64,000 nt of DNA from Elusimicrobiota bacterium. GTDB taxonomy: Bacteria > Elusimicrobiota > Elusimicrobia > FEN-1173. Below the pieces are notes generated by a model. It saw only the letters and a list, made by a program, of their open reading frames with translations. It made no database searches and had not been told where the DNA came from. Position numbers and translations under genes: made by a program. The stretch lies in NCBI GenBank assembly GCA_016788905.1, contig JAEURZ010000011.1, forward strand, positions 1 through 64,000, given 5' to 3'. Below, piece after piece: positions 1-64,000 of this stretch. Positions within the stretch are counted from its first letter, which is position 1; each line of letters opens with the position of its first letter.

Positions 1-42
1 ATGAAATGCTTGGGATACAAAACTCCAAACGAGGTCTTCAAT

Positions 43-1899
43 TCATGGCTTGGTGCAATAGCCGCTTGAATTCACCGACTTCTGAGCTTGATCGGAGCCC
101 AGTCCCGATGCTCCTGCTAGTCGAGGCGAGTTCAAGAAAATTTCTTCTCCAGCGAAAAGTTTTTCCAACGGCAGGGGGTCTCGGGCGAACACGTCCAGAT
201 AATTGTTTTCTTTGGGCACTTCGGTGATTTTGGGTGTGACCACCAGGTAAGACAAATCTTTTTTGCGCATGAGGCTGGCCAACCCGTCCGAATGAAATCC
301 CCCGGCCACCAAGACCGCCGCGCGCGCCTTTTGCGCGAAAAGTTGGGATTTCAAATTTTCAATAAACGCCTCATTGCGGTCCACGGCATTGCGGCAAAAA
401 GCTTCCGCTGGAGTAAGCAGGTCGACAAGCGACACAGGGGGACCCGCGTCTGGCGCCCCGCTGAGGGCCGCGACATCATCGACGATTTTTAGAATATGGC
501 TCCGCTCTTTTTCATACACGGCCCAATCTTCCGGCGTCATGGACTGCGTTGACAGCTTTTCCAAGAGGGCGATCCGCCGGGCAACAGCCACCAATTCTTT
601 TTGCGCGGGGGTGACGGCCAGACGGTCTTCGGTTTCCCTTTCGGCACGGGTCAGCTCGTCCAATAGTTTGTTGCGGTCAATCTTTTCCGCCAGGACGACA
701 TACTCAACGTAGGCGGCCAAGGTTCCGCCCAAGGCAATGGCATGATCGCGGCAAAGGGCTTTTAAAAACCGATGATAATCCCCGTATCCCACCTGTCCAG
801 CCCGGTATTGGAAACTCCGTTGAACCAAAAGGTCCAATTTCTGCTTAGGCAGTTTCCGCGCCAAAACCTCCACCATTTGAAGGCGCTCTTGCTCCACCCG
901 CTTAAAGTCCAACGCATCTTCGGCAACGAGGGCTTTAACAAGCAACCGAAGGTTGGGAAAAGCCCCATTGTTTACCTTTGCGCCGCCCGTAAGGTACCGG
1001 ACATAGGGTCCCAATCCTTCCCGTTGATCCTGATAGGCCAGAAAACGACGGTCAAACTCTTTTAGTTCATTGGAATAGTTCGTTTCTTTTAGCGCGGAAA
1101 CAGACGCCTTGATGTTGGCCAAAACTTTTGTCAATTCCGGTTTCAACTTGTTCGCGTCTTTAAGGGCTTGCACATTGGCCAAATAAAGGTCTTCGTTTTC
1201 AATCCCCCACAAAGTCAGAGGATTGGGAGCGGTGATCCCCGCATACTCCACCCCGCCAATCTTGCCTACTTTCAAAAAATACTCGGCCACTTCGCGCGTA
1301 ACGGCTTCGTTGGGCCAATTTCGGTATGGATCCAGGTTGAAAGGGCCTTGGGCGGCTTCAAGCCCCACCAGGTTTACCCCACGGCTTTCGCTTAAACCTT
1401 GAATGATGGCGGCAATATTCTTTTGGGCCTCTTCGATCCCGTGGGCGTCTTGGACGTGAACAATGAGGGGTGCGTTGGGCTTATTGGCGATGTGAACGTC
1501 GCGGATAGATCCGTATGGAAGGATAAGATTCGCAATCCACCCAGGTGTGTCGCTTGAGGGAAGGGGCAAGTCCAAGGCGTTCCCTGCCGAAAAAGAGCCC
1601 GGCAGCACCAACCCAACCCCGACCGAAGAAACGCTTTGCGGAGCGCCCCAGGTCACCTGCCCGACCTTCGGAAGTTGGGCCAGTATTTGGTATCGATCCG
1701 CCGTTACCCCAATATCAAAAGCCCCCCCCGAAGACGCTCCCGCCGATCTCATTGTCCGGCGAGAGGCATCGCGACGCTCGGCCCAAAAGTTGACTTCGGG
1801 CGCGGACGCAAACAAAACGTTCGTCCCAAAAAAGAGAACCGCCAAAGCCCCCGCTAAAAATTGATTTAGCCGTGAACTTAACATGCAAAAAGTATACAT
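43..1899 (-). CDS. Exported protein of unknown function, possibly ChaN/TraB/Tiki-like fold
   Basis: This 618-residue protein has an N-terminal hydrophobic segment (about residues 10-32) typical of a signal peptide, so it is probably exported. I do not recognise the family with certainty. Residues 148-160 (HVQDAH..., then a Gln), an LEAAQG at 180-185 and a GGFHSDG near 533-539 are spaced like the His/Glu motifs of the ChaN/TraB/EreA/Tiki superfamily, but that is inference from pattern only. The C-terminal segment with GGFH and 'TPLEKLF/LPLEKLF'-type residues is clearly homologous to the first 100 residues of the giant ORF at 3390-11342. The ATG at 1899 has an AAGGTG a few bases upstream; an ATG at 1884 is an alternative start. 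It is transcribed away from the barrel gene at 2101. Confidence 0.75.
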   Translation of the reverse strand: MYTFCMLSSRLNQFLAGALAVLFFGTNVLFASAPEVNFWAERRDASRRTMRSAGASSGGAFDIGVTADRYQILAQLPKVGQVTWGAPQSVSSVGVGLVLPGSFSAGNALDLPLPSSDTPGWIANLILPYGSIRDVHIANKPNAPLIVHVQDAHGIEEAQKNIAAIIQGLSESRGVNLVGLEAAQGPFNLDPYRNWPNEAVTREVAEYFLKVGKIGGVEYAGITAPNPLTLWGIENEDLYLANVQALKDANKLKPELTKVLANIKASVSALKETNYSNELKEFDRRFLAYQDQREGLGPYVRYLTGGAKVNNGAFPNLRLLVKALVAEDALDFKRVEQERLQMVEVLARKLPKQKLDLLVQRSFQYRAGQVGYGDYHRFLKALCRDHAIALGGTLAAYVEYVVLAEKIDRNKLLDELTRAERETEDRLAVTPAQKELVAVARRIALLEKLSTQSMTPEDWAVYEKERSHILKIVDDVAALSGAPDAGPPVSLVDLLTPAEAFCRNAVDRNEAFIENLKSQLFAQKARAAVLVAGGFHSDGLASLMRKKDLSYLVVTPKITEVPKENNYLDVFARDPLPLEKLFAGEEIFLNSPRLAGASGLGSDQAQKSVNSSGYCTKP

Positions 1900-2100
1900 T
1901 CACCTTCTTAAGGTTGCCTTAAAAACTTGTAAACAAACTGTAAATTATTGAGTCTTTGTGGGGTCAAGTCTTGACTTTTCAATCATAAGATTATTCACGC
2001 CCAACAACTTACGTTAATGTGTATCGTCGTTAATATTAAAATGGCAACATCTTAAAAAAGAATTTACTCAGGGCCAACAAAAGACAAGGACAGGTTGAAA
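1900..2100. other. Divergent intergenic region with short dyads
   Basis: This AT-rich spacer separates two divergent genes for exported proteins and must hold both promoters. A perfect 13-nt palindrome GTCAAGTCTTGAC lies at 1963-1975, TTAAGG-TTG-CCTTAA at 1908-1922, and TTAATATTAA near 2030. I could not pick a convincing -35/-10 pair on either strand. The dyads are candidate regulator sites only. Confidence 0.4.
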
Positions 2101-3357
2101 ATGAAGATTCTCCCTTGGGTTCAATGTATTCCACGCGGACTGCTCATTATTTCGTTGGCTTTAATGGGGGCGATTCCGTCTTCTGGGGAAGGTCCCCGTT
2201 ATCGAAATCCCAATAATTTCGATGGGGAATATGCCCTAGACCTTTTATCCAACGAACTTCCACCGGATTGGCGCACCACGTTTCGCGGGTCTGAAAATGG
2301 GATCCAAATGGGCGGTGGTTCTTTAAATATTCGGCATATCACCTTGACCGAAGACATCAAGGTACGCGTCCCTTTAATAACCGACAGATTCATTTTTCGG
2401 TTTCGCCGCGAACGAATCGCTGGGTTGGAGCGGGACGACGAATGGAACCTATTGGATTTTGAAACACGCGTCACAGGTCCTTGGCACGTGTCTTTGGTCG
2501 GAAACCCTTCGTTTCATAAATCAGATGCCACCATCGGGTTCGCCACCGCGTGGCGGGTGAGGCCTGATCAATACGCCCGGTTCTCTTATCTCTGGCCGCG
2601 CTTTGATACCAATTACGCTTTCGAGAACCAATCGGTGAACGAGGGGTATACAGAAGCCTTCCGCAAATTCCCGGGGGAAGCCCGGCTCGAGACCGTCTGG
2701 CAAAACGATCGCACGTCTCTTTTTTTGGACGCGCGACACGGACGCCCGTGGGAACTTGACCATCGAACATTGGATCCCACCCCTTCCGGATACATCGAGC
2801 AGGGTGAAATGTCCGAACTCATCGCGGAACTCCGCCACCGGGTTGGGGATTGGACGATGAATGTCCAAGCCAAAGGCTGGCGCTCGGAGGGGCGCCTGAC
2901 CCACGACCCTTCCCGTCCGGATGAAGACAACCACGTGCTTCAAGATTACCAAAGGTTCTTTTTTACCTTGGATCGGAAACTCAGTGAGCGTCGAACACTT
3001 CGTGCGGGCGCCGGACCCAGCCTGATGCGCGGGAGGAAGGAACTTCCATACCAATCCACTAAAAACAACAGGTACCATTACGAAGACACCATTGGTCTCC
3101 TGAGTTACCTTCCCCGATGGTCCCCCCAATGGAGCGGCGAAACAGCCTATATGATCAATTTTCAGGAAAAGGTTCTCACCCAGGGAGCCGATAGCTCTCG
3201 ATCTTCCCAAATCCACAACCGAATAAAATTCGCCCTGCGCTGGGAAGGCACGCGGGCCTCATTCGTCATCGCCGGAAACGTAGAAATGGACCAATCCGAA
3301 GCCGAAACCCCCGTTTCTTTTGACGGAGGGACCCTTCAATTCCAAACACTGTTTTAA
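2101..3357 (+). CDS. Predicted outer-membrane beta-barrel protein
   Basis: The predicted protein is 418 residues long and starts with a signal peptide (lysine near the start, hydrophobic run about 10-28, Ser/Gly region before a mature polar chain). The mature part alternates polar and aromatic/hydrophobic residues in short strands and ends in phenylalanine (FQTLF). A terminal Phe is the C-terminal signature recognised by the BAM machinery, so an outer-membrane barrel is the best call. No family was recognised and the substrate is unknown. I chose the ATG at 2101, about 10 bases after AAGGA; a TTG two codons upstream is the alternative. It converges on the giant minus-strand gene across a shared hairpin. 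Confidence 0.7.
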   Translation: MKILPWVQCIPRGLLIISLALMGAIPSSGEGPRYRNPNNFDGEYALDLLSNELPPDWRTTFRGSENGIQMGGGSLNIRHITLTEDIKVRVPLITDRFIFRFRRERIAGLERDDEWNLLDFETRVTGPWHVSLVGNPSFHKSDATIGFATAWRVRPDQYARFSYLWPRFDTNYAFENQSVNEGYTEAFRKFPGEARLETVWQNDRTSLFLDARHGRPWELDHRTLDPTPSGYIEQGEMSELIAELRHRVGDWTMNVQAKGWRSEGRLTHDPSRPDEDNHVLQDYQRFFFTLDRKLSERRTLRAGAGPSLMRGRKELPYQSTKNNRYHYEDTIGLLSYLPRWSPQWSGETAYMINFQEKVLTQGADSSRSSQIHNRIKFALRWEGTRASFVIAGNVEMDQSEAETPVSFDGGTLQFQTLF

Positions 3358-3386
3358 GGAATTGGGACCAAACTATTCCAAAACAG
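3349..3386. terminator. Hairpin between convergent genes, possible bidirectional terminator
   Basis: CTGTTTT-AA-GGAAT at 3349-3362 can pair with ATTCC-AAAACAG at 3375-3386, giving about 12 base pairs with a 2-nt bulge and a 12-nt loop. The A/T-rich arm ends give short T runs on both strands. It sits exactly between the stop codons of two convergent genes, the expected place for a shared terminator. Confidence 0.4.
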
Positions 3387-3389
3387 CCC

Positions 3390-6300
3390 CTAGGCCGCCT
3401 GTGCAAGGGCTTGGAAAACCGCAAGGATATCGTTCCACCCCGTGATCCCAACAGGAAAAGCTTTCATATGTTCCAGAAGAATCACCAAAGCATTTTGGGC
3501 CGCCTGCCGGAAAGGATCCCCCTCCCCAAGATTAGATTCATCCAAGCGGAGCGCCGCGGCATGGTAAAGTCGGAACGGAACCCCACGCGCCACAAGACCT
3601 AACCCATCCAGCGCTTCACGAACGAGGGCAAGATCCACTTCTTGAATGGGGGCCTGCTGACCGAGAGTGCGAAAGGCCTTCGGAACCACAATTACTTGAC
3701 CCGCTGGAAGGCTCTCCTGGGAAACATCAGTCACCAAAACAAGGGTCGCGTCTTTCTCCATCCATTTTTTAAGGTTATGAAGACCTTCAGGCGAGAGGTC
3801 CCCCTGGGGGAGGATGACCAAATTCTGACTTTCACCCGAGGAGGCCTCTGGGACAGTGGATGGGACGGACACCCCATGACGCCCTTCCGCATAAACTTCC
3901 GCTCTTTTAATCACCAACTCCCGAAGTTCACCGACACCCAAGGTGATCGGACGGCCTTCAAGATTTTTTAATACGTCCCGGGCAATTTCACGCTGGGGCT
4001 CGGTCAACCCAGACAGGTGGGCGGCCAACCAGTTTTGGTTTTCCCTCCGATGAAGTTTTAAATCGAGAGAGGCGCCGGCCCATGTGGCGAACCCAATCAT
4101 GGCCGGAACAAATTCCGTTGGAACCGCCTGGGCCACCCCAAACAGAAATCCGCCCCATGCCCCCATCTTCAAAAACCAGACAAACGCTTTTCCCACCGAC
4201 TCGGCCCCGGTGGCCGCCACAGAAACCAGCGAAGCACCCTTGAACCCATAGGTTCCCGCGCGGTGGAAATATCCCAGCAAACCGGCAAGAAGCGAGACAC
4301 TGGCCACCCACCAAAGGCTCGTTCCGTAGAGAAGGTTCGCACCGACCGCCAAACCGATCGACACCACAAAGGGGACGGTTTCCCAGGGAGCTTTCCGTAA
4401 CATATTGTCCAAGGGCCCCTGGCTCCAAGGCATACGGCTCCAGAACCAGGCCAAAGTGGAGGGTGTTTCAAAGGATAACACAGAAATATCTTGTTCCATC
4501 AATTGGTCAGCCCTCACGTGAACCGCCCTGGCAATTCGCTGAAGTTCAACTTCGGTCAATGGGTTCGAAACCGTTTCATTAAATCCCTTTATCAAAGAAC
4601 GAATAAACCTAATGTCACGGATCCCATAAAGGGCCACTAAAATATCGTTCACCCGGGGACCAATCGTGCAGTGTTCAAAATCCAAGACCCCCGTGACCTT
4701 TCCATCAGAAGCGAAGAAGACGTTCCCCCGGTGCAAATCGTTGTGAAGGGGGACCAAAGGCCCCAGCCGAGGGTCCTCCGGCTCAACCCTTTTTAAGTTA
4801 CTCGGAAGAGCAAAAGAAGCAGAAACGTTCTGGATTCGTCCAATCATCTGGCCCAGAGAATAATAATGGTCGACCGTGGCCTCATTTTCTTTGACATGGG
4901 TTCCGTTTTCCAACAGAGACTCCAGAATAAAGTGTTGACCACTCAAGAGAAGAAGCGTAGGGTCATTGTCCCTCCTTTTAGCGAGACGTTCTTGGATTTT
5001 TGGCACGGGAATCCCGTTTTCAAATAGGTGCTGTTGCCATGCCACCCCAAACCGAGCCTGACGAACCTCTTCCCCTGCTCGGTGAAGTATAAATTTCCCC
5101 TTATCGGTTGTGACCATGAGGGGCGGGCCGATCGACCGGGAATAGGAAATATCCAGAAGTGGGTCCACCGCCAGAACATCTAACATCCCATATTCCGTTT
5201 CCAAAAGGGCCAATAAGAACCCCATGCGCGTATTTAACGCGTAATCATTCAGGTTTTTCCTAATCGTATGGGGAGATACCCAACGAAAACGTCCATTCTT
5301 AGGGAGTGAAGAAAGACGATCACCCTTAACACCAACATAGGCCACTGTCACAGAATGTTTTTCAGGAGAAGCGCCCGGAATTTCGCGGCGATAGGCAAAA
5401 ACAGGCCTATAATTATCTGGATCTTTGGATCCCACACTTGCGATCTCCTCTGAATCGACTACAAGGCCATAGTCTTCCGATAAACTTTCGGAAATAGTGG
5501 TGGAATTAGCGCCCCCCCTTTCCACTTCCACACGAGGGAATTCCAATTGCCCCTCATGGTTTTGAGAAACCAGCCATTTGCCCCCCGGCTTTTCAACAAT
5601 GACAAGAGCGGAAAATATTTCCTTCCCCTTATCTTTGGATTGAAGAGGAACCAATTGACGGCGTTCTCCCTTGGTCGATATGTCGGGGGCGGCGATATTA
5701 CGATGGAATTCGGTCTCGGATCGAAAGAAAAACAAATCATAAAAGTCGATGACCAAATGGACAAGAATGGCGGGGATAACGGAACCGGGAAGGAGGTACA
5801 AGGAAAAGACACCAAACGTCTTCCACAAATAGGAACGTGAAGGTGGATCCCTCCCCGCATTATTGTTCACCTTTCTTGCCGAAACAAAATGGAGCCCCGC
5901 CATAAGATAAAAAACAATGAGGAGCAAAGAAACCGAGACAGGCTCCATCCCCAGAAAAGCGAAAACATCGGTTCCCATGGGACCAGGAGCTTCGCCCAAA
6001 GCTCGTAAACCAACGAGGAACGGTATTTCCAGCAACAAACCCCAAAACCCCAGGGAGCGGGATCTCTGTTCATTAAGTCCTAATCGCTTGGCGATCCAAT
6101 AGCCGAGGGAAGCGGGTTGGGCGTCATGGGTCGAATCCAATCCACCCCGAGAGTCTGACGCCTTCCAAGAAAACCGACGGAATACCGAATCTTGAAAGTT
6201 TTCTGGAAAAACAAATCCAGACAAAAAATCTCCGATTTTATGTGAACTAATGGAACCGTGGGTTTCATCGTTAGTAAAATTCGATTTAGGACCTAACGCC

Positions 6301-9300
6301 AAAACGGCCATGATCATGTCGGGACGGCCAGTGGTGTGGGGCAAAAATCGCACATAGACCCGACTATCCCCAAGACGACCGCGGTAAACCCGTGGATATT
6401 GGGGTTTTAATTCAACCCACGATCCAGGCATAAGGCCGGAAGAGAGGCCCGCCCTCAACCGTCGAATACTTTCCATCACGCGAGAACCATGTTCGTTCCA
6501 TTGGGTTTCAGATACTTCTGGAGATAAATACAATTCATACCCTAAAGACTTTTCTGGGCTCTTTCCCGGGAGCACCCACAAAGCCAGGGCATCGGAAAGT
6601 GTATCCGGAAAACTTTTCCCAAGCTTCTCCTTCAAGTTTTCCATGATCGCTCGGTCTGTGTCCAACCAATCCGTCTCACTCCGCCTACGCAACATGTCAA
6701 CTTCCTGTTCTTCTAATCCAAACAACGTCGCATTTTCCAAAATATCAGTAATTGTAAAGGGCCCCTGGGTGGCCAGGAGGGAACGGGCACTGGATAAATA
6801 TTCATCCAATTCAATGACCACACCAGCGGGGAGGGCGTTTAAGAGGTCGCGGTCTGCCTCCAAGTTCAGTAATTCCTGAATAGCGCCTCGGACGTCCTCC
6901 GGGTTAATATGAGATTGGGTTTCCTCCAGGCGGTTATGGAAAATGGCCATGACCGTATCCCCATAAATCGATTCAACCAACCCCATGATGTCGCCCACTT
7001 CCTTGTTATCCGCATGCTTAGAACTTTCTTCCCTTAACCGCACCATTTCTCCAGTAAACGCTTTCAGCCGGTCGGGCGAATAGTCCATCACCAAATGATC
7101 CAACCCATCCGCAAGGGAATACAAACGCTTAACAAATTCCGCGGCCCGTATCTCCTCTTCATGACCCAGCGTACTTAAAACAATTTTGGCCCTTTCCAAC
7201 AACAAGCGCGTTTTAGGGTTCACGGATTGACGGAAACGAGCCAAAGGTTTTTTAACACCCGTAACCCCGTTTTTGAGATGCAAACGCCCTTTTCCCAGTG
7301 GAATGTTGGTATACAATTCATCAATCTCATCGAGCGTGGGAACCCGTGCATTTAAATGATTAAAACGTTCCTCCGGGGAAAGCATCAATCGATCCCGAAT
7401 CGAAACGAGTGTGGAAAGGAATCGATCAAGATCAGTCCCCCTTTCCTGAAGGAGATTTTGGAGCAACAGCGATTCTCGCCGCGCGTCATGCTCCGTTTCC
7501 TGGGAGGGTCCCTTGGGTATGCCCAATTCGTCAGCCATGGCATTGATCAAAAACTTACTGGCCATCACTCGCCTGGGATGCCCCGAAAGACCCGTTTGAG
7601 CCGTTCGCATCATTTCAACAATGTTCCATACAGCGACACCAAAGATAAATTTTTTCCTGTTGCTGTTCAGCAAAGCACCATCGCCTTCTTTTGATTCAAT
7701 CTTCGTTTCGTGAGAAACCATAAATCGCATCAATTCAATATGGCTATCCAAAATAGACAGGATCTCATGGGCCACCCCATCCAACAGGAATGACAAATCT
7801 TCATCTTCAAGATCAATATCAAATTCTCCCAATAAAGGTCTTAACTCCTCTCGCCATTTCCAAGAAGGGGATACGACCGCTTTGACAATATCTTCTTCCG
7901 TCAGTTTTTCAAGGGGTATTTTCATTTTCCGAGATGCATAAAGGGACAACTTGCTATAAGCCAATCGGTCCCGAATTAATTTTTCTAAAATCGCCTCAAC
8001 AAATCCGATCGGGGTGCTGTGTGATTCTTTAAAAAGAGCCACCCATTTTTGTTCCAACACAGATTTATGCGTAAACTTTGCAATATCCCTCCAAACGGAC
8101 AGGGCATAGGCCTTTGTCCCCACGGGATCCACAAAGACAAACCCGGGCAATTCGATGGAAGAAACACCGGTTGTCATTAGTTTTTCGGAGACCCCGGAAG
8201 AGGCCCACCCCACCCACAGGGTTCCTCCCATATAGGAAAGTCGTTGCCATCCCTCCCGATCGATCATCGGCACTTGACCCGTTTTTCCAACGACACCCAT
8301 GGCCCAACCCATGGGGATATAGATGAACAGAAAAACATTCCTCAGGAAACCGGACAAGGCATAAATATCATCCAACTGGTCATTGTGGATGTCCTTGTAG
8401 AGCTCCGCGAAATGAGGACTTGTTTTTCGGGCCAGCACCAACAACTCCCCCCGGATTGATCTTGACCTCTCCGCCAGTTCAGCACTAAATGGTTTCCCAT
8501 CCATTCCCGACTTGAGGGTTTTTTGAGCGTTTTGAATATATTTTGTCACTAACTTATGAAGCACGACCATATCCCCTATTTTTACTGCAAAGGACTTGGT
8601 CGCCTCCTTATCAAACGGCCCTTTACCTTTTTCCGCCAGGGTGGCCGTGGCCCACCCATGGGAAAGTGCTGTGACATTATAAATTGAATGGATTCCCACA
8701 TTGAGACCGTAACCAAACAAGAGTCCCCCCGCGTAGGCAAGGGCTTTCAAACCCCATCCGAACCCAATGGGGTCCAACCAAAAAAGAACCAAACTGGGGC
8801 CCAGGAAAGACAACGCCAATACGAATCCAACAAATAAAATCTGCCGTTTTTCGCTGGTCGTTCGTCCTCGATGGGATTCACTAAAGACATAACCACTCAT
8901 CAACGCCCATATTATTGTGCCGGGTATTATCCATCCCCCCCCACCTATCAGACCTGTAATGAGGACGAGGGTCCCCATAAGCGTGATGGCATTTTGATGG
9001 CGAACCTCGGCAACAACAGGTTCACCACTCTTCTCATCTTCCCCGACCAAGCGCCGGACAAACCAATCAGACAAGACCTGTACCACGCGTTGAGGTAATC
9101 CTGGTATCTGATAGATAACTTCCCATAAGGGCGCCTGACGAACGGTATAGGCCCCATAGGAAAGATTATCCCATCCCCACTTTATTAAAGCTCGCTCATT
9201 CCCAATGGAAGCAAATCTTTTACCCTTTATCTGTTTAGCCAACCCACCTTCACCCACATCCAGTTGATACAATTCAAGGGCAGATTGCACTCCCTCCCAC

Positions 9301-11342
9301 AATTTCGACTCAAGCCCTTCCTGATCATCCCCCAACTTTCCCAGAGGAGTCAAAGGGGCCACGGAGGCCACCGCCTCCGACACAAACCGCTTGATATCCT
9401 CTTTTGATAAGGAGGCCACTGCCGGATACAACCACCGCATGTTTTCAATGAGTGCATTTCGGTGAAACAGAGGCTCTCGCATTAATCGATTGGTGTCCCA
9501 TCCACCAAAAAAGTCGTCTCGAGAAAACCCATTTCGGTAACGTTTTTCCATGACCCCAAAACCTGTCTCGGAATTCGTCATAAAGTAAAATGATTTTTCA
9601 AAATCGATAAAGACAGGTCGTCTGGGAAGGATCTCTCCCTTTTCATTGACGTGAAGTAAAACATTCCCAAGATTAAAATCAGTTAAATCAACAATCATGG
9701 CCGCGAGTTTTGACCCCTCAAGGATATTCCGGATGGATGAAGGGAAGATTTTTTCTCCGATGGCACTGGGTCTGAAATAAACGGGAGAGATTAATGTGGA
9801 TCGGATATATTCCGAGACATTCATTGTTCCATCCACCCACGAGGTAATAACATACCCTGTTTCCCCCGGAGGAACACCTGTGTCCTCAACATTAAACCCC
9901 AGATATTGGAACACCTTCAAACTCAACATTTCCGGCAATGATCGGGCACCGAGATATTTCACAACAAATTTCTTTTTCTGATCCTGCGATTTATATAAAT
10001 ACGGAGTGGACCCCGTTCTCATAAATCCATTCTCGTGTAAGGGACCCACTGTTATTAATTGGGAACGCAAAGGCAATGCCTCTCGAGGCTTTTGTTCTGA
10101 ACTTTCCTGATCTTCAAAAGATTGAGGGCCCGCCCGTTGATAGTAACCACTGCTTAAATAAAGACTGGCAAGGAGAAATCGGCCCACATCCGGAAGTTCA
10201 ATGGGATGTTGGGCGAGGATCTCTTGCAACTCTTCAACGTTAAAAACGTCCGAGGTCCCTGTCTGCTTAATCCACAAGGAAAGTTCCCTTCCTGTTAGCC
10301 TTCCATTTCCATTGTGTGCAGATAATTCCAAGAATTGATCACGAACTTGTTGAAAAACACGCGACGCTTCGGCCAACTCCCCCGCTTCCACCAATGATCT
10401 TCCTTTCTCAGTTAAAAGGGCCAGAGGATTCGATTCAGGGGGGTCGGCCATGGCGGGGGCGTTTGGAAATAGATGTTGTTGGGCTAAATGGGTAACCGCA
10501 TACACACTGAACCATGTCAAAGGAAACCACCACCAACCAAACGACACTCCAAAAACAATTCCGAACAAGAACCCCACGTCCGTGGCCTGTATGATCCGTT
10601 CTATTCCTAGCAATCGTAACGCCAAAACATGCATGTTTTTGTTCCCAACCCTATGGGATTGGAAAACAAAACGAGTCAATTGGTGCGACACTCGAGCGCT
10701 GGCAAAATAAACAAATTCCGTGGCCACGGCTTGCAGCCGTTTACTCAACGGAGGCAAGGGGGATCGATCGATTTCACTTTCAATATCGACAGTAAGATTT
10801 CCTTCCTGGGAGATAACGGGGACCTCCCGACCATTCATTTCAAGAAAGAGAACCCCATTTTCATATCGGAGTTGTTTAACAGCTAACTCAGGCGACGCCC
10901 GTAATTTTTCCAGGTCGGTTAAGACCTCTGAGGAAAGGGTTCCTTTCCCCAACCAAAGGGCCCGTGCCCAAGCCATGAACCCAATACGTGAACGGGCCTC
11001 GGGAAAAAGGGGAGGCTGGGCCAAGGTAAGTTTTTCGCCCAAAAACAATTTTTCAAGTGGCGTTTTTTCTTGGGTAAAAATACTTAAGGAACCGGCCCCT
11101 TCTGTATCGGCCTTCGTGACCTTGGGCGTAAAAGAGACAACGGTGACCCCTTTCTCAGTTAATCGGCGGATCACCCCATCGCCGTGAAACCCGCCCGCGA
11201 CCAAAACCGCCACCGCCTTTCTGTTCTTCGGAAGTTCCCCCATTCCCACAATCAATTGGCGAACCATGGTCCTATCCCGGGTTTTAGCCTCTTGATAAAA
11301 GGTTTCAAAAGGGGCGAGGTTCCCTTCAAACACCCGCGGCAT
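3390..11342 (-). CDS. Giant multidomain membrane protein, 5'-truncated next to an insertion sequence
   Basis: The ORF encodes 2650 residues. Residues 1-100 match the C-terminal segment of the protein at 43-1899, including GGFHGDG near 50-56. A kinase-like fold follows at about 430-660 (DFNLGNVLL, then IDFE). Hydrophobic clusters near 240-280, 780-930 and 1000-1060 suggest multi-pass membrane topology. A hydrophobic block at about 1750-1875 is followed by a Nudix-like domain (about 1890-2045; the Nudix box is degenerate). An aminoglycoside-phosphotransferase-like domain spans about 2060-2290, with HNDLHRGNVFF and LDFEHC. More membrane segments lie at about 2300-2430, and a soluble C-terminus follows. 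The first ATG (11342) has no signal peptide, and the frame stays open upstream into the IS border at 11421. The true 5' portion, roughly 480 residues by comparison with the paralogue, is missing. It may be a decaying remnant, yet the remaining 8 kb carries no internal stop. Confidence 0.75.
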   Translation of the reverse strand: MPRVFEGNLAPFETFYQEAKTRDRTMVRQLIVGMGELPKNRKAVAVLVAGGFHGDGVIRRLTEKGVTVVSFTPKVTKADTEGAGSLSIFTQEKTPLEKLFLGEKLTLAQPPLFPEARSRIGFMAWARALWLGKGTLSSEVLTDLEKLRASPELAVKQLRYENGVLFLEMNGREVPVISQEGNLTVDIESEIDRSPLPPLSKRLQAVATEFVYFASARVSHQLTRFVFQSHRVGNKNMHVLALRLLGIERIIQATDVGFLFGIVFGVSFGWWWFPLTWFSVYAVTHLAQQHLFPNAPAMADPPESNPLALLTEKGRSLVEAGELAEASRVFQQVRDQFLELSAHNGNGRLTGRELSLWIKQTGTSDVFNVEELQEILAQHPIELPDVGRFLLASLYLSSGYYQRAGPQSFEDQESSEQKPREALPLRSQLITVGPLHENGFMRTGSTPYLYKSQDQKKKFVVKYLGARSLPEMLSLKVFQYLGFNVEDTGVPPGETGYVITSWVDGTMNVSEYIRSTLISPVYFRPSAIGEKIFPSSIRNILEGSKLAAMIVDLTDFNLGNVLLHVNEKGEILPRRPVFIDFEKSFYFMTNSETGFGVMEKRYRNGFSRDDFFGGWDTNRLMREPLFHRNALIENMRWLYPAVASLSKEDIKRFVSEAVASVAPLTPLGKLGDDQEGLESKLWEGVQSALELYQLDVGEGGLAKQIKGKRFASIGNERALIKWGWDNLSYGAYTVRQAPLWEVIYQIPGLPQRVVQVLSDWFVRRLVGEDEKSGEPVVAEVRHQNAITLMGTLVLITGLIGGGGWIIPGTIIWALMSGYVFSESHRGRTTSEKRQILFVGFVLALSFLGPSLVLFWLDPIGFGWGLKALAYAGGLLFGYGLNVGIHSIYNVTALSHGWATATLAEKGKGPFDKEATKSFAVKIGDMVVLHKLVTKYIQNAQKTLKSGMDGKPFSAELAERSRSIRGELLVLARKTSPHFAELYKDIHNDQLDDIYALSGFLRNVFLFIYIPMGWAMGVVGKTGQVPMIDREGWQRLSYMGGTLWVGWASSGVSEKLMTTGVSSIELPGFVFVDPVGTKAYALSVWRDIAKFTHKSVLEQKWVALFKESHSTPIGFVEAILEKLIRDRLAYSKLSLYASRKMKIPLEKLTEEDIVKAVVSPSWKWREELRPLLGEFDIDLEDEDLSFLLDGVAHEILSILDSHIELMRFMVSHETKIESKEGDGALLNSNRKKFIFGVAVWNIVEMMRTAQTGLSGHPRRVMASKFLINAMADELGIPKGPSQETEHDARRESLLLQNLLQERGTDLDRFLSTLVSIRDRLMLSPEERFNHLNARVPTLDEIDELYTNIPLGKGRLHLKNGVTGVKKPLARFRQSVNPKTRLLLERAKIVLSTLGHEEEIRAAEFVKRLYSLADGLDHLVMDYSPDRLKAFTGEMVRLREESSKHADNKEVGDIMGLVESIYGDTVMAIFHNRLEETQSHINPEDVRGAIQELLNLEADRDLLNALPAGVVIELDEYLSSARSLLATQGPFTITDILENATLFGLEEQEVDMLRRRSETDWLDTDRAIMENLKEKLGKSFPDTLSDALALWVLPGKSPEKSLGYELYLSPEVSETQWNEHGSRVMESIRRLRAGLSSGLMPGSWVELKPQYPRVYRGRLGDSRVYVRFLPHTTGRPDMIMAVLALGPKSNFTNDETHGSISSHKIGDFLSGFVFPENFQDSVFRRFSWKASDSRGGLDSTHDAQPASLGYWIAKRLGLNEQRSRSLGFWGLLLEIPFLVGLRALGEAPGPMGTDVFAFLGMEPVSVSLLLIVFYLMAGLHFVSARKVNNNAGRDPPSRSYLWKTFGVFSLYLLPGSVIPAILVHLVIDFYDLFFFRSETEFHRNIAAPDISTKGERRQLVPLQSKDKGKEIFSALVIVEKPGGKWLVSQNHEGQLEFPRVEVERGGANSTTISESLSEDYGLVVDSEEIASVGSKDPDNYRPVFAYRREIPGASPEKHSVTVAYVGVKGDRLSSLPKNGRFRWVSPHTIRKNLNDYALNTRMGFLLALLETEYGMLDVLAVDPLLDISYSRSIGPPLMVTTDKGKFILHRAGEEVRQARFGVAWQQHLFENGIPVPKIQERLAKRRDNDPTLLLLSGQHFILESLLENGTHVKENEATVDHYYSLGQMIGRIQNVSASFALPSNLKRVEPEDPRLGPLVPLHNDLHRGNVFFASDGKVTGVLDFEHCTIGPRVNDILVALYGIRDIRFIRSLIKGFNETVSNPLTEVELQRIARAVHVRADQLMEQDISVLSFETPSTLAWFWSRMPWSQGPLDNMLRKAPWETVPFVVSIGLAVGANLLYGTSLWWVASVSLLAGLLGYFHRAGTYGFKGASLVSVAATGAESVGKAFVWFLKMGAWGGFLFGVAQAVPTEFVPAMIGFATWAGASLDLKLHRRENQNWLAAHLSGLTEPQREIARDVLKNLEGRPITLGVGELRELVIKRAEVYAEGRHGVSVPSTVPEASSGESQNLVILPQGDLSPEGLHNLKKWMEKDATLVLVTDVSQESLPAGQVIVVPKAFRTLGQQAPIQEVDLALVREALDGLGLVARGVPFRLYHAAALRLDESNLGEGDPFRQAAQNALVILLEHMKAFPVGITGWNDILAVFQALAQAA

Positions 11343-11382
11343 GGACGAATACTCGTGTCTCTTTAGCCCTCTAAAGTGTTTG

Positions 11383-11406
11383 CCCTCTCCCGCTCGCGGG
11401 AGAGGG
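11383..11406. repeat. REP-like palindrome beside the insertion sequence
   Basis: A perfect 10-bp stem (CCCTCTCCCG / CGGGAGAGGG) with loop CTCG is followed by GATGGGGTG. Read on the minus strand it is CACCCCATCCC followed by the palindrome, the layout of the widespread REP-type elements. A related CACCTCATCCC-plus-palindrome unit occurs at 57534-57564. It lies between the broken end of the giant gene and the left end of the IS. Confidence 0.6.
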
Positions 11407-11420
11407 ATGGGGTGGGTATA

Positions 11421-11466
11421 AACCGGGTACAGTGGTAACAGAATAGACCGGGCACATAGGTAACAG
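11421..11466 (+). repeat. Left terminal inverted repeat of the IS
   Basis: This 46-bp end consists of two 21-bp units, 11421-11441 and 11446-11466, matching each other at 17 of 21 positions (ACCGGG...GGTAACAG). It pairs with 12657-12702 in inverted orientation. The doubled unit suggests two transposase binding sites per end. Confidence 0.75.
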
Positions 11467-11495
11467 GTACATTAAAGGGCAAGGAGGAACACACT

Positions 11496-12680
11496 ATGCC
11501 CTGGAGAGAGACCTGCCCTATGGAAGAACGAGTGAAATTTATTGGTGATTGGCTGAAGGACGAGGAAACCGTGGCGGACTTGTGTCTTATCTACGGAATC
11601 AGCCGAAAAACGGGATACAAGTGGATTGAGCGGTATGAGAGGCATGGCGTGGACGGTTTGAGGGAAATGAGTCGAAGCCCACACGACCATCCCAACCAGA
11701 CGCCCACGGTAACGGAAGAAAAGTTGGTGCGGTTTCGGCATCAGCATCCGCATTGGGGGCCGCTCAAACTGATTCATCGGCTGAAGATACTTCAGCCGAA
11801 TGAAAACTGGCCGGCGGTGAGCACGGCAGGGGCAATTCTAAAGCGTCACGGTCTGACGAAACCCCCACGTCACCGGAAACGGACACCGGCCTTCGCGGGG
11901 AATGTGCGCGAGATTCACCGACCCAACGACGTGTGGGGTGCGGATTTCAAGGGATGGTTTCGCACACGGGACGGAGGGCGGGTCGATCCACTGACGATTA
12001 CGGATCTGGCAAGCCGATATTTGATCGAGTGCCGGGCGCTGATATCGACGAAGGGCAACGACGTTCGTCCCTGGTTTGAGTTGGCTTTTCGAGAATTCGG
12101 TTTGCCCTGGGCGATTCGAACAGATAATGGGCCACCGTTTGCCAGCGTTGGATTGGGCGGCTTGTCGCGGTTGTCTGTATGGTGGATTCGGCTGGGGATA
12201 ATTCCGGAGCGCATTCGGCCTGGTCATCCGGAAGAAAACGGATGTCACGAGCGAATGCATCGAAGTTTGGCGGAGGGGACAGTGAACCCACCGGAGAAAA
12301 ACGTCATGGCGCAACAAAGATCGTTTACATTTTTCCGAAGGGAGTTCAACGAGGAGCGGCCCCATTCATCCTTGGAAATGCAGACGCCTGCCCAGATTTA
12401 CCGACCGTCGGGCAGATCCTATCCGGAAACCCTTCCGGCGTTGGAATACGGAAATGGTATTGAAGTCCGGCGCGTGAGATCTAACGGCGAAATCAAGTGG
12501 GGCGGCGGCTTTCTATTTCTAAGCGAAGCGTTGATCGGGGAGCAAGTGGGGTTGCGTCGCGTTGACAACGATCGATGGGCAATTCATTTTGGCCCAGTTC
12601 CTCTGGCGGAATATGATTCATCGAATAAACGATTACAACGCTGCGATCCGGTAAAACTGTTACCCATGTACCCGGTCTAA
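11496..12680 (+). CDS. IS481-family transposase
   Basis: This 394-residue transposase has an N-terminal helix-turn-helix (about residues 10-60, GISRKTGYKWIERY) and a linker with HWGP. An rve-type DDE catalytic core follows, with Asp in WGADFKG (150), Asp in RTDNG (210) and Glu in HPEENG (246/247), then the usual FNEERPHSSL and QTPAQIY motifs. All three catalytic acidic residues and a full-length reading frame are present, so it should be active. AAGGAGG stands about 9 bases before the ATG. The stop codon lies inside the right inverted repeat. Confidence 0.93.
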   Translation: MPWRETCPMEERVKFIGDWLKDEETVADLCLIYGISRKTGYKWIERYERHGVDGLREMSRSPHDHPNQTPTVTEEKLVRFRHQHPHWGPLKLIHRLKILQPNENWPAVSTAGAILKRHGLTKPPRHRKRTPAFAGNVREIHRPNDVWGADFKGWFRTRDGGRVDPLTITDLASRYLIECRALISTKGNDVRPWFELAFREFGLPWAIRTDNGPPFASVGLGGLSRLSVWWIRLGIIPERIRPGHPEENGCHERMHRSLAEGTVNPPEKNVMAQQRSFTFFRREFNEERPHSSLEMQTPAQIYRPSGRSYPETLPALEYGNGIEVRRVRSNGEIKWGGGFLFLSEALIGEQVGLRRVDNDRWAIHFGPVPLAEYDSSNKRLQRCDPVKLLPMYPV

Positions 12681-12702
12681 AGTGTTACCTATCCCCCGGG
12701 TT
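12657..12702 (-). repeat. Right terminal inverted repeat of the IS
   Basis: The reverse complement of this 46-bp end aligns without gaps to 11421-11466. Inner unit 12657-12677 and outer unit 12682-12702 repeat the same GTTACC...CCGG pattern at 25-bp spacing. It overlaps the transposase stop codon. Confidence 0.75.
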
Positions 12703-12715
12703 GCACACAAGGAAG

Positions 12716-12749
12716 GTCTTTCCCTATTAGGAAAGAGGGGACTTTTTTT
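12716..12749 (+). terminator. Hairpin plus seven T residues upstream of the metal-binding protein gene
   Basis: TCTTTCC at 12717-12723 and GGAAAGA at 12730-12736 form a perfect 7-bp stem with loop CTATTA. They are followed by GGGGAC and a run of seven T at 12743-12749. The ribosome-binding sequence AGGAG and ATG follow at once. It resembles an intrinsic terminator placed inside a leader, either a stop for transcription coming out of the IS or an attenuator of the transporter genes. The stem-to-T-run gap of six bases weakens the terminator reading. Confidence 0.4.
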
Positions 12750-12760
12750 AGGAGAATCTT

Positions 12761-13666
12761 ATGAAAATGATTGGAAGCGTTTTGGGCATTATTCTTTTTG
12801 CGTTGGTTGGGTTCGCCGCGCCGTTAAAGGTGGTGACGACGACACCGGATTTAGCCGATTTGGCTCGGCAGGTGGGAGGCGATCGGGTTAAAGTGGAATG
12901 CCTTTCTCGGGGGAATCAGGACCCGCATTTTGTGGAAGCCAAACCCTCACTAATTCTTAAAGTGAGGGAGGCGGATCTCTTTATTGAGACCGGTTTGGAT
13001 TTGGAGATTGGGTGGGCTCCTTCGCTGGTCCAAGGTTCACGGAACCTTAAGGTTCAGCGGGGCGCCCTCGGGTTTTTGGATGCGTCCACGTTGATTCATC
13101 CTTTGGAAATCCCTTCCACGCTCAGTCGTTCTGAGGGGGACGTGCACCCCGGAGGGAACCCCCATTACTTGGGAAACCCCCGGAATGCCATTTTTGTGAT
13201 CAAAGGGATGGTAGAGAAATTGTCAGCCTTGGATCCTCCGGGAAGTCCTGTGTTCGCAACGAACGCCAAGAATTACATTCAACAGTTGAACGCTAAAATG
13301 TCGGATTGGGAAAAACAAATGGAAAGTGTTCGGGGCACTCTGTTTGTGAGTTATCATAAAAACCTGGTTTATTTTGCGGAATATTTCGGTTTTTCCCCCG
13401 TTGGGGAAATTGAGCCGAAACCTGGGATTCCACCTACACCAAGACATACGGCGGACTTGATTGCCCTTATCAAAGGCCAGTCGGTCCCCTTGATTTTAAC
13501 CATGACTCACTTCGAAAGGAGAACTCCTGACTCTTTGGCAGGTGCCACGGGGGCCCGAGTGGTCACCATCGCTCTGGTTCCAGAAGCTGTGCCCGAGGCC
13601 AGGGACTATATCTCGGCCTTCGATTACAATGTCAAGGCGCTTCTCAACGCTTTGGAGAAAAAATGA
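12761..13666 (+). CDS. Zinc/manganese ABC transporter substrate-binding protein (ZnuA-like)
   Basis: This is a 301-residue periplasmic protein of the cluster A-I metal-binding family (ZnuA/MntA/PsaA). It has an N-terminal signal peptide (about 1-20), then KVVTTTPDLADLARQVGGD, the classic start of the fold. Candidate metal ligands are His56 in DPHF, the His residues in GDVHPGGNPHY and His in SYHKN. There is no long His/Asp-rich loop, so the metal (Zn, Mn or Fe) cannot be told from sequence. TAGGAG precedes the ATG. It overlaps the ATPase gene by 4 nt, and the permease gene follows, giving the standard three-gene importer. The IS ends only 58 bp upstream, so its native promoter may be lost. Confidence 0.88.
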   Translation: MKMIGSVLGIILFALVGFAAPLKVVTTTPDLADLARQVGGDRVKVECLSRGNQDPHFVEAKPSLILKVREADLFIETGLDLEIGWAPSLVQGSRNLKVQRGALGFLDASTLIHPLEIPSTLSRSEGDVHPGGNPHYLGNPRNAIFVIKGMVEKLSALDPPGSPVFATNAKNYIQQLNAKMSDWEKQMESVRGTLFVSYHKNLVYFAEYFGFSPVGEIEPKPGIPPTPRHTADLIALIKGQSVPLILTMTHFERRTPDSLAGATGARVVTIALVPEAVPEARDYISAFDYNVKALLNALEKK

Positions 13667-14421
13667 ATACCATTCCCCTGATTCGATTTGAAAACGCGGA
13701 TTTGGGTTATGGACATCGGGTGGTGCTCCGTGGGGTAAATCTTGATATTTTTGACGGTGAATCCGTTGGATTGGTGGGCCCAAACGGGTGTGGGAAAACG
13801 ACGTTTCTTCGGTCTGTTCTGGACCTCTTGCGCCCTTTATCCGGGCGGGTGGACCGGCGATCGGGGCCGAAATTTGCCTATGTGCCCCAAGCGGAAGAAA
13901 TGAATCTTTTTTGGCCTCTCACCGTTAAAGATGTTGTGGAATTGCCCGCACGTTCGTTGGGATGGGGGGGGCGTCTGGGGGACCTGGCCCGTCAGCGTGT
14001 CGTGGAGGCCATGGCGGTGACGGGTGTCGCTCCCTTGGGCGACCGATTGTTGCGCGAACTTTCAGGAGGACAACGGCAGCGGACCGCGATCGCCCAGGCG
14101 GTGGCGCAGGCTCCGGACGTCTACCTATTGGACGAACCGACCCGGGGCTTGGATGTGGTGGCCGAACGGGACCTTTTGGAACTGGTGGCCGGTTTGTCGA
14201 AAGGTGGTAAGACCGTTTTTTTAGTGACCCACTCCTTGTCCATCCCTATGAATTTATCCACGAGGATTTTGCTCTTCCATGAGGGTCGCGTGATTTCTTC
14301 AACCCCTGACGAAATGATCGACTCCCGTCGGCTTGAGGACGTCTACGGGGTTCCCTTCGTCCATATGGAACAAGAGGGGCAACGTTGGGTCGTCCCAGCT
14401 CGTCCCAAGGAGACCCTGTGA
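13663..14421 (+). CDS. Metal ABC transporter ATP-binding protein (ZnuC-like)
   Basis: This 252-residue ABC ATPase carries Walker A GPNGCGKTT (about 36-44), a Q-loop (YVPQAEE), the signature LSGGQRQR, Walker B VYLLDEPT and an H-loop (LVTHS). It powers uptake through the permease encoded next. It begins inside the stop codon of the binding-protein gene (ATGA overlap) and its own stop overlaps the permease start, so the three are translationally coupled. The length and YVPQ motif fit the metal-importer branch rather than an exporter. Confidence 0.9.
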   Translation: MNTIPLIRFENADLGYGHRVVLRGVNLDIFDGESVGLVGPNGCGKTTFLRSVLDLLRPLSGRVDRRSGPKFAYVPQAEEMNLFWPLTVKDVVELPARSLGWGGRLGDLARQRVVEAMAVTGVAPLGDRLLRELSGGQRQRTAIAQAVAQAPDVYLLDEPTRGLDVVAERDLLELVAGLSKGGKTVFLVTHSLSIPMNLSTRILLFHEGRVISSTPDEMIDSRRLEDVYGVPFVHMEQEGQRWVVPARPKETL

Positions 14422-15233
14422 TGACCTTCTTGGCTCTTCCCTTCATGCGAACCGCATTCGTCGCGGCCCTTTTGGCGGGAACAACCCTCTCCTTGGTTGG
14501 GATTTTTTCAACCACGCGGAACATTTCTTTCTCAGGGTTGGCGGCGTCTCAACTGGCGGCTTTGGGGGGGGTCGTTGGGATCTTGTTGGGGCTCCATATG
14601 GGAGCCAGCTTGTTTTCCTGGTCCTTTGTGTTGGCCGGTCTTCTTGCCCTGTCCTTTTTGTCTCGCTCTCGACGCGCGTCGGCCGACAGTTGGGTCGCGA
14701 CACTTTACGTTTTGGGTGCTGCCCTGGCTGTCCTTCTTCTGTCAAAATCCCCTCGGGGGGAAAGCGAAGTGTTGGGCATTTTCTTTGGAAACATCCTTTC
14801 GCTTGGACCTGTGGAGGTGTGGGAGGCTGTCGGGCTCTTTGGGATTACCATCGTGGGGTTAGGTCTCTGGTTTCGCCGTTGGGTTTGGTTGGCTTTTGAC
14901 CCGGTGGGGGCCGAAGTGGCCGGCTTGCGGGTGACGCTGTGGCAGGGAATCTTTCAGGTATTCTTTGCCGGTGCCCTCACTCTTTCCATTCACGTTTTAG
15001 GTGTGCTTTTGTCCTTCGCCTACCTTATTCTCCCAGCGACCGCGGGACTCCTCCTTGTTCGGCAAACGCGTGGCTTGGTCGTTTTTTGTCTGGTTTCGTC
15101 GGTCCTTACAACCGGGATCGGGTTTGAACTTTCTTTTCGTTGGGATTTCCCCACCGGTCCTTTTGTAGCCACCCTGTTGGCCTTGTTGGCCATCGGGGCC
15201 CGTCTTTACGCGGGGCGGAAAGGGGAAGGGTAA
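14421..15233 (+). CDS. Metal ABC transporter permease (ZnuB/MntB-like)
   Basis: This predicted 270-residue integral membrane protein has about eight hydrophobic segments and resembles the ABC-3 permease family: a small N-terminal helix with FMRTAFVAALL, a central SGLAASQLAALGG and a C-terminal LSFAYLILPATAGLLL. The start is the ATG at 14421, overlapping the ATPase stop as TGATG, with AAGGAGA eight bases upstream; an in-frame start at 14385 would add 12 residues inside the ATPase gene. It forms the membrane channel of the importer. Its 3' end overlaps by 28 bp the end of the convergent minus-strand gene. Confidence 0.88.
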   Translation: MTFLALPFMRTAFVAALLAGTTLSLVGIFSTTRNISFSGLAASQLAALGGVVGILLGLHMGASLFSWSFVLAGLLALSFLSRSRRASADSWVATLYVLGAALAVLLLSKSPRGESEVLGIFFGNILSLGPVEVWEAVGLFGITIVGLGLWFRRWVWLAFDPVGAEVAGLRVTLWQGIFQVFFAGALTLSIHVLGVLLSFAYLILPATAGLLLVRQTRGLVVFCLVSSVLTTGIGFELSFRWDFPTGPFVATLLALLAIGARLYAGRKGEG

Positions 15234-16765
15234 AAAGAACCTCGGCCCACGGGAGCCCGTTCGGTTCCCAGGGGTTCAACGCGTTTAATCCCGTCGCGGT
15301 TCAGGACCAATCGAATCCTTTCGTAGTGGGTTTCGCTCCGGGAGGCGAACCGAAGAATGACATTCACGTGGTAAACCCGCGCGCCGGGAATGAGTTCGCT
15401 CCGCCCTTCTTTGAGGGTAAACAATTTCTTAATGGGTTCGTCCATTTTCACAAGAAACGTTCGGAGGTTAAAACGAACGATGTCTGTGATTCCGGTCTTG
15501 CGTCGGTGAAACTGGAGAAAGCGGTTTGAGAACAGGGTGATCTCTTTGGTGTAGTGAATTACTTTTTCCGAGAGCCAGGTGTTTTCGATTTCCGTGATGT
15601 GGTCTCGGTTTCGGAGTTTCAAGACCAACGGATCTACTCTTTTTTCTGGAACGAACCCCACCGCTTCCCGGCACACCCCCATCTTTTTTCCGGTCAACGG
15701 GTCGTAAATCGACGTGGCTTGGTCGTAAAGATTTTTGGATAACCACATTTGAAGTCGGTCTTGGGAAAGGGCTTTCATCCGGTCTTTCATCATGTAACTG
15801 ATCACCAGGATGAAGAAAAAACCCATGGACACCGTGCCGTAAACCCGTTGGTAGTAAAAGGCGACCGCTGTGGCGAAGATCATGGCCAGCCCCGCGCCCA
15901 GGGAGAGCAGGATGTGTTCCAGGCGTCGATCTCCCTCCCGTTTTCGCACTCGGATGTGAAGGGAGCTGGCAATGAACTTCTTTAAAACGCTTAACCGAAA
16001 GACCAGCGTTTCGTTTTCCGTTCCCACGTCAACCAGGGAAGGGAATCCCCTCTCTTTTCGATAGGCCACTTCTTTCTCGATCAACGCGGTGATGGATAAG
16101 GCCGCCCGGATTAAGGGTTCTTCGGTCCGGTCTTGCAACAACCGAAGGATTTCGTGGGCGCGCTCTTCGATCAGGAGGCTCAAGTATTCGTCTGTGAACG
16201 CGTAGGTGGCGGCTGGTCCTTTGGGAAGAGTGGGGTCTTCGAAATCAATGCGCAAGGCGCGAAATCGGGTGAGGAGGCTATGGGATTGCCTGAGGAACTC
16301 GCCCAAAAGAGCTTCCGCTTGGGGAAGGTCACTTAAAATCTTTTTCCCGTTCGGGGCCCTCAGAAGTTTCCCGATCGCGCGCGTTTGCAGGCGCAGGGAA
16401 TTCTTTAAAACCGCTCCCAGAAGACGTATTTCATAATCTAAGGTTTGGGCCTTTTTTTCTGAGGGAGCAATACGCAGCGCGGCCAGGTGGGACACGACAC
16501 CGGCCAGTGGGGATCGATCGGATCCCGCGTCGGTGAGGGCGCTCAGGGTGAAGTCGGGGGTGCGGAACCGAATGTAGAGGAGGAGGTCCCGGTAAAATTG
16601 GTTTTTGGAATAGGTGGCCTCATTGATATCGAGGTTTTCAGGAATAAAAAAATAGGTGTCCACCTGGTATCGTTCGCGGGTGTGCTGCGGGTGAAGGTCA
16701 TAGCCCAGTTTGACTTCGAACTGGTACTGATCGTGTCGCCGGACGAGGCCGTTGTTGTCGCTCAT
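15206..16765 (-). CDS. Uncharacterised membrane protein with two central transmembrane helices
   Basis: The product is 519 residues from the ATG at 16765, which has GGGGGAGAGA about five bases upstream; a longer frame to 16840 has no such signal. The N-terminal half is soluble and charged (QYQFEVKLGYDLHPQ, YFFIPENLDIN). Two adjacent hydrophobic helices follow at about 305-350, then a soluble C-terminal region rich in basic and aromatic residues (HYERIRLVLNRDG). I do not recognise the family and find no catalytic motif. The topology suggests an inner-membrane protein with both large parts on the same side. It stands alone on the minus strand, divergent from the next gene and convergent with the permease. 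Confidence 0.65.
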   Translation of the reverse strand: MSDNNGLVRRHDQYQFEVKLGYDLHPQHTRERYQVDTYFFIPENLDINEATYSKNQFYRDLLLYIRFRTPDFTLSALTDAGSDRSPLAGVVSHLAALRIAPSEKKAQTLDYEIRLLGAVLKNSLRLQTRAIGKLLRAPNGKKILSDLPQAEALLGEFLRQSHSLLTRFRALRIDFEDPTLPKGPAATYAFTDEYLSLLIEERAHEILRLLQDRTEEPLIRAALSITALIEKEVAYRKERGFPSLVDVGTENETLVFRLSVLKKFIASSLHIRVRKREGDRRLEHILLSLGAGLAMIFATAVAFYYQRVYGTVSMGFFFILVISYMMKDRMKALSQDRLQMWLSKNLYDQATSIYDPLTGKKMGVCREAVGFVPEKRVDPLVLKLRNRDHITEIENTWLSEKVIHYTKEITLFSNRFLQFHRRKTGITDIVRFNLRTFLVKMDEPIKKLFTLKEGRSELIPGARVYHVNVILRFASRSETHYERIRLVLNRDGIKRVEPLGTERAPVGRGSFYPSPFRPA

Positions 16766-16872
16766 GGATGTCTCTCCCCCTATTCTAAACCCAGGATCGA
16801 TGGACCGCAAGGGGAAATCCAAAAGACACATTTTTGCCACAAAATCCTATAATGGCCGACGAGGTGAATCTT

Positions 16873-17226
16873 ATGAAAGAAATTATTTTCCCTGTTCTTC
16901 TCTCAGCTTTCGTTATCCCCGGGGCGGGGCAGATTTACAACAAAGAAAAAGCCAAGGGTGTGGCGTTAATGGTTCTTTTCTTTTTGGTTATTATGGGGTT
17001 TATGATGACCGTGACGGTGGCGTTGGCGGCGTTTCTTCCCCTGGATGGGGTAGTGTCTCCGGAGCAGGTGCGGGGATTCGTGGAACAGATCGTTGAAGAG
17101 CGTACCGCTTTTGTGAACACGTTTTGGTATCTGACTCTCGCCATCTGGGGCTATGGAATTCTCGACGCCTATTTAGGGGCCCGGGATCTTTTGAAAAAAA
17201 GGCAAACGCCTCCTCCCGCCGAGTGA
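16873..17226 (+). CDS. Small membrane protein, TM2/DUF5683-like
   Basis: About 117 residues are predicted from the ATG at 16873 (GAGGTG six bases upstream); in-frame ATGs at 16834 and 16852 are alternatives. The N-terminus FVIPGAGQIYNKEKAKGVALM is the 'PGxGQxYNxxxxxG' pattern of the TM2/DUF5683 class, followed by two further hydrophobic segments and a short basic C-terminal tail. Function is unknown for the class. It is the first gene of the long plus-strand run to 29090, and its stop overlaps the GTG start of the epimerase gene. Confidence 0.65.
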   Translation: MKEIIFPVLLSAFVIPGAGQIYNKEKAKGVALMVLFFLVIMGFMMTVTVALAAFLPLDGVVSPEQVRGFVEQIVEERTAFVNTFWYLTLAIWGYGILDAYLGARDLLKKRQTPPPAE

Positions 17227-17879
17227 TCAACCCCTCTGCCCGAGAGGCCGTGTCCATCGCGCGGATGCGGCGATTGGATCGGCGTGCGGCGAGCATTTTT
17301 GGGATATCCACCCCCGCGCTCATGGAAAACGCGGGGCGGGCGGTGTGTGCGGAAACCCTTCGTTTGGGGTCTGGGCCGGTGACCGTTTTTTGTGGGCCGG
17401 GGAACAATGGGGGAGATGGTTTGGTGGCCGCCCGTTGGTTGGTGAAGGCCGGGCGTCGGGTTCGTGTTTGTCTGGCTCTCCCGATCGATCGATTTAAACC
17501 GGACGTCGCGGTTTTATGGATGGGGATTCCACCGATGGGGTTGGCTTGGACGGTTTATGCGGGGTCTGAAAAGTTGCTAAGATTCATCCGGGGGACCCGT
17601 TGTTTTGTGGACGCGCTTTTGGGGACGGGATTGCGGCCTCCGGTGGTGGACCCCTACGCCGGGTTGATTGCGGATCTAAACCGGGCGGCTCAACGGGTGG
17701 TCTCGGTGGACGTCCCTTCGGGGTTGGACGCCGATCGTGGTCGTCCCTTGGGGGAGACGGTTCGGGCGGATGTGACCGTGACTCTGGGACGACCCAAAAA
17801 AGGGCTCCTGTTGCCGAGCGCTCGGGGGTTCGTTGGACGGTTGGTGGTTGGTGATATCGGTTTTCCGCCGAGATTGTGA
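17223..17879 (+). CDS. nnrE: NAD(P)H-hydrate epimerase (YjeF N-terminal domain)
   Basis: The enzyme epimerises the damaged cofactor NAD(P)HX so that the partner dehydratase can repair it. The 218-residue product shows the YjeF_N hallmarks: LMENAGRAV near the start, FCGPGNNGGDGLVAARWL (nucleotide-binding loop), VDALLGTG, and VVSVDVPSGLDADRG. I chose the GTG at 17223, which overlaps the preceding stop as GTGA; a longer frame to 17124 would lie wholly within the upstream gene. The usual C-terminal ADP-dependent dehydratase domain is absent, so the dehydratase must be encoded elsewhere. Confidence 0.88.
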   Translation: MINPSAREAVSIARMRRLDRRAASIFGISTPALMENAGRAVCAETLRLGSGPVTVFCGPGNNGGDGLVAARWLVKAGRRVRVCLALPIDRFKPDVAVLWMGIPPMGLAWTVYAGSEKLLRFIRGTRCFVDALLGTGLRPPVVDPYAGLIADLNRAAQRVVSVDVPSGLDADRGRPLGETVRADVTVTLGRPKKGLLLPSARGFVGRLVVGDIGFPPRL

Positions 17880-17909
17880 CGGCGGCACTTCTTGCAGGAC
17901 GGAGGATTC

Positions 17910-18143
17910 ATGGTCACAGGATTGGTACTGGTGCGCCTGAACGCGGGACGGGAAAAGTCGACCCTGAAACAAATCAAAGAGACCAAAGGCGTGGCCCATG
18001 TGTCCGCGGTTTATGGTCGATGGGATCTGGTGGTGGATGTGGAAGCGGAGGATCTGCCCTCCATGACCCACATCGTTGTGGAAAAGGTCCGTGCGATTCC
18101 GGGGGTTTGTTCCACGGAAACGCTCGTGACGACGGCGATTTGA
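17910..18143 (+). CDS. Lrp/AsnC-type effector-binding (RAM) domain protein
   Basis: This stand-alone protein of about 77 residues matches the ligand-binding half of Lrp/AsnC regulators (VLVRLNAGREKSTLKQIKET, VYGRWDLVVDVEAED, IRAIPGV-like ending with TETLV). There is no DNA-binding helix-turn-helix. GGAGG lies four bases before the ATG; an upstream TTG at 17892 is possible. Such isolated domains form oligomeric rings that bind amino acids, but the specific role here is unknown. It sits 30 bp after nnrE and 4 bp before the peptidase gene. Confidence 0.8.
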   Translation: MVTGLVLVRLNAGREKSTLKQIKETKGVAHVSAVYGRWDLVVDVEAEDLPSMTHIVVEKVRAIPGVCSTETLVTTAI

Positions 18144-18147
18144 GCAC

Positions 18148-19458
18148 GTGCGCCCCCCTTTCCTGGCTCTCCTTGCCCTCCTGTCCATGACCTTGACCTC
18201 CTCAAACGTCCAGGCCGCTAAACCGGTCAAAACCCTTCCCAACGGCCTTCGAACTGTCATTGTGGAGGACCACGCCTCTCCGGTGGTGTCTCTTCAAATC
18301 TGGGTGCGGTGCGGTGGGGTGAACGAAGCGGGGCTCACGTCGGGGGTGTCCCACTTTCTTGAACACATGATCTTTAAGGGGACCGATAAGATTTCCGCCA
18401 ACGAAATATCGAAAATTGTGGAATCCAACGGAGGATCCATCAACGCGGCCACGGCCAGTGAAACGACCCACTATTTCATCGATATGCCCTCGAACAAGTG
18501 GGAAGAGGCTTTTGATGTCCTCTCCCAATCCGTGTTGAACCCGGCCTTTCCTCCAACGGAATTTGAGAAAGAACGCAGAGTTATTTTGGAAGAAATTAAA
18601 CGGCGTAACGATGATCCCCAATCCGACCTGTGGGACGGGTTTTTGGAAGCGCTCTACACCCAAACCCCCTATCGGCAAAAAGTGATTGGGTCCGTTCAAA
18701 CCATTACCGATATGCCCCGGTCCCTGATGGTGGACCAGCACAAGAAATATTATGTCCCCAACAACATGGTGGTGGTCGTGGTGGGCGATGTCAAGAAAAA
18801 AGAGGTGTCCAAGAAGATCAAAGAGGTCTTCGGGGGCTTGCCGAAAGGGACTCTTCCCCCAGCGCCGAACCTGATTGAACCGCCCGCTGAAAACAGTGAC
18901 GTGCGCACCATTCGCCGATCGGCCAAACAAGCCTATCTGGCTCTCGGTATTGTTGGGCCCACGTTAAAAGACCCCAACCAGGTGGCTATGGACGTGTTGG
19001 CCGCGACCTTGGGGGGAGGGCAAAGTTCCCGTTTGTATCAGACGCTGCGAGAAGAGAAGCGGTTGGTGTGGAGCGTGAGTTCCAGTTTCATTACCCACTC
19101 AGGATCGGGGGCTTTTGGTGTGTTTGCCGAGTGTCCTCCTGAGAAAGTTCGTTCCCTTCCCAACGACATCTATTTCCTTTTTCATGAGATTGAATTTAAT
19201 GGGTTTAAGCCGGAAGAAGTGGCCCGCGCCAAGGCGCAGTTGAGGAGTTCCTGGTTGTTTTCTCAGGAAACCTACCACGGGCAAGCTTCGCAATGGGGGT
19301 TTTATACGACCCTAGGGGCACCAGAATTGGTTTCCCATTACCTCAAGCGGTTGGACGCCGTGACCCCTAAAGCCCTGGCGACCCTCCTGTCTCAATACAC
19401 CATCGGACGACCCATGGGGGGGATTGTCGTCACCCCAGAAAATTCGTCTGTTCAGTAA
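18148..19458 (+). CDS. M16 family zinc metallopeptidase, catalytic subunit, exported
   Basis: A GTG start with a signal peptide (1-23) is followed by a 436-residue M16 (pitrilysin/processing-peptidase) protein. The inverted zinc motif HFLEH lies at residues 69-73, with the third ligand Glu at about 148 in ILEEIKRR. The second M16 domain contains LGGGQSSRLYQTLREEKRLVWSVSS, typical of the C-terminal half. It should degrade peptides in the periplasm or at the cell surface. The next gene encodes a homologue lacking the zinc site, so the two probably form a heterodimer like other paired bacterial M16B proteases. The oligopeptide importer downstream would suit uptake of the products. Confidence 0.92.
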   Translation: MRPPFLALLALLSMTLTSSNVQAAKPVKTLPNGLRTVIVEDHASPVVSLQIWVRCGGVNEAGLTSGVSHFLEHMIFKGTDKISANEISKIVESNGGSINAATASETTHYFIDMPSNKWEEAFDVLSQSVLNPAFPPTEFEKERRVILEEIKRRNDDPQSDLWDGFLEALYTQTPYRQKVIGSVQTITDMPRSLMVDQHKKYYVPNNMVVVVVGDVKKKEVSKKIKEVFGGLPKGTLPPAPNLIEPPAENSDVRTIRRSAKQAYLALGIVGPTLKDPNQVAMDVLAATLGGGQSSRLYQTLREEKRLVWSVSSSFITHSGSGAFGVFAECPPEKVRSLPNDIYFLFHEIEFNGFKPEEVARAKAQLRSSWLFSQETYHGQASQWGFYTTLGAPELVSHYLKRLDAVTPKALATLLSQYTIGRPMGGIVVTPENSSVQ

Positions 19459-19470
19459 ATCCTTTACTCG

Positions 19471-20787
19471 ATGCGCCCGCGATTTATCCTAGGAGCCGTA
19501 ATCATGACCGCCGCCCTTTCTGTTGTTCGCGCTGACACCACCACTGTTCAGGAATTTTCCAACGGATTGAAATGGATTCACCGCACGGTGAAGCACAACC
19601 GTATTTTGGCGTTTCAAATGTTTATCCCAGGTGGAGAGATTCAAGAACCGGTGGAACAGGCGGGTCTCACCCAGTTGATGACGGCCACCATGGTGAAAGG
19701 GACCACCCACCGGAGCGCTCTTGATCTGGCTCAGGAAATGGAAATGCTTGGGGCGTCGTTCGGTGTGGACGCCCAACCGGACGCCATGGCCGTCGGCGGC
19801 CAGGTCACGGTTGATAAATGGGTCAAAACCTTCGACTTGTTTGAAGACATCCTTTTGCGGCCTTCTTTTCCGGAAGCCGAAGTGGAGAAAGAACGTGCCG
19901 CCCTTCTGAACGCGATCCACACCAATGACGAACACATTTTCAATGTGGCGGAAGAACGGTTTCGCCAAGAGCTATTTGGGAGCCATCCTTACGGGCGACC
20001 GGACGGAGGGACGGTAAAGAGCGTTTCTCCTTTGACGCGGGAAGACCTCGTCGCGTGGCACAAGGCGCGGGTTTCCCCACGGGGGGCGGTGTTGGTGACG
20101 GTGGGGAACGTTCCCCTGGGGCCGTTCCGTCGCCGCGTGGAGGCTTTCGCTCACGCGTGGAGCGATTCCCCTTCTGCCCCGTCATCGTCTCCGGCCGTGG
20201 TTTATCCCACCGTTTCGCGTGTGGCGGAGGAAACCAAACCGTTTGAACAGTCTTACTTGATGTTGGGCTACCCGGCCCCTTCCGTGGACAGTCCCCGTTA
20301 CCCCGTGGTCAAGTTGGTGAACGCCCTCTTGGGCGGGGGCATGAGCTCGCCCCTGTTTCGCGTGGTCCGAGAGGAGGGCACCCTGGCCTACGAGGTGTCT
20401 TCTTTTTTTCCGTCCCGTCGGCGTGGCAGTTCCTTTGTCGTCTACGCGGGGATGGATCCGAAAAATTTGGGGTTGGCTGAAGAAAAAGTTCGATCCGTCC
20501 TGGCGGACTTCGCCTCACGCCCTCCCGCGGCCCAAGATTTGGAAGACGCCAAAAATTATATTCGAGGTCATTTCTTGATGGACCACCAGACCAACGGTCG
20601 GTTGGCGTGGTATCTGGGCTGGTGGGAACTGTTGGGGAAAGGTTTTGCTTTCGACACGATTTATCCCGATGAAATCTCGCGCGTTTCGGCTGAAGATGTT
20701 CACCGTGTTTACCAAGAGATTCTGGCCCAACCTTCCGTAACGGTTCGAGTGATCTCGAAGGGGTCCTCATCGGTCCCGACTCCCTGA
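19471..20787 (+). CDS. M16 family non-catalytic partner protein, exported
   Basis: This 438-residue homologue of the preceding peptidase has its own signal peptide (about 1-21). At the zinc site HFLEH is replaced by QLMTA (LTQLMTATMVKGT), and the third ligand region reads LLNAI instead of LLEEI, so it cannot bind zinc. The C-terminal domain is well kept (LLGGGMSSPLFRVVREEGTLAYEVSS, then FFPSRRRGSSFVVYAG). This is the pattern of the inactive subunit that completes the substrate chamber in heterodimeric M16B enzymes. It starts 12 bp after the catalytic gene. Confidence 0.9.
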   Translation: MRPRFILGAVIMTAALSVVRADTTTVQEFSNGLKWIHRTVKHNRILAFQMFIPGGEIQEPVEQAGLTQLMTATMVKGTTHRSALDLAQEMEMLGASFGVDAQPDAMAVGGQVTVDKWVKTFDLFEDILLRPSFPEAEVEKERAALLNAIHTNDEHIFNVAEERFRQELFGSHPYGRPDGGTVKSVSPLTREDLVAWHKARVSPRGAVLVTVGNVPLGPFRRRVEAFAHAWSDSPSAPSSSPAVVYPTVSRVAEETKPFEQSYLMLGYPAPSVDSPRYPVVKLVNALLGGGMSSPLFRVVREEGTLAYEVSSFFPSRRRGSSFVVYAGMDPKNLGLAEEKVRSVLADFASRPPAAQDLEDAKNYIRGHFLMDHQTNGRLAWYLGWWELLGKGFAFDTIYPDEISRVSAEDVHRVYQEILAQPSVTVRVISKGSSSVPTP

Positions 20788-20821
20788 GGAGTGTCCCCTG
20801 ATTCCTTTTCGGGTCAAAAGG

Positions 20822-22462
20822 GTGTCACTGTTGAATCTCTTTCTCCCCTCTCCCTTGATTTTTGCTTTGCTCCTAATCCCTTTATTCATGGGTTGTGGAC
20901 GGGATCCTGTTCCCGAACCGGCCCTTTCTTCCATTGAATCTCTTCCTGTAACGGGGGACACTTATGTGGAGGCTTCCTTAGGGGATCCCTCGCGGCTGAA
21001 TCCCCTCCTCGCTTCGGATTCGGCCTCCGGGTCGGTGAACGGATATCTTTTTAATGGTTTGGTGAAATACAACCGTGATTTAAAATTGGTGGGAGATTTG
21101 GCAGAATCCTGGGAGGTTCTGCAGGGCGGTTTGGAAATTATTTTTAAATTACGTAAAAATGTTCGTTGGCATGACGGCGTTCCCTTTACGGCTCAGGATG
21201 TGGTGTTTACTTACGAGCGGTTGATTGATCCCAACGTATTGACGCCCTATGGTTCGGATTTTAATTTGGTGAAATCCGTTGTGGCGGTAGACGCCCACAC
21301 GGTTCGGGTGGAGTACAAAGAGCCCTTTGCCCCGGCGTTGGAATCTTGGGGTATGGGGATAATTCCTAAGCATGTATTTCAAAACGGGGCTTTCAATACC
21401 CATCCCGCGAACCGGGCGCCGGTGGGGACGGGGCCCTATCGGTTCGTGGAACTTAAAACTGACGAAAAAGCGGTCTTGGTGGCTAACCCGGACTACTTTG
21501 AAGGGCGTCCTTTTATTGACCGGGTGGTGATCCGAGTGATTCCAGACAGTTCCGTTCAATTCTTGGAACTTCGCAACCAATCCATTGATTTCATGGGGCT
21601 GCGCCCGGACCAATACATGGCCTACGATTCTTTTTTTCAAAACCATAAAAAGTTTCGTTATCCCTCTTTCAGCTACACCTTTTTCGGGTTCAACCTAAAG
21701 CGGGATTTGTTTAAAGACATTCGTGTTCGCCGGGCTTTGGGTATGGCCTTGGACAAACGCGAAATTATTGATGGTGTTCTGTTGGGGTTTGGTCGTTCCG
21801 CCACGGGCCCTTTTCCACCCTCTTCTTTGGCGTTCGACCCTGCTGTGGAGGACGTTCCCTTTGATCCTGCCCAATCAAAGAATCTCCTGGCCGAGATCGG
21901 TTGGCGTGACACAAACGGGGACGGTATTTTGGATCGGGATGGGAAACCCTTTTCTTTTACCGTCATTACAAATCAAGGCAATAAAATTCGGGAACAGACG
22001 GCGCTTATTTTGCAGGCCCATTTAGCGCGGATCGGAGTTAGGGTCGATGTTCGGGTGTTGGAATGGTCTTCCTTTATTCATGATTTTGTTGATAAGGGGA
22101 ACTTTGATGCCATTATCCTGGGATGGAATCTGGGGCGGGACCCGGATCAATATTTGATTTGGCATTCCAGTCAGCAGGGGGAAGGACGATACAATTTTGT
22201 CGGCTACAATAACCCAACGGCTGACCGGTTGTGGGAAGAAGGGCGACGTACTTTCGATCCGAAAGAGAGACGGAATATTTATCGACAGTTGCATCGAATC
22301 GTGGCCCAGGATATGCCTTATATTTTTCTGTATTACCCGGATTCTCTTCCCACGGTTCATAACCGTTTTCAAAACGTTCTTGTGGCACCGGCGGGGATTG
22401 GGTGGAACTTTCGGGAATGGTTTGTTCCCCAACAACTCCAGCGTTACCGTTTAGCGAGGTAG
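20822..22462 (+). CDS. Peptide ABC transporter substrate-binding lipoprotein (SBP_bac_5)
   Basis: This 546-residue binding protein of the DppA/OppA family has a hydrophobic leader ending in a lipobox (LFMGC), so it is anchored as a lipoprotein. Family motifs include LNPLLASDSASGSVNGYLFNGLV, LRKNVRWHDGVPFTAQDVVFTYERL and the C-terminal YNFVGYNNPTADRLWEEGRRTFDPKERRNIY stretch. The GTG at 20822 is the outermost start that keeps a normal leader; no strong ribosome-binding site helps choose. It leads the five-gene importer and directly follows the M16 peptidase pair. Confidence 0.9.
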   Translation: MSLLNLFLPSPLIFALLLIPLFMGCGRDPVPEPALSSIESLPVTGDTYVEASLGDPSRLNPLLASDSASGSVNGYLFNGLVKYNRDLKLVGDLAESWEVLQGGLEIIFKLRKNVRWHDGVPFTAQDVVFTYERLIDPNVLTPYGSDFNLVKSVVAVDAHTVRVEYKEPFAPALESWGMGIIPKHVFQNGAFNTHPANRAPVGTGPYRFVELKTDEKAVLVANPDYFEGRPFIDRVVIRVIPDSSVQFLELRNQSIDFMGLRPDQYMAYDSFFQNHKKFRYPSFSYTFFGFNLKRDLFKDIRVRRALGMALDKREIIDGVLLGFGRSATGPFPPSSLAFDPAVEDVPFDPAQSKNLLAEIGWRDTNGDGILDRDGKPFSFTVITNQGNKIREQTALILQAHLARIGVRVDVRVLEWSSFIHDFVDKGNFDAIILGWNLGRDPDQYLIWHSSQQGEGRYNFVGYNNPTADRLWEEGRRTFDPKERRNIYRQLHRIVAQDMPYIFLYYPDSLPTVHNRFQNVLVAPAGIGWNFREWFVPQQLQRYRLAR

Positions 22463-22465
22463 CTG

Positions 22466-23449
22466 TTGACGGCCTACCTTCTTCGGCGGCTTTCGCTTAC
22501 GTTGGTGACCCTTGTGGGGATTACCTTGATGACGTTTTTGGTCATGCGGTTGGCACCGGGGGGGCTCACGGCTGGGGCCACGGATTTGAGCGCGCGGGTT
22601 TCCGCTCACGAACAGCGTAAAAAGTTTGTGGCCCTTTATGATCTAGACAAACCCTGGTATGTTCAATACGGGAGTTGGCTCAAGCGTTTGTCTCGGCTTG
22701 ATTTCGGACGGTCCTTTAAAGATGATCGGCCGGTGATCGAAAAGATCGGCGAACGGTTGCCCAATACCCTCCTACTCAATGTTTTGTCTTTGGGGCTTAT
22801 ATTTGTCGTGGCGGTGCCTCTGGGGATCCTCGCGGCGGTGAAGCAAAATACTTTTTGGGACCGGGCGGTGTCTGTTTTTGTCTTTGTTGGTTTCTCGGTT
22901 CCCACCTTTTGGCTGGCCCTGATGTTGATGATTTTGTTTGGGGTCCGATTGGCTTGGTTGCCCCTTTCTGGGTTGCACGCCCTGAACGCGGACGAGTTGT
23001 CTTTCGTCTCCTATTGGATGGATACAGGAAAACATTTGCTTCTGCCCGTCTTTATCTCGGCGTTTACCGGGTTGGCCGGGCTCTCTCGTTTTGTTCGGAA
23101 CGGATTGCTGGAGGTCATTCGCCAGGATTATATTCGGACAGCCCGTGCGAAAGGACTTTCTGAATCCCGCGTGATTGGCCGCCACGCGTTGAGGAATGCT
23201 CTGATCCCTGTCATCACCATTCTGGGGCTCTCCTTACCGGACTTGATTGGGGGTGGGTTTATCTTTGAAACAATTTTTGCTTTCCCCGGTATGGGGCGTT
23301 TAGGTTTTGACGCGATTATGGCCCGGGATTTCCCTGTGGTGATGGGGGTGGGCACCATTGCCGCTGTTTTAACATTGGCCGGGAACCTGGTTGCGGATCT
23401 GGCTTACGCTGTGGTGGATCCGCGAATCCGATTGGCGGGAAAACGCTAA
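22466..23449 (+). CDS. Dipeptide/oligopeptide ABC transporter permease (DppB-like)
   Basis: This is a 327-residue inner-membrane permease with six predicted helices. It shows the N-terminal [20 protein letters not shown] pattern of DppB/OppB and the EAA loop [40 protein letters not shown] at 22466, three bases after the previous stop and with GAGGT upstream, is the probable start. It pairs with the next permease to form the translocation pore. Confidence 0.92.
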
Positions 23450-24282
23450 TGTGGCGGTTCTATGGACAACGGTTTCTTTCCAACCGCCTGGCTTTAGGGG
23501 GGGGGCTCGTCCTCCTGTTTATTGCGATGTCTGCGATAGGGGCGTCTTTCCTTGCCCGGGCCGATCCCAACGAACAACAGCTGACCGAACGCCTTCAATC
23601 CCCTTCGCCACGTCATTGGCTAGGGACCGACGATTTAGGTCGCGATGTATTTTCCCGGCTTCTGCACGGCGGGCGTGTGTCCCTTCAAGTGGGAATTCTG
23701 GCTGTGGCCATTTCCGTGACCCTGGGAACCTTGGTGGGACTTTTGGCAGGCTATTTCGGTGGCGCGGTGGACGCGGTGCTCATGCGAGCGGTGGATATCG
23801 TGCTGTGTTTTCCGACGATCTTTTTGATTCTGATGGTGATCGCTTTTCTGGAACCCAGTTTGTGGAACGTTATGGCCGTCATCGGATTCACTTCTTGGCC
23901 TGGATTGGCGCGTCTCGTTCGAGGGGAAACCCTGAGCCTTCGTGAACGGGATTTTCTTTTGGCGGCCCGAGGGTTGGGGCTCTCGTCTCCTCGGATTCTT
24001 TTTGTTCACCTGCTTCCCAATCTGGTGGCACCGATTCTGGTTTCGGCAACCTTAGGGGTCGGGGGAGCCATCCTCACGGAATCCGCCCTTTCCTTTTTAG
24101 GACTTGGTGTTCAGCCGCCCATGGCGTCTTGGGGAAACATTTTAACCAGTGGGAAAGATTATTTGCATGTGGCCTGGTGGCTGTCCGTGTTCCCGGGCGT
24201 GGCCATCTTACTGACTGTGTTAGCGCTCAATCTGCTCGGTGAAGGGTTGCGGGATGTCCTTGATCCTCGGGAGAACGCGTGA
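23449..24282 (+). CDS. Dipeptide/oligopeptide ABC transporter permease (DppC-like)
   Basis: The second permease of the importer has 277 residues. It carries the HWLGTDDLGRDVFSRLLHGGRVSLQVG motif typical of DppC/OppC and an EAA loop (RGETLSLRERDFLLAARGLG). The ATG at 23449 overlaps the preceding stop (TAATG), so translation is coupled. The C-terminus (LNLLGEGLRDVLDPR) is the usual end for the family. Confidence 0.92.
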   Translation: MWRFYGQRFLSNRLALGGGLVLLFIAMSAIGASFLARADPNEQQLTERLQSPSPRHWLGTDDLGRDVFSRLLHGGRVSLQVGILAVAISVTLGTLVGLLAGYFGGAVDAVLMRAVDIVLCFPTIFLILMVIAFLEPSLWNVMAVIGFTSWPGLARLVRGETLSLRERDFLLAARGLGLSSPRILFVHLLPNLVAPILVSATLGVGGAILTESALSFLGLGVQPPMASWGNILTSGKDYLHVAWWLSVFPGVAILLTVLALNLLGEGLRDVLDPRENA

Positions 24283-25244
24283 ACGTGTTGTCTGTTGAAA
24301 ACCTTCGGGTGGAATACCGTCGATCGGGGAAAAGGATTCCCGCGGTCCGGAACGTTTCCTTTTCGATGGCGGCGGGGGAATCGTTAGGGATCGCGGGCGA
24401 GTCGGGGTCCGGGAAATCGACCTTGGGTCTCGCTCTGTTACGATTGATCCCCGAACCGGCGATCCTAACCGCCACGCGACTCACTTTTGATGGCGCGGAG
24501 GTTCTTTCTATGAAATCGGGGGATCTCCGCGATCTTCGGGGCGGGGCTATGGGGATCGTTTTTCAAGATCCCTTCTCTTCCATGAACCCGGTGTTGACAG
24601 TGGGCGAACAGGTGGAGGAAGTCTTGGAACGGCATTCCGGTGGTCGAAACCGCCATCGGGTCTTATCTCTGTTCGGACAGGTTCGTTTACCAGACCCCGC
24701 GGGACTATACGCGGCCTATCCCCACCAGTTGTCCGGCGGTCAGCGCCAGCGGGTTTGTTTAGCCATGGCCATCGCGGGGAACCCCAAACTGTTAATTGCC
24801 GATGAACCCACCACGGCTTTGGACGTTACGGTTCAACGGGAAATTCTGAATCTGTTGGATGATCTGAGACGGGAACTCCACATGGCCCTTTTGCTCATCA
24901 CCCACAACGTGGGGTTGTTGTCCGAACGAACCGACCGTTTGGCGATCCTGTATGCCGGAGAAATTGTTGAAATCGGGCCAACCTCCACCGTTTTGAAGAC
25001 ACCCGCCCATCCTTACACCCAGGGTCTTTTGAAATCTCTTCCGCGCCTAACTGGAACGGAGTCCCGTCTCCCGGCCTTGCCGGGCCAGCCTCCAGGCCCT
25101 CTCGACATTCCGATGGGGTGCCCCTTTCACCCCCGGTGTTCGCAAGCTTTTGATCTTTGTTTCAGCCGGGCTCCCGTCCTTCGCTCCCATTCGACCCCGG
25201 GAGTTCAAGTGTCCTGCCACCTTTACGCGGAGGCCGTCCCATGA
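24279..25244 (+). CDS. Dipeptide/oligopeptide ABC transporter ATP-binding protein (DppD-like)
   Basis: This 321-residue ATPase has Walker A GESGSGKST, Q-loop FQDPFSSMNPVLTVG, signature LSGGQRQR, Walker B LLIADEPTTALD and an H-loop (ITHN). It ends in the oligo_HPY domain (HPYTQGLLKSLPRL ... GCPFHPRC), which in relatives coordinates an iron-sulfur cluster through cysteines; GCPFHPRC, FDLC and VSC are present. The GTG start overlaps the permease stop by four bases. Confidence 0.92.
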   Translation: MNVLSVENLRVEYRRSGKRIPAVRNVSFSMAAGESLGIAGESGSGKSTLGLALLRLIPEPAILTATRLTFDGAEVLSMKSGDLRDLRGGAMGIVFQDPFSSMNPVLTVGEQVEEVLERHSGGRNRHRVLSLFGQVRLPDPAGLYAAYPHQLSGGQRQRVCLAMAIAGNPKLLIADEPTTALDVTVQREILNLLDDLRRELHMALLLITHNVGLLSERTDRLAILYAGEIVEIGPTSTVLKTPAHPYTQGLLKSLPRLTGTESRLPALPGQPPGPLDIPMGCPFHPRCSQAFDLCFSRAPVLRSHSTPGVQVSCHLYAEAVP

Positions 25245-26017
25245 CGCCCCTCCTTGAAACGAAAAACCTCACCAAAACGTACCCCGTGCGTGGCGGTGCT
25301 TTTCAAACGCGGCGGGGAGAGGTGCATGCTTTGGATCGTGTTTCCTTGTCTTTGTCTGCCGGTGAATCCCTGGGCCTTGTGGGGGAATCGGGGTCTGGAA
25401 AGACGACCTTGGCGCGGGTGGTGGCCGGACTATTGGATTCGAGTTCCGGACAGGTTTTATGGGAAGGACGTTCTCAAAAAGAGTTCAATCGAAGGCAATG
25501 GGCGGGGCATGTGCAAATGGTGTTTCAGGACCCTTCGGCCTCGTTGAACCCTAAATTATCCGTAGGGAGTCTTTTACGGGAAGTCCTTCATCCGAGGGAA
25601 AAACGAACGGGTGAACGTGTCCCTGTTGAATCCGCGTTGGCCGACGTGGGGTTACCCGCTGACGCGCAATCCTATTATCCGCACGAATTCTCGGGGGGAC
25701 AGAAGCAGCGGATTGCCATTGCGCGTGCTTTGGCGGTGGGACCTCGCCTCCTGATCGCCGATGAACCGGTGTCTGCCTTGGATTTGTCGGTTCAAGCACA
25801 GATTCTTAACCTTTTGGCAGATCTGAAAGACCGTTTTCATTTGTCGCTGATTCTGATTAGTCATGATCTTACGGTGGTCCGCCACATGACCGATCGTGTT
25901 TTGATTTTAGCGGGAGGGCGCGAGGTCGAATCCGGTCTTACGGGGCCGGTGTTGGCTCAGCCCGCCCATTCGGTGACGCGCGCGTTGTTGGAAGCTGTTC
26001 CGGTTATGCTCCGATGA
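25241..26017 (+). CDS. Dipeptide/oligopeptide ABC transporter ATP-binding protein (DppF-like), short
   Basis: The second ATPase of the importer is 258 residues from the ATG at 25241 (GGAGG eight bases upstream, ATGA overlap with dppD). It has Walker A GESGSGKTT, FQDPSASLNPKLSVG, LSGGQKQRIAIARAL and LLIADEPVSALD. It stops soon after the H-loop with QPAHSVTRALLEAVP and lacks the usual cysteine-bearing oligo_HPY tail, making it about 60-70 residues shorter than typical DppF. The ATPase core is complete, so it should still work with DppD. Confidence 0.9.
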   Translation: MTPLLETKNLTKTYPVRGGAFQTRRGEVHALDRVSLSLSAGESLGLVGESGSGKTTLARVVAGLLDSSSGQVLWEGRSQKEFNRRQWAGHVQMVFQDPSASLNPKLSVGSLLREVLHPREKRTGERVPVESALADVGLPADAQSYYPHEFSGGQKQRIAIARALAVGPRLLIADEPVSALDLSVQAQILNLLADLKDRFHLSLILISHDLTVVRHMTDRVLILAGGREVESGLTGPVLAQPAHSVTRALLEAVPVMLR

Positions 26018-27561
26018 CAAAAACCTTGCACCGTCTTTTAGCGGACACCGCTCGGCGTTCTCCTGACGCCGTCGTTTTTTATTATCGCGGTAAGGTCTGG
26101 ACCTATGGACAGCTGGAGGAAAAGGTTGGACGCTGTGCCGCTGGACTTTCTTCTCGGGGTGTGGGCCGGGGAGATACCTTTGGGATCGTGCTACGCAACG
26201 CGCCGGAATTTGTTGTGTTGTTTTTTGCCTTGGCTCGGTTAGGCGCCATTGCGGTTCCAGTCAATTTCCTTGAACGAGGGGAACGTATAGGTTCTATTTT
26301 TTCCGACGCAGGGGTGAAGGGATGTCTGACGTCTCGGGAATTCCTTACGTCTGTCCGGGAGGCCCAGAAAACCTGCCCTTCCTTGCAACATGTCTTTTTG
26401 AAGGATAACGGAGACGCCCAGGACTCGTTTGACCGATTGTTGGATCCAAGCTCTCCTCTGGAGGGGGATCCATCCCTCGGGGAAGACGCTCTTGCCCTTC
26501 TGATCTACACGGCGGGGACCACCGGTCTCCCCAAGGGTGTTATGTTGACTCACGGCAATTTTATGGCCAATGTGGAATCCTGCCGTCAGGCCATTGAGGT
26601 GAGCGAGAAAGATCGATTTCTCTGTCTTTTGCCCATGTTTCATTCGTTTTCCTGGACAGTGAACGTGCTCCTGCCGATTCGATTGGGATCTCCCATCGTG
26701 ATCATGGAATCCCTTCTCCCCTTTGATCCGGTTCTGAAAGCCATTTGGGAACACAAAGTTACGGTGTTTTGTGGTGTGCCTCCAATTTTTTCGGCGCTGA
26801 CCCAGAAGGTGCGGGGAATAAAAGCGTTGGCTCTTCGGGTGGTCAATCCGGTTCGGGTCGCCATTTCGGGGGCCGCGGCTCTTCCCCCGGCGGTACTCAC
26901 CGCTTTTGAAAAGACATTTCACATTCCCCTCTTGGAGGGATATGGATTAACCGAAGCCGCGCCGGTTGTCGCGGTGAACCCACTCCATAAGGATCGGAAA
27001 GCCGGAACGGTGGGGGTTGCGGTTCCGGGGGTTCAGATTAAATTGGTGGACGACAACGAGCGTTCGCTTCCCCCCATGGAAGTGGGGGAAGTGTGTGTGC
27101 GCGGGGCCAACGTGATGGCGGGTTATTACAAACGGCCGGAAGAAACCCGGGCCAGTTTCACTAAGGACGGGTGGCTCAAAACCGGTGATCTGGGGCGCCT
27201 GGACGAAGACGGGTATTTGTCCATTGTGGACCGAAAAAAAGATATGGTGATTGTGAAAGGATTGAATGTCTATCCGGTGGAGATCGAGCGCGCGCTGGAA
27301 AGCCACCCCGCCGTGGAGGAAGCCGCGGTGGTGGGGTTTCCGGACGAAACGGGAGACGAAACCATCGTGGCTTTCATCGTTTTCAAAGAGGGGAAAACGT
27401 GTTCAAAGGTGGACCTCCTGGACCACGGCCGTAAGCGGTTGGCTCCGTATAAAATCCCTAAAGATTTCGAATTTTGGAAGGAACTCCCAAAAAACGCTAT
27501 CGGTAAAATATTAAAAAAAGATCTTCGCCTGGAAGCTCAGGCCAAACGGAGAAAAACATGA
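26014..27561 (+). CDS. AMP-forming acyl-CoA synthetase/ligase (FadD-like)
   Basis: This 515-residue member of the ANL adenylating family has the phosphate-binding loop YTAGTTGLPKGVMLTH at about 170-185, GYGLTEAAPV at about 310, the hinge region GWLKTGDLGRLDEDGYLSIVDRKKDMV, and the C-terminal catalytic lysine in PKNAIGKILKKDLR. It probably activates a carboxylic acid, most likely a medium- or long-chain fatty acid, to its CoA ester via the adenylate. The exact substrate cannot be read from sequence. Its start overlaps the dppF stop by four bases, and its stop overlaps the CCA-enzyme start. Confidence 0.9.
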   Translation: MTKTLHRLLADTARRSPDAVVFYYRGKVWTYGQLEEKVGRCAAGLSSRGVGRGDTFGIVLRNAPEFVVLFFALARLGAIAVPVNFLERGERIGSIFSDAGVKGCLTSREFLTSVREAQKTCPSLQHVFLKDNGDAQDSFDRLLDPSSPLEGDPSLGEDALALLIYTAGTTGLPKGVMLTHGNFMANVESCRQAIEVSEKDRFLCLLPMFHSFSWTVNVLLPIRLGSPIVIMESLLPFDPVLKAIWEHKVTVFCGVPPIFSALTQKVRGIKALALRVVNPVRVAISGAAALPPAVLTAFEKTFHIPLLEGYGLTEAAPVVAVNPLHKDRKAGTVGVAVPGVQIKLVDDNERSLPPMEVGEVCVRGANVMAGYYKRPEETRASFTKDGWLKTGDLGRLDEDGYLSIVDRKKDMVIVKGLNVYPVEIERALESHPAVEEAAVVGFPDETGDETIVAFIVFKEGKTCSKVDLLDHGRKRLAPYKIPKDFEFWKELPKNAIGKILKKDLRLEAQAKRRKT

Positions 27562-29090
27562 ACTCGGACTTTGCATTAGGGGAGAAGAGCGTCAAGGGGC
27601 AGAGGGCCCGGAGCCCGAGTCGTCAGGGCCGCCTCGTCGAGAAAGAGAAAAAGTCTCCCTTACTTCATGTGAAATCCGGGTTGGAGGTGTGGCGGCGTCA
27701 CTTGGGTGAATCCTCCAAGGAAAACGTTTGGATTGTGGGTGGGTTTCTCCGTGACACGATTCTGGGGCGGCCCACGTCCGATGTGGATTTCGCTGTGGAC
27801 GGGGACGCTCAGGCTCTGGCCCATCGGTTTGCCCATGAGGTCAAGGGGTCGGTGTTTCCGTTGGATGCGGAGCGAGGCACCTATCGGGTCGTTCTGAAAT
27901 CCAGCCAAGGATCCACGGATTTGGATTTCTCTCGTTTGCAAGGGCGCGGTATTTTAGAGGACCTCAAACGGCGTGATTTTACGGTGAACGCCATGGCGCT
28001 TCCCGTGTCCGCGTGGGGAACGGGAGGGTGGCGTGACCATCTTTTAGATCCGACGGGGGGCATGGCGGACTTGAAGGGGCGTCAACTCCGGCGTATTTCA
28101 ACGAAGGGCCTTCGGGAGGATCCCCTTCGGCTGTTAAGGGCGTTTCGGTTTTCCGCTGAACTGGGGTTTGCCCTGACGCGAGAGACGACTTTCGATGTTC
28201 GGCGTTTCCACCCGTTGTTACGGCGGAGTGCCCCCGAACGGGTTCGGGAGGAGCTTCTTCGCCTTCTGGCGACGCCGCGCGCGGCAGACACCTTGTCGGG
28301 AATGGACCAAGCGGGGCTCCTGGAAGTGCTTTTCCCGGAAGTGGTTCCCATGCGAAAAACAGGGAAGGCCTATTATGGAAAGGGAGGTGTCTTGTCCCAT
28401 TCGATAGCGGCGGTGCAGTCTCTCGAAAAACTTTTGGAGGAATTGCCCCATCAGTTTCCCTCCTTTCACAAGACGCTTACGAAACATTTAGCTGAACCCG
28501 TGAGCGGACATCCCCGGTTTGTTCATTTGAAGCTGGTAGAGCTTTTTCATGATATTGGAAAACCGGCGACGGCTAAAAAGGAAGGGGGAAAACTTCACTT
28601 TTATGGGCACGACGCGGTGGGGGCGAGGATGGTCTCTGAAATTGCCGAGCGGTTACGTTTTTCATCAAATGAATCCCGCTCCCTTTCTCGTCAGGTGGGG
28701 GCCCATATGCGACCGGGGAATTTGGGGCATCAGCCTGTGTTAACGGACAGAGCGGTGTATCGATTCTTTCGGGACTTGGAGGGGGACGCCGTGGGGATGT
28801 TGATCGTGGCGTTGGGAGATCATTTTACCTATTTGACCCCCCGAGCTCGGCGATCCCGGAAGGACCCAGTTTTTCTAACCATCCGGAAAATGTTGGAAAA
28901 TTATTTTTTAAAATCTGAAGTCGTCGAACCCACGAAAATCATTAATGGAAAAGAGTTGATGAAAGCGCTTAAAATTAAACCAGGGCCGGAGGTGGGCCGT
29001 CTGTTGGACGCCATCCGGGAAGGCCAAGCGGCGGGAGAGGTGAAATCAAAACCCGACGCCCTGGCACTGGCCAAATCGCTTCTTCCGTGA
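27558..29090 (+). CDS. cca: CCA tRNA nucleotidyltransferase / poly(A) polymerase family protein with HD domain
   Basis: This 510-residue class II nucleotidyltransferase adds or repairs the 3' CCA of tRNA. Motifs are VGGFLRDTILGRPTSDVDFAVDG (catalytic Asp pair), RRDFTVNAMAL, and the ribonucleotide/ATP region EDPLRLLRAFRFSAELGF. A later HD domain has LFHDIGKP and FYGHDAVGA. The lysine-rich first 30 residues are an extension. It may be a CCA enzyme or a poly(A) polymerase; the HD domain and length favour the bacterial CCA class. The gene ends 29 bp before a tRNA-Gly, and the initiator tRNA at 51797 has no encoded CCA, so such activity is required. Confidence 0.85.
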   Translation: MNSDFALGEKSVKGQRARSPSRQGRLVEKEKKSPLLHVKSGLEVWRRHLGESSKENVWIVGGFLRDTILGRPTSDVDFAVDGDAQALAHRFAHEVKGSVFPLDAERGTYRVVLKSSQGSTDLDFSRLQGRGILEDLKRRDFTVNAMALPVSAWGTGGWRDHLLDPTGGMADLKGRQLRRISTKGLREDPLRLLRAFRFSAELGFALTRETTFDVRRFHPLLRRSAPERVREELLRLLATPRAADTLSGMDQAGLLEVLFPEVVPMRKTGKAYYGKGGVLSHSIAAVQSLEKLLEELPHQFPSFHKTLTKHLAEPVSGHPRFVHLKLVELFHDIGKPATAKKEGGKLHFYGHDAVGARMVSEIAERLRFSSNESRSLSRQVGAHMRPGNLGHQPVLTDRAVYRFFRDLEGDAVGMLIVALGDHFTYLTPRARRSRKDPVFLTIRKMLENYFLKSEVVEPTKIINGKELMKALKIKPGPEVGRLLDAIREGQAAGEVKSKPDALALAKSLLP

Positions 29091-29119
29091 TAAAATAGCG
29101 CGGTCGAAGCAAGAGCTTT

Positions 29120-29193
29120 GCGGGTGTGGTTCAATGGTAGAATGCGAGCTTCCCAAGCTTGAGACGAGGGTTCGATTCCCTTCACCCGCTCCA
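29120..29193 (+). tRNA. tRNA-Gly (anticodon CCC)
   Basis: The 74-nt cloverleaf folds fully: acceptor GCGGGTG/CACCCGC, D-arm GTTC..GAAT, anticodon stem CGAGC/GCTTG with loop TTCCCAA (anticodon CCC), 4-nt variable loop, T-arm with TTCGATT, discriminator T and an encoded CCA. It reads GGG codons. It lies just after the cca gene and before a strong hairpin; TAAAAT at 29091-29096 is a possible -10 without a good -35. Confidence 0.95.
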
Positions 29194-29200
29194 CTTTATG

Positions 29201-29237
29201 AAGGAAGGCCGGACCGATTTGTGGTCCGGCCTTCCTT
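29201..29237. terminator. Strong 15-bp hairpin after tRNA-Gly, possible bidirectional terminator
   Basis: AAGGAAGGCCGGACC at 29201-29215 and its exact complement at 29223-29237 enclose the 7-nt loop GATTTGT. It stands between the tRNA-Gly and the end of the convergent trehalose operon. Neither side has a long T run, but the perfect GC-rich stem and position suit a two-way transcription barrier. Confidence 0.65.
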
Positions 29238-29252
29238 GTATACGGACGGTTC

Positions 29253-29268
29253 GGTGAAGGGAATCGAA
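29253..29268 (-). repeat. Inverted 16-bp copy of the tRNA-Gly T-arm/acceptor segment
   Basis: GGTGAAGGGAATCGAA here is the exact reverse complement of 29171-29186, the T-loop through acceptor strand of tRNA-Gly. The match stops at both ends, so this is a fragment, not a tRNA. It may be a remnant of a past integration or recombination event at the tRNA gene, or could pair with the tRNA precursor. Confidence 0.55.
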
Positions 29269-29302
29269 GCCGACCCGAACGCTGCTCAGTGGAGGGGAAA
29301 AT

Positions 29303-32179
29303 TTATCTGTTAAGAAAGACGGCTACCGGGAGGTCTTGGAAGAGGTCTGACCCGAGAATGTTCGGGGGGGACCCACCGTTTGGAGTAAGGGATCGCCCGG
29401 TGAGAAGATCGGTGAGTGGAAGGGAAGGCCATTCGCGCGGGAGAACCAACCGCGTGTGACTCCACGGTGTTTTCCAGGAAGCCCCTTCCCTTTCGGTATA
29501 GCCCAATCCCACAGTGCGCCGGGCCACAGCCACGATCAGGCGGTGTTCACCCCATTGGCGGGAAAACGCCACGAGATTTTCGTCCAAAGGACCGTCCACG
29601 TGCAAAGGGGTGTAGTCCCCCTTGAGAAAAAGATCGGGGTTCTCTTTTCGCAAGCGAAGGAGCAGGGACGTCATATGAAACTTAACTTTCCCATCCCACC
29701 AGTGATTGAGTAAGAGCGGAAGGGAAACCCTTCCCTCTGGGGAAGCAACTTCTTTCAAACAATTCCCTCTCGCCACGAAATCCACGGGGCGTCGGTTGTC
29801 CGGATCGGCTAGGCTTAAATCCCAAAATTCACAGCCTTGGTATAGGTCCGGAATCCCCGGCGACGTGTGTTTAAGCACAACCTGAGATAAAGCGTTCAGC
29901 ATGCCGTGAAAAGCCACTTTTTTCTGAAAAGGCAGGAACGATTCAATAAACTTTTTTGATTTAGGACCCGTCAATACTTTTTCGGCAAATTGAGTCATGG
30001 CGCTTTCGTAGGGTTCGTTGTTGTGAACCCAAGATGTCTTGGTTTTTGCTTCCCGGAGGGCCTTAATGAGATAAGATTTCAATCGGTTCAGCCCTGTGTC
30101 CTCCAAGGGGCCTTCCGCGGGCCAAAATCCAAGTAGGGCTTGGTAAAAAAAGTATTCGTCGTTCCGGTCCGGGGCTTCTTCTGCGGAAAGAGATGTTTTG
30201 TGGCCCGCGTTCATTCGCGCCCATTCCATGACCTTGGACCGCCACTCCATGGGGATTTCAGAGAGGACATTCAATCGGGCCCGGGCGTCTTCGCCGCGTT
30301 TCGTGTCGTGTGTGGCCGTGGACAAAAGGGCGGTCGGGTGGTTCTCCCGTCGGCTCCGGTTGTTTTCATGGAACTCATTGAGTGACCGCCCAAACCGGTT
30401 GGGGTCACCTCCCACTTCATTTAGAGAGAGCAAGAGATTATAGCGATAGAAAGCCGTGTCTTCGAACCCCTTGGCTTGAACCGGGGCCGTGTATTGTTGA
30501 AATCGCATGGCGAAATCTGAACGCCCTGGGGGGGAATTGCCCGACCCGTTCCGCGGGGGCAAGAGCCGGTCTCGGATAAATTGCATGATCGTGGGTTCCA
30601 GGGTGGGGTGCCGTTGGCGGGTTCTCGCCAGGGCTGTGTCCACGATTTTCGCATCCGTTTCGGACCAGCCTTTTGCATCGACGTAGGTTCGGTAGATGGG
30701 GAAAGCCGCCACGATTTCGCGAAGAGCGCGACGGAGGCTTTCCAAGGTAAAGTCTCGGGTTTGGCGGTCTTTTTCTGAATCTCGGTTCAGTCGATGTGCC
30801 AGAACCGTTAATTCGCTGATCATGGAATCAACCATAATCATGTATTTGCTTTGATAAACGATTTGGGAAAAGGGTTCGTTCCGGTTGGAAAACCGGGCGT
30901 AGAACCGTTTTAAGAGAAGGGCATTGCGGGGTTCGATGAAGAGGCCGTTCACGTCGTTAAGAAAGTCGTACCCTGTGGTCCCGTCCACAGGCCAGTCCGG
31001 AAGGATCTCTCCCGCCGAGGTGATTTTCTCGACCACCACGTACAGGGGGGCTCCGGTCAGTTCGGTCAAGCGCGCCTGAAGTTTTTCCAGGTATCCCGCG
31101 GGGTCGTGAAGGCCGTCAATGTGATCAAGACGAAGGCCAGTGATTTTACCCTGTCGGATCAAATCAAAGAGAAGTTTGTGGACGTTATCAAAAACTTCCG
31201 GGACCTCTTGGCGAAGACCTGCCAATTCATTGATGTCAAAAAATCGTCGGTAATTGATTTCATCCAACGCCGTTCGCCAGTAGGCCAGTCGGTAGGGTTG
31301 CGATTCCAGGAGGGTGTGCAAGAGGTCAAAGGATTTGGCTTCTTTCCCCTCTTCGTTGTAGAGGCGAACGTTATCTTCAATATGGCGACGAACAACCTCG
31401 GACGTCTCGGTTAATTTGGCCAACCGGTCCCTGCAAACCGTTTTTTCCCGGGCTCGAAGTTCGATGGCTTCGGGAGAGCGTTCTGTGTAGGGGGGAAGGT
31501 TTAAAAGAGCGGTATGCACGCTCAGAAGTTCACGAAGGCCCGGGTCATCGGGGGGAAGAGCGGATTTCAGCGCGTCCATGTTGTGGTTTAAAACGTAGGC
31601 CGCCGGCCTTGGGTTGATCGGGAGGTTGTTGTCAAAGTAAGCCAAAGAGAAAACACCCCGGGCGTATTCCAGTTTCAGCTCCCCTCGCTCGAGGACGCGC
31701 CCATACTGGTCCCCCAGGATCGGCAATAAAAGTTTGTCTTTTAATTCCGATTTAACAGGGTCGAAGTCAATGTCAAAGTAGGTGGCAAAGGGCGATGACG
31801 GGCCGTTTTCCAGAACGTCGCGCCACCAAGCGTTGGCGGATGGGTGGGCCCCCACGTGGTTCGGGACAAAATCCACCACAAGGCCCATGTGGTGCGAACG
31901 CAATGAGCCGCAAAATCGGTCAAAATCTTCTTCGGAACCCAACTCGGGATTAAGACGGGAGTGATCGCATATGTCGTAGCCATGCATGCTTCCCGGAACG
32001 GCCATGAAAAGGGGTGAAGTGTAGACGTCCGTGATCCCCAGGTCCGCCAGGTAAGGGATAAGAGCTTCGGCGTCACGGAAAGTAAAATTTTTATTGAGTT
32101 GGAAGCGGTAGGTGCTGACGGGTTTCCGGGTGGCGAGGGGCACCCTGGGCCCCTCTTTGGGTAAAGGTGCAGTGGCCAT
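29303..32179 (-). CDS. treY: Malto-oligosyltrehalose synthase
   Basis: TreY converts the reducing-end alpha-1,4 linkage of a maltodextrin to an alpha,alpha-1,1 linkage. The 958-residue GH13 protein begins with STYRFQLNKNFTF and carries DLGITDVYTSPLF, GSMHGYDICDHSRLNPELG, LRLDHIDGLHDPAGYL (catalytic Asp region) and VVVEKITSAGEILP (acid/base Glu), followed by GTTGYDFLN, all characteristic of TreY. The length is slightly above the usual 750-950. Its ATG overlaps the treZ stop by one base (TAATG). It is the last gene of the six-gene operon. Confidence 0.94.
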   Translation of the reverse strand: MATAPLPKEGPRVPLATRKPVSTYRFQLNKNFTFRDAEALIPYLADLGITDVYTSPLFMAVPGSMHGYDICDHSRLNPELGSEEDFDRFCGSLRSHHMGLVVDFVPNHVGAHPSANAWWRDVLENGPSSPFATYFDIDFDPVKSELKDKLLLPILGDQYGRVLERGELKLEYARGVFSLAYFDNNLPINPRPAAYVLNHNMDALKSALPPDDPGLRELLSVHTALLNLPPYTERSPEAIELRAREKTVCRDRLAKLTETSEVVRRHIEDNVRLYNEEGKEAKSFDLLHTLLESQPYRLAYWRTALDEINYRRFFDINELAGLRQEVPEVFDNVHKLLFDLIRQGKITGLRLDHIDGLHDPAGYLEKLQARLTELTGAPLYVVVEKITSAGEILPDWPVDGTTGYDFLNDVNGLFIEPRNALLLKRFYARFSNRNEPFSQIVYQSKYMIMVDSMISELTVLAHRLNRDSEKDRQTRDFTLESLRRALREIVAAFPIYRTYVDAKGWSETDAKIVDTALARTRQRHPTLEPTIMQFIRDRLLPPRNGSGNSPPGRSDFAMRFQQYTAPVQAKGFEDTAFYRYNLLLSLNEVGGDPNRFGRSLNEFHENNRSRRENHPTALLSTATHDTKRGEDARARLNVLSEIPMEWRSKVMEWARMNAGHKTSLSAEEAPDRNDEYFFYQALLGFWPAEGPLEDTGLNRLKSYLIKALREAKTKTSWVHNNEPYESAMTQFAEKVLTGPKSKKFIESFLPFQKKVAFHGMLNALSQVVLKHTSPGIPDLYQGCEFWDLSLADPDNRRPVDFVARGNCLKEVASPEGRVSLPLLLNHWWDGKVKFHMTSLLLRLRKENPDLFLKGDYTPLHVDGPLDENLVAFSRQWGEHRLIVAVARRTVGLGYTEREGASWKTPWSHTRLVLPREWPSLPLTDLLTGRSLTPNGGSPPNILGSDLFQDLPVAVFLNR

Positions 32180-34011
32180 TAACGCTTCCGTTTAAAAATA
32201 ACAGCCCCGGGTTGATGGAACGTCACCGCTATTTTAACAGGCGAAATTTCCACGTGCAGGGGAAGGGGGGAATCTGAAAATTGTTTGTCTTCGCTGGAGA
32301 AGGCCCGTTCCCAAGGATTTCCTTCATTTTTAAATTCGCAGGTGCCGGATCCTTTAAGACGAAGGATCACCAGGCTGGTGGGCCGTTCGAAAACAAGTGT
32401 CTCGGTGTCCGGGGTTGAGACTTTCAATGATTTCCCTTCGTCCAGAAAACCCGACTGTTGGCGAAAGACCAAAAGGGCTCGGTAGAAGGATTCCATTTCC
32501 CGGTGAGGAGATCGGTTCCGTTCTTCCCAAATCAATCGGCTCTTTTCAAAGGTGGCGAGGGCTTGGGGGTCTGGAATATTATTTCGAATTGCGGGATCCG
32601 CAAAGGCTTTGAACGATTTGAACTCTTCCCGTCGTCCCTGGGTGACCAGGCGACCCAGTTCCTCATTATGGTCCGTGAAATAAAGGAAGGGGGAGCTGGA
32701 GGCAAATTCTTGGCCCATAAAAAGAAGGGGAATTTCAGGGGCTGTCAGAAGCAAAGCTGTGGCGGCACGATAGGCCGCCGGATCTATTCCGTGGTTTAGC
32801 CGATCACCCAAGGCCCTGTTCCCAACCTGGTCGTGGTTTTGGATACAGACCACACACCGTTCCGGGGAGACCGGTGCGGTGCCCCGGGGTTCTCCTAAAT
32901 GTTTTGAATGTTGGCCACAAAAGAACCACCCGTGGCGAACGGTTTCAGCGATGTCGTTAATTGTTCCGGAAAAATCCGCGTAGTAGCCGTCCCGGTCTCC
33001 CGCCAAATGGACCCTCACTTGGTGGTGGAGATCGTCGGCCCAAACGGCGTCTAAACCCCACCCTCCCTCTGTTCGAGGGCGAACCATATCGTTCAAATTT
33101 CGGTGATCTTCCGCCACCAGATACACCTGGCGATCGGGAAATCTTTTTTCAACTGTTTCGGTGAGTTCGGTCAGAAAGTGGGTGGGGCTGTCATCCATGA
33201 GAGCGTGAGTGGCGTCGAGACGCAGCCCATCGATATGGTATTCCTCAATCCAGCGCAGGGCGTTTTCACTGAAAAAGCGCCGCACGGGGCCGCTTTCGGG
33301 GCCATCCAAATTCACTCCCGCGCCCCAGGAACTTTTATGTCGCTCTGTGAAATAATGGGGACTGTACGCACCGAGATAGTTTCCATCCGGACCGAGGTGA
33401 TTATACACCACATCCAAAAAGAGAGAGAGGCCCAGCCCGTGGGCCGTGTCCACCAAGCGTCTCAGGTCTTCCGGTCGCCCGTAGGCCCGGGACGGGGCGA
33501 ACAGGCTGACTCCATCGTAGCCCCAGTTTCGGTCGCCGGGAAAATCAGCGACGGGCATCAGTTCCACGGCCGTGATACCCAGATCTTTTAAATAGGGAAG
33601 TTTCTTTCGAACCCCTTCGAACGTTCCTTCTGAAGAGAAAGTCCCCACATGGACCTCGTAAAAACTTAGTTTTTTCCAGGGAACCCCTTTCCATGCCTTG
33701 TCGGTCCATTGAAAGGTTTTAGGATCTACGATTTCGGAAGGGCCATGGACCCCCTGGGGTTGGAATCGGGAGGTCGGGTCAGGAAAGGGCCCCTTTCCAT
33801 CCACGCGATACCGGTAAAGGGTGTTGGATTTTAGGTTCGGAACAAACCCCCTAAAATAGCCATTCGTGTCCTTACCCAGAGCCACCGATTGAGCGGAGGG
33901 GGATGATTCCAGGACAACATCCACTTTCTGGGCTGTGGGGGCCCAGAGGCAAAACCGAACGCCTGAGGCGTCGGGAAAGGCGCCGAGGGTGAGTGGAGAA
34001 GCGGCCGTCAA
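32179..34011 (-). CDS. treZ: Malto-oligosyltrehalose trehalohydrolase
   Basis: TreZ releases free trehalose from the TreY product. The 610-residue protein has an N-terminal carbohydrate-binding module ([19 protein letters not shown]) and a GH13 barrel. Key stretches are [57 protein letters not shown] (nucleophile Asp), YLVAEDHRN (Glu) and [13 protein letters not shown] (third Asp), the TreZ pattern. It overlaps glgB by four bases and treY by one, so expression is coupled within the operon. Confidence 0.94.
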
Positions 34012-35909
34012 CGTTTGGCTCGAAAGACCACCGCACCCAAAGGCGGGAGAGTCACATTAATGGAGTGGGAGCGCCCATGGAAGCGAACCGGTGTGGATGA
34101 GACGCCTCCCATGTTCCCTTGACCGCTTCCCCCATACAGGGGCGCGTCGCTGTTTAAAATTTCTTCCCATTCTCCCGCTGCGGGAACGCCAATGCGGTAA
34201 TTAGGACGAGGAATAGGAGTGAAATTCATGCCGATCACCAGGGCGTCTTCGATACGGTGGCCCAAACGGAGAAAGAGGAGAACGCTTTGTTCCGAATCAT
34301 TGCAATCAATCCATTGAAACCCTCGGGAATCCGCGTCCCGCTCATGGGCCGCGGGTTCGCCCCGGTAAAAAGTGTTCAAATCACGCACCCACCGGTGCAG
34401 CCCTCGGTGGGCCGGATCGTCCAGGAGATGCCAGTCCAAGCTTTGGTCGTGGTTCCATTCGCGCCATTGACCAAACTCGTCTCCCATGAAAAGAAGTTTC
34501 TTCCCAGGTTGAAGGAATTGATAGGCGAACAGCAAGCGAAGATTTGCGAATTTAGACCAATGGTCTCCAGGCATCTTGTTGATCAAGGATCCCTTACCAT
34601 GGACCACTTCGTCATGGGACAAAGGCATAATGAAGTTTTCGGAGAACGCGTAAATTTGACGGAAAGTCAGTTTGTTGTGGTGGTACTTTCTATGAACGGG
34701 GTCTTCCGCGAAATAAGAAAGGGTGTCGTGCATCCAGCCCATGTCCCATTTGACATGAAAACCCAACCCGCCCAAATGGGGAGGTCTCGTGACCATGGGC
34801 CAGGCCGTGGATTCCTCGGCCATAACCAAAACATCCGGAAAACGTTCGCCGATCTGTTCGTTCACCCGACGGAGGAAATCGATGGCGTCCAGGTTCTCCC
34901 GTCCGCCGTATTTGTTCGGAATCCATTCCCCGTTCTTTCGTGAATAATCCAAATAGAGCATGGAGGCCACGGCGTCGACGCGAAGGCCGTCCACGTGATA
35001 TTTGTCCAGCCAAAAGAGGGCGTTGGAAATGAGAAAGTTGGCGATCTCCCGTCGACCATAATTGAAGATGAAGGTTCCCCAATCTTTCTGTTCGCCGAGG
35101 CGGGGATCCGCGTGTTCGTACAGATGGGATCCGTCAAAGAGGCCGAGCCCATGGGCGTCCCGTGGGAAATGGGCTGGAACCCAATCCACGATCACTCCAA
35201 TTCCGTTTTGGTGGAGGGTGTCCATGAAAAACATGAAGTCGTCCGGAGTTCCGAACCGGCTGGTGGGAGCGAAATAACCAACCACCTGATACCCCCAAGA
35301 GCCATCAAAGGGATGTTCCGCCGGTGGAAGAAGTTCGATGTGGGTAAAGCCCATATGTTTTACGTAATCGACGAGGCGTGGGGCCAGTTCTCTGTAGGTC
35401 AGCCAGCGATTGCCCTCTTCCGGTACCCGTTGCCAGGATCCCAAGTGAACTTCGTAAATGGATTGGGGAGCTCCCAGGGATTGGACGCCTTTGCGGTTGG
35501 ACATCCACTCGTGATCGTTCCAATGGAATTTGGATAGATCCCATACCTTGGACGCACTTCGCGGGCGTATTTCAGCGGCAAAAGCGTAGGGATCGGCTTT
35601 TTCAAGACGTTGCCCTTGGTGCCGTGACCAGATCACAAATTTATATAAAGTGCCGGGACCCACATCAGGAATAAAGGTGGCCCAGACACCGGAAGAGCCC
35701 AAAACTTGCATAGAATGGGCATTTTCGTTCCATCCATTGAAATCGCCGATGACGCTCACGGCTTTGGCGTCAGGGGCCCAAACGGAAAAGCGGGTTCCTG
35801 TTTTTCCCTCGTGTGTGATCCCATGGGCACCCAGCTTGTCGTAGGTTTGGTAATGGGTCCCTTCAGAGATTAAATGAAGATCGAAATCGGAGAAGAGAGG
35901 AGTCGTCAT
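34008..35909 (-). CDS. glgB: 1,4-alpha-glucan branching enzyme
   Basis: GlgB makes alpha-1,6 branches in glucan. The 633-residue protein has an N-terminal CBM48 region ([23 protein letters not shown]) and the GH13 barrel with [61 protein letters not shown] (nucleophile), VLVMAEEST (acid/base) and [15 protein letters not shown], all diagnostic for GlgB. Length is normal for the short type with one N-terminal module. It overlaps both neighbours by four bases. Confidence 0.95.
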
Positions 35910-38900
35910 TTTTTATCCAGAAAGGCGAGTAGTTTTTCCATGGGGATATAGGCCCAATTGGGGCGGTTATTGATTTCGTAATGGAGCTCATAAAAGGACT
36001 TATCCAACAAGTAAAGATTCAGGATCGAATCAAAGAGCTCGTCCTCTTCAGGAGAAAATCCTTTTCCTTCCGCGGTCTGCCGGTAGGTTTTGAGAAACGC
36101 TAAAGAGACGGCGTTTCGCCACAGCATGGCCCAGGGAACCATACGTCCCGCGATCTCCGGGCGATCCAAGGCCAATTGGGCCAAGGCCGTGTGCACGGCG
36201 TAATCAATGGAGCCCAACATACCCGCCACATCTTTTAGTGGCGATTGTTTGGCCCGCCGATCTTCCAAGGTGCGAGAGGGCTCTCCTTCGAAATCAAGGA
36301 TCACAAAGTCGTTTTCCACCCACAAGACTTGGCCCAGGTGGTAGTCCCCATGGCAACGAATGCGACCCCCAGGGAGGTTTACGGATTTTGGGGACTTCAA
36401 TCGATCCAAGAGCCGAGTCCGTTCACTGAGAACCCGATGGGCCTTGTCTCGGGCGTCTCCGGAAAGTCGTCCCAAAGCGTATTCAAGGGCCCGCAAGGAT
36501 TTCTGTGCCATGACTTTCATTTCCGTCACGGCCGAGGTCATGTCTTGAACGGTTAAGGGTTCGGGCGTGAAGGCGGTCTCTCCCTCAGGTGCGGTCGCCA
36601 ACGCCTGGTGGAGTTCCGCGGTGCGGCGGCCCAATGTGGAAGCGGCATTCATGTAGACGCCGATGGTTTCCGTAACGATGGGCGGAAGGTCTTCTTTGGC
36701 CTGGATGACGGCTTTCGGAATCTCCGGTGGTATTTCATTATCTGATCGCGTCAAAACCCGTTCGAAATAGCGTTTCAGTTCGTTCAGCGCGTGGGTCCAT
36801 CCGCTTCCTTGGTTTTCCCGTTGTTGATGGAGAATCCCAAAGGTGGAGGGTTCCTCACCCTTGGCCACGTATTCCAACATCCCGCAGGTTCTGGGAGCAT
36901 TTTTGAATTCGGTATTCTGTGTGAGGTGACGGCCAATTTCCCAGTCCGGATTAATCCCGGGGGAAAGGCGCCGGAATATTTTGAGGATAAACCGTTCTCC
37001 GTAAAGGATAGACGTGTTGCTTTGCTCGGCGGAAAGCGGAGCGATTTTAAAGGGCTTGTCCGTGTCGCGTAACACTTGAGCGAAAGCGGGGGTGACTTCC
37101 CCTCGCAAACTGCCCTTTTGGGTTTCAATTTTATGGGAAGACTCAATCGTTTCGATCCACGCGCGTCCCGCGGCATCATCTCGAGCGGCGTCATACAGAA
37201 GAGCTGGGGATTCTCCACTCCCCAATCGTGCAACAATGGAACCTGGCGCGCTTTGCACCAGAGCTGTTGCGGCCTCTCCTCGCGCGATGGCCAACGGAAT
37301 GGCGTAACGATCGGGGGCCCCCGACATGCCATCCACCGTCACCATGAGGAAAAACGTCGGTGATTCGCCCCCGACCAATTCGCCCCAATCGGTGATCCTG
37401 CAGGTCATTTGGCGACGCCCTTTGCCGGCAAACCACCGTTGACGGAAAATGAAGGCGGGCAACAGGTTGGTTTCCAAAAGTTTCTTGGACCGCCCCACGA
37501 AAAGATCTTGACCTGATTCCTTTCCAGTTGTCACCGGAAGGGCTGGGAAGTCGGTGACTTCCACGGCGCGGGTGGTGGCACTGGCGGTAGGTCGTTGAAT
37601 TTGGAACCAATAAAAAGAATGCGGACTCAGAGTGAGAAAGTAGGGAAGGTCCCCAATGGAAGGGAACTCCACCCGACCCATGAGTTCCACGGGGGTGAGG
37701 CCTTTGAATTGGGACAGGTCCAATTCCACCGGTTGAACATTCCGGGAAAGGTTGACCACGGCCAAAATCGTGTCGTTTTCGTAGCGGCGTACGTAGGCCA
37801 GAATATTCCGGTTTTGGGGGTAGATGAACTCCATGGTCCCTCGCCCAAAGACTTTATAATGCTTGCGAAGGGCAATCATGCGCCGCATCCAATTCAGCAA
37901 GGAGGAGGGGTCCCGTTCCTGGGCTTCGACGCTGATGGATTGGTATCCATAGACCGGATCCATGATGGGGGGGCAAAAGAGGCGTGCGGGATCCGCTCGG
38001 GAAAACCCAGCGTTCCGGTCCCCGGTCCATTGCATGGGGGTTCGCACACCGTTCCGGTCACCCAAAAACACGTTGTCGCCCATTCCCAACTCGTCCCCGT
38101 AATAAATGAGGGGTGTTCCAGGAAAGGAAAGCAGAATGCTGGTCAGCAATTCCAGTTGCCGTCGGCTGTGGTCCATGAGGGGCGCCAAGCGTCGGCGAAT
38201 TCCGATGTTGAGCCGCATTTGGGGATCGTTGGCATACTCGTCATACATGTAGTCTCGTTCTTCGTCCGTTACCATTTCCAAGGTCAATTCGTCGTGGTTG
38301 CGAAGGAAAATGGCCCACTGGCAATTGGGAGGGATTTCCGGTGTTTGCCGGATGATTTCTGTGATGGGGTGGCGGTCTTCCTGGCGGAGGGCCATGAACA
38401 GCCGCGGCATGAGGGGGAAATGAAACGCCATATGGCACTCGTCCCCGTCGCCATAATAGGCCCGCACATCCGCGGGCCACTGATTGGCTTCAGCCAAAAA
38501 CATTCTGTCTTTGTATCGTCGATCCATTTCCTTCCGAAGCCTCTTCAGAATTTTGTGTGTCTCGGGCAGGTTTTCACAGGACGTCCCATCTCGCTCAATG
38601 AGGTAGGGCACCGCGTCCAATCGGACTCCGTCCACCCCCGCGTCCAGCCAGAACCGCATCGTCTTCATGACGGCGCGAACCACTTGGGGGTTATCGAAAT
38701 TGAGGTCGGGCTGGTGGTGGAAAAAACGGTGCCAATAATAGGCCTTGGCCACCGGGTCCCACGTCCAATTGGATTTTTCACTGTCCGTGAAAATAATGCG
38801 GGCTTCTTTATAGAGTTGGTCCGTGTCACTCCACACATAAAAATTTCGCGCGGCGGAGCCGGGAGCGGCTTTTCGGGCGGCCTGGAACCACGGATGCTGA

Positions 38901-39268
38901 TCCGATGTGTGATTGACAACCAATTCGGTGATGACGCGGATGCCCCGTTTATGGGTTTCTTTAATGAAATTGCGAAAATCTTTCATGGTCCCGTAGGTGG
39001 GGTGGATGTTCTCGTAATCGGAAATGTCGTAACCATCATCTTTTAGGGGGGAAGGGTAAAAGGGAAGTAGCCAAAGGCAATTCACGCCCAGGCTTTGGAA
39101 ATAATCAAGTTTTTGAATCAGACCCGGGAAGTCCCCTACCCCGTCGTCGTTGGAATCAAAAAACGATTTGACGTGGATTTCGTAAATAATGGCGTCTTTA
39201 TACCACATGGGTTCGGACGTCAGGGGGACTTTCTTAACTTTTTCTTTTCCGGGTTTTTTGGGGCTCAT
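35906..39268 (-). CDS. treS: Trehalose synthase / maltokinase fusion
   Basis: This is a 1120-residue bifunctional protein. Residues about 15-560 are a GH13 trehalose synthase that interconverts trehalose and maltose: [39 protein letters not shown] (Asp), FLAEANQWP (Glu), [12 protein letters not shown] (Asp). Residues about 600-1120 are a maltokinase (Pep2/Mak) making maltose-1-phosphate with [14 protein letters not shown] at its start, [12 protein letters not shown] catalytic loop and ILDFEGEP metal-binding segment. Such fusions are known in GlgE-pathway bacteria. The stop of glgE overlaps its start by four bases. No kinase gene is needed elsewhere for the route. Confidence 0.95.
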
Positions 39269-41289
39269 AGGAAATAGTCAAAGTCCTTTTCGGTTTTTAT
39301 TTTTCGACGTAAACGAAAAATGTGGACGGGAGTCGCCGCGGGATCCAACCGGATGTAGTTTCGATCGCCGTGCCAGAAATAGCGGGCATCGCTCACCAGA
39401 TCGTGGACCTGGTAGGATTCTCCCGCCGAAAGGCCCCACTCCGCTGTGGGCAGCGTGACCCATCCCGATTGGGGCGTATAGGGGTCCAGATTGACGACCG
39501 TCAGCAATAGATTGGTCCCATCCGTGTTGGATTTGCTGTAGGCCAAGAGGCTTTCGTTATCAATGGGATGAAAACGAAGCCCTCCGTTCGACTGGAGCGC
39601 GGGGTTCACCCGGCGAATGGCGTTCACGTGCGCAATGAAATCCCGGAGGGGGTCCCCTTGATTCAGGTCCCAATAACGCACCTGGTATTTCTCAGAGTTG
39701 AGGTATTCTTCGGTTCCATGGATGGCGGCGTTTTCCGCCAATTCAAACACGGGTCCATAAATGCCGTAAGTGGCCCCCAAAGTGGCCGCCAGGGCAAAGC
39801 GAATTTGATGGGCCGGACGCCCACCGGTTTGCAAATATTCGTGCAGAATGTCAGGTGTGTTCGCGAACAGGTTGGGGCGAAGGTACTCCCGCACCGATGT
39901 TTGGGTGAGTTCTGTGAAGTAGTCCGTGAGCTCTTTTTTTGTATTTCGCCAGGTAAAATACGTGTAAGACTGGGAAAAACCGCTTTTAGCCAAAAATTTG
40001 AGAACGGGAGGTCGGGTGAAGGCTTCCGCCAGAAAGACCGAATCGGGGTAATCCTTTCGGACTTCCGCGATGACCCATTCCCAAAAGGGGAACGGCTTTG
40101 TGTGGGGATTGTCCACGCGAAAGACGCGCACGCCGCGCGCGGCCCAAAAAGTGAAGACGCTTTTTAGCTCTTCCCACAAAGCTTGCCAGGCGTCGCACTC
40201 GAAATTGAGCGGATAGATGTCTTGATATTTTTTCGGGGGGTTTTCGGCGTATTTGATGGTGTTGTCAGGTCGATGGCTAAACCATTCGGGGTGTTCCTTG
40301 ACGTAGGGATGGTCTGGGGAACATTGAAAAGCAATGTCGAGCGCCAACTCAAGCTTTAAGCGTTTGGCCTCGGCCACGAGAGCATCAAAATCGGCCAAAG
40401 TTCCTAGATCAGGATGAACGGATTTATGTCCACCGGCAGAACCACCGATGGCCCAGGGGCTCCCAGGATCTTTTGGGCCTGGGTTCAACGTGTTGTTGGG
40501 CCCTTTACGAAAACTTTTCCCGATCGGGTGGATGGGGGGGAGATACACCACATCAAACCCCATGTCGGCCACGTAAGAAAGTCGATCTTTACAATCTTTC
40601 AGAGTGCCGGCCCGGCCAGGGATGGTGGATGTGGATCGAGGAAACATTTCATACCACGCCCCGTAGGCGGCCCGGGGTCGTTCGACCAATACCTGGTAAA
40701 TCGTTTGGGCCCGTGCGGCCCCTCGCCGCTCGGAACACCGAAACATGGCGGCCGCTAAGGTGGGATCTTCCGCTGCCATTCTCCCTGCTTCCGGGGACGC
40801 GGCGTTCCTCAATTGATGGGTTTTTTCTTTAAAAAGCGTGGCTTCCGAAAGAGAAGGCTTTTTTGAAACCCGTTCCATCATCCGGGCTCCTTCTTCCAAC
40901 ACCAAGGCCACGTCTTGCCCCGCTTCCACCTTCTTGCTCAGTTCCTTTCGCCATGAAAGGAAAGGGTCAATCCACGCTTCGATTGTGTATTCATAGCGGC
41001 CCATCGTATCGACAACAAAAGAAGCGTCCCAAATATCGGTTCCTGGCCCGCGGAGGACCATGGGGATCTCTTTCCATGGGGACTCCCCTTTTTTTCTCCA
41101 CTGGAGAACCGCGGTTAAGGTGTCGTGCCCGTCCGCGTGAATGAACCCCGAGACACCAACGCTGTCCCCCGTGACGCGCTTAATGGGGAACCGTCCGTTG
41201 TCGACTTGGGGTCGAACGTTCTCAATAACGACGCGAGAAAAAGCGGATGGGATGCTTGCTGGGGAAATAGTCTTTTTTGAACGGTTCAT
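39265..41289 (-). CDS. glgE: Alpha-1,4-glucan:maltose-1-phosphate maltosyltransferase
   Basis: GlgE extends alpha-glucan by maltosyl units from maltose-1-phosphate. The 674-residue protein has the N-terminal all-beta domain with [20 protein letters not shown], the helical insert, and a GH13 barrel containing [46 protein letters not shown] (nucleophile Asp), [10 protein letters not shown] (acid/base Glu) and [16 protein letters not shown], all hallmark GlgE sequence. It lies directly upstream of the fusion that makes its donor substrate, with a 4-nt overlap. Confidence 0.96.
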
Positions 41290-43427
41290 CTTATGGTGGC
41301 CCTCCGACTCATTTTAACCGCACGAACCGCCACGAACGTACGCCCGCGCAACTCGAATTTGGCACCGGGCCTAAGCAGGAGCGGAGTGTTTTTGCTTTCG
41401 GCGGTGTCCAGCACGCACTCCCATCTGTGTCCCGGTTTGGGAGGAGGTGGGGTGAACGGTATTGTTTCGTGATGAGCGTTCAGTAAAAGAAGGAAGGTTT
41501 GATCCACACGCCGTGTCCCCTCTTCGTCCACATCCGAGATGCTGTCTCCAGCCAGCTGCACACCGAAACACTTGGCAAACCCCTGGGACCAGCTTTCGTC
41601 CGTCATTTCTTCACCGGATGGGTCTAACCATAGTATATCTTTAGCATCCCGTCCACGGATCGGCTTGCCTTGGAAGAAATTGTGGCGCTGAAAAATGGCG
41701 TGGCGTCGACAGAGACCGGACACCCTTTTCGTGAATTCCAGGAGTTCTTTTTGGGTAGGGTCCAAGTCCCAATTCACCCAACTGATTTCGTTGTCTTGGC
41801 AATAGGCGTTGTTGTTCCCCCCTTGGGTTCGGCCCATTTCGTCCCCCGCGACCAGCATGGCGACCCCCTGCGACAAAAAGAGGGTGGATAATAGGTTGCG
41901 CTTTTGGCGTTCCCGAAGGGCTAAAACAGCCGGGTCCTCCGTGGGACCTTCGGCTCCGCAGTTCCAACTCCGATTGTGGTCTTCCCCATCGCGGTTGCCT
42001 TCTCCGTTGGCCTCGTTGTGTTTATCGTTGTAGCTGACCAGGTCGTTGAGAGTAAATCCGTCATGGGCCGTGATGAAATTGATGCTGGCGTACGGGCGCC
42101 GACCGCTTTGTTCGTACAAATCGCTGGATCCCGCAATTCGCGTGGCGAATTCGGAGAGGACCCCCCCATCCCCCTTCCAGAAACTCCGAACGGAATCGCG
42201 GTATTTTCCGTTCCACTCGGTCCATCCCACAGGGAAATTGCCGACCTGATAGCCCCCCTGACCCAGATCCCAGGGTTCCGCAATTAATTTGACCTGGGAA
42301 ATGACGGGGTCTTGGTGAATGATGTCAAAGAAAGCCCCCAATTTATCCACTTCGTGCAGTTCCCGAGCCAGGGCGCTGGCCAGATCGAAGCGGAATCCGT
42401 CCACGTGCATTTCGGTCACCCAATAACGAAGGCTGTCCATGATCATTTGCAAGACCCGTGGGTGAGTCATGTTGAGCGTGTTGCCGCAGCCCGTGTAGTC
42501 CATGCAATAACGTTTGTCTTCCGTGAGACGGTAATAGGCGGCGTTGTCAATCCCCCTCAGGGAAAGGGTGGGGCCCAGATGGCTCCCTTCCGCTGTGTGG
42601 TTATAGACGACATCCAAAATGACCTCGATTCCTTCTTCGTGGAGGGCCCGAACCATGTTTTTGAATTCCCGTATGGAATCCACCGCGTTGGCGGCGGCCG
42701 CGTATCTTGGGTCGGGAGCGAAAAAAGCCAGAGTGTTGTAGCCCCAGTAATTGCTCAATCCCTTTTCCACCAAGTGTCGATCGTTCGCGTGGTGATGCAC
42801 AGGCATTAATTCAACAGCGGTCACGCCAAGCTCTTTGAGATGTTTAATGACGGGTTCTGTGGAAAGGGCCGCGTAGGTCCCTCGAAGTTTTTCAGGCACA
42901 TCGGGGTGAAGCTTTGTAAAGCCTTTAACGTGCAATTCGTAAATAAGCGTTTTGTGCCATGGGGTTCGAGGCGCTGTGTCGTTGCCCCAAGTGAAGGCCG
43001 TGTCGGCCACCGCGGCCAGGGGAGCAAAGGCGGCGTTATCCCGGTCGTCCATGGACAGGTCGGCTTCGGGGTCGCCGATCCTGTAGCCAAACATTTCGTC
43101 GGACCATGTGACGGGACGGGCCACGGCTTTGGCGTAGGGGTCCATGACAATTTTAGCGGGATTAAATCGATGGCCTTGGGTCGGATCGTAGGGGCCATGG
43201 ACCCGGTAGCCGTACAACTGTCCAGGCCGCAGGTCCGGAAGGTAAATGTGCCACGCCATATCGGTGCGGGCGGTGAGGGGGATTCGTTCGGATTCCACCT
43301 TCGCGTCCACAGAGTCAAAGAGGCAAAGCTCCACTTTGGTGGCGTTTTCAGAGAAGAGAGAGAAGTTGACCCCGCGTCCGTCCCAGTTCGCGCCGAGAGG
43401 GTAGGGTTGTCCGGGTTTTATTGGCAT
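41286..43427 (-). CDS. glgX: Glycogen debranching enzyme (isoamylase type)
   Basis: GlgX cleaves alpha-1,6 branches. The 713-residue protein opens with [33 protein letters not shown] (CBM48). It continues with [59 protein letters not shown] (nucleophile), [20 protein letters not shown] (Glu) and [21 protein letters not shown], all typical of GlgX/TreX. The ATG at 43427 is the first gene start of the operon, facing the divergent LacI-family gene. Debranching would supply linear chains for TreY. Confidence 0.95.
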
Positions 43428-43476
43428 GGTGGTGTTCCTATGAGTGAATTGGTTCCCAAATAAAGAAGAGGGAATC

Positions 43477-43511
43477 TGCTGAATTGCAGCATGATAGCAT
43501 CCGCTGAGCGG
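43477..43511. promoter_or_regulatory. Candidate operator dyads and -10 element in the glgX-lacI divergent region
   Basis: TGCTG-AATTG-CAGCA at 43477-43491 is a perfect inverted repeat, and CCGCT-G-AGCGG at 43501-43511 is another. Between them, on the minus strand, TATCAT (43491-43496) matches a -10 box for glgX at five of six bases. A LacI-family repressor binding the first dyad would cover the presumed glgX start site. Neither dyad has the central CG usual for this family, so the assignment is tentative. Confidence 0.35.
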
Positions 43512-43543
43512 AAATAGTGGAGTCGTTTAGAATAGGGGTGCGG

Positions 43544-43573
43544 TTGACAGAGTCGTGAAGTTATGAGAATATA
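43544..43573 (+). promoter_or_regulatory. Possible promoter of the LacI-family gene
   Basis: A perfect -35 box TTGACA stands at 43544-43549. The -10 is poor: GAATAT/AATATA at 43567-43573 with 17-18 bp spacing. GAGGAG seven bases before the ATG at 43604 supplies the ribosome-binding site. Confidence 0.35.
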
Positions 43574-43603
43574 TGCCCACGAGGGCACAAGAGGAGCTCG
43601 TGT

Positions 43604-44629
43604 ATGGCGCGCACGCTTGAAGAAATGGCTCAGATTTTAGGGATCTCCCGTCGATCTATCTCACGGTTTCTCCAAGGGAAGGGATATCTCTCCAAAGGGA
43701 ATCGGGAGGTCATTTCCGCCTTTCTCAGGAAAGAAGCCTACTACCCGAACGTGTTAGGGGCTCGATTGGCCGCTCACCATGTCCCTGTCCTGGGGGTTGT
43801 CTTTCCCCGGTTTGAACAACAAGATGGAGGATTCTACGTTTTTTCCATCTTGAAGGGAATTTGGCAGGCGGCCCAGAAGGCCGGAATGCAGGTGATGCAG
43901 TTCAGTCAGTCTCCCTTCCAAGAAGAGGAGTCCCTTCGCATCGTTAAATCAAAATTGGCAGGGGGGTTGCTTTTCGTCTCTCCCAATGAGGGGGACAGGC
44001 CCCTCTTCCGAACGCTGAAGCGGGAAGGGATTGCGTGTGTGGTTTTAAGCGCCACGATTCCCGGGGTGGAAAGCTTTGTTTCGGATAATAGGGGGGGGGC
44101 GCGGGAAGCGGTTCGTCATTTGATCCGCCAAGGAAATAAGCGCATTGCTTTTTTACATGGCAAGGCGGGCTGGAGTGAAGCGGAAGACCGTTTCGTCGGT
44201 TACCGGGAAGCGTTGAAGGAGGGGGGGCTGCGATTTGACCCGAAAGGGGTGCAGTATGGGTACTTCTCCATCGAGGGAGGGGAAGAATCAACCGATCGCC
44301 TCTTGGGAGGGACGTTTCGCCCGGACGCGGTCTTTGCAGCGAACGACCTGATGGCGATCGGTGCCGTGCGGGCGATTCGAAAGCGCGGGCTGCAAATCCC
44401 AGGGGACGTTTGCCTCATCGGTTACGACGATATCCCGTTTTGCGGTTTATCCATTTTGGAGCCGACACTCAGTTCGATGGCGCAACCGTTTGGCCCGATG
44501 GCGGAGGATGCGGCGGCCTGTTTGGTGGGGTTAATTCAAAAACAGTCTCTCAAACGGGGAGGGGCGGTTCATTCTTACGCACCAGAACTTGTTGTGCGTG
44601 GATCCTCTCTTCGGGTGTCAAAAAGTTAA
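43604..44629 (+). CDS. LacI-family transcriptional regulator
   Basis: The 341-residue protein has an N-terminal LacI helix-turn-helix (TLEEMAQILGISRRSISRFLQGKGYLS) and hinge helix (PNVLGARLAAHH). A periplasmic-binding-protein-like effector domain follows, with VLGVVFPRF, GYREALKEGG, FAANDLMAIGAVRAIRKRGLQIPGDVCLIGYDDIPF. The effector is probably a sugar or glycoside. It is divergent from the six-gene glucan/trehalose operon and convergent with the GH35 gene, so either or both are likely targets. Its last 12 bp overlap the GH35 gene end. Confidence 0.93.
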   Translation: MARTLEEMAQILGISRRSISRFLQGKGYLSKGNREVISAFLRKEAYYPNVLGARLAAHHVPVLGVVFPRFEQQDGGFYVFSILKGIWQAAQKAGMQVMQFSQSPFQEEESLRIVKSKLAGGLLFVSPNEGDRPLFRTLKREGIACVVLSATIPGVESFVSDNRGGAREAVRHLIRQGNKRIAFLHGKAGWSEAEDRFVGYREALKEGGLRFDPKGVQYGYFSIEGGEESTDRLLGGTFRPDAVFAANDLMAIGAVRAIRKRGLQIPGDVCLIGYDDIPFCGLSILEPTLSSMAQPFGPMAEDAAACLVGLIQKQSLKRGGAVHSYAPELVVRGSSLRVSKS

Positions 44630-47113
44630 ATAGATGGAGGTTTCCGGGGCGGTCGTTGGGATGGAGAGGGTCGCGCATCCCGGGGTCCACGTGAGAGATG
44701 GTGTCCCTCCTTTGCCCGAAATAGATCGAGGTTTTTTCGGAAGGGAGACAATCATCTCCACTCGTTGCGGGAGCGGGGCGCTGAGCACGGCACGTAGTCC
44801 CCGCGGTGTGACCGACACCTCCAGCACTTCGGCAGTCGAATGCGTAAGAGAAACACCTGGGGAGAGAGGAATGTTAAGGGGAAGGATCACCCCGGAGAGG
44901 GGGGGGAGAACGATCGTTCCTTTTTTGGGAAGTCGAAGATTTTTTCCAGTGCCAGGAAGCGGAAGTGTCACTGATCCTGTTCGTGAGGTGAAATGGTAGT
45001 TAAAGAGGAAGAGAAAGCCGGATTCCTTTGATGTTCGAAGGGACGCCTGCAGGTCCCAAGGGTCACAATTCACTTTTGGAAAAACGCCCATGTTTTCTGC
45101 CCATTCGCGCACCCAATGACGAAAATGGTCAAACACGTGGGGCATTCCAAACCCGACCACAAGGACCTTCCCTTTCCCGGATTCCGCCTGGATGACGGCG
45201 GGACCTGAGGCCAATTCCATCCACCGACGTGTTTCCTTTGTGGCGGAATAGGTTTGGATGGGTCCTTGGACCCACTCGTCCTGTTTTTTTCCAGGGAAGA
45301 GATTCCCTGTCTGGCCACCGGTGATCTTAATTCCAAGTTCGTTTGCCAACGTTCGGTCCTTCTGTCCCCGTAAATCGTGGGTGGGGAGGGATGGCCCCAG
45401 AAAAAGAGCCCCCCCGTTTTTGACATAAGCCGCTAATTTTAACTGGGTGTCGTGGTCCATAAAGCCCAGGGAATACACCCACAAACTTTTGTGTTTTGAG
45501 AGGACCTCTTCGGGGCTTCGTTGGATGTCGGTGCTGTTGACGCTATACCCTGCCAGGTGAATTAGGCGAGCCATCCCGTCATACCAAAGATTGGTTCTTT
45601 GTGCTTCGATCTGGTCTGTCCAGGGGGCGGAGCAATATTCCGTGGCGTAATAAGGAAAATAAAACCCCAATGTCGTGTCCACGTTTTTTTTCGTTAAAGC
45701 GAGGTGGGGGCCCGCCCACTTTAAAAATCGTCCGAAGTCTTTGAGCGGAGCGAGGTGCGCTCTGGGCTCTCCTCCGGGTCCCACGGGGGCCTGCCAGTCG
45801 TGGTAAGTCCCAAAGGCTCCCAGGCCGCGGGGATTTCTTCCCCCAGCAAACATGTAGGCGTTTAGGCCCGCCAGTCCCTGGCCCACGGAACTCTTCACAT
45901 TTAGGGCAACTTGCTGGGGGTAAAGGCGTGGGCGGTCTCGCATGATCCCCGTTTGGAGTTCAGCACAGACCACGGGAACGGGGGAGTCTGGGAGTGACTC
46001 AAACCTCGGCAAAGGGGGCAAATGGTTCGGTTCGGGCAGGGCCCCGGCGGATTCTTCAATGACGCGAACGGCCCCCAGCATACGGGTGACTTCCGTGGTG
46101 ATGGAGACGTCGTGAAAGTTTTCGAAATCCAAGTGTCTCATTTGATAGGCGCCGCCAAAGATCAGGTTCGGGGTGAGGAGCGGAAAATCGCGGAACATCG
46201 ATGTGGTCATCGGGGCCCAATTCCCTCGGCCACGAATATCGTAGTCGTAAAATTGGGGAATATTGCAAAAGAGCGGAACCTCGATCCCCTGGGACCAGGC
46301 ACGATGGGACAGCGTTTGGAAATAGGTTGCGTAATAGTGCCGGTAGAAAAGGGCCCAGTCCACATGGATAGCGTAACGGGCTGGATCGACCGCTTCCCCC
46401 AGGGGTTGTGGGACACTCGCGAAGGACGTGTGTTGGCTTTGGTGGGCGTCGTTCAGGGCGGAAAGGGTTTTGTATTTTTCCTTCAAAAAATGACGAAACA
46501 TGGTGTTGACGTGATCTTTATAGTCCGCGCCTTTTTGCAGCCAGTGGACCATGGCGACTTCGTTGCAAAGTTGGACGCTAATAATGTTCCCCCCGCGGTT
46601 TTTTTGGCGGGGAGCCAGATTTGGTAAAAGAGCCTCATACCAAGCGGCTACTTTTTTCTGAAAAACGGGGTGCAGGTAGGAAACGATGGTGACGTGGGGC
46701 AGGTTTCCCACGTCGCGCCGGCCTGTGACAAATATTTCGGGGTTGTCTTTCAGGAGCCAGGCAGGAAGACCCTCATGAACCAGTTCCGCGTTTGAAATGG
46801 GCCCCACCCGGGCCGAAACGTGTAGCCCCAATCGATGGGCAAGATCAAAAAACCCCAAAACATCCCGTTCCGGCGAAGTCTTTCCATTGAAGTCCATTTT
46901 CCCTTCCACGGGTTCATGCCAAATCCAAGGGATGTAGGTACTGACCGTGTTAAAACCAGCCGATTTAAGGGATTTTAATCGATTCGCCCATTGGGGTTTC
47001 GGGATACGAAAGTAATGGATTTCTCCCGAATAAAGGAAAAAAGGTTTTCCGGCTATAGAAAGGTGTCCGTTCGAAATTTCCATGGAGTGACTCAACGATA
47101 GCAAAGAACGCAA
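44618..47113 (-). CDS. Glycoside hydrolase family 35-like beta-galactosidase
   Basis: The 831-residue enzyme opens with LYSGEIHYFRIPKPQWANRLKSLKSAGFNTVSTYIPWIWHEP, the defining start of GH35. Candidate acid/base Glu185 (SVQLCNEVA) and nucleophile Glu385 (VVCAELQTG) are in the expected order. The C-terminal half includes a glutamine-amidotransferase-like region (about 520-640) and beta-rich domains. No signal peptide is visible, so it is probably cytoplasmic. The start is uncertain: TTG at 47113 lies right next to GAGGA, TTG at 47104 is better spaced, and ATG at 47083 matches the family start but lacks a ribosome-binding site. Substrate specificity (beta-galactoside or another) is not decidable. 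Confidence 0.85.
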   Translation of the reverse strand: MRSLLSLSHSMEISNGHLSIAGKPFFLYSGEIHYFRIPKPQWANRLKSLKSAGFNTVSTYIPWIWHEPVEGKMDFNGKTSPERDVLGFFDLAHRLGLHVSARVGPISNAELVHEGLPAWLLKDNPEIFVTGRRDVGNLPHVTIVSYLHPVFQKKVAAWYEALLPNLAPRQKNRGGNIISVQLCNEVAMVHWLQKGADYKDHVNTMFRHFLKEKYKTLSALNDAHQSQHTSFASVPQPLGEAVDPARYAIHVDWALFYRHYYATYFQTLSHRAWSQGIEVPLFCNIPQFYDYDIRGRGNWAPMTTSMFRDFPLLTPNLIFGGAYQMRHLDFENFHDVSITTEVTRMLGAVRVIEESAGALPEPNHLPPLPRFESLPDSPVPVVCAELQTGIMRDRPRLYPQQVALNVKSSVGQGLAGLNAYMFAGGRNPRGLGAFGTYHDWQAPVGPGGEPRAHLAPLKDFGRFLKWAGPHLALTKKNVDTTLGFYFPYYATEYCSAPWTDQIEAQRTNLWYDGMARLIHLAGYSVNSTDIQRSPEEVLSKHKSLWVYSLGFMDHDTQLKLAAYVKNGGALFLGPSLPTHDLRGQKDRTLANELGIKITGGQTGNLFPGKKQDEWVQGPIQTYSATKETRRWMELASGPAVIQAESGKGKVLVVGFGMPHVFDHFRHWVREWAENMGVFPKVNCDPWDLQASLRTSKESGFLFLFNYHFTSRTGSVTLPLPGTGKNLRLPKKGTIVLPPLSGVILPLNIPLSPGVSLTHSTAEVLEVSVTPRGLRAVLSAPLPQRVEMIVSLPKKPRSISGKGGTPSLTWTPGCATLSIPTTAPETSIYLTF

Positions 47114-47157
47114 TCCTCGGGAAGATGGGGTCCGGTTTTTGGAAAAACAGAATTAAT

Positions 47158-47188
47158 TTGAAAGGGGGCGAAACTCTTTTGGTATAAT
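47158..47188 (+). promoter_or_regulatory. Probable secA promoter with very short leader
   Basis: TATAAT at 47183-47188 is a perfect -10 box; TTGAAA at 47158-47163 is the nearest -35, spaced 19 bp. Transcription would begin near 47195, leaving only about 13 nt before the secA ATG at 47208. No Shine-Dalgarno sequence lies in that leader (CATTAACCCCT). Confidence 0.55.
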
Positions 47189-47207
47189 CGCGTCCACATT
47201 AACCCCT

Positions 47208-50200
47208 ATGCTTATTGAAAACATTCTTAAAATTTTTCTCGGTACTCAAAACGAGCGGACGATCAAGAAGATCGAACCTATCGTGGAGCTCGTGAATTCT
47301 TTCTCAGCTGCTGTCGGTTCTTTGGACGATGCTGGCCTTCGGGCCAAAACCGATGAATTCAAGAAACGGCTTGCGGATGGGAAAACATTAGACGATATTC
47401 TTCCGGAAGCTTTTGCCGTGGCCCGCGAGGCGGCCCAGCGAACAATCCGTTTGCGTCCTTACGATGTGCAAATTGTGGGGAGTGTGGTCCTTCACGAAGG
47501 GAAGATCGCTGAAATGAAAACCGGGGAAGGGAAAACCTTGGTGGCGGTTCTTCCCGTCTATTTGAATGCCCTGGCGGGGAAAGGGGTTCATGTGGTCACC
47601 GTTAATGATTATTTGGCCCGACGGGACCAACAGTGGATGGGGCCCGTTTACGAGTTCCTCGGTTTAACGGTGGGGTTTGTTCAACACGATATGCCTAATG
47701 AGGATCGTCGCGCCGCTTACGCCTGCGACGTCACTTATGTCACCAACAACGAAATCGGGTTTGATTATTTGCGAGACAATTTGGTGCGGGACAAGTCCGC
47801 CCGGGTGTTGCGTCCCGCTCACTACGCCATCGTGGACGAAGTGGACTCTATCCTTGTGGACGAAGCTCGTACCCCCCTCATTATTTCCGGTCCCGGAGAA
47901 GCCTCCAGTCAACGCTACCAGATCGTGAACCGACTTATTCCCCAGCTGAAGGGGCGGATGATCACTGAAGATGAAGAGATTAAAGCGAAATACAATGGGG
48001 CGGATTTAAGCACGGGCTTCGATTTTATCGTTGACGAAAAAGCCCATACGGCCACGCTTACGGATGCGGGCATAGGGAAATGCGAACGGCTTTTGGGCGT
48101 CAAAAGCCTTTACGACGACATTTCAGGGGAATGGGTTCATCATATCACCCAGGCCATTCGCGCCCACAATCTGTATCAGAAAGATGTGGATTATGTGGTC
48201 AAAGAGGGCGAGGTCATTATTGTCGATGAGTTTACCGGCCGTCTCATGCCCGGTCGGCGGTGGTCGGACGGGTTGCATCAGGCCGTGGAAGCCAAAGAAG
48301 GCATGCGGGTGGCGGAAGAAAACCAGACGTTGGCGACCATTACCTTTCAGAACTTTTTTAAACAATATAAAAAATTAGCGGGAATGACGGGCACGGCTTT
48401 AACAGAAGCCAAAGAGTTTTGGGAAATCTACAAGTTGGATGTGGTCGCCATCCCACCCAACCGTGTGGTGACACGGGTGGACCATCCGGATCGTGTGTAT
48501 CGCACGGAGCGGGAAAAATTTGAAGCCATTGTGGAAGAATTGGAAGACTGTTGGCGGAGGGGTCAGCCCGTTCTGGTGGGAACTCGATCCATCGAAAAAT
48601 CGGAACGCCTTTCCGGTATGTTGCGCCGGATCGGAATCCCTCACAACGTCTTGAACGCAAAGTATCACGAACAGGAAGCCCAGATCATTGCCCAGGCGGG
48701 CCGGCGCGGTGCCGTGACCATTGCCACCAACATGGCGGGGCGTGGAACGGATATCGTTTTGGGAGGCAATCCCCCAGACGAAGAACAAGCGGGTATCGTC
48801 AAGCGAGGATCGATCTTGTTTGGGTTAGGGGATTTCAATATTTTCGAATTTGAAAAAATGCTAAAGAAACCTCGCCCCGTCGACAAGCGTCTTCTGGATC
48901 AGATGGGCGTGGACGCCGCGGGGTATTCGAAAAAGAAAGAAAGGGATGTCGTTCGCGCGTTGAACGGTTTGTTGGATGATCCGGATTTTGCGAAAAGCCT
49001 GGGTTTGTCGTCGCCCCCCGACGGAGTTTCTGAAGACCTGTGGCGGACGGTTCGAGACCAGCGGGAGAGCGGCGGGGCAGTTTCTTCGGAGGAGCTCCGT
49101 GAATTTAACCGCAAAATTCTAGAGTCTTTTTTTGACCCCACCCTGATGGCCCGGGAACGTAAAGGCGGGCTTCACATCCTCGGAACCGAACGGCACGAAT
49201 CGCGACGGATTGACAACCAGCTTCGCGGTCGGGCGGGCCGCCAGGGGGATCCCGGATCGTCCCGTTTTTATTTGGCGTTGGACGACGAGTTGATGCGCCT
49301 TTTTGGCAACACGGAGCGTATTCAGAGTTGGATGGGTAAGTTGGGTATGCAGGAAGGCGAGAATATCGAGCACGGCATGGTCACCCGGGCGATCGGTCAT
49401 GCCCAAAGCAAAGTGGAAGCCATGAATTTTGACATTCGTAAACAGTTGTTGGATTTTGACAAGGTGATGAGCAAGCAGCGTGAAGCCGTCTATTCCCTCC
49501 GGAACGCGGTTTTGGATGGGGAAAACATGACCGATCGCTTGGAAAGTATGATGGAAGAATCTCTGGATGAAAAGTTGGCACTCTGGGCTCCCGCAAAAGC
49601 ACATCCGGAAGAGTGGGATTTTCAGAGCCTTGGCGCCTGGCTCACCCGAGGGTTTGAAACCGACGTTCAGTTTGACGTGTCCCGTTATGGAAACCCCGCG
49701 GACCTGAAAGAGGAACTTCTGGAGGTTCTTCAAAAAGCCTTTAAGCAACGAGAGCTGGACTTGGGGACAGAGATGTTTCAGCACCTGAGTCGGATGGTCC
49801 TCCTCCAAGTGATGGACACGGCTTGGGTAGAGCATCTAACTTATCTGGAGCAGTTGCGGAAGGGAATCTTTCTTCGGGCTTACGGTCAGAAGGACCCCTT
49901 GATCGAATTTCAAAAGGAAGGGTTCAGCCTTTTTGAAACCATGATGCAGCGGGTCCGAGAAGAATCTTTGGAGTTCCTGTTTCGGATCGAGGCGGCCCCA
50001 GCCGCCCAACCCCGCGACCGAGTGATGAAGACCGAAAAGCCGTCCGCTCCGATGATCCAGGCGGCAACAGAACCTGCCGTTCCAGAACCTCCTTCGGTCT
50101 CACCCCTCATTCGAACGGTGGGGGCGTCTTCTCCCCGTCGTTTGGCAGGGGCCCCCTCTGTTTCTTCGTTACCGGAAGTTCATAAAATCGGTCGGAACGA

Positions 50201-50252
50201 CCCGTGTCCCTGCGGGAGCGGCAAGAAGCATAAAAAATGTTGTGGTCTCTAA
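47208..50252 (+). CDS. secA: Preprotein translocase ATPase SecA
   Basis: SecA drives protein export through SecYEG. The 1014-residue protein has Walker [46 protein letters not shown] (DEAD box), [40 protein letters not shown] and [41 protein letters not shown]. It ends in the zinc-binding SEC-C tail [17 protein letters not shown] that contacts SecB or ribosomes. It is about 110 residues longer than the 901-residue E. coli enzyme. Most of the excess is an insert of roughly 110 residues in NBD2 between GGNP and [11 protein letters not shown]. The lnt gene overlaps its end. Confidence 0.97.
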
Positions 50253-51765
50253 GGCCCCTTTAATTTCCCGCCTTCGTGCGCCGGCGGTCTGTGTTTCCGG
50301 CGTTCTTTATGTCCTTTGTTTTCCATCCTTTAACCAGGGCCAATTGGCGTGGGTCGCTTTTGTCCCCTTTCTGCTCGCTGTTCCGGGTTTCTCATGGAGA
50401 AACGTTTTCACCTGGAGTTTTGTGGCCGGGTGGATGGGGGGGCTCGGCCTTCTCTACTGGGTGTATCCCACATGCCGTTGGGGGGGGGTGAACCCCGCGG
50501 TCAGTGTGTTGGCGGTGGGTGCCCTGTCGGCTTATGTGGCTTTGTTTTGGGGCCTGTTTGGGGTGATTGTGAAATTGTTTTCGTCCCGGCCGGTGTGGGA
50601 ACGGCCTTTTTGGGCCGCGCTCGGTTGGACCGCCCTCGAAGGTCTTCGCGGGCATCTCTTCACAGGTTTTCCTTGGCTGTCCCTTTCCTGTTCTCAATGG
50701 CAGGTTCCTCGACATTTGCCTTTGGCGGAAATGGGGGGAAGCTACGCGGTGTCTTTCCTTATCGTGCTGTTCAATGGGACCGTGGCGGCTTTGGTTCAGG
50801 GGTTGCGGTCTCGACCCAAACGCTGGTTTGCGGTGGGACCTGGTTTTCTGGCCTTGGTCGGATTGACGGTCTGGAGTGTGTATTTGTGGCGTCGCCCTCT
50901 CACACCCTCTGGGCCTCCTGTTGAAATGGCCCTGGTTCAGGGGAACATCGATCAATACAAAAAATGGGACAACGCTTATGAAGCGGACATCGTTCGTTCT
51001 TACTCCACTCTCACGCGTCGCGCTTCCCAGGGAAATCCGACATTGGTGATTTGGCCTGAGACGGCGGTCCCCGGCTGGATTCCGAACGACGCTCATCATA
51101 CCTCTTGGATCCAAGACCAAGCGCGGGACAGCAACACCCACCTGCTGGTCGGTGCGGTGTCTCGCCAGAACGATCGGGATTACAACGCGGCTTTTCTCCT
51201 TTCCCCTCGGGGAGAATTTGTGGGACAATATCTAAAAATCCATTTGGTCCCTTTCGGTGAGTATGTCCCTCTTCGCGGGGGTCTGGCACGGTTTGTTCGT
51301 GTTCTTAACGATTTGGGTTCATTCGATTCAGGGGGGGAAACCTCTGTTCTGTCGGTGCCCGGGACGAAGGTCGGCGTCACGATTTGTTTTGAAGGCCTGT
51401 TCCCCGATTTGGTTCGACGGTTTACGTTGGCGGGGGCCCAGGTGTTGGTCAACATCACGAACGATGGGTGGTATCGTCACACGGCCGCGCCGGAACAACA
51501 TTTTGCGGCGAGCGTGTTGCGCGCTGTCGAAAACCGTCGGTGGGTTGCCCGGGCGGCGAACACAGGGTATTCGGGTTTTGTCTCCCCACGGGGCGAAGTG
51601 ACCGGGCGTACCACTCTTCTCGAGCCTGCTGTTCTGATCGGACATCCGGCGCCTCTGGACCATTTGACCTTTTACGTTCGTTTCGGGGATGTTTTTTTAA
51701 AGCTGTGTGCCCTCTTTTTGTTCTTGGGTATTTTGTTTTTAGGGAAACAGAAAAGAAAAAGTTGA
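50242..51765 (+). CDS. lnt: Apolipoprotein N-acyltransferase
   Basis: Lnt adds the third acyl chain to lipoproteins in the inner membrane. The 507-residue protein has about six N-terminal transmembrane segments, a periplasmic nitrilase-type domain, and a final helix. The catalytic triad is visible as Glu in [10 protein letters not shown], Lys in [13 protein letters not shown] and Cys in [19 protein letters not shown] and [19 protein letters not shown] complete the signature. The GTG at 50242 overlaps secA by 11 bp. Its presence shows a full diderm lipoprotein pathway, in keeping with the lipobox on the peptide-binding protein. Confidence 0.94.
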
Positions 51766-51791
51766 GGAAACCCTTCCGGGTTTGCTACAAT
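51762..51791 (+). promoter_or_regulatory. Candidate promoter of the initiator tRNA
   Basis: TTGAGG at 51762-51767 and TACAAT at 51786-51791 are spaced 18 bp. The spacer contains a perfect 6-bp dyad, AAACCC-TTCC-GGGTTT (51768-51783). The tRNA begins only 6 bp after the -10, so any leader would be at most a base or two. The dyad could instead be the lnt terminator, although it lacks a T run. Confidence 0.4.
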
Positions 51792-51796
51792 CCTTG

Positions 51797-51870
<74 letters not shown>

Positions 51871-51878
51871 CAAGGATG

Positions 51879-51917
51879 GCCGCCAGAGACAATTGTCTCT
51901 CGCGGCTTTCTTGTTTT
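51879..51917 (+). terminator. Intrinsic terminator of the initiator tRNA
   Basis: GCCGC (51879-51883) pairs with GCGGC (51902-51906). Inside, AGAGAC (51885-51890) pairs with GTCTCT around loop AATT, with one C-C mismatch. TTTCTTGTTTT follows. A GC-rich 11-bp stem plus T-rich tail directly after the tRNA makes this a convincing Rho-independent terminator. Confidence 0.8.
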
Positions 51918-51923
51918 AGGGGA

Positions 51924-53231
51924 CTAGAAGTGGATCTGGGTTTCGGCGGTGTAGCGGGTAACTTTTGAAGCGTTTTCGCCGTAAATGGGACCGGGAAAAA
52001 ACGTGGCGCTGCTCAATTTGAAGATCACATCCCCTGAATAGCGAAAATCAATTCCCAAATCCAATTCGGCCCCCAGGCTGTTCTCGCTGGCGACCTTCAC
52101 TCGGGAATCGTAGGTGAAATAGTCGATGGATCCCGTCCATTTTACCCATTGAACGGTGAAGACGCCAAACCCCAAAGTCTTTATTCCAGAGGCCCCGGAA
52201 GGCAATCCCGTGGCGGTTGGAGAAAAAGGTTCTTGGGAATCATAAGCGTCCGATAGGGTCGCTCCATAGTGCTGGCCCCAGCCCGCCCGTTGTAACCCGT
52301 TCCAACGTTTAGCGAACGTGGGCCGAAACGATTCATCTTTGTCGGGTGTTCCCGCGTCGTCCCCTGAACCGGAAGCGTAAAGAGCTTTGACCCCGAATCG
52401 CCCAAACCGAGCCGTGTCGGATTGGGCCCCCAATTCGATTTTTTCCGCAATTCCGGAGATCTTTATATCCTTATCCTCAACGCGGGTGTTCCCATTGACT
52501 AAGGCCATTTCCAATTTGTAGTAGGCGTCTTTCAGGTTTCCGAAAAGGCGAACATCGTAAAAAGTGCGGGCAATCGTGTTCGCCGTTACAGTGGATAATC
52601 CTAATGTGTAAGTGGAAGGGCTATCGTGGGTTTCCCGTATCCAACCCAACTCCCATCGGTTGTCGCCCTGATCCAGGGAAAGAATCGCGCCGTTTAAATC
52701 TGAATCTTTATTTTCATGGAGACTTTCGGAAATCTTAGCGGTAAACAGATCCATTCCCAATCCTCGCGGAAACTTGGCCTTAGCCCGGATGGCGTTGAAC
52801 CCAAGTCCATCGTCAGAAACAATCATCCCATCCCCGAGAACCAAGGGTTGCCGGCCAATCGTGAGATCCACATGGTTTCCGATCAGGTTTGGCATGCGGA
52901 CATAAATGTGTTCGATCCAAGGAGAACCGTCGGCAGAGGGGTATCGGGAGGTCGGGGTTCGAGTGCTTCCCTCCAGACCCCACACATTGACGGATTGAAC
53001 ACGCAAGCCCGCTTCAACCTCTTTGCTCAGCCACCCATTCATTGAAACACGGGCCTGATGGGAATAGTATCCCAGGTTATCGCTGGTGTTTGCGTCTGTG
53101 TCGTTGTTTTGTATGACAATCCCTCGGAGGGTGTAATCGAGACCCAGGTTAAGGCTGGACATGTCAGCGTAGGCGGGCGAGAAAAAGGCGAATAAAGACA
53201 TGAACAAAATCGAGCGATGGGTTGTTTTCAT
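51924..53231 (-). CDS. Outer-membrane porin of the alginate-export (alginate_exp) type
   Basis: This 435-residue exported protein has a signal peptide (1-22, ending in AYA-D). The mature chain looks like a beta-barrel: LNLGLDYTLRGIVIQNND at the start, DLTIGRQPLVLGDGMIVSDDGLGFNAIRAKAKFP, a long periodic strand pattern, and a C-terminal phenylalanine (ETQIHF). The 'GRQxLxxGDGxxxxDxxG..N..R' stretch is what the alginate_exp family shows. It is probably a channel for an oligosaccharide or other solute; the substrate is not inferable. No Shine-Dalgarno sequence is visible before the ATG. It ends seven bases after the tRNA terminator. Confidence 0.75.
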   Translation of the reverse strand: MKTTHRSILFMSLFAFFSPAYADMSSLNLGLDYTLRGIVIQNNDTDANTSDNLGYYSHQARVSMNGWLSKEVEAGLRVQSVNVWGLEGSTRTPTSRYPSADGSPWIEHIYVRMPNLIGNHVDLTIGRQPLVLGDGMIVSDDGLGFNAIRAKAKFPRGLGMDLFTAKISESLHENKDSDLNGAILSLDQGDNRWELGWIRETHDSPSTYTLGLSTVTANTIARTFYDVRLFGNLKDAYYKLEMALVNGNTRVEDKDIKISGIAEKIELGAQSDTARFGRFGVKALYASGSGDDAGTPDKDESFRPTFAKRWNGLQRAGWGQHYGATLSDAYDSQEPFSPTATGLPSGASGIKTLGFGVFTVQWVKWTGSIDYFTYDSRVKVASENSLGAELDLGIDFRYSGDVIFKLSSATFFPGPIYGENASKVTRYTAETQIHF

Positions 53232-53422
53232 AGGAGCTAATTTTACTAAAATATTATTCCATGTGATTTAGGGAAATTATTGTTTTGGGTTTTCTCTTTG
53301 CCAAGCGCCTCACTTAACAGGTAACCCATAAAACGATAGAATGATGGCCTTGTGTAATAGAGAAAGTGGTGTCATAATGGTGCCTGGCGGACGTTCATGG
53401 CCCTTCGCCCGAGATCGATGTT
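53232..53422. promoter_or_regulatory. Divergent region between porin and membrane-fusion genes, candidate promoter
   Basis: On the plus strand TTGTGT at 53350-53355 and CATAAT at 53373-53378 are spaced exactly 17 bp and could drive the membrane-fusion gene. On the minus strand the AT-rich stretch with AATAATATT at about 53246-53256 may hold the porin -10, but no clear -35 is seen. Confidence 0.35.
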
Positions 53423-54649
53423 TTGGACAGGGCTGTGTTGTTTATCCCAAGGGGGAAAATTTTTCTGACTGATAATCCGGATCAACCTTCCCTACCTCCT
53501 CCGGTGGGGGGGAGGCCGACGTCTGTTCCTCGGCCCCCAATGTCGAGGGCGAAGCCTGTGGTTCGTGGTCCCCTTCATGGATTTCTCCATCGGGCTGTAG
53601 GCCCCTTTGCTAAGAAACATAAGTTTGTTTTTATGTTCCTCCTGATGGGGTGCGGGGTTCTTGTTATTTTTGGGACAATGAAATTCGTGAATTCCCTCGG
53701 AGCGAAAAAGCCTGAGGCCTCTTCGAAAAAAGGTCCGGACGGTGGGACGTTAGCCGTCAATGTCGTGGAAATAAAACCCGAACGATTCGTTGATCCGATG
53801 GTGGCCGTGGGAACGATTCAGGGGGGGAACGAAATCCCTTTGCGGTTTGAAGTGGATGGGATTATTGACCTTTTTGAGTTTCGCCAAGGGGATAAAATTC
53901 GCAAAGGGAATGTGATCGCCCGACTGAACCAGCGGGACACGTATCTGAAATTGAAAAAAGCCCGGATCGAATTGGAGCAGATGGAAAAACTTTACGCCAT
54001 CGGAGGAATATCCCTCAATAAATTGGAAGAGGCGAAGGTCACCGCCGACTTGGCGGCCTTGGAGATGGAAAAAACGGTTTTGCGGTGTCCCCGGGATGGA
54101 ATTCTTGGGGACAAAGAAGCGGAAGTGGGAGAGTTTGTCACACCGGCCAAAAAGATTGCCACGTTAGTGAATATCGAAACGGTGGTGGTTAAGGTGGGGG
54201 TGATCGAAAAGGAAATCGATCGAATTTTTCCAGGGCAAAAAGTCATTCTTACCGTGGACACCTACCCCAACGTGGAGTTTACCGGGAAGGTGGATAAAAT
54301 TAATCCCATTGTTTCCCTGGGAAGCCGTACGCTTGGGATCGAAGCCCTCCTGGCGAATGATGGAGGTCTTCTTCTTCCGGGTATGTTTGCCCGTGTTCGT
54401 ATCACGATTTTTGAACAAGACAGCGCATTGGTTGTTCCCAACGATGCCGTAGAAAAAACATCAGGGGGAAACCGCGTCTATATCGTCAATAAAGACAATA
54501 AGGCCGAGCATCGGGATGTTGAGGTGAGCTATATTTCCAGTCAATTTACGTTGGTTTCCAGTGGTCTTGAGCCGGGGGACCTGGTGATTACCCAGCGCCC
54601 TAACGATCTTAAATCCGGTGCTGCAGTAAAAATTATAGAGAAAAGCTAA
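53423..54649 (+). CDS. HlyD/RND-type membrane fusion protein (efflux periplasmic adaptor)
   Basis: The 408-residue protein has a proline-rich cytoplasmic N-terminus (about 1-60) and one transmembrane anchor (about 68-87). A periplasmic adaptor follows: lipoyl-like halves (VDGIIDLFEFRQGDKIRKGNVIARLN and VLRCPRDGILGDKEAEVGEFVTPAKKIATLV), a short coiled-coil hairpin between them, a beta-barrel (VEFTGKVDKINPIVSLGSRTLGIEALLAN, GLLLPGMFARVRITI) and a membrane-proximal domain. Adaptors of this type link an inner-membrane pump to an outer-membrane channel. No RND, ABC or MFS pump gene is adjacent. The start is uncertain: TTG 53423 is the outermost, ATG 53540 an alternative. Confidence 0.82.
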   Translation: MDRAVLFIPRGKIFLTDNPDQPSLPPPVGGRPTSVPRPPMSRAKPVVRGPLHGFLHRAVGPFAKKHKFVFMFLLMGCGVLVIFGTMKFVNSLGAKKPEASSKKGPDGGTLAVNVVEIKPERFVDPMVAVGTIQGGNEIPLRFEVDGIIDLFEFRQGDKIRKGNVIARLNQRDTYLKLKKARIELEQMEKLYAIGGISLNKLEEAKVTADLAALEMEKTVLRCPRDGILGDKEAEVGEFVTPAKKIATLVNIETVVVKVGVIEKEIDRIFPGQKVILTVDTYPNVEFTGKVDKINPIVSLGSRTLGIEALLANDGGLLLPGMFARVRITIFEQDSALVVPNDAVEKTSGGNRVYIVNKDNKAEHRDVEVSYISSQFTLVSSGLEPGDLVITQRPNDLKSGAAVKIIEKS

Positions 54650-54655
54650 CAAAAC

Positions 54656-54695
54656 GAGGAGAAGACGTTTTTGGGTCTGTGCATCTCCTTTTTTT
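54656..54695 (+). terminator. Probable terminator of the membrane-fusion gene
   Basis: GGAGA-AGAC (from 54658) can pair with GTCT and, after a 5-nt bulge (GTGCA), with TCTCC. The loop is GTTTTTGG. A run of seven T follows at 54689-54695. It begins just after the stop codon of the adaptor gene. Confidence 0.5.
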
Positions 54696-54878
54696 GATAG
54701 AGCGATGTTGTTTAAGTGATCAGAAATTTGTTTTATTTCTCTGCGGTCGTTCCCCTTTCCCTGCCGATCTAAGAAATCATGTTCAATTATTAGCAAGATT
54801 CGTTTATCGATTATGGGATATGTCTGTGATCTTTCTGTTACGACTTGTTTTCAATTTCGTTTCAGAAATGTTGCAACT

Positions 54879-54912
54879 TCTTAAGGGAATCTTAAGATGC
54901 CTGATGTATGGT
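54879..54912 (+). promoter_or_regulatory. PhoB-like direct-repeat box upstream of the signalling operon
   Basis: TCTTAAG at 54879-54885 and TCTTAAG at 54890-54896 are identical heptamers 4 bp apart (11-bp period). This is the geometry bound by OmpR/PhoB-type regulators. Exactly 10 bp further lies TATGGT (54907-54912), a weak -10, and no -35 is present, as at promoters activated by PhoB. The operon downstream encodes an OmpR/PhoB-type regulator (57572), so autoregulation is plausible. Confidence 0.5.
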
Positions 54913-55028
54913 GTGGTGGTTTCGACCTTAGAATAAGTCACCCTGCTGGTCTGTGGTTTAAAGAAAGGCTTGATTTTGGCCCTTTTGTCGCATAGAGTTA
55001 CTTGCCAGAGAATAGGACTGGCACACCC

Positions 55029-56477
55029 ATGAAACTACGCGCGCGCTTAAGTCTTTTTACAGGGGTTATCATCGTCGCCCTCGTGGCGGGGATCAGCGTT
55101 TCTACGCTCGTTCTCCTTCGGAAGGTTTTTCTTGCGGAGGTTCGCTCGAATCAGGAGACGACCCTGAATAGTTTTTCCCAAACCTGTGAGGAATCCCTGG
55201 TGTTGCGGGATCCTGTCCTGGTGGCCAATTACGTGGACAGCCTGAGGAAATCACTCCCGGGGCTCGCCTACGCGGTTTTTGTTAATCAGGAGCTGGGGCG
55301 AACGATTGGGGATACCGCACAGTTTCGCCAAATTTACCCGTATTTTTCTCACGCGGTCGAACCGGGTCTTCCCCGTCGATTAATTCAGATCCCGCGGGGG
55401 GAGGTCATCGTGGAAGTCTCAACGGAAATCAGACGAGAGGGGCAGTCGGCAGGGATGGTCCGAATGGGTTTCTATCAGAGCTACGTCCAGGCCACCATTG
55501 CCGATAAAGTGGGGCGCGTTCAGCAAATCGTTCTGGTTGTGGCAGGGGTCTCCCTGATCCTTGCGGTCATGGCCACCCTTCTCATGTCCGCGCAAATAAC
55601 CCGGCCGTTGCACCAGTTGGCGGCGGGGGCGAAGGCCATTGGAGAAGGCAATTTGGACACACAAATTTACGTGAGTCGCCGAGATGAACTGGGGTTTCTG
55701 GCCCATGAATTCAATATTATGGCCGTGAGGCTAAAGGAACTTGACCAATTGAAAGACGAATTTGTTTCCTCTGTTTCCCATGAGCTCCGGTCGCCATTAG
55801 CGGCCATCTCGGGGTATGTGGAACTGATGACGCGGAAACCGTTGGAACAAATCCCCATTGAAAAACGGACCAAGGCCTTCAATATCATATTGGACAGTAC
55901 CACACGTTTGACCCAATTCATAAACGATATTTTGGATTTAGCAAAGCTTAAAGCCGGCCGGGTGGATATTCGGAAAACTCCTTTCAGTGTGGCGAAGGCT
56001 CTGGACGAAACCATGAGCCTTTTTGCCCCTCTCTTAGAGAAAAAGAACATCACGTCCCGTGTATTGGCTGCGGAGAATCTTCCCGCTCTGCCCGCGGACG
56101 ATGAAAAGATGCGTCAGGTCATCACCAATTTGGTTTCCAATGCGTATAAGTTTACACCCGAGGGCGGGGTGTTGACGCTTGACGCGAAGGACACAGGTGT
56201 TGAGATCACCGTCAGTGTCTCCGATACCGGAATTGGCATTCCGAAAGAATTTATCGAGCACCTTTTTGAGCGGTTTAAACAAGTCCCTGGGACCCGTCAA
56301 AAAATGGGGGGTCCGAAAGGAACGGGATTGGGGCTGGCGATTGCGAAAGGAATTGTGGAGGCGCACGGGGGACGTATTTGGGCGGAAAGTGAGCCCGGGC
56401 AAGGCACCACCTTCTTTTTCACATTGCCAAAAGTCGCTCCCGCCCATGCCGTTGCTGACGCGAGGATTTTCAACTAA
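55029..56477 (+). CDS. Membrane sensor histidine kinase
   Basis: About 482 residues are predicted from the ATG at 55029; a TTG at 55002 is an alternative. The order is transmembrane helix 1 (about 8-30), a periplasmic sensor of about 130 residues with no recognised family, transmembrane helix 2 (about 167-190), and HAMP (ITRPLHQLAAGAKAIGEGNLD). The H-box VSSVSHELRSPLAAISGYVEL has the phosphoacceptor His near 251. The ATPase follows with an N-box (QVITNLVSNAYKFTPEGG), G1 SDTGIGIP, F-box FERFKQ and G2 GTGLGLAIAKGIVEAHGG. All catalytic motifs are intact. It opens a five-gene signalling operon; the next gene begins on its stop codon. Confidence 0.92.
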   Translation: MKLRARLSLFTGVIIVALVAGISVSTLVLLRKVFLAEVRSNQETTLNSFSQTCEESLVLRDPVLVANYVDSLRKSLPGLAYAVFVNQELGRTIGDTAQFRQIYPYFSHAVEPGLPRRLIQIPRGEVIVEVSTEIRREGQSAGMVRMGFYQSYVQATIADKVGRVQQIVLVVAGVSLILAVMATLLMSAQITRPLHQLAAGAKAIGEGNLDTQIYVSRRDELGFLAHEFNIMAVRLKELDQLKDEFVSSVSHELRSPLAAISGYVELMTRKPLEQIPIEKRTKAFNIILDSTTRLTQFINDILDLAKLKAGRVDIRKTPFSVAKALDETMSLFAPLLEKKNITSRVLAAENLPALPADDEKMRQVITNLVSNAYKFTPEGGVLTLDAKDTGVEITVSVSDTGIGIPKEFIEHLFERFKQVPGTRQKMGGPKGTGLGLAIAKGIVEAHGGRIWAESEPGQGTTFFFTLPKVAPAHAVADARIFN

Positions 56478-57568
56478 TGGATACTCCCGAAGAAACACTC
56501 CCGCCTCTTGCCCGCCCTCGGGTCCTTATCGTCGACGATGAGGCGAATCTCCCTATATTCCTCAAAGATTTTTTGGAGGAATGTGGGTTCGATGTGTCTA
56601 TGGCGGTCACTGGGAAATCCGCTATGCGGGTGGCGCTTGAAAACCCTCCGGACGCTATTATTTTAGACGTGGATTTGCCCGACACGGACGGCTACACCCT
56701 GTGTCGGGCCATGCGGCGCACCAGCACCCTTCGGACGGTCCCGATCGTCATGTTGACGGCCCTGTCGGATAAACGGAACGAGATCGCCGGCCTTCGCGCG
56801 GGGGCCGATGATTACCTCACGAAGCCTATCGATACCGAGAGGCTCCAGGCTCGTTTGGAGAACGCTCTCAGTCGGAACATTCGTGAGTTGGACGCCAACC
56901 CCTTAACGCACCTTCCTGGAAACACGAGTATTTTGCAGGAAATGGAACGTCGGCTCAGGAAGCAGGAAGGGTTCGCGGTCATCTACGCCGATTTAAATAA
57001 TTTCAAAGCCTTTAACGATCGTTACGGTTTCCTTCGGGGAGACCAGGCCATTAAATTGGCGGCTCAGTGCATCGTTTTGTCTGTGGAAGGACGGGCGGCT
57101 TCTTCCGTTGCTTTGAGCGGCCTTTGGTTTATTGGGCATGTGGGGGGGGACGATTTTATTGCCATTCTCCCCGCCGAAATGGCCGAAGAAGTTTCCGTTG
57201 AAATCATCAAACGTTTTGACACCGCTGTCCCGAGCCTTTACGATCCCGACGATCGGGCACGAGGCTACATTGAAGGAAAAACACGTCAGGGGGAACCCGC
57301 TCATTTCCCCTTTATCGGAATTGCCCTCGCCATCGTTTCCAATGGCGAAAGGCGGTTTTCCCATCCCGGGGAAATTAGTTCCATGGCGAGTGAGTTAAAA
57401 GCCTACGCCAAGACCTTTGGCAAAAGCGCCTACGTGATGGATCGGCGCGATCGCTCCCTTTCTAAGGAGACCTCTGGGGAAAAGAAGGAAGTCCCCCCCA
57501 TTCTACCCGATATCTTTAGTGAGTTGGGGTTTTCACCTCATCCCCCTCCTCCCCGGGGCGGAGGCTAA
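56477..57568 (+). CDS. Response regulator with degenerate GGDEF output domain
   Basis: Residues about 15-130 form a receiver with VLIVDDEANLP, phosphoacceptor Asp in IILDVDLPDTDG and the Thr-Lys of LTKPID. Residues about 140-320 form a GGDEF-type domain with YADLNNFKAFNDRYGFLRGD (metal- and substrate-binding residues kept), but the signature reads GGDDF in HVGGDDFIAIL and no RxxD inhibitory site precedes it. Diguanylate cyclase activity is therefore doubtful. The chain has extra segments around the signature, and its last nine residues (HPPPPRGGG) are encoded by a REP-like palindrome. It overlaps the kinase gene stop by one base and ends three bases before the next start. Confidence 0.88.
   Translation: MDTPEETLPPLARPRVLIVDDEANLPIFLKDFLEECGFDVSMAVTGKSAMRVALENPPDAIILDVDLPDTDGYTLCRAMRRTSTLRTVPIVMLTALSDKRNEIAGLRAGADDYLTKPIDTERLQARLENALSRNIRELDANPLTHLPGNTSILQEMERRLRKQEGFAVIYADLNNFKAFNDRYGFLRGDQAIKLAAQCIVLSVEGRAASSVALSGLWFIGHVGGDDFIAILPAEMAEEVSVEIIKRFDTAVPSLYDPDDRARGYIEGKTRQGEPAHFPFIGIALAIVSNGERRFSHPGEISSMASELKAYAKTFGKSAYVMDRRDRSLSKETSGEKKEVPPILPDIFSELGFSPHPPPPRGGG
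57534..57564. repeat. REP-like palindrome forming the 3' end of the receiver-GGDEF gene
   Basis: CACCTCATCCC is followed by a 20-nt palindrome at 57545-57564 (arms CCTCC-T-CCCC and GGGG-C-GGAGG, one mismatch). The layout matches the element at 11383-11406 read on its minus strand. It is translated as HPPPPRGG before the stop and lies just before the next gene. Confidence 0.5.
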
Positions 57569-57571
57569 CGT

Positions 57572-58255
57572 ATGGCCGGAAAAAAGATTCTCGTTATTGA
57601 TGACGATGTCCAATTGTGTCAACTGACCTCTGACATTCTTGAAGAGCACGGGTTTCAGTCCATGGTCGCCAACAACACAGATCAGGGGTTTAAATGGCTC
57701 TATGAGGGGAATCCGGATCTCATCCTTTTGGATGTGTGGTTGCCCTCTATTGGGGGACTGGAATTCTGCCGACAGATTCGCCAAGACGTTCGGGGGCGGC
57801 ATGTTCCGGTGCTCATGTTAACGGTTCAGGACAAAGAATCGGACAAGGTCATGGGGTTGGAAATGGGGGCGGACGATTACATGACGAAACCGTTCAGTCA
57901 ACGGGAACTCCTGGCCCGAATTAAAGCCCTTCTTCGTCGTTTTGATCGAGCTCAGCCGGAAGTGTTGTCTTTTTCTTCCGGGGATTTAATGGTGGATTTG
58001 GACAAGCACGCGGTGCGGGTGAAGGGGAAAAGTGTGGATCTGACCCCGAAAGAATTTGATCTTCTCACCGTCCTTTTTAAAAACCGGAACAAGGCCGTGA
58101 GTCGGCAAAGTTTGTTGACCGCGGTGTGGGGGTTCGATACGCCGGGGAACACAGGAACCATTGACGTGCATATTCGACATTTAAGGAAAAAGCTCGGGCC
58201 ACAAGGGGATAAGATAACGACCATCCTTGGTTTCGGCTATCGTCTGGACGGGTAG
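57572..58255 (+). CDS. OmpR/PhoB-family response regulator
   Basis: The 227-residue regulator has an N-terminal receiver (ILVIDDDVQLCQL, phosphoacceptor in LILLDVWLPSIGG, MTKPFS). A C-terminal winged helix spans about residues 130-225 (VDLTPKEFDLLTVLFKNRNKAVSRQSLLTAVWGF, GTIDVHIRHLRKKLG, TTILGFGYRL), typical of PhoB/OmpR. It should bind direct repeats at promoters; the 7+4+7 repeat at 54879-54896 upstream of this operon is an obvious candidate. It is four bases from the next gene. Confidence 0.94.
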   Translation: MAGKKILVIDDDVQLCQLTSDILEEHGFQSMVANNTDQGFKWLYEGNPDLILLDVWLPSIGGLEFCRQIRQDVRGRHVPVLMLTVQDKESDKVMGLEMGADDYMTKPFSQRELLARIKALLRRFDRAQPEVLSFSSGDLMVDLDKHAVRVKGKSVDLTPKEFDLLTVLFKNRNKAVSRQSLLTAVWGFDTPGNTGTIDVHIRHLRKKLGPQGDKITTILGFGYRLDG

Positions 58256-58259
58256 TCTA

Positions 58260-59360
58260 ATGGCTGTGGCCCGCATCCTGGTGGTGGACGATGAATCCGG
58301 ATTTCGCGAATTGTGTGGAGACCTGTTGTCCGATTGCGGGTACGAAGTGGAGGCCGCCCTGGATGGCGATAAAGCGTTGGAGCGGCTCTCGGAGGCGTCT
58401 TTCCAATTGGTCCTCACGGACATCAACATGCCGAAGATGGACGGAATGACCCTCCTGAAAAATATCAAGGCCAAATACCCCATGGTCGAGGTCGTTTTAA
58501 TGACGGCTTTTGGTGGACTCCAATCTGCGTTAGAAGCTCTGCGGTTTGGGGCGTACGACTACATTACCAAACCGTTCACCCGCGAAGCTCTGTTGGCCAC
58601 GGTGGGACGCTGCGTGGAAAAGCAACGCCTTTCCGTTGAGCTGAAGCGGGTCCAAGAGCAGCTGTTTGAAAAGGAACGGTTGGCCGCCTTGGGGTCGGTC
58701 TCCGGATGGTTGGCGCATCGGATGCGAAATCCGCTGAATGTGATCCAAATGTGCGCCCAATATTTGAAATCGCACTTTGCGGCAACGGATGAGAAGCATG
58801 AAGTCACTCTGGCCATTGAGGATAAAGTGAAAATTCTGGAACGGATGACACACGATTTTATCGGGTTCTCCCGCACGTATCAGCCGCGCCTCCAGTTGGA
58901 GGACCTTCATGAATTGGTGAACAATGTTTTGTCCGGAATTCGGGCGCGGGTCGATCTTCAAAAAGTGATGATCGAGAAACGCTACGAAGAACCGTTACCT
59001 TTGGTCCCTCTCGATAAGGAACTCATGGAAGAGGTCTTGGGTTACCTCGTTGACAACGCGTTGGAAGCCATTCAAGGACCTGGGAGCATTACCTTGCAAG
59101 CACGCCGGACGCCGGGAGGCATCCAACTTCAAATTTCCGATACCGGACCGGCCATCCCGAACGAGGTTCGTCGAAGATTTTTCGAACCTTTTTTTACCAC
59201 CAAGGAACGGGGAACCGGGTTGGGGTTGGCCATTGCCCGTCGTGTGATTGAGAGCCATGGGGGCGAAATGACGATGAAATCTGGAGCCCCGACCACCTTT
59301 CAAATCGTTCTTCCTGTTTCCCCCGTGGTCCCTATAAAGGACGGGGTCAAAACCCCATGA
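58260..59360 (+). CDS. Receiver-histidine kinase hybrid, NtrB-like, soluble
   Basis: The 366-residue protein begins with a receiver domain (about 1-120; ILVVDDESG, LTDINMPKMDG, ITKPFT), then a short coiled coil. The kinase core has H-box GSVSGWLAHRMRNPLNVIQM, N-box LVDNALEAIQG, G1 SDTGPAIP, FFEPFFTTK and GTGLGLAIARRVIESHGGE. There is no transmembrane segment. The kinase part resembles NtrB/AtoS-type kinases, and the very next gene is an NtrC-type activator overlapping by four bases, so it is the likely partner. The N-terminal receiver could let another kinase, such as the one at 55029, control it. I chose ATG 58260; upstream starts lie in the previous gene. Confidence 0.9.
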   Translation: MAVARILVVDDESGFRELCGDLLSDCGYEVEAALDGDKALERLSEASFQLVLTDINMPKMDGMTLLKNIKAKYPMVEVVLMTAFGGLQSALEALRFGAYDYITKPFTREALLATVGRCVEKQRLSVELKRVQEQLFEKERLAALGSVSGWLAHRMRNPLNVIQMCAQYLKSHFAATDEKHEVTLAIEDKVKILERMTHDFIGFSRTYQPRLQLEDLHELVNNVLSGIRARVDLQKVMIEKRYEEPLPLVPLDKELMEEVLGYLVDNALEAIQGPGSITLQARRTPGGIQLQISDTGPAIPNEVRRRFFEPFFTTKERGTGLGLAIARRVIESHGGEMTMKSGAPTTFQIVLPVSPVVPIKDGVKTP

Positions 59361-60742
59361 CGAAGCCGGCTCTTCCCCGCGTCCTCGTGGTTGATGACGA
59401 GCCCTCTGTGGGAATGATCTTTCACCGGATCCTCGGTGAGGCGGGATACGAGGTGGTGAGCGCGTCCAACGGGGCAGAATGTTTGCGCGTTTTAAAGAAA
59501 AGCGATGTCCATTTGGTTTTCTTGGATTTGCAAATGCCGGGGATGGATGGGGTGAAAACTCTTCGCAAAATCCGTGAAACCCACCCCCATCTTCCTGTGC
59601 TGATTATGACGGCTTTCCAGACCGTGACTTCCGCGGTGGAAACCATGAAACTGGGCGCGTTGGATTATCTCATTAAACCTTTGGAAGCGGATAAGTTGAA
59701 ATCCGTTGCCCAACAGGCGCTGGACGTTACAAAATTGGCGCACCAAGTCCCCGCGGGGAAACCCACGGCGTTGGGAGAAGGGGAAGTCGAGGTTACAGCG
59801 AAAAGTGCCGAAATGCAGCGTGTCATGGAACTGGTTGACAAGGTGGCTCCCACCGATGTGCCGGTACTTCTTCTCGGGGAAAGCGGTACAGGAAAAGAGG
59901 TAACCGCCCGGGCCATTCATCACCGGAGCCCGCGGGCCAAGCGATCGTTTGTTGTGGTGGATTGTGCCGCTCTCCCCGAATCCATTATCGAAAGCGAACT
60001 TTTTGGGAACGAGAAAGGGGCTTTTACCGGGGCGGATACCCCCCGGGCCGGGAAGTTTGAACAGGCGAATTCGGGGACCCTTTTTTTGGATGAAATTGGC
60101 AATCTTTCTCTGCCCATTCAGGCCAAACTTCTTCGATTCCTTCAAGAACCAAAAATTGAACGATTGGGAAGTCGGAAGGGGCCCATTTTATTGGATGTTC
60201 GGATTCTGGCTGCCACAAACCTGGATTTGGAAAAAGCGGTCGTTCAGGGAACTTTTCGGGAAGATCTTTTTCATCGGCTCAAGGTGTTTGTCATCGACCT
60301 TCCCGCTTTACGCCACCGGGGGTCTGAGGACCTGGAGGCCCTGATGGTGTGGATGGTGGACGGGTTTCGAAAACAGTTGGGGAAACCCCGTCTTTCCGTA
60401 GATCCTGAAACGATTTCGTTGCTCAAAGCCTATCGGTGGCCGGGGAACATTCGTGAATTGCAAAATGCGCTGAGGAGCGCCACCCTCTTGGCTGAGGATG
60501 TGGTTTTGCCTGTGCATCTTCCCATGAGCGTTCGGAACGCCCGGCCCACCATGGAGGCCCAAACTTTCGTCACCGGTCTCAACGAAGTCATTCAAAAAGT
60601 GGAGCGGGAACATATTGAGAGCGTCCTCAAAAAACATCCGGGGGAGCTGCCAAAAGTAGCTCGAGAATTAGGCCTTGAAATTAGTGTATTAGAGAGTAAG
60701 ATTAAGGAGATGAACCTTACAGTGACACCCCCTCCTGTCTAA
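59357..60742 (+). CDS. NtrC-family sigma-54-dependent response regulator
   Basis: The 461-residue activator has a receiver (about 1-120; VLVVDDEPSVG, FLDLQMPGMDG, LIKPLE) and an AAA+ domain (about 150-390). The latter carries Walker A GESGTGKE, the sigma-54 contact loop GAFTGA, Walker B GTLFLDEIG, and FREDLFHRLKVFVIDLPALRHR. A short C-terminal Fis-like helix-turn-helix completes it (EREHIESVLKKHPGELPKVARELGLEISVLESKIKEM). GAFTGA is intact, so it should remodel sigma-54 RNA polymerase. It implies rpoN in this genome. A 7-bp hairpin (60730-60748) straddles its stop codon. A candidate sigma-54 promoter lies 140 bp downstream. Confidence 0.94.
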   Translation: MTKPALPRVLVVDDEPSVGMIFHRILGEAGYEVVSASNGAECLRVLKKSDVHLVFLDLQMPGMDGVKTLRKIRETHPHLPVLIMTAFQTVTSAVETMKLGALDYLIKPLEADKLKSVAQQALDVTKLAHQVPAGKPTALGEGEVEVTAKSAEMQRVMELVDKVAPTDVPVLLLGESGTGKEVTARAIHHRSPRAKRSFVVVDCAALPESIIESELFGNEKGAFTGADTPRAGKFEQANSGTLFLDEIGNLSLPIQAKLLRFLQEPKIERLGSRKGPILLDVRILAATNLDLEKAVVQGTFREDLFHRLKVFVIDLPALRHRGSEDLEALMVWMVDGFRKQLGKPRLSVDPETISLLKAYRWPGNIRELQNALRSATLLAEDVVLPVHLPMSVRNARPTMEAQTFVTGLNEVIQKVEREHIESVLKKHPGELPKVARELGLEISVLESKIKEMNLTVTPPPV

Positions 60743-60882
60743 GGAGGGATGGCGGGAGGTAAGGTTTTGCCACCACGATAACAATCTGATTATTTGGATT
60801 TTTTTCCCCTGAATTTGAGAATCGGGGTGTTTTGTTGAATTTGGTCAAAATGTCGCATACGATTTGTATGGGGCCCCGCAAG

Positions 60883-60898
60883 GGGCCACAGGTTTGCG
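60883..60898 (+). promoter_or_regulatory. Candidate sigma-54 (-24/-12) promoter
   Basis: GGGC at 60883-60886 and TTTGC at 60893-60897 place the conserved GG (60884-60885) and GC (60896-60897) exactly 10 bp apart, as in the TGGCAC-N5-TTGC consensus. The -24 element is imperfect (GGGCCA instead of TGGCAC). It is 85 bp before the surface-protein ATG at 60983 and just downstream of an NtrC-type gene. Confidence 0.35.
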
Positions 60899-60982
60899 TT
60901 TCAATGGGAACGGTCGTTTCAACGGAATCGAGTGGGGCGACCAGGAAAAAATGAAGAAAATAAAGGTAAAAGGGTTAATCCT

Positions 60983-61864
60983 ATGAAAAAAGCATCCCTC
61001 GTAATGAAATCCATTCTTGGTCTTGGGGTCGTGATGGCGATGGGGTTGCCCCTTCTCGCCGAAGCCCCTCTCTATATTAACTACCAAGGGAAATTGACGG
61101 GTGCGAGTGGCGTCCCTGTGGAGGGCAGTCCAATTGATGTCATTTTTAAATTTTATGATATGGCTTCCGGTGGATCCCTGTTGTTCACCGCTCCATCGGT
61201 GTCCGTTACTCCTCAAAATGGTGTGTTTTCGTGCCTGATCGATTTAAGAACCAAGCCTGATTTGTTTACTTCAAATCAGGCCGTGTATTTGGGAGTTAAA
61301 GTGGGGACGGCCTCCGAATTTCCCCAAAGACAACGATTGGTCGCCGCGCCTTACGCCCTTTCCGTTGGGGCCAATAGCGTGGGAACAGCGGAAATTAAAT
61401 TAAACTCGATCACAAACGAGAAAGTGGCAACAGGTTTGGATGCTGGAAAGATCACGGTGGGGCGGTTGGGGGATGACCGATTAAGCGAAACGGTGACGAA
61501 ACTGGGAAACACTGTGAACTCGGCGGGCGGGTTACTTCAGCTCAATTCCAGTGGGAAAGTTCCAGCCTCATTATGGAATAACAGCATCGTTAACGAAAAT
61601 ATTAATGATAACGCGGCCATTGGGTACGGGAAACTGGACCTTTCCGGTTCAATTGTGAAAGATGATTTTAATGCCGCCGCACTTACGACAATTTATTTGA
61701 CAGGGGACGGCCGCCTTATTCAAGGGAAAGTGTATAAAACGGCGATGTGTGGAGTTTCTGCTGGGAGTCCTTTGTATTATTCTTGCAATTCTCAAAATTG
61801 TGATCAGCCGGCTCCTGTTGCAAATTGTGAATCAACAACCCTGGTGGGTAACCTGATTCAATAG
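60983..61864 (+). CDS. Exported protein with 'INYQGKL' N-terminal domain
   Basis: The 293-residue protein has a signal peptide (about 1-26, ending LLAEA). The mature start YINYQGKLTGASGVPVEGSPIDVIFKFYD, with RLVAAPYALSVGANSVGTAEI after it, is a pattern seen in many predicted surface or extracellular proteins of poorly studied bacteria. The middle has repeated Ile/Asn-rich segments (SITNEKVATGLDAGKI, SIVNENINDNAAIGYGKLDLSGSIV), reminiscent of phage-tail-like shaft sequence. The C-terminus has four cysteines. Function is unknown. I chose ATG 60983, with AAGGG nine bases upstream. The large exported protein gene follows after 34 bp. Confidence 0.7.
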   Translation: MKKASLVMKSILGLGVVMAMGLPLLAEAPLYINYQGKLTGASGVPVEGSPIDVIFKFYDMASGGSLLFTAPSVSVTPQNGVFSCLIDLRTKPDLFTSNQAVYLGVKVGTASEFPQRQRLVAAPYALSVGANSVGTAEIKLNSITNEKVATGLDAGKITVGRLGDDRLSETVTKLGNTVNSAGGLLQLNSSGKVPASLWNNSIVNENINDNAAIGYGKLDLSGSIVKDDFNAAALTTIYLTGDGRLIQGKVYKTAMCGVSAGSPLYYSCNSQNCDQPAPVANCESTTLVGNLIQ

Positions 61865-61898
61865 GTTCCCGTTCGATGCCGATGGAGGCTAAAGCGAA

Positions 61899-64000
61899 AT
61901 GAACGCATTGAGGCAAAAACGGAGTCGATGGGGGGGGGCGCTGCCAGTCGTGGCGGCGGCTTTTCTTCCTGTTTTTGTCCACGGGTTGGACCGGTCGAAT
62001 GACGACTATCGTTTGCGGGACGATGTGAATGTGGGGGGGGTGTTTTATCAGACGGGTGGGGGATTGAATTTACATGGGACAGTAAGCCCCATGGAAACGA
62101 CCCTGTCGGGGATTGGGAGTATTCAGTTGGCGCCTGGACCGCACCAAAGTTTTTACTACCCCAAAACGATTTCCGATTTTGGGGTGACGGCAAAATCGGA
62201 CTCGACACTGGCATTGAGCTGGACCGCCCCCTCGGCTGGGGTCGATTACGTTGAAAGTGTTTCCTCCTATGACATCCGTTATTCCCAGTCGCCGCTCAAT
62301 GAAACCAATTTTGACTCAGGCCTTCGTGGTCCCATCGTCACTGGGAAACCCGCCGGATTTATTCATGAGGCTGTTGAATTGCCGGGCCTCTCTTACGATA
62401 CCCCCTACTATGTCGGGATTGCTTCGATCGATCATGATAACCCAGGGAACAAATCATTTTCTTATGTTTCCCCCCCTGTTCGGACTTTAGCAAAAACGCC
62501 CTCAAACCCGGTCCTCTCCGTCGATGTTTCTCGTTCGGATGTGATTTTGGCCTTTAACCCAGAAAATCCGGATGGGCATGATCTGAGTTTTGAAGCTGTT
62601 ATTACAAGATCCAACATCAATCCACCTGTCGATATCATTGAACGGGAAGTTCTTGCTTCGATTCGTACCAATAGTCGACAATCCCTGACTTTTTCAAATG
62701 GGAATTTAAACAGAAACGTTCGCTACTATGTTTATTTGCGCGTGTTTAATGGGAGTAATTTCTTAACCTCTTGGATCGATTGTGGTTCAACTGTTATCGC
62801 TTCGGGTTTACCAAGCCTTTCTTCCGTGACTCTAATTACTTCATCTTCCCTCACAGTTAATTGGATCGAAAGAATGCTTTTAGGTAAATATCAAGCGCAT
62901 TTAGATACGGTCGAAAATTTTTCCTCCCCGAATCATCCCCAATTGCCGAACCCACCATTGTTTTCAATAAACTCGCAGGCTTTTACTTCCTTGAAAGGAA
63001 ACACAACTTATTATTACAAGGTTAGTACCTGGGACTTCCGGGGTCGGGCTTTGGAAGACACTGGAACGGGGGATGTCGTTACCTCTGTATCAAAACCGGT
63101 GAATGTCCTTGTGGGCGAGCCGGATGTCTTCCCGACGCGTGCGAGAATCACTTGGTCCATGAACCCGCTTAACGATGCTGGGCCCCATTCCTACGAAGTG
63201 ACGCTCTCCACCACGCCCTCTTTTGATAACCCTAGTTATCCGCGCCAGACGGTTCCCTACTTGGGGTCGAATTCCATGTCGGTTGAATTTACGGGACTGA
63301 TATCAAACGCACCTCATTATGTTTGGATTCGTGGGAAAAATAGAGCGGGTGCTTTTTCTTCTGGGGCGGATATCTATGATTCCGGTTCCCCTCTTTTTTA
63401 TACCTTGCCCAATGCTCCCCAGGTGAGTCTTTCTGTCCCCGATTTTCCATCCCGACAAGTTGGTTTCACGGTGGAAACGATGGGAAATCACTCCAACACG
63501 AGGTATGAAGCCAAACTCTATGGATCTCCGAATTGCACCGGCGGCCTATTGTCGTCACTCCCAACCTTCTCGGCAGGATCAGCTTCTTCGGTCGTTCGGT
63601 TGTTTGAAAATACTTCGGGAAATATTTTCATCCCGGCCAATGCCCTGTATTCGGTTTGTGTGACGGCGCTAAAGGCCGATCCCGTTGGTGGTGCCCATGC
63701 GGTGTCGGATCCACGAAGTTCCTTTACAGCGCCCATTCAGGCTCAGAGGGGGCCCGTGTTTTATAGTTTGGACACCTTAACGATCACCTGGTCGGATGTT
63801 GAGAATGCCATAGCTAAAAACGCGCCGGCGACCGTTTATCACTTGGATTGGCGATTGGAGAGGGATAGTGACCCCATCGATTCCCTGTCGATTTCTGGGC
63901 CAGGTCCTTTCGAACGTTCCGCGACTTCGTTGCAACCGAACACCACGTACCAGTTCAAAATGTCGGTTTCGACTCCATCGGGGAGCTCCTGGCCCAGCTT
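61899..64000 (+). CDS. Large exported protein with several fibronectin type III-like domains (partial, runs off the window)
   Basis: The frame starts at ATG 61899 (GGAGG about 15 bases upstream) and stays open to the last base, giving at least 700 residues. A signal peptide is visible (RSRWGGALPVVAAAFLPVFVHG). Then follow repeated FnIII-like modules: STLALSWTAPS...VSSYDIRYS...LPGLSYDTPYYVGIAS, LTVNWIERM, ARITWSMNPLNDAGPHSYEVTLS...APHYVWIRGKN, and LTITWSDVENA...LQPNTTYQFKMSVS. The Trp in strand B and the 'L.P.T.Y.....' turn recur as in FnIII folds. It is probably a cell-surface or secreted protein that may act with the preceding exported protein. The C-terminal anchoring domain lies outside the window. 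Confidence 0.8.
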   Translation, partial: MNALRQKRSRWGGALPVVAAAFLPVFVHGLDRSNDDYRLRDDVNVGGVFYQTGGGLNLHGTVSPMETTLSGIGSIQLAPGPHQSFYYPKTISDFGVTAKSDSTLALSWTAPSAGVDYVESVSSYDIRYSQSPLNETNFDSGLRGPIVTGKPAGFIHEAVELPGLSYDTPYYVGIASIDHDNPGNKSFSYVSPPVRTLAKTPSNPVLSVDVSRSDVILAFNPENPDGHDLSFEAVITRSNINPPVDIIEREVLASIRTNSRQSLTFSNGNLNRNVRYYVYLRVFNGSNFLTSWIDCGSTVIASGLPSLSSVTLITSSSLTVNWIERMLLGKYQAHLDTVENFSSPNHPQLPNPPLFSINSQAFTSLKGNTTYYYKVSTWDFRGRALEDTGTGDVVTSVSKPVNVLVGEPDVFPTRARITWSMNPLNDAGPHSYEVTLSTTPSFDNPSYPRQTVPYLGSNSMSVEFTGLISNAPHYVWIRGKNRAGAFSSGADIYDSGSPLFYTLPNAPQVSLSVPDFPSRQVGFTVETMGNHSNTRYEAKLYGSPNCTGGLLSSLPTFSAGSASSVVRLFENTSGNIFIPANALYSVCVTALKADPVGGAHAVSDPRSSFTAPIQAQRGPVFYSLDTLTITWSDVENAIAKNAPATVYHLDWRLERDSDPIDSLSISGPGPFERSATSLQPNTTYQFKMSVSTPSGSSWPS

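Follow-up and report, generated by a model that had tools for sequence, protein, structure and literature searches.

An IS481-family element, a split giant gene and a probable assembly misjoin in an Elusimicrobiota draft genome

The giant gene, its neighbours and its module family

The window, that is, the whole 64,000-nucleotide stretch analysed here, begins at the first base of contig C11 of an Elusimicrobiota draft genome. It contains a 2650-residue giant open reading frame (ORF) on the minus strand, upstream of which lie a REP-like palindrome, an IS481-family insertion sequence (IS) and the first gene of a zinc-transport operon (Table 1).

Table 1. Features at the giant-gene locus and at the start of the window
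Feature	Position	Strand	Remarks
3' end of putative IS30-family element	1–77	+	Common to the edges of C7, C20, C36 and C38 and to the internal C4 copy
Start of another giant gene: N-terminal module (ChaN/Tiki-like), interrupted by the putative IS30-family element	43–1899	−	Likely continued by a 2390-codon frame at the start of C28
Giant ORF	3390–11342	−	2650 aa; 2650 open codons
C-terminal part of giant gene (~2,674 codons); ORF call starts at 11342	3390–11414	−	Last ~100 residues of N-terminal module; APH-like kinase domain near C-terminus
REP-like palindrome CCTCTCCCGCTCGCGGGAGAGG	11384–11405	+	In frame in the linker of the giant gene
IS481-family insertion sequence	11415–12707	+	One of three genomic copies; the sole fully assembled copy
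Left terminal inverted repeat	11421–11466	+	46 nt, 76% complementary to 12657–12702
IS481-type DDE transposase	11496–12680	+	394 aa; rve, rve_3, LZ_Tnp_IS481
Right terminal inverted repeat	12657–12702	+	Pairs with 11421–11466
Right flank with znuA (12761–13666)	12708–13666	+	Natural upstream neighbour: porin gene G000:C15:77172–78416

The giant ORF begins with a stretch that aligns to residues 494–594 of the protein encoded at 43–1899 with 36–38% identity over ~100 residues (E = 6e-13), and the segments GGFHGDG and PLEKLF are common to both; judged from the sequences, the homology is real, in agreement with the sequence-only reading, which had proposed this alignment. As that reading also noted, the ~480 preceding residues are missing: the alignment starts at residue 494 of what proves to be a conserved module, and the giant ORF is without the module residues before about 465–494. 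Upstream of the called start, the frame stays open through the palindrome and into the IS, giving an open frame of 2693 codons.

One exported N-terminal module of ~590 residues is common to about 26 genes of this genome and is followed by mostly unrelated C-terminal regions; the APH-like kinase domain belongs to the giant ORF's own C-terminal part. Residues D151, H153, E181, G533-G534 and H536 of the module are invariant, and a variable linker, in which REPs can lie in frame, spans residues 465–494. Similarity of the module to PF04187 (ChaN/Tiki superfamily) is weak but recurrent, appearing at E ≤ 1 for eight of 19 members (best, 1.7e-5); P0002 gave no PF04187 match at E ≤ 1. Its predicted model has a mean pLDDT of 71.8, with a confident core and low values at both ends, and a fold search with this model returned weak matches to EreC and HopBA1 and none at E ≤ 0.001. 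The giant protein had no relative in a scan of named genomes; with the module alignment, the scan reached mostly Elusimicrobia MAGs and a few Omnitrophota, so that the source is probably an uncultured Elusimicrobiota bacterium.

The IS resembles other members of its family in having a single DDE transposase with HTH domains, imperfect terminal inverted repeats and a length of about 1.29 kb. The transposase exceeds the curated Pfam cut-offs for PF13011 (LZ_Tnp_IS481, the IS481 leucine-zipper model), PF00665 (rve) and PF13683 (rve_3). The earlier reading was right that an IS is present and placed its left end at 11421; the boundaries, set here by the sequence that all flanks of the element share, lie nearer 11415 and 12707.

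Three copies of the element and their flanks

When the window's own genome (2.51 Mb in 78 contigs, 99.85% complete) was searched for the IS, four more contig edges proved to carry its ends: C12 and C19 start with a right end, and C15 and C27 finish with a left end. The genome thus holds three copies, with three left flanks (C11L, on the window's contig, C15 and C27) and three right flanks (C11R, C12 and C19). At C12:78-1565 (minus strand), the N-terminal half of a giant gene, with an apparent signal peptide, runs into the right end of the IS, and a second such half, likewise with an apparent signal peptide, does so on C19 (minus strand). A second giant ORF emerges from the IS on C27 without an N-terminus. 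C15 ends in a gene (G000:C15:77172–78416) that we read as an outer-membrane porin from its sequence and its place before znuA; a Pfam search of this gene gave no match.

With ~26 genes beginning with the same exported module, the pairing of N- and C-terminal halves could be tested by relatedness. The N-terminal half on C12 (C12N) and the C-terminal part in the window (C11C) have their nearest paralogs in common, namely, genes on C20, C3, C1 and C7, and the halves on C19 (C19N) and C27 (C27C) likewise share theirs. Across 22 intact paralogs, the Spearman correlations of the identity profiles are 0.82 for C12N with C11C and 0.57 for C19N with C27C, whereas the swapped pairs give −0.41 and −0.45; over ~94 loci, mostly from other genomes, the corresponding values are 0.75 and 0.29, as against −0.21 and −0.48. 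Taken alone, this statistic has limited power, in that a gene's own partner ranked first for only three of the 22 intact genes because close paralogs tie; the pairing, therefore, rests on the contrast in sign between true and swapped pairs and on a template, the intact paralog C19:17643-19106, which has 85% identity to C19N as well as to C27C over the parts compared. The linker of this paralog also displays the empty site: no bases have been lost, and a 3-bp GAG is repeated. C27 and C19 carry the two parts of another giant gene that this IS has interrupted. In a relative (G009, locus L042), a stretch resembling C12N is followed, ~13 bp later, by one resembling C11C within a single frame of 3,084 codons. 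The upstream part is, therefore, present in intact paralogs and relatives alike, as expected from the earlier suggestion that the gene normally carries an N-terminal module.

The assignment of two giant-gene pairs leaves C15 with C11R as the third. Of 30 relatives with both genes, 29 have the porin homolog immediately before znuA in the same orientation, and joining C15 to C11R would restore this order with a gap of 110 bp, compared with 7–285 bp in the relatives, and with a target duplication, CAAG. This duplication fits C15 with C11R and not C11L with C11R; the two latter flanks, joined in the window, share none. The metal-transporter operon that the earlier reading placed beyond the IS, where znuA lies, adjoins the giant gene in this contig alone. 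For the other pairs, the duplications are GAG (C27/C19) and a mismatched GTG/GAG (C11L/C12), so that the target duplications of this element are short or unclear.

Origin of the junction in the window

All four of the other flanks show exact 77-bp overlaps (C12/C11R, C19/C12, C15/C11L and C27/C15), and further 77-bp forks occur at other contig edges, including C7/C36, C32/C33/C8, C10/C13 and C27/C3; contig edges of C41 and beyond, which carry identical, apparently masked sequence, were excluded from this comparison. Such forks are the signature of de Bruijn assembly with k = 77, and it follows from their presence both at the flanks and elsewhere that the assembly threaded an unresolved repeat with three entries and three exits.

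Our preferred explanation, which we consider probable, is that the giant gene has been split by the IS without any deletion and that the join of left and right flanks in the window is an assembly misjoin. The IS481-family element would have inserted beside a REP palindrome lying in frame in the linker (module residues ~465–494) of a giant gene of some 3,170 codons for an exported protein, and also in the second giant gene (C27/C19) and between the zinc-porin gene and znuA (C15/C11R). A short-read assembly with k = 77 would then have merged the three copies into a single repeat node, through which C11 was threaded from the left flank of the giant gene to the right flank of the zinc operon. The real order in the cell would most likely be C12-IS-C11L for the giant gene and C15-IS-C11R for the zinc operon; nothing would have been deleted, and the window junction would be chimeric. 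Two observations count against a misjoin: the C12/C11L pair gives GTG and GAG instead of a clean target duplication, and something made the assembler choose the path from C11L through the IS to C11R. The sequence-only reading had rightly named misassembly as the thing to exclude, and its placing of an IS at the break of the giant gene holds. The event does appear recent, one of the two possibilities that it had offered, and we infer that the split gene is inactive.

The main rival is a real rearrangement: two IS copies that recombined by homology, through an inversion for instance, would give the same joint; the left flank of the giant gene would then truly adjoin the zinc operon, and a reciprocal C15-IS-C12 joint would exist. 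All four flanks are still present, as they would be after a reciprocal exchange, the window joint is without a target duplication, and IS481 activity has been observed together with large rearrangements (PMC11708052). Against this, an unresolved three-by-three repeat in a k = 77 graph yields the joint without any biology, and the zinc operon has the C15 arrangement in relatives. We, therefore, regard recombination as unlikely and infer that the join is an assembly error.

The deletion proposed by the sequence-only reading, in which the IS removed the 5' ~480 codons together with everything up to the metal operon, is how the contig reads as assembled. It is rejected because the assembly contains, beside IS ends, both of the pieces said to be lost: the N-terminal half at C12:78-1565 abuts the right end of the same IS, and the gene upstream of the operon, the porin, runs up to the IS at the end of C15; we give it next to no credence. 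Equally improbable is a giant protein that natively begins at Met 11342 and never had the module, since, despite its 2650 open codons, the ORF starts in the middle of that conserved module and the intact paralogs and relatives, including the 3,084-codon frame, carry the upstream part.

REP palindromes and a second element in the giant-gene family

The palindrome CCTCTCCCGCTCGCGGGAGAGG, which the earlier reading had correctly noted between the giant ORF and the IS, was found at 28 genomic places when up to two mismatches were allowed, and 13 of these are exact matches; its single place in the window compares with none in 100 shuffles and is, therefore, not due to chance. All three IS481 copies, and there are only three, lie at such a palindrome, in the same orientation and at a spacing of 9–10 bp, a feature that sets them apart from the rest of the family. 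For random insertion, we estimate the probability of finding three out of three copies at REPs (28 sites in 2.5 Mb) to be far below one in a million. The flanks of a distant relative of the IS in genome G239 contain no such palindrome. With three copies, the association is a lead, not a law.

Y1-type transposases are the kind associated with REPs. A Y1-transposase gene with a DnaA-C-like domain (L006:1645-2631, plus strand) lies next to the giant gene's C12 half, in divergent orientation.

Insertion at REP palindromes is also known for IS1397, IS621, ISPsy8 and ISRm22, and a survey lists the REP-targeting families as IS3, IS110, IS4, IS256 and IS5, with no mention of IS481 (PMC1525189). Unlike those elements, the present one inserted next to, not within, the palindrome, and of the three REPs, two are intragenic. 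We tentatively suggest, at somewhat short of an even chance, that this IS481-family element inserts site- and orientation-specifically beside REPs, and that giant genes become split by it as a result of the in-frame spread of REPs into the linker of their common module, which would make REPs the weak point of the giant-gene family.

A further family member has been cut by a different element. The gene at 43–1899, whose exported product the sequence-only reading used for comparison, does not encode an intact, stand-alone protein: it is interrupted at the contig edge by an element that we assign to the IS30 family from its sequence, and the last ~11 residues of its product are IS sequence. Positions 1–77 of the window are a 77-bp fork common to four other contig edges; the transposase (322 residues) is complete on C4. 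Where C28 begins, a 2390-codon frame that lacks an N-terminus and matches an M48 peptidase leaves the other end of a copy of this element, and a 3-bp target repeat, GAC, matches between the two flanks. The two parts are likely to be one split giant gene, for which there is less evidence than for the IS481 pairs. The only internal copy of the element (L267, G000:C4:97500-101500) is interrupted by a stretch of Ns with the same 77 bp on either side, and the GAT of its left flank agrees better with the right flank on C20 than with the TCC of its own right flank; C4 may, thus, be misjoined there too. Another contig, G000:C37 (7,975 bp), carries a copy of the N-terminal module and has a start and end that overlap by exactly 77 bp; it would represent a circular element or a tandem repeat.

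The family resembles the giant genes of Elusimicrobiota and Omnitrophota described previously (PMC11573180, PMC10066038) in its very long ORFs, few recognised domains and occurrence in related lineages; it differs from them in that ~26 of its genes share an exported N-terminal module weakly similar to the ChaN/Tiki superfamily. The present analysis removes a false story of truncation and fusion, and it illustrates that false gene neighbourhoods can arise from collapsed insertion sequences in the draft genomes of uncultured bacteria. At least three giant-gene proteins will be wrongly cut in any annotation of this genome. The giant-gene family with its common exported module, and the IS481-family element linked to REPs, merit study in their own right.
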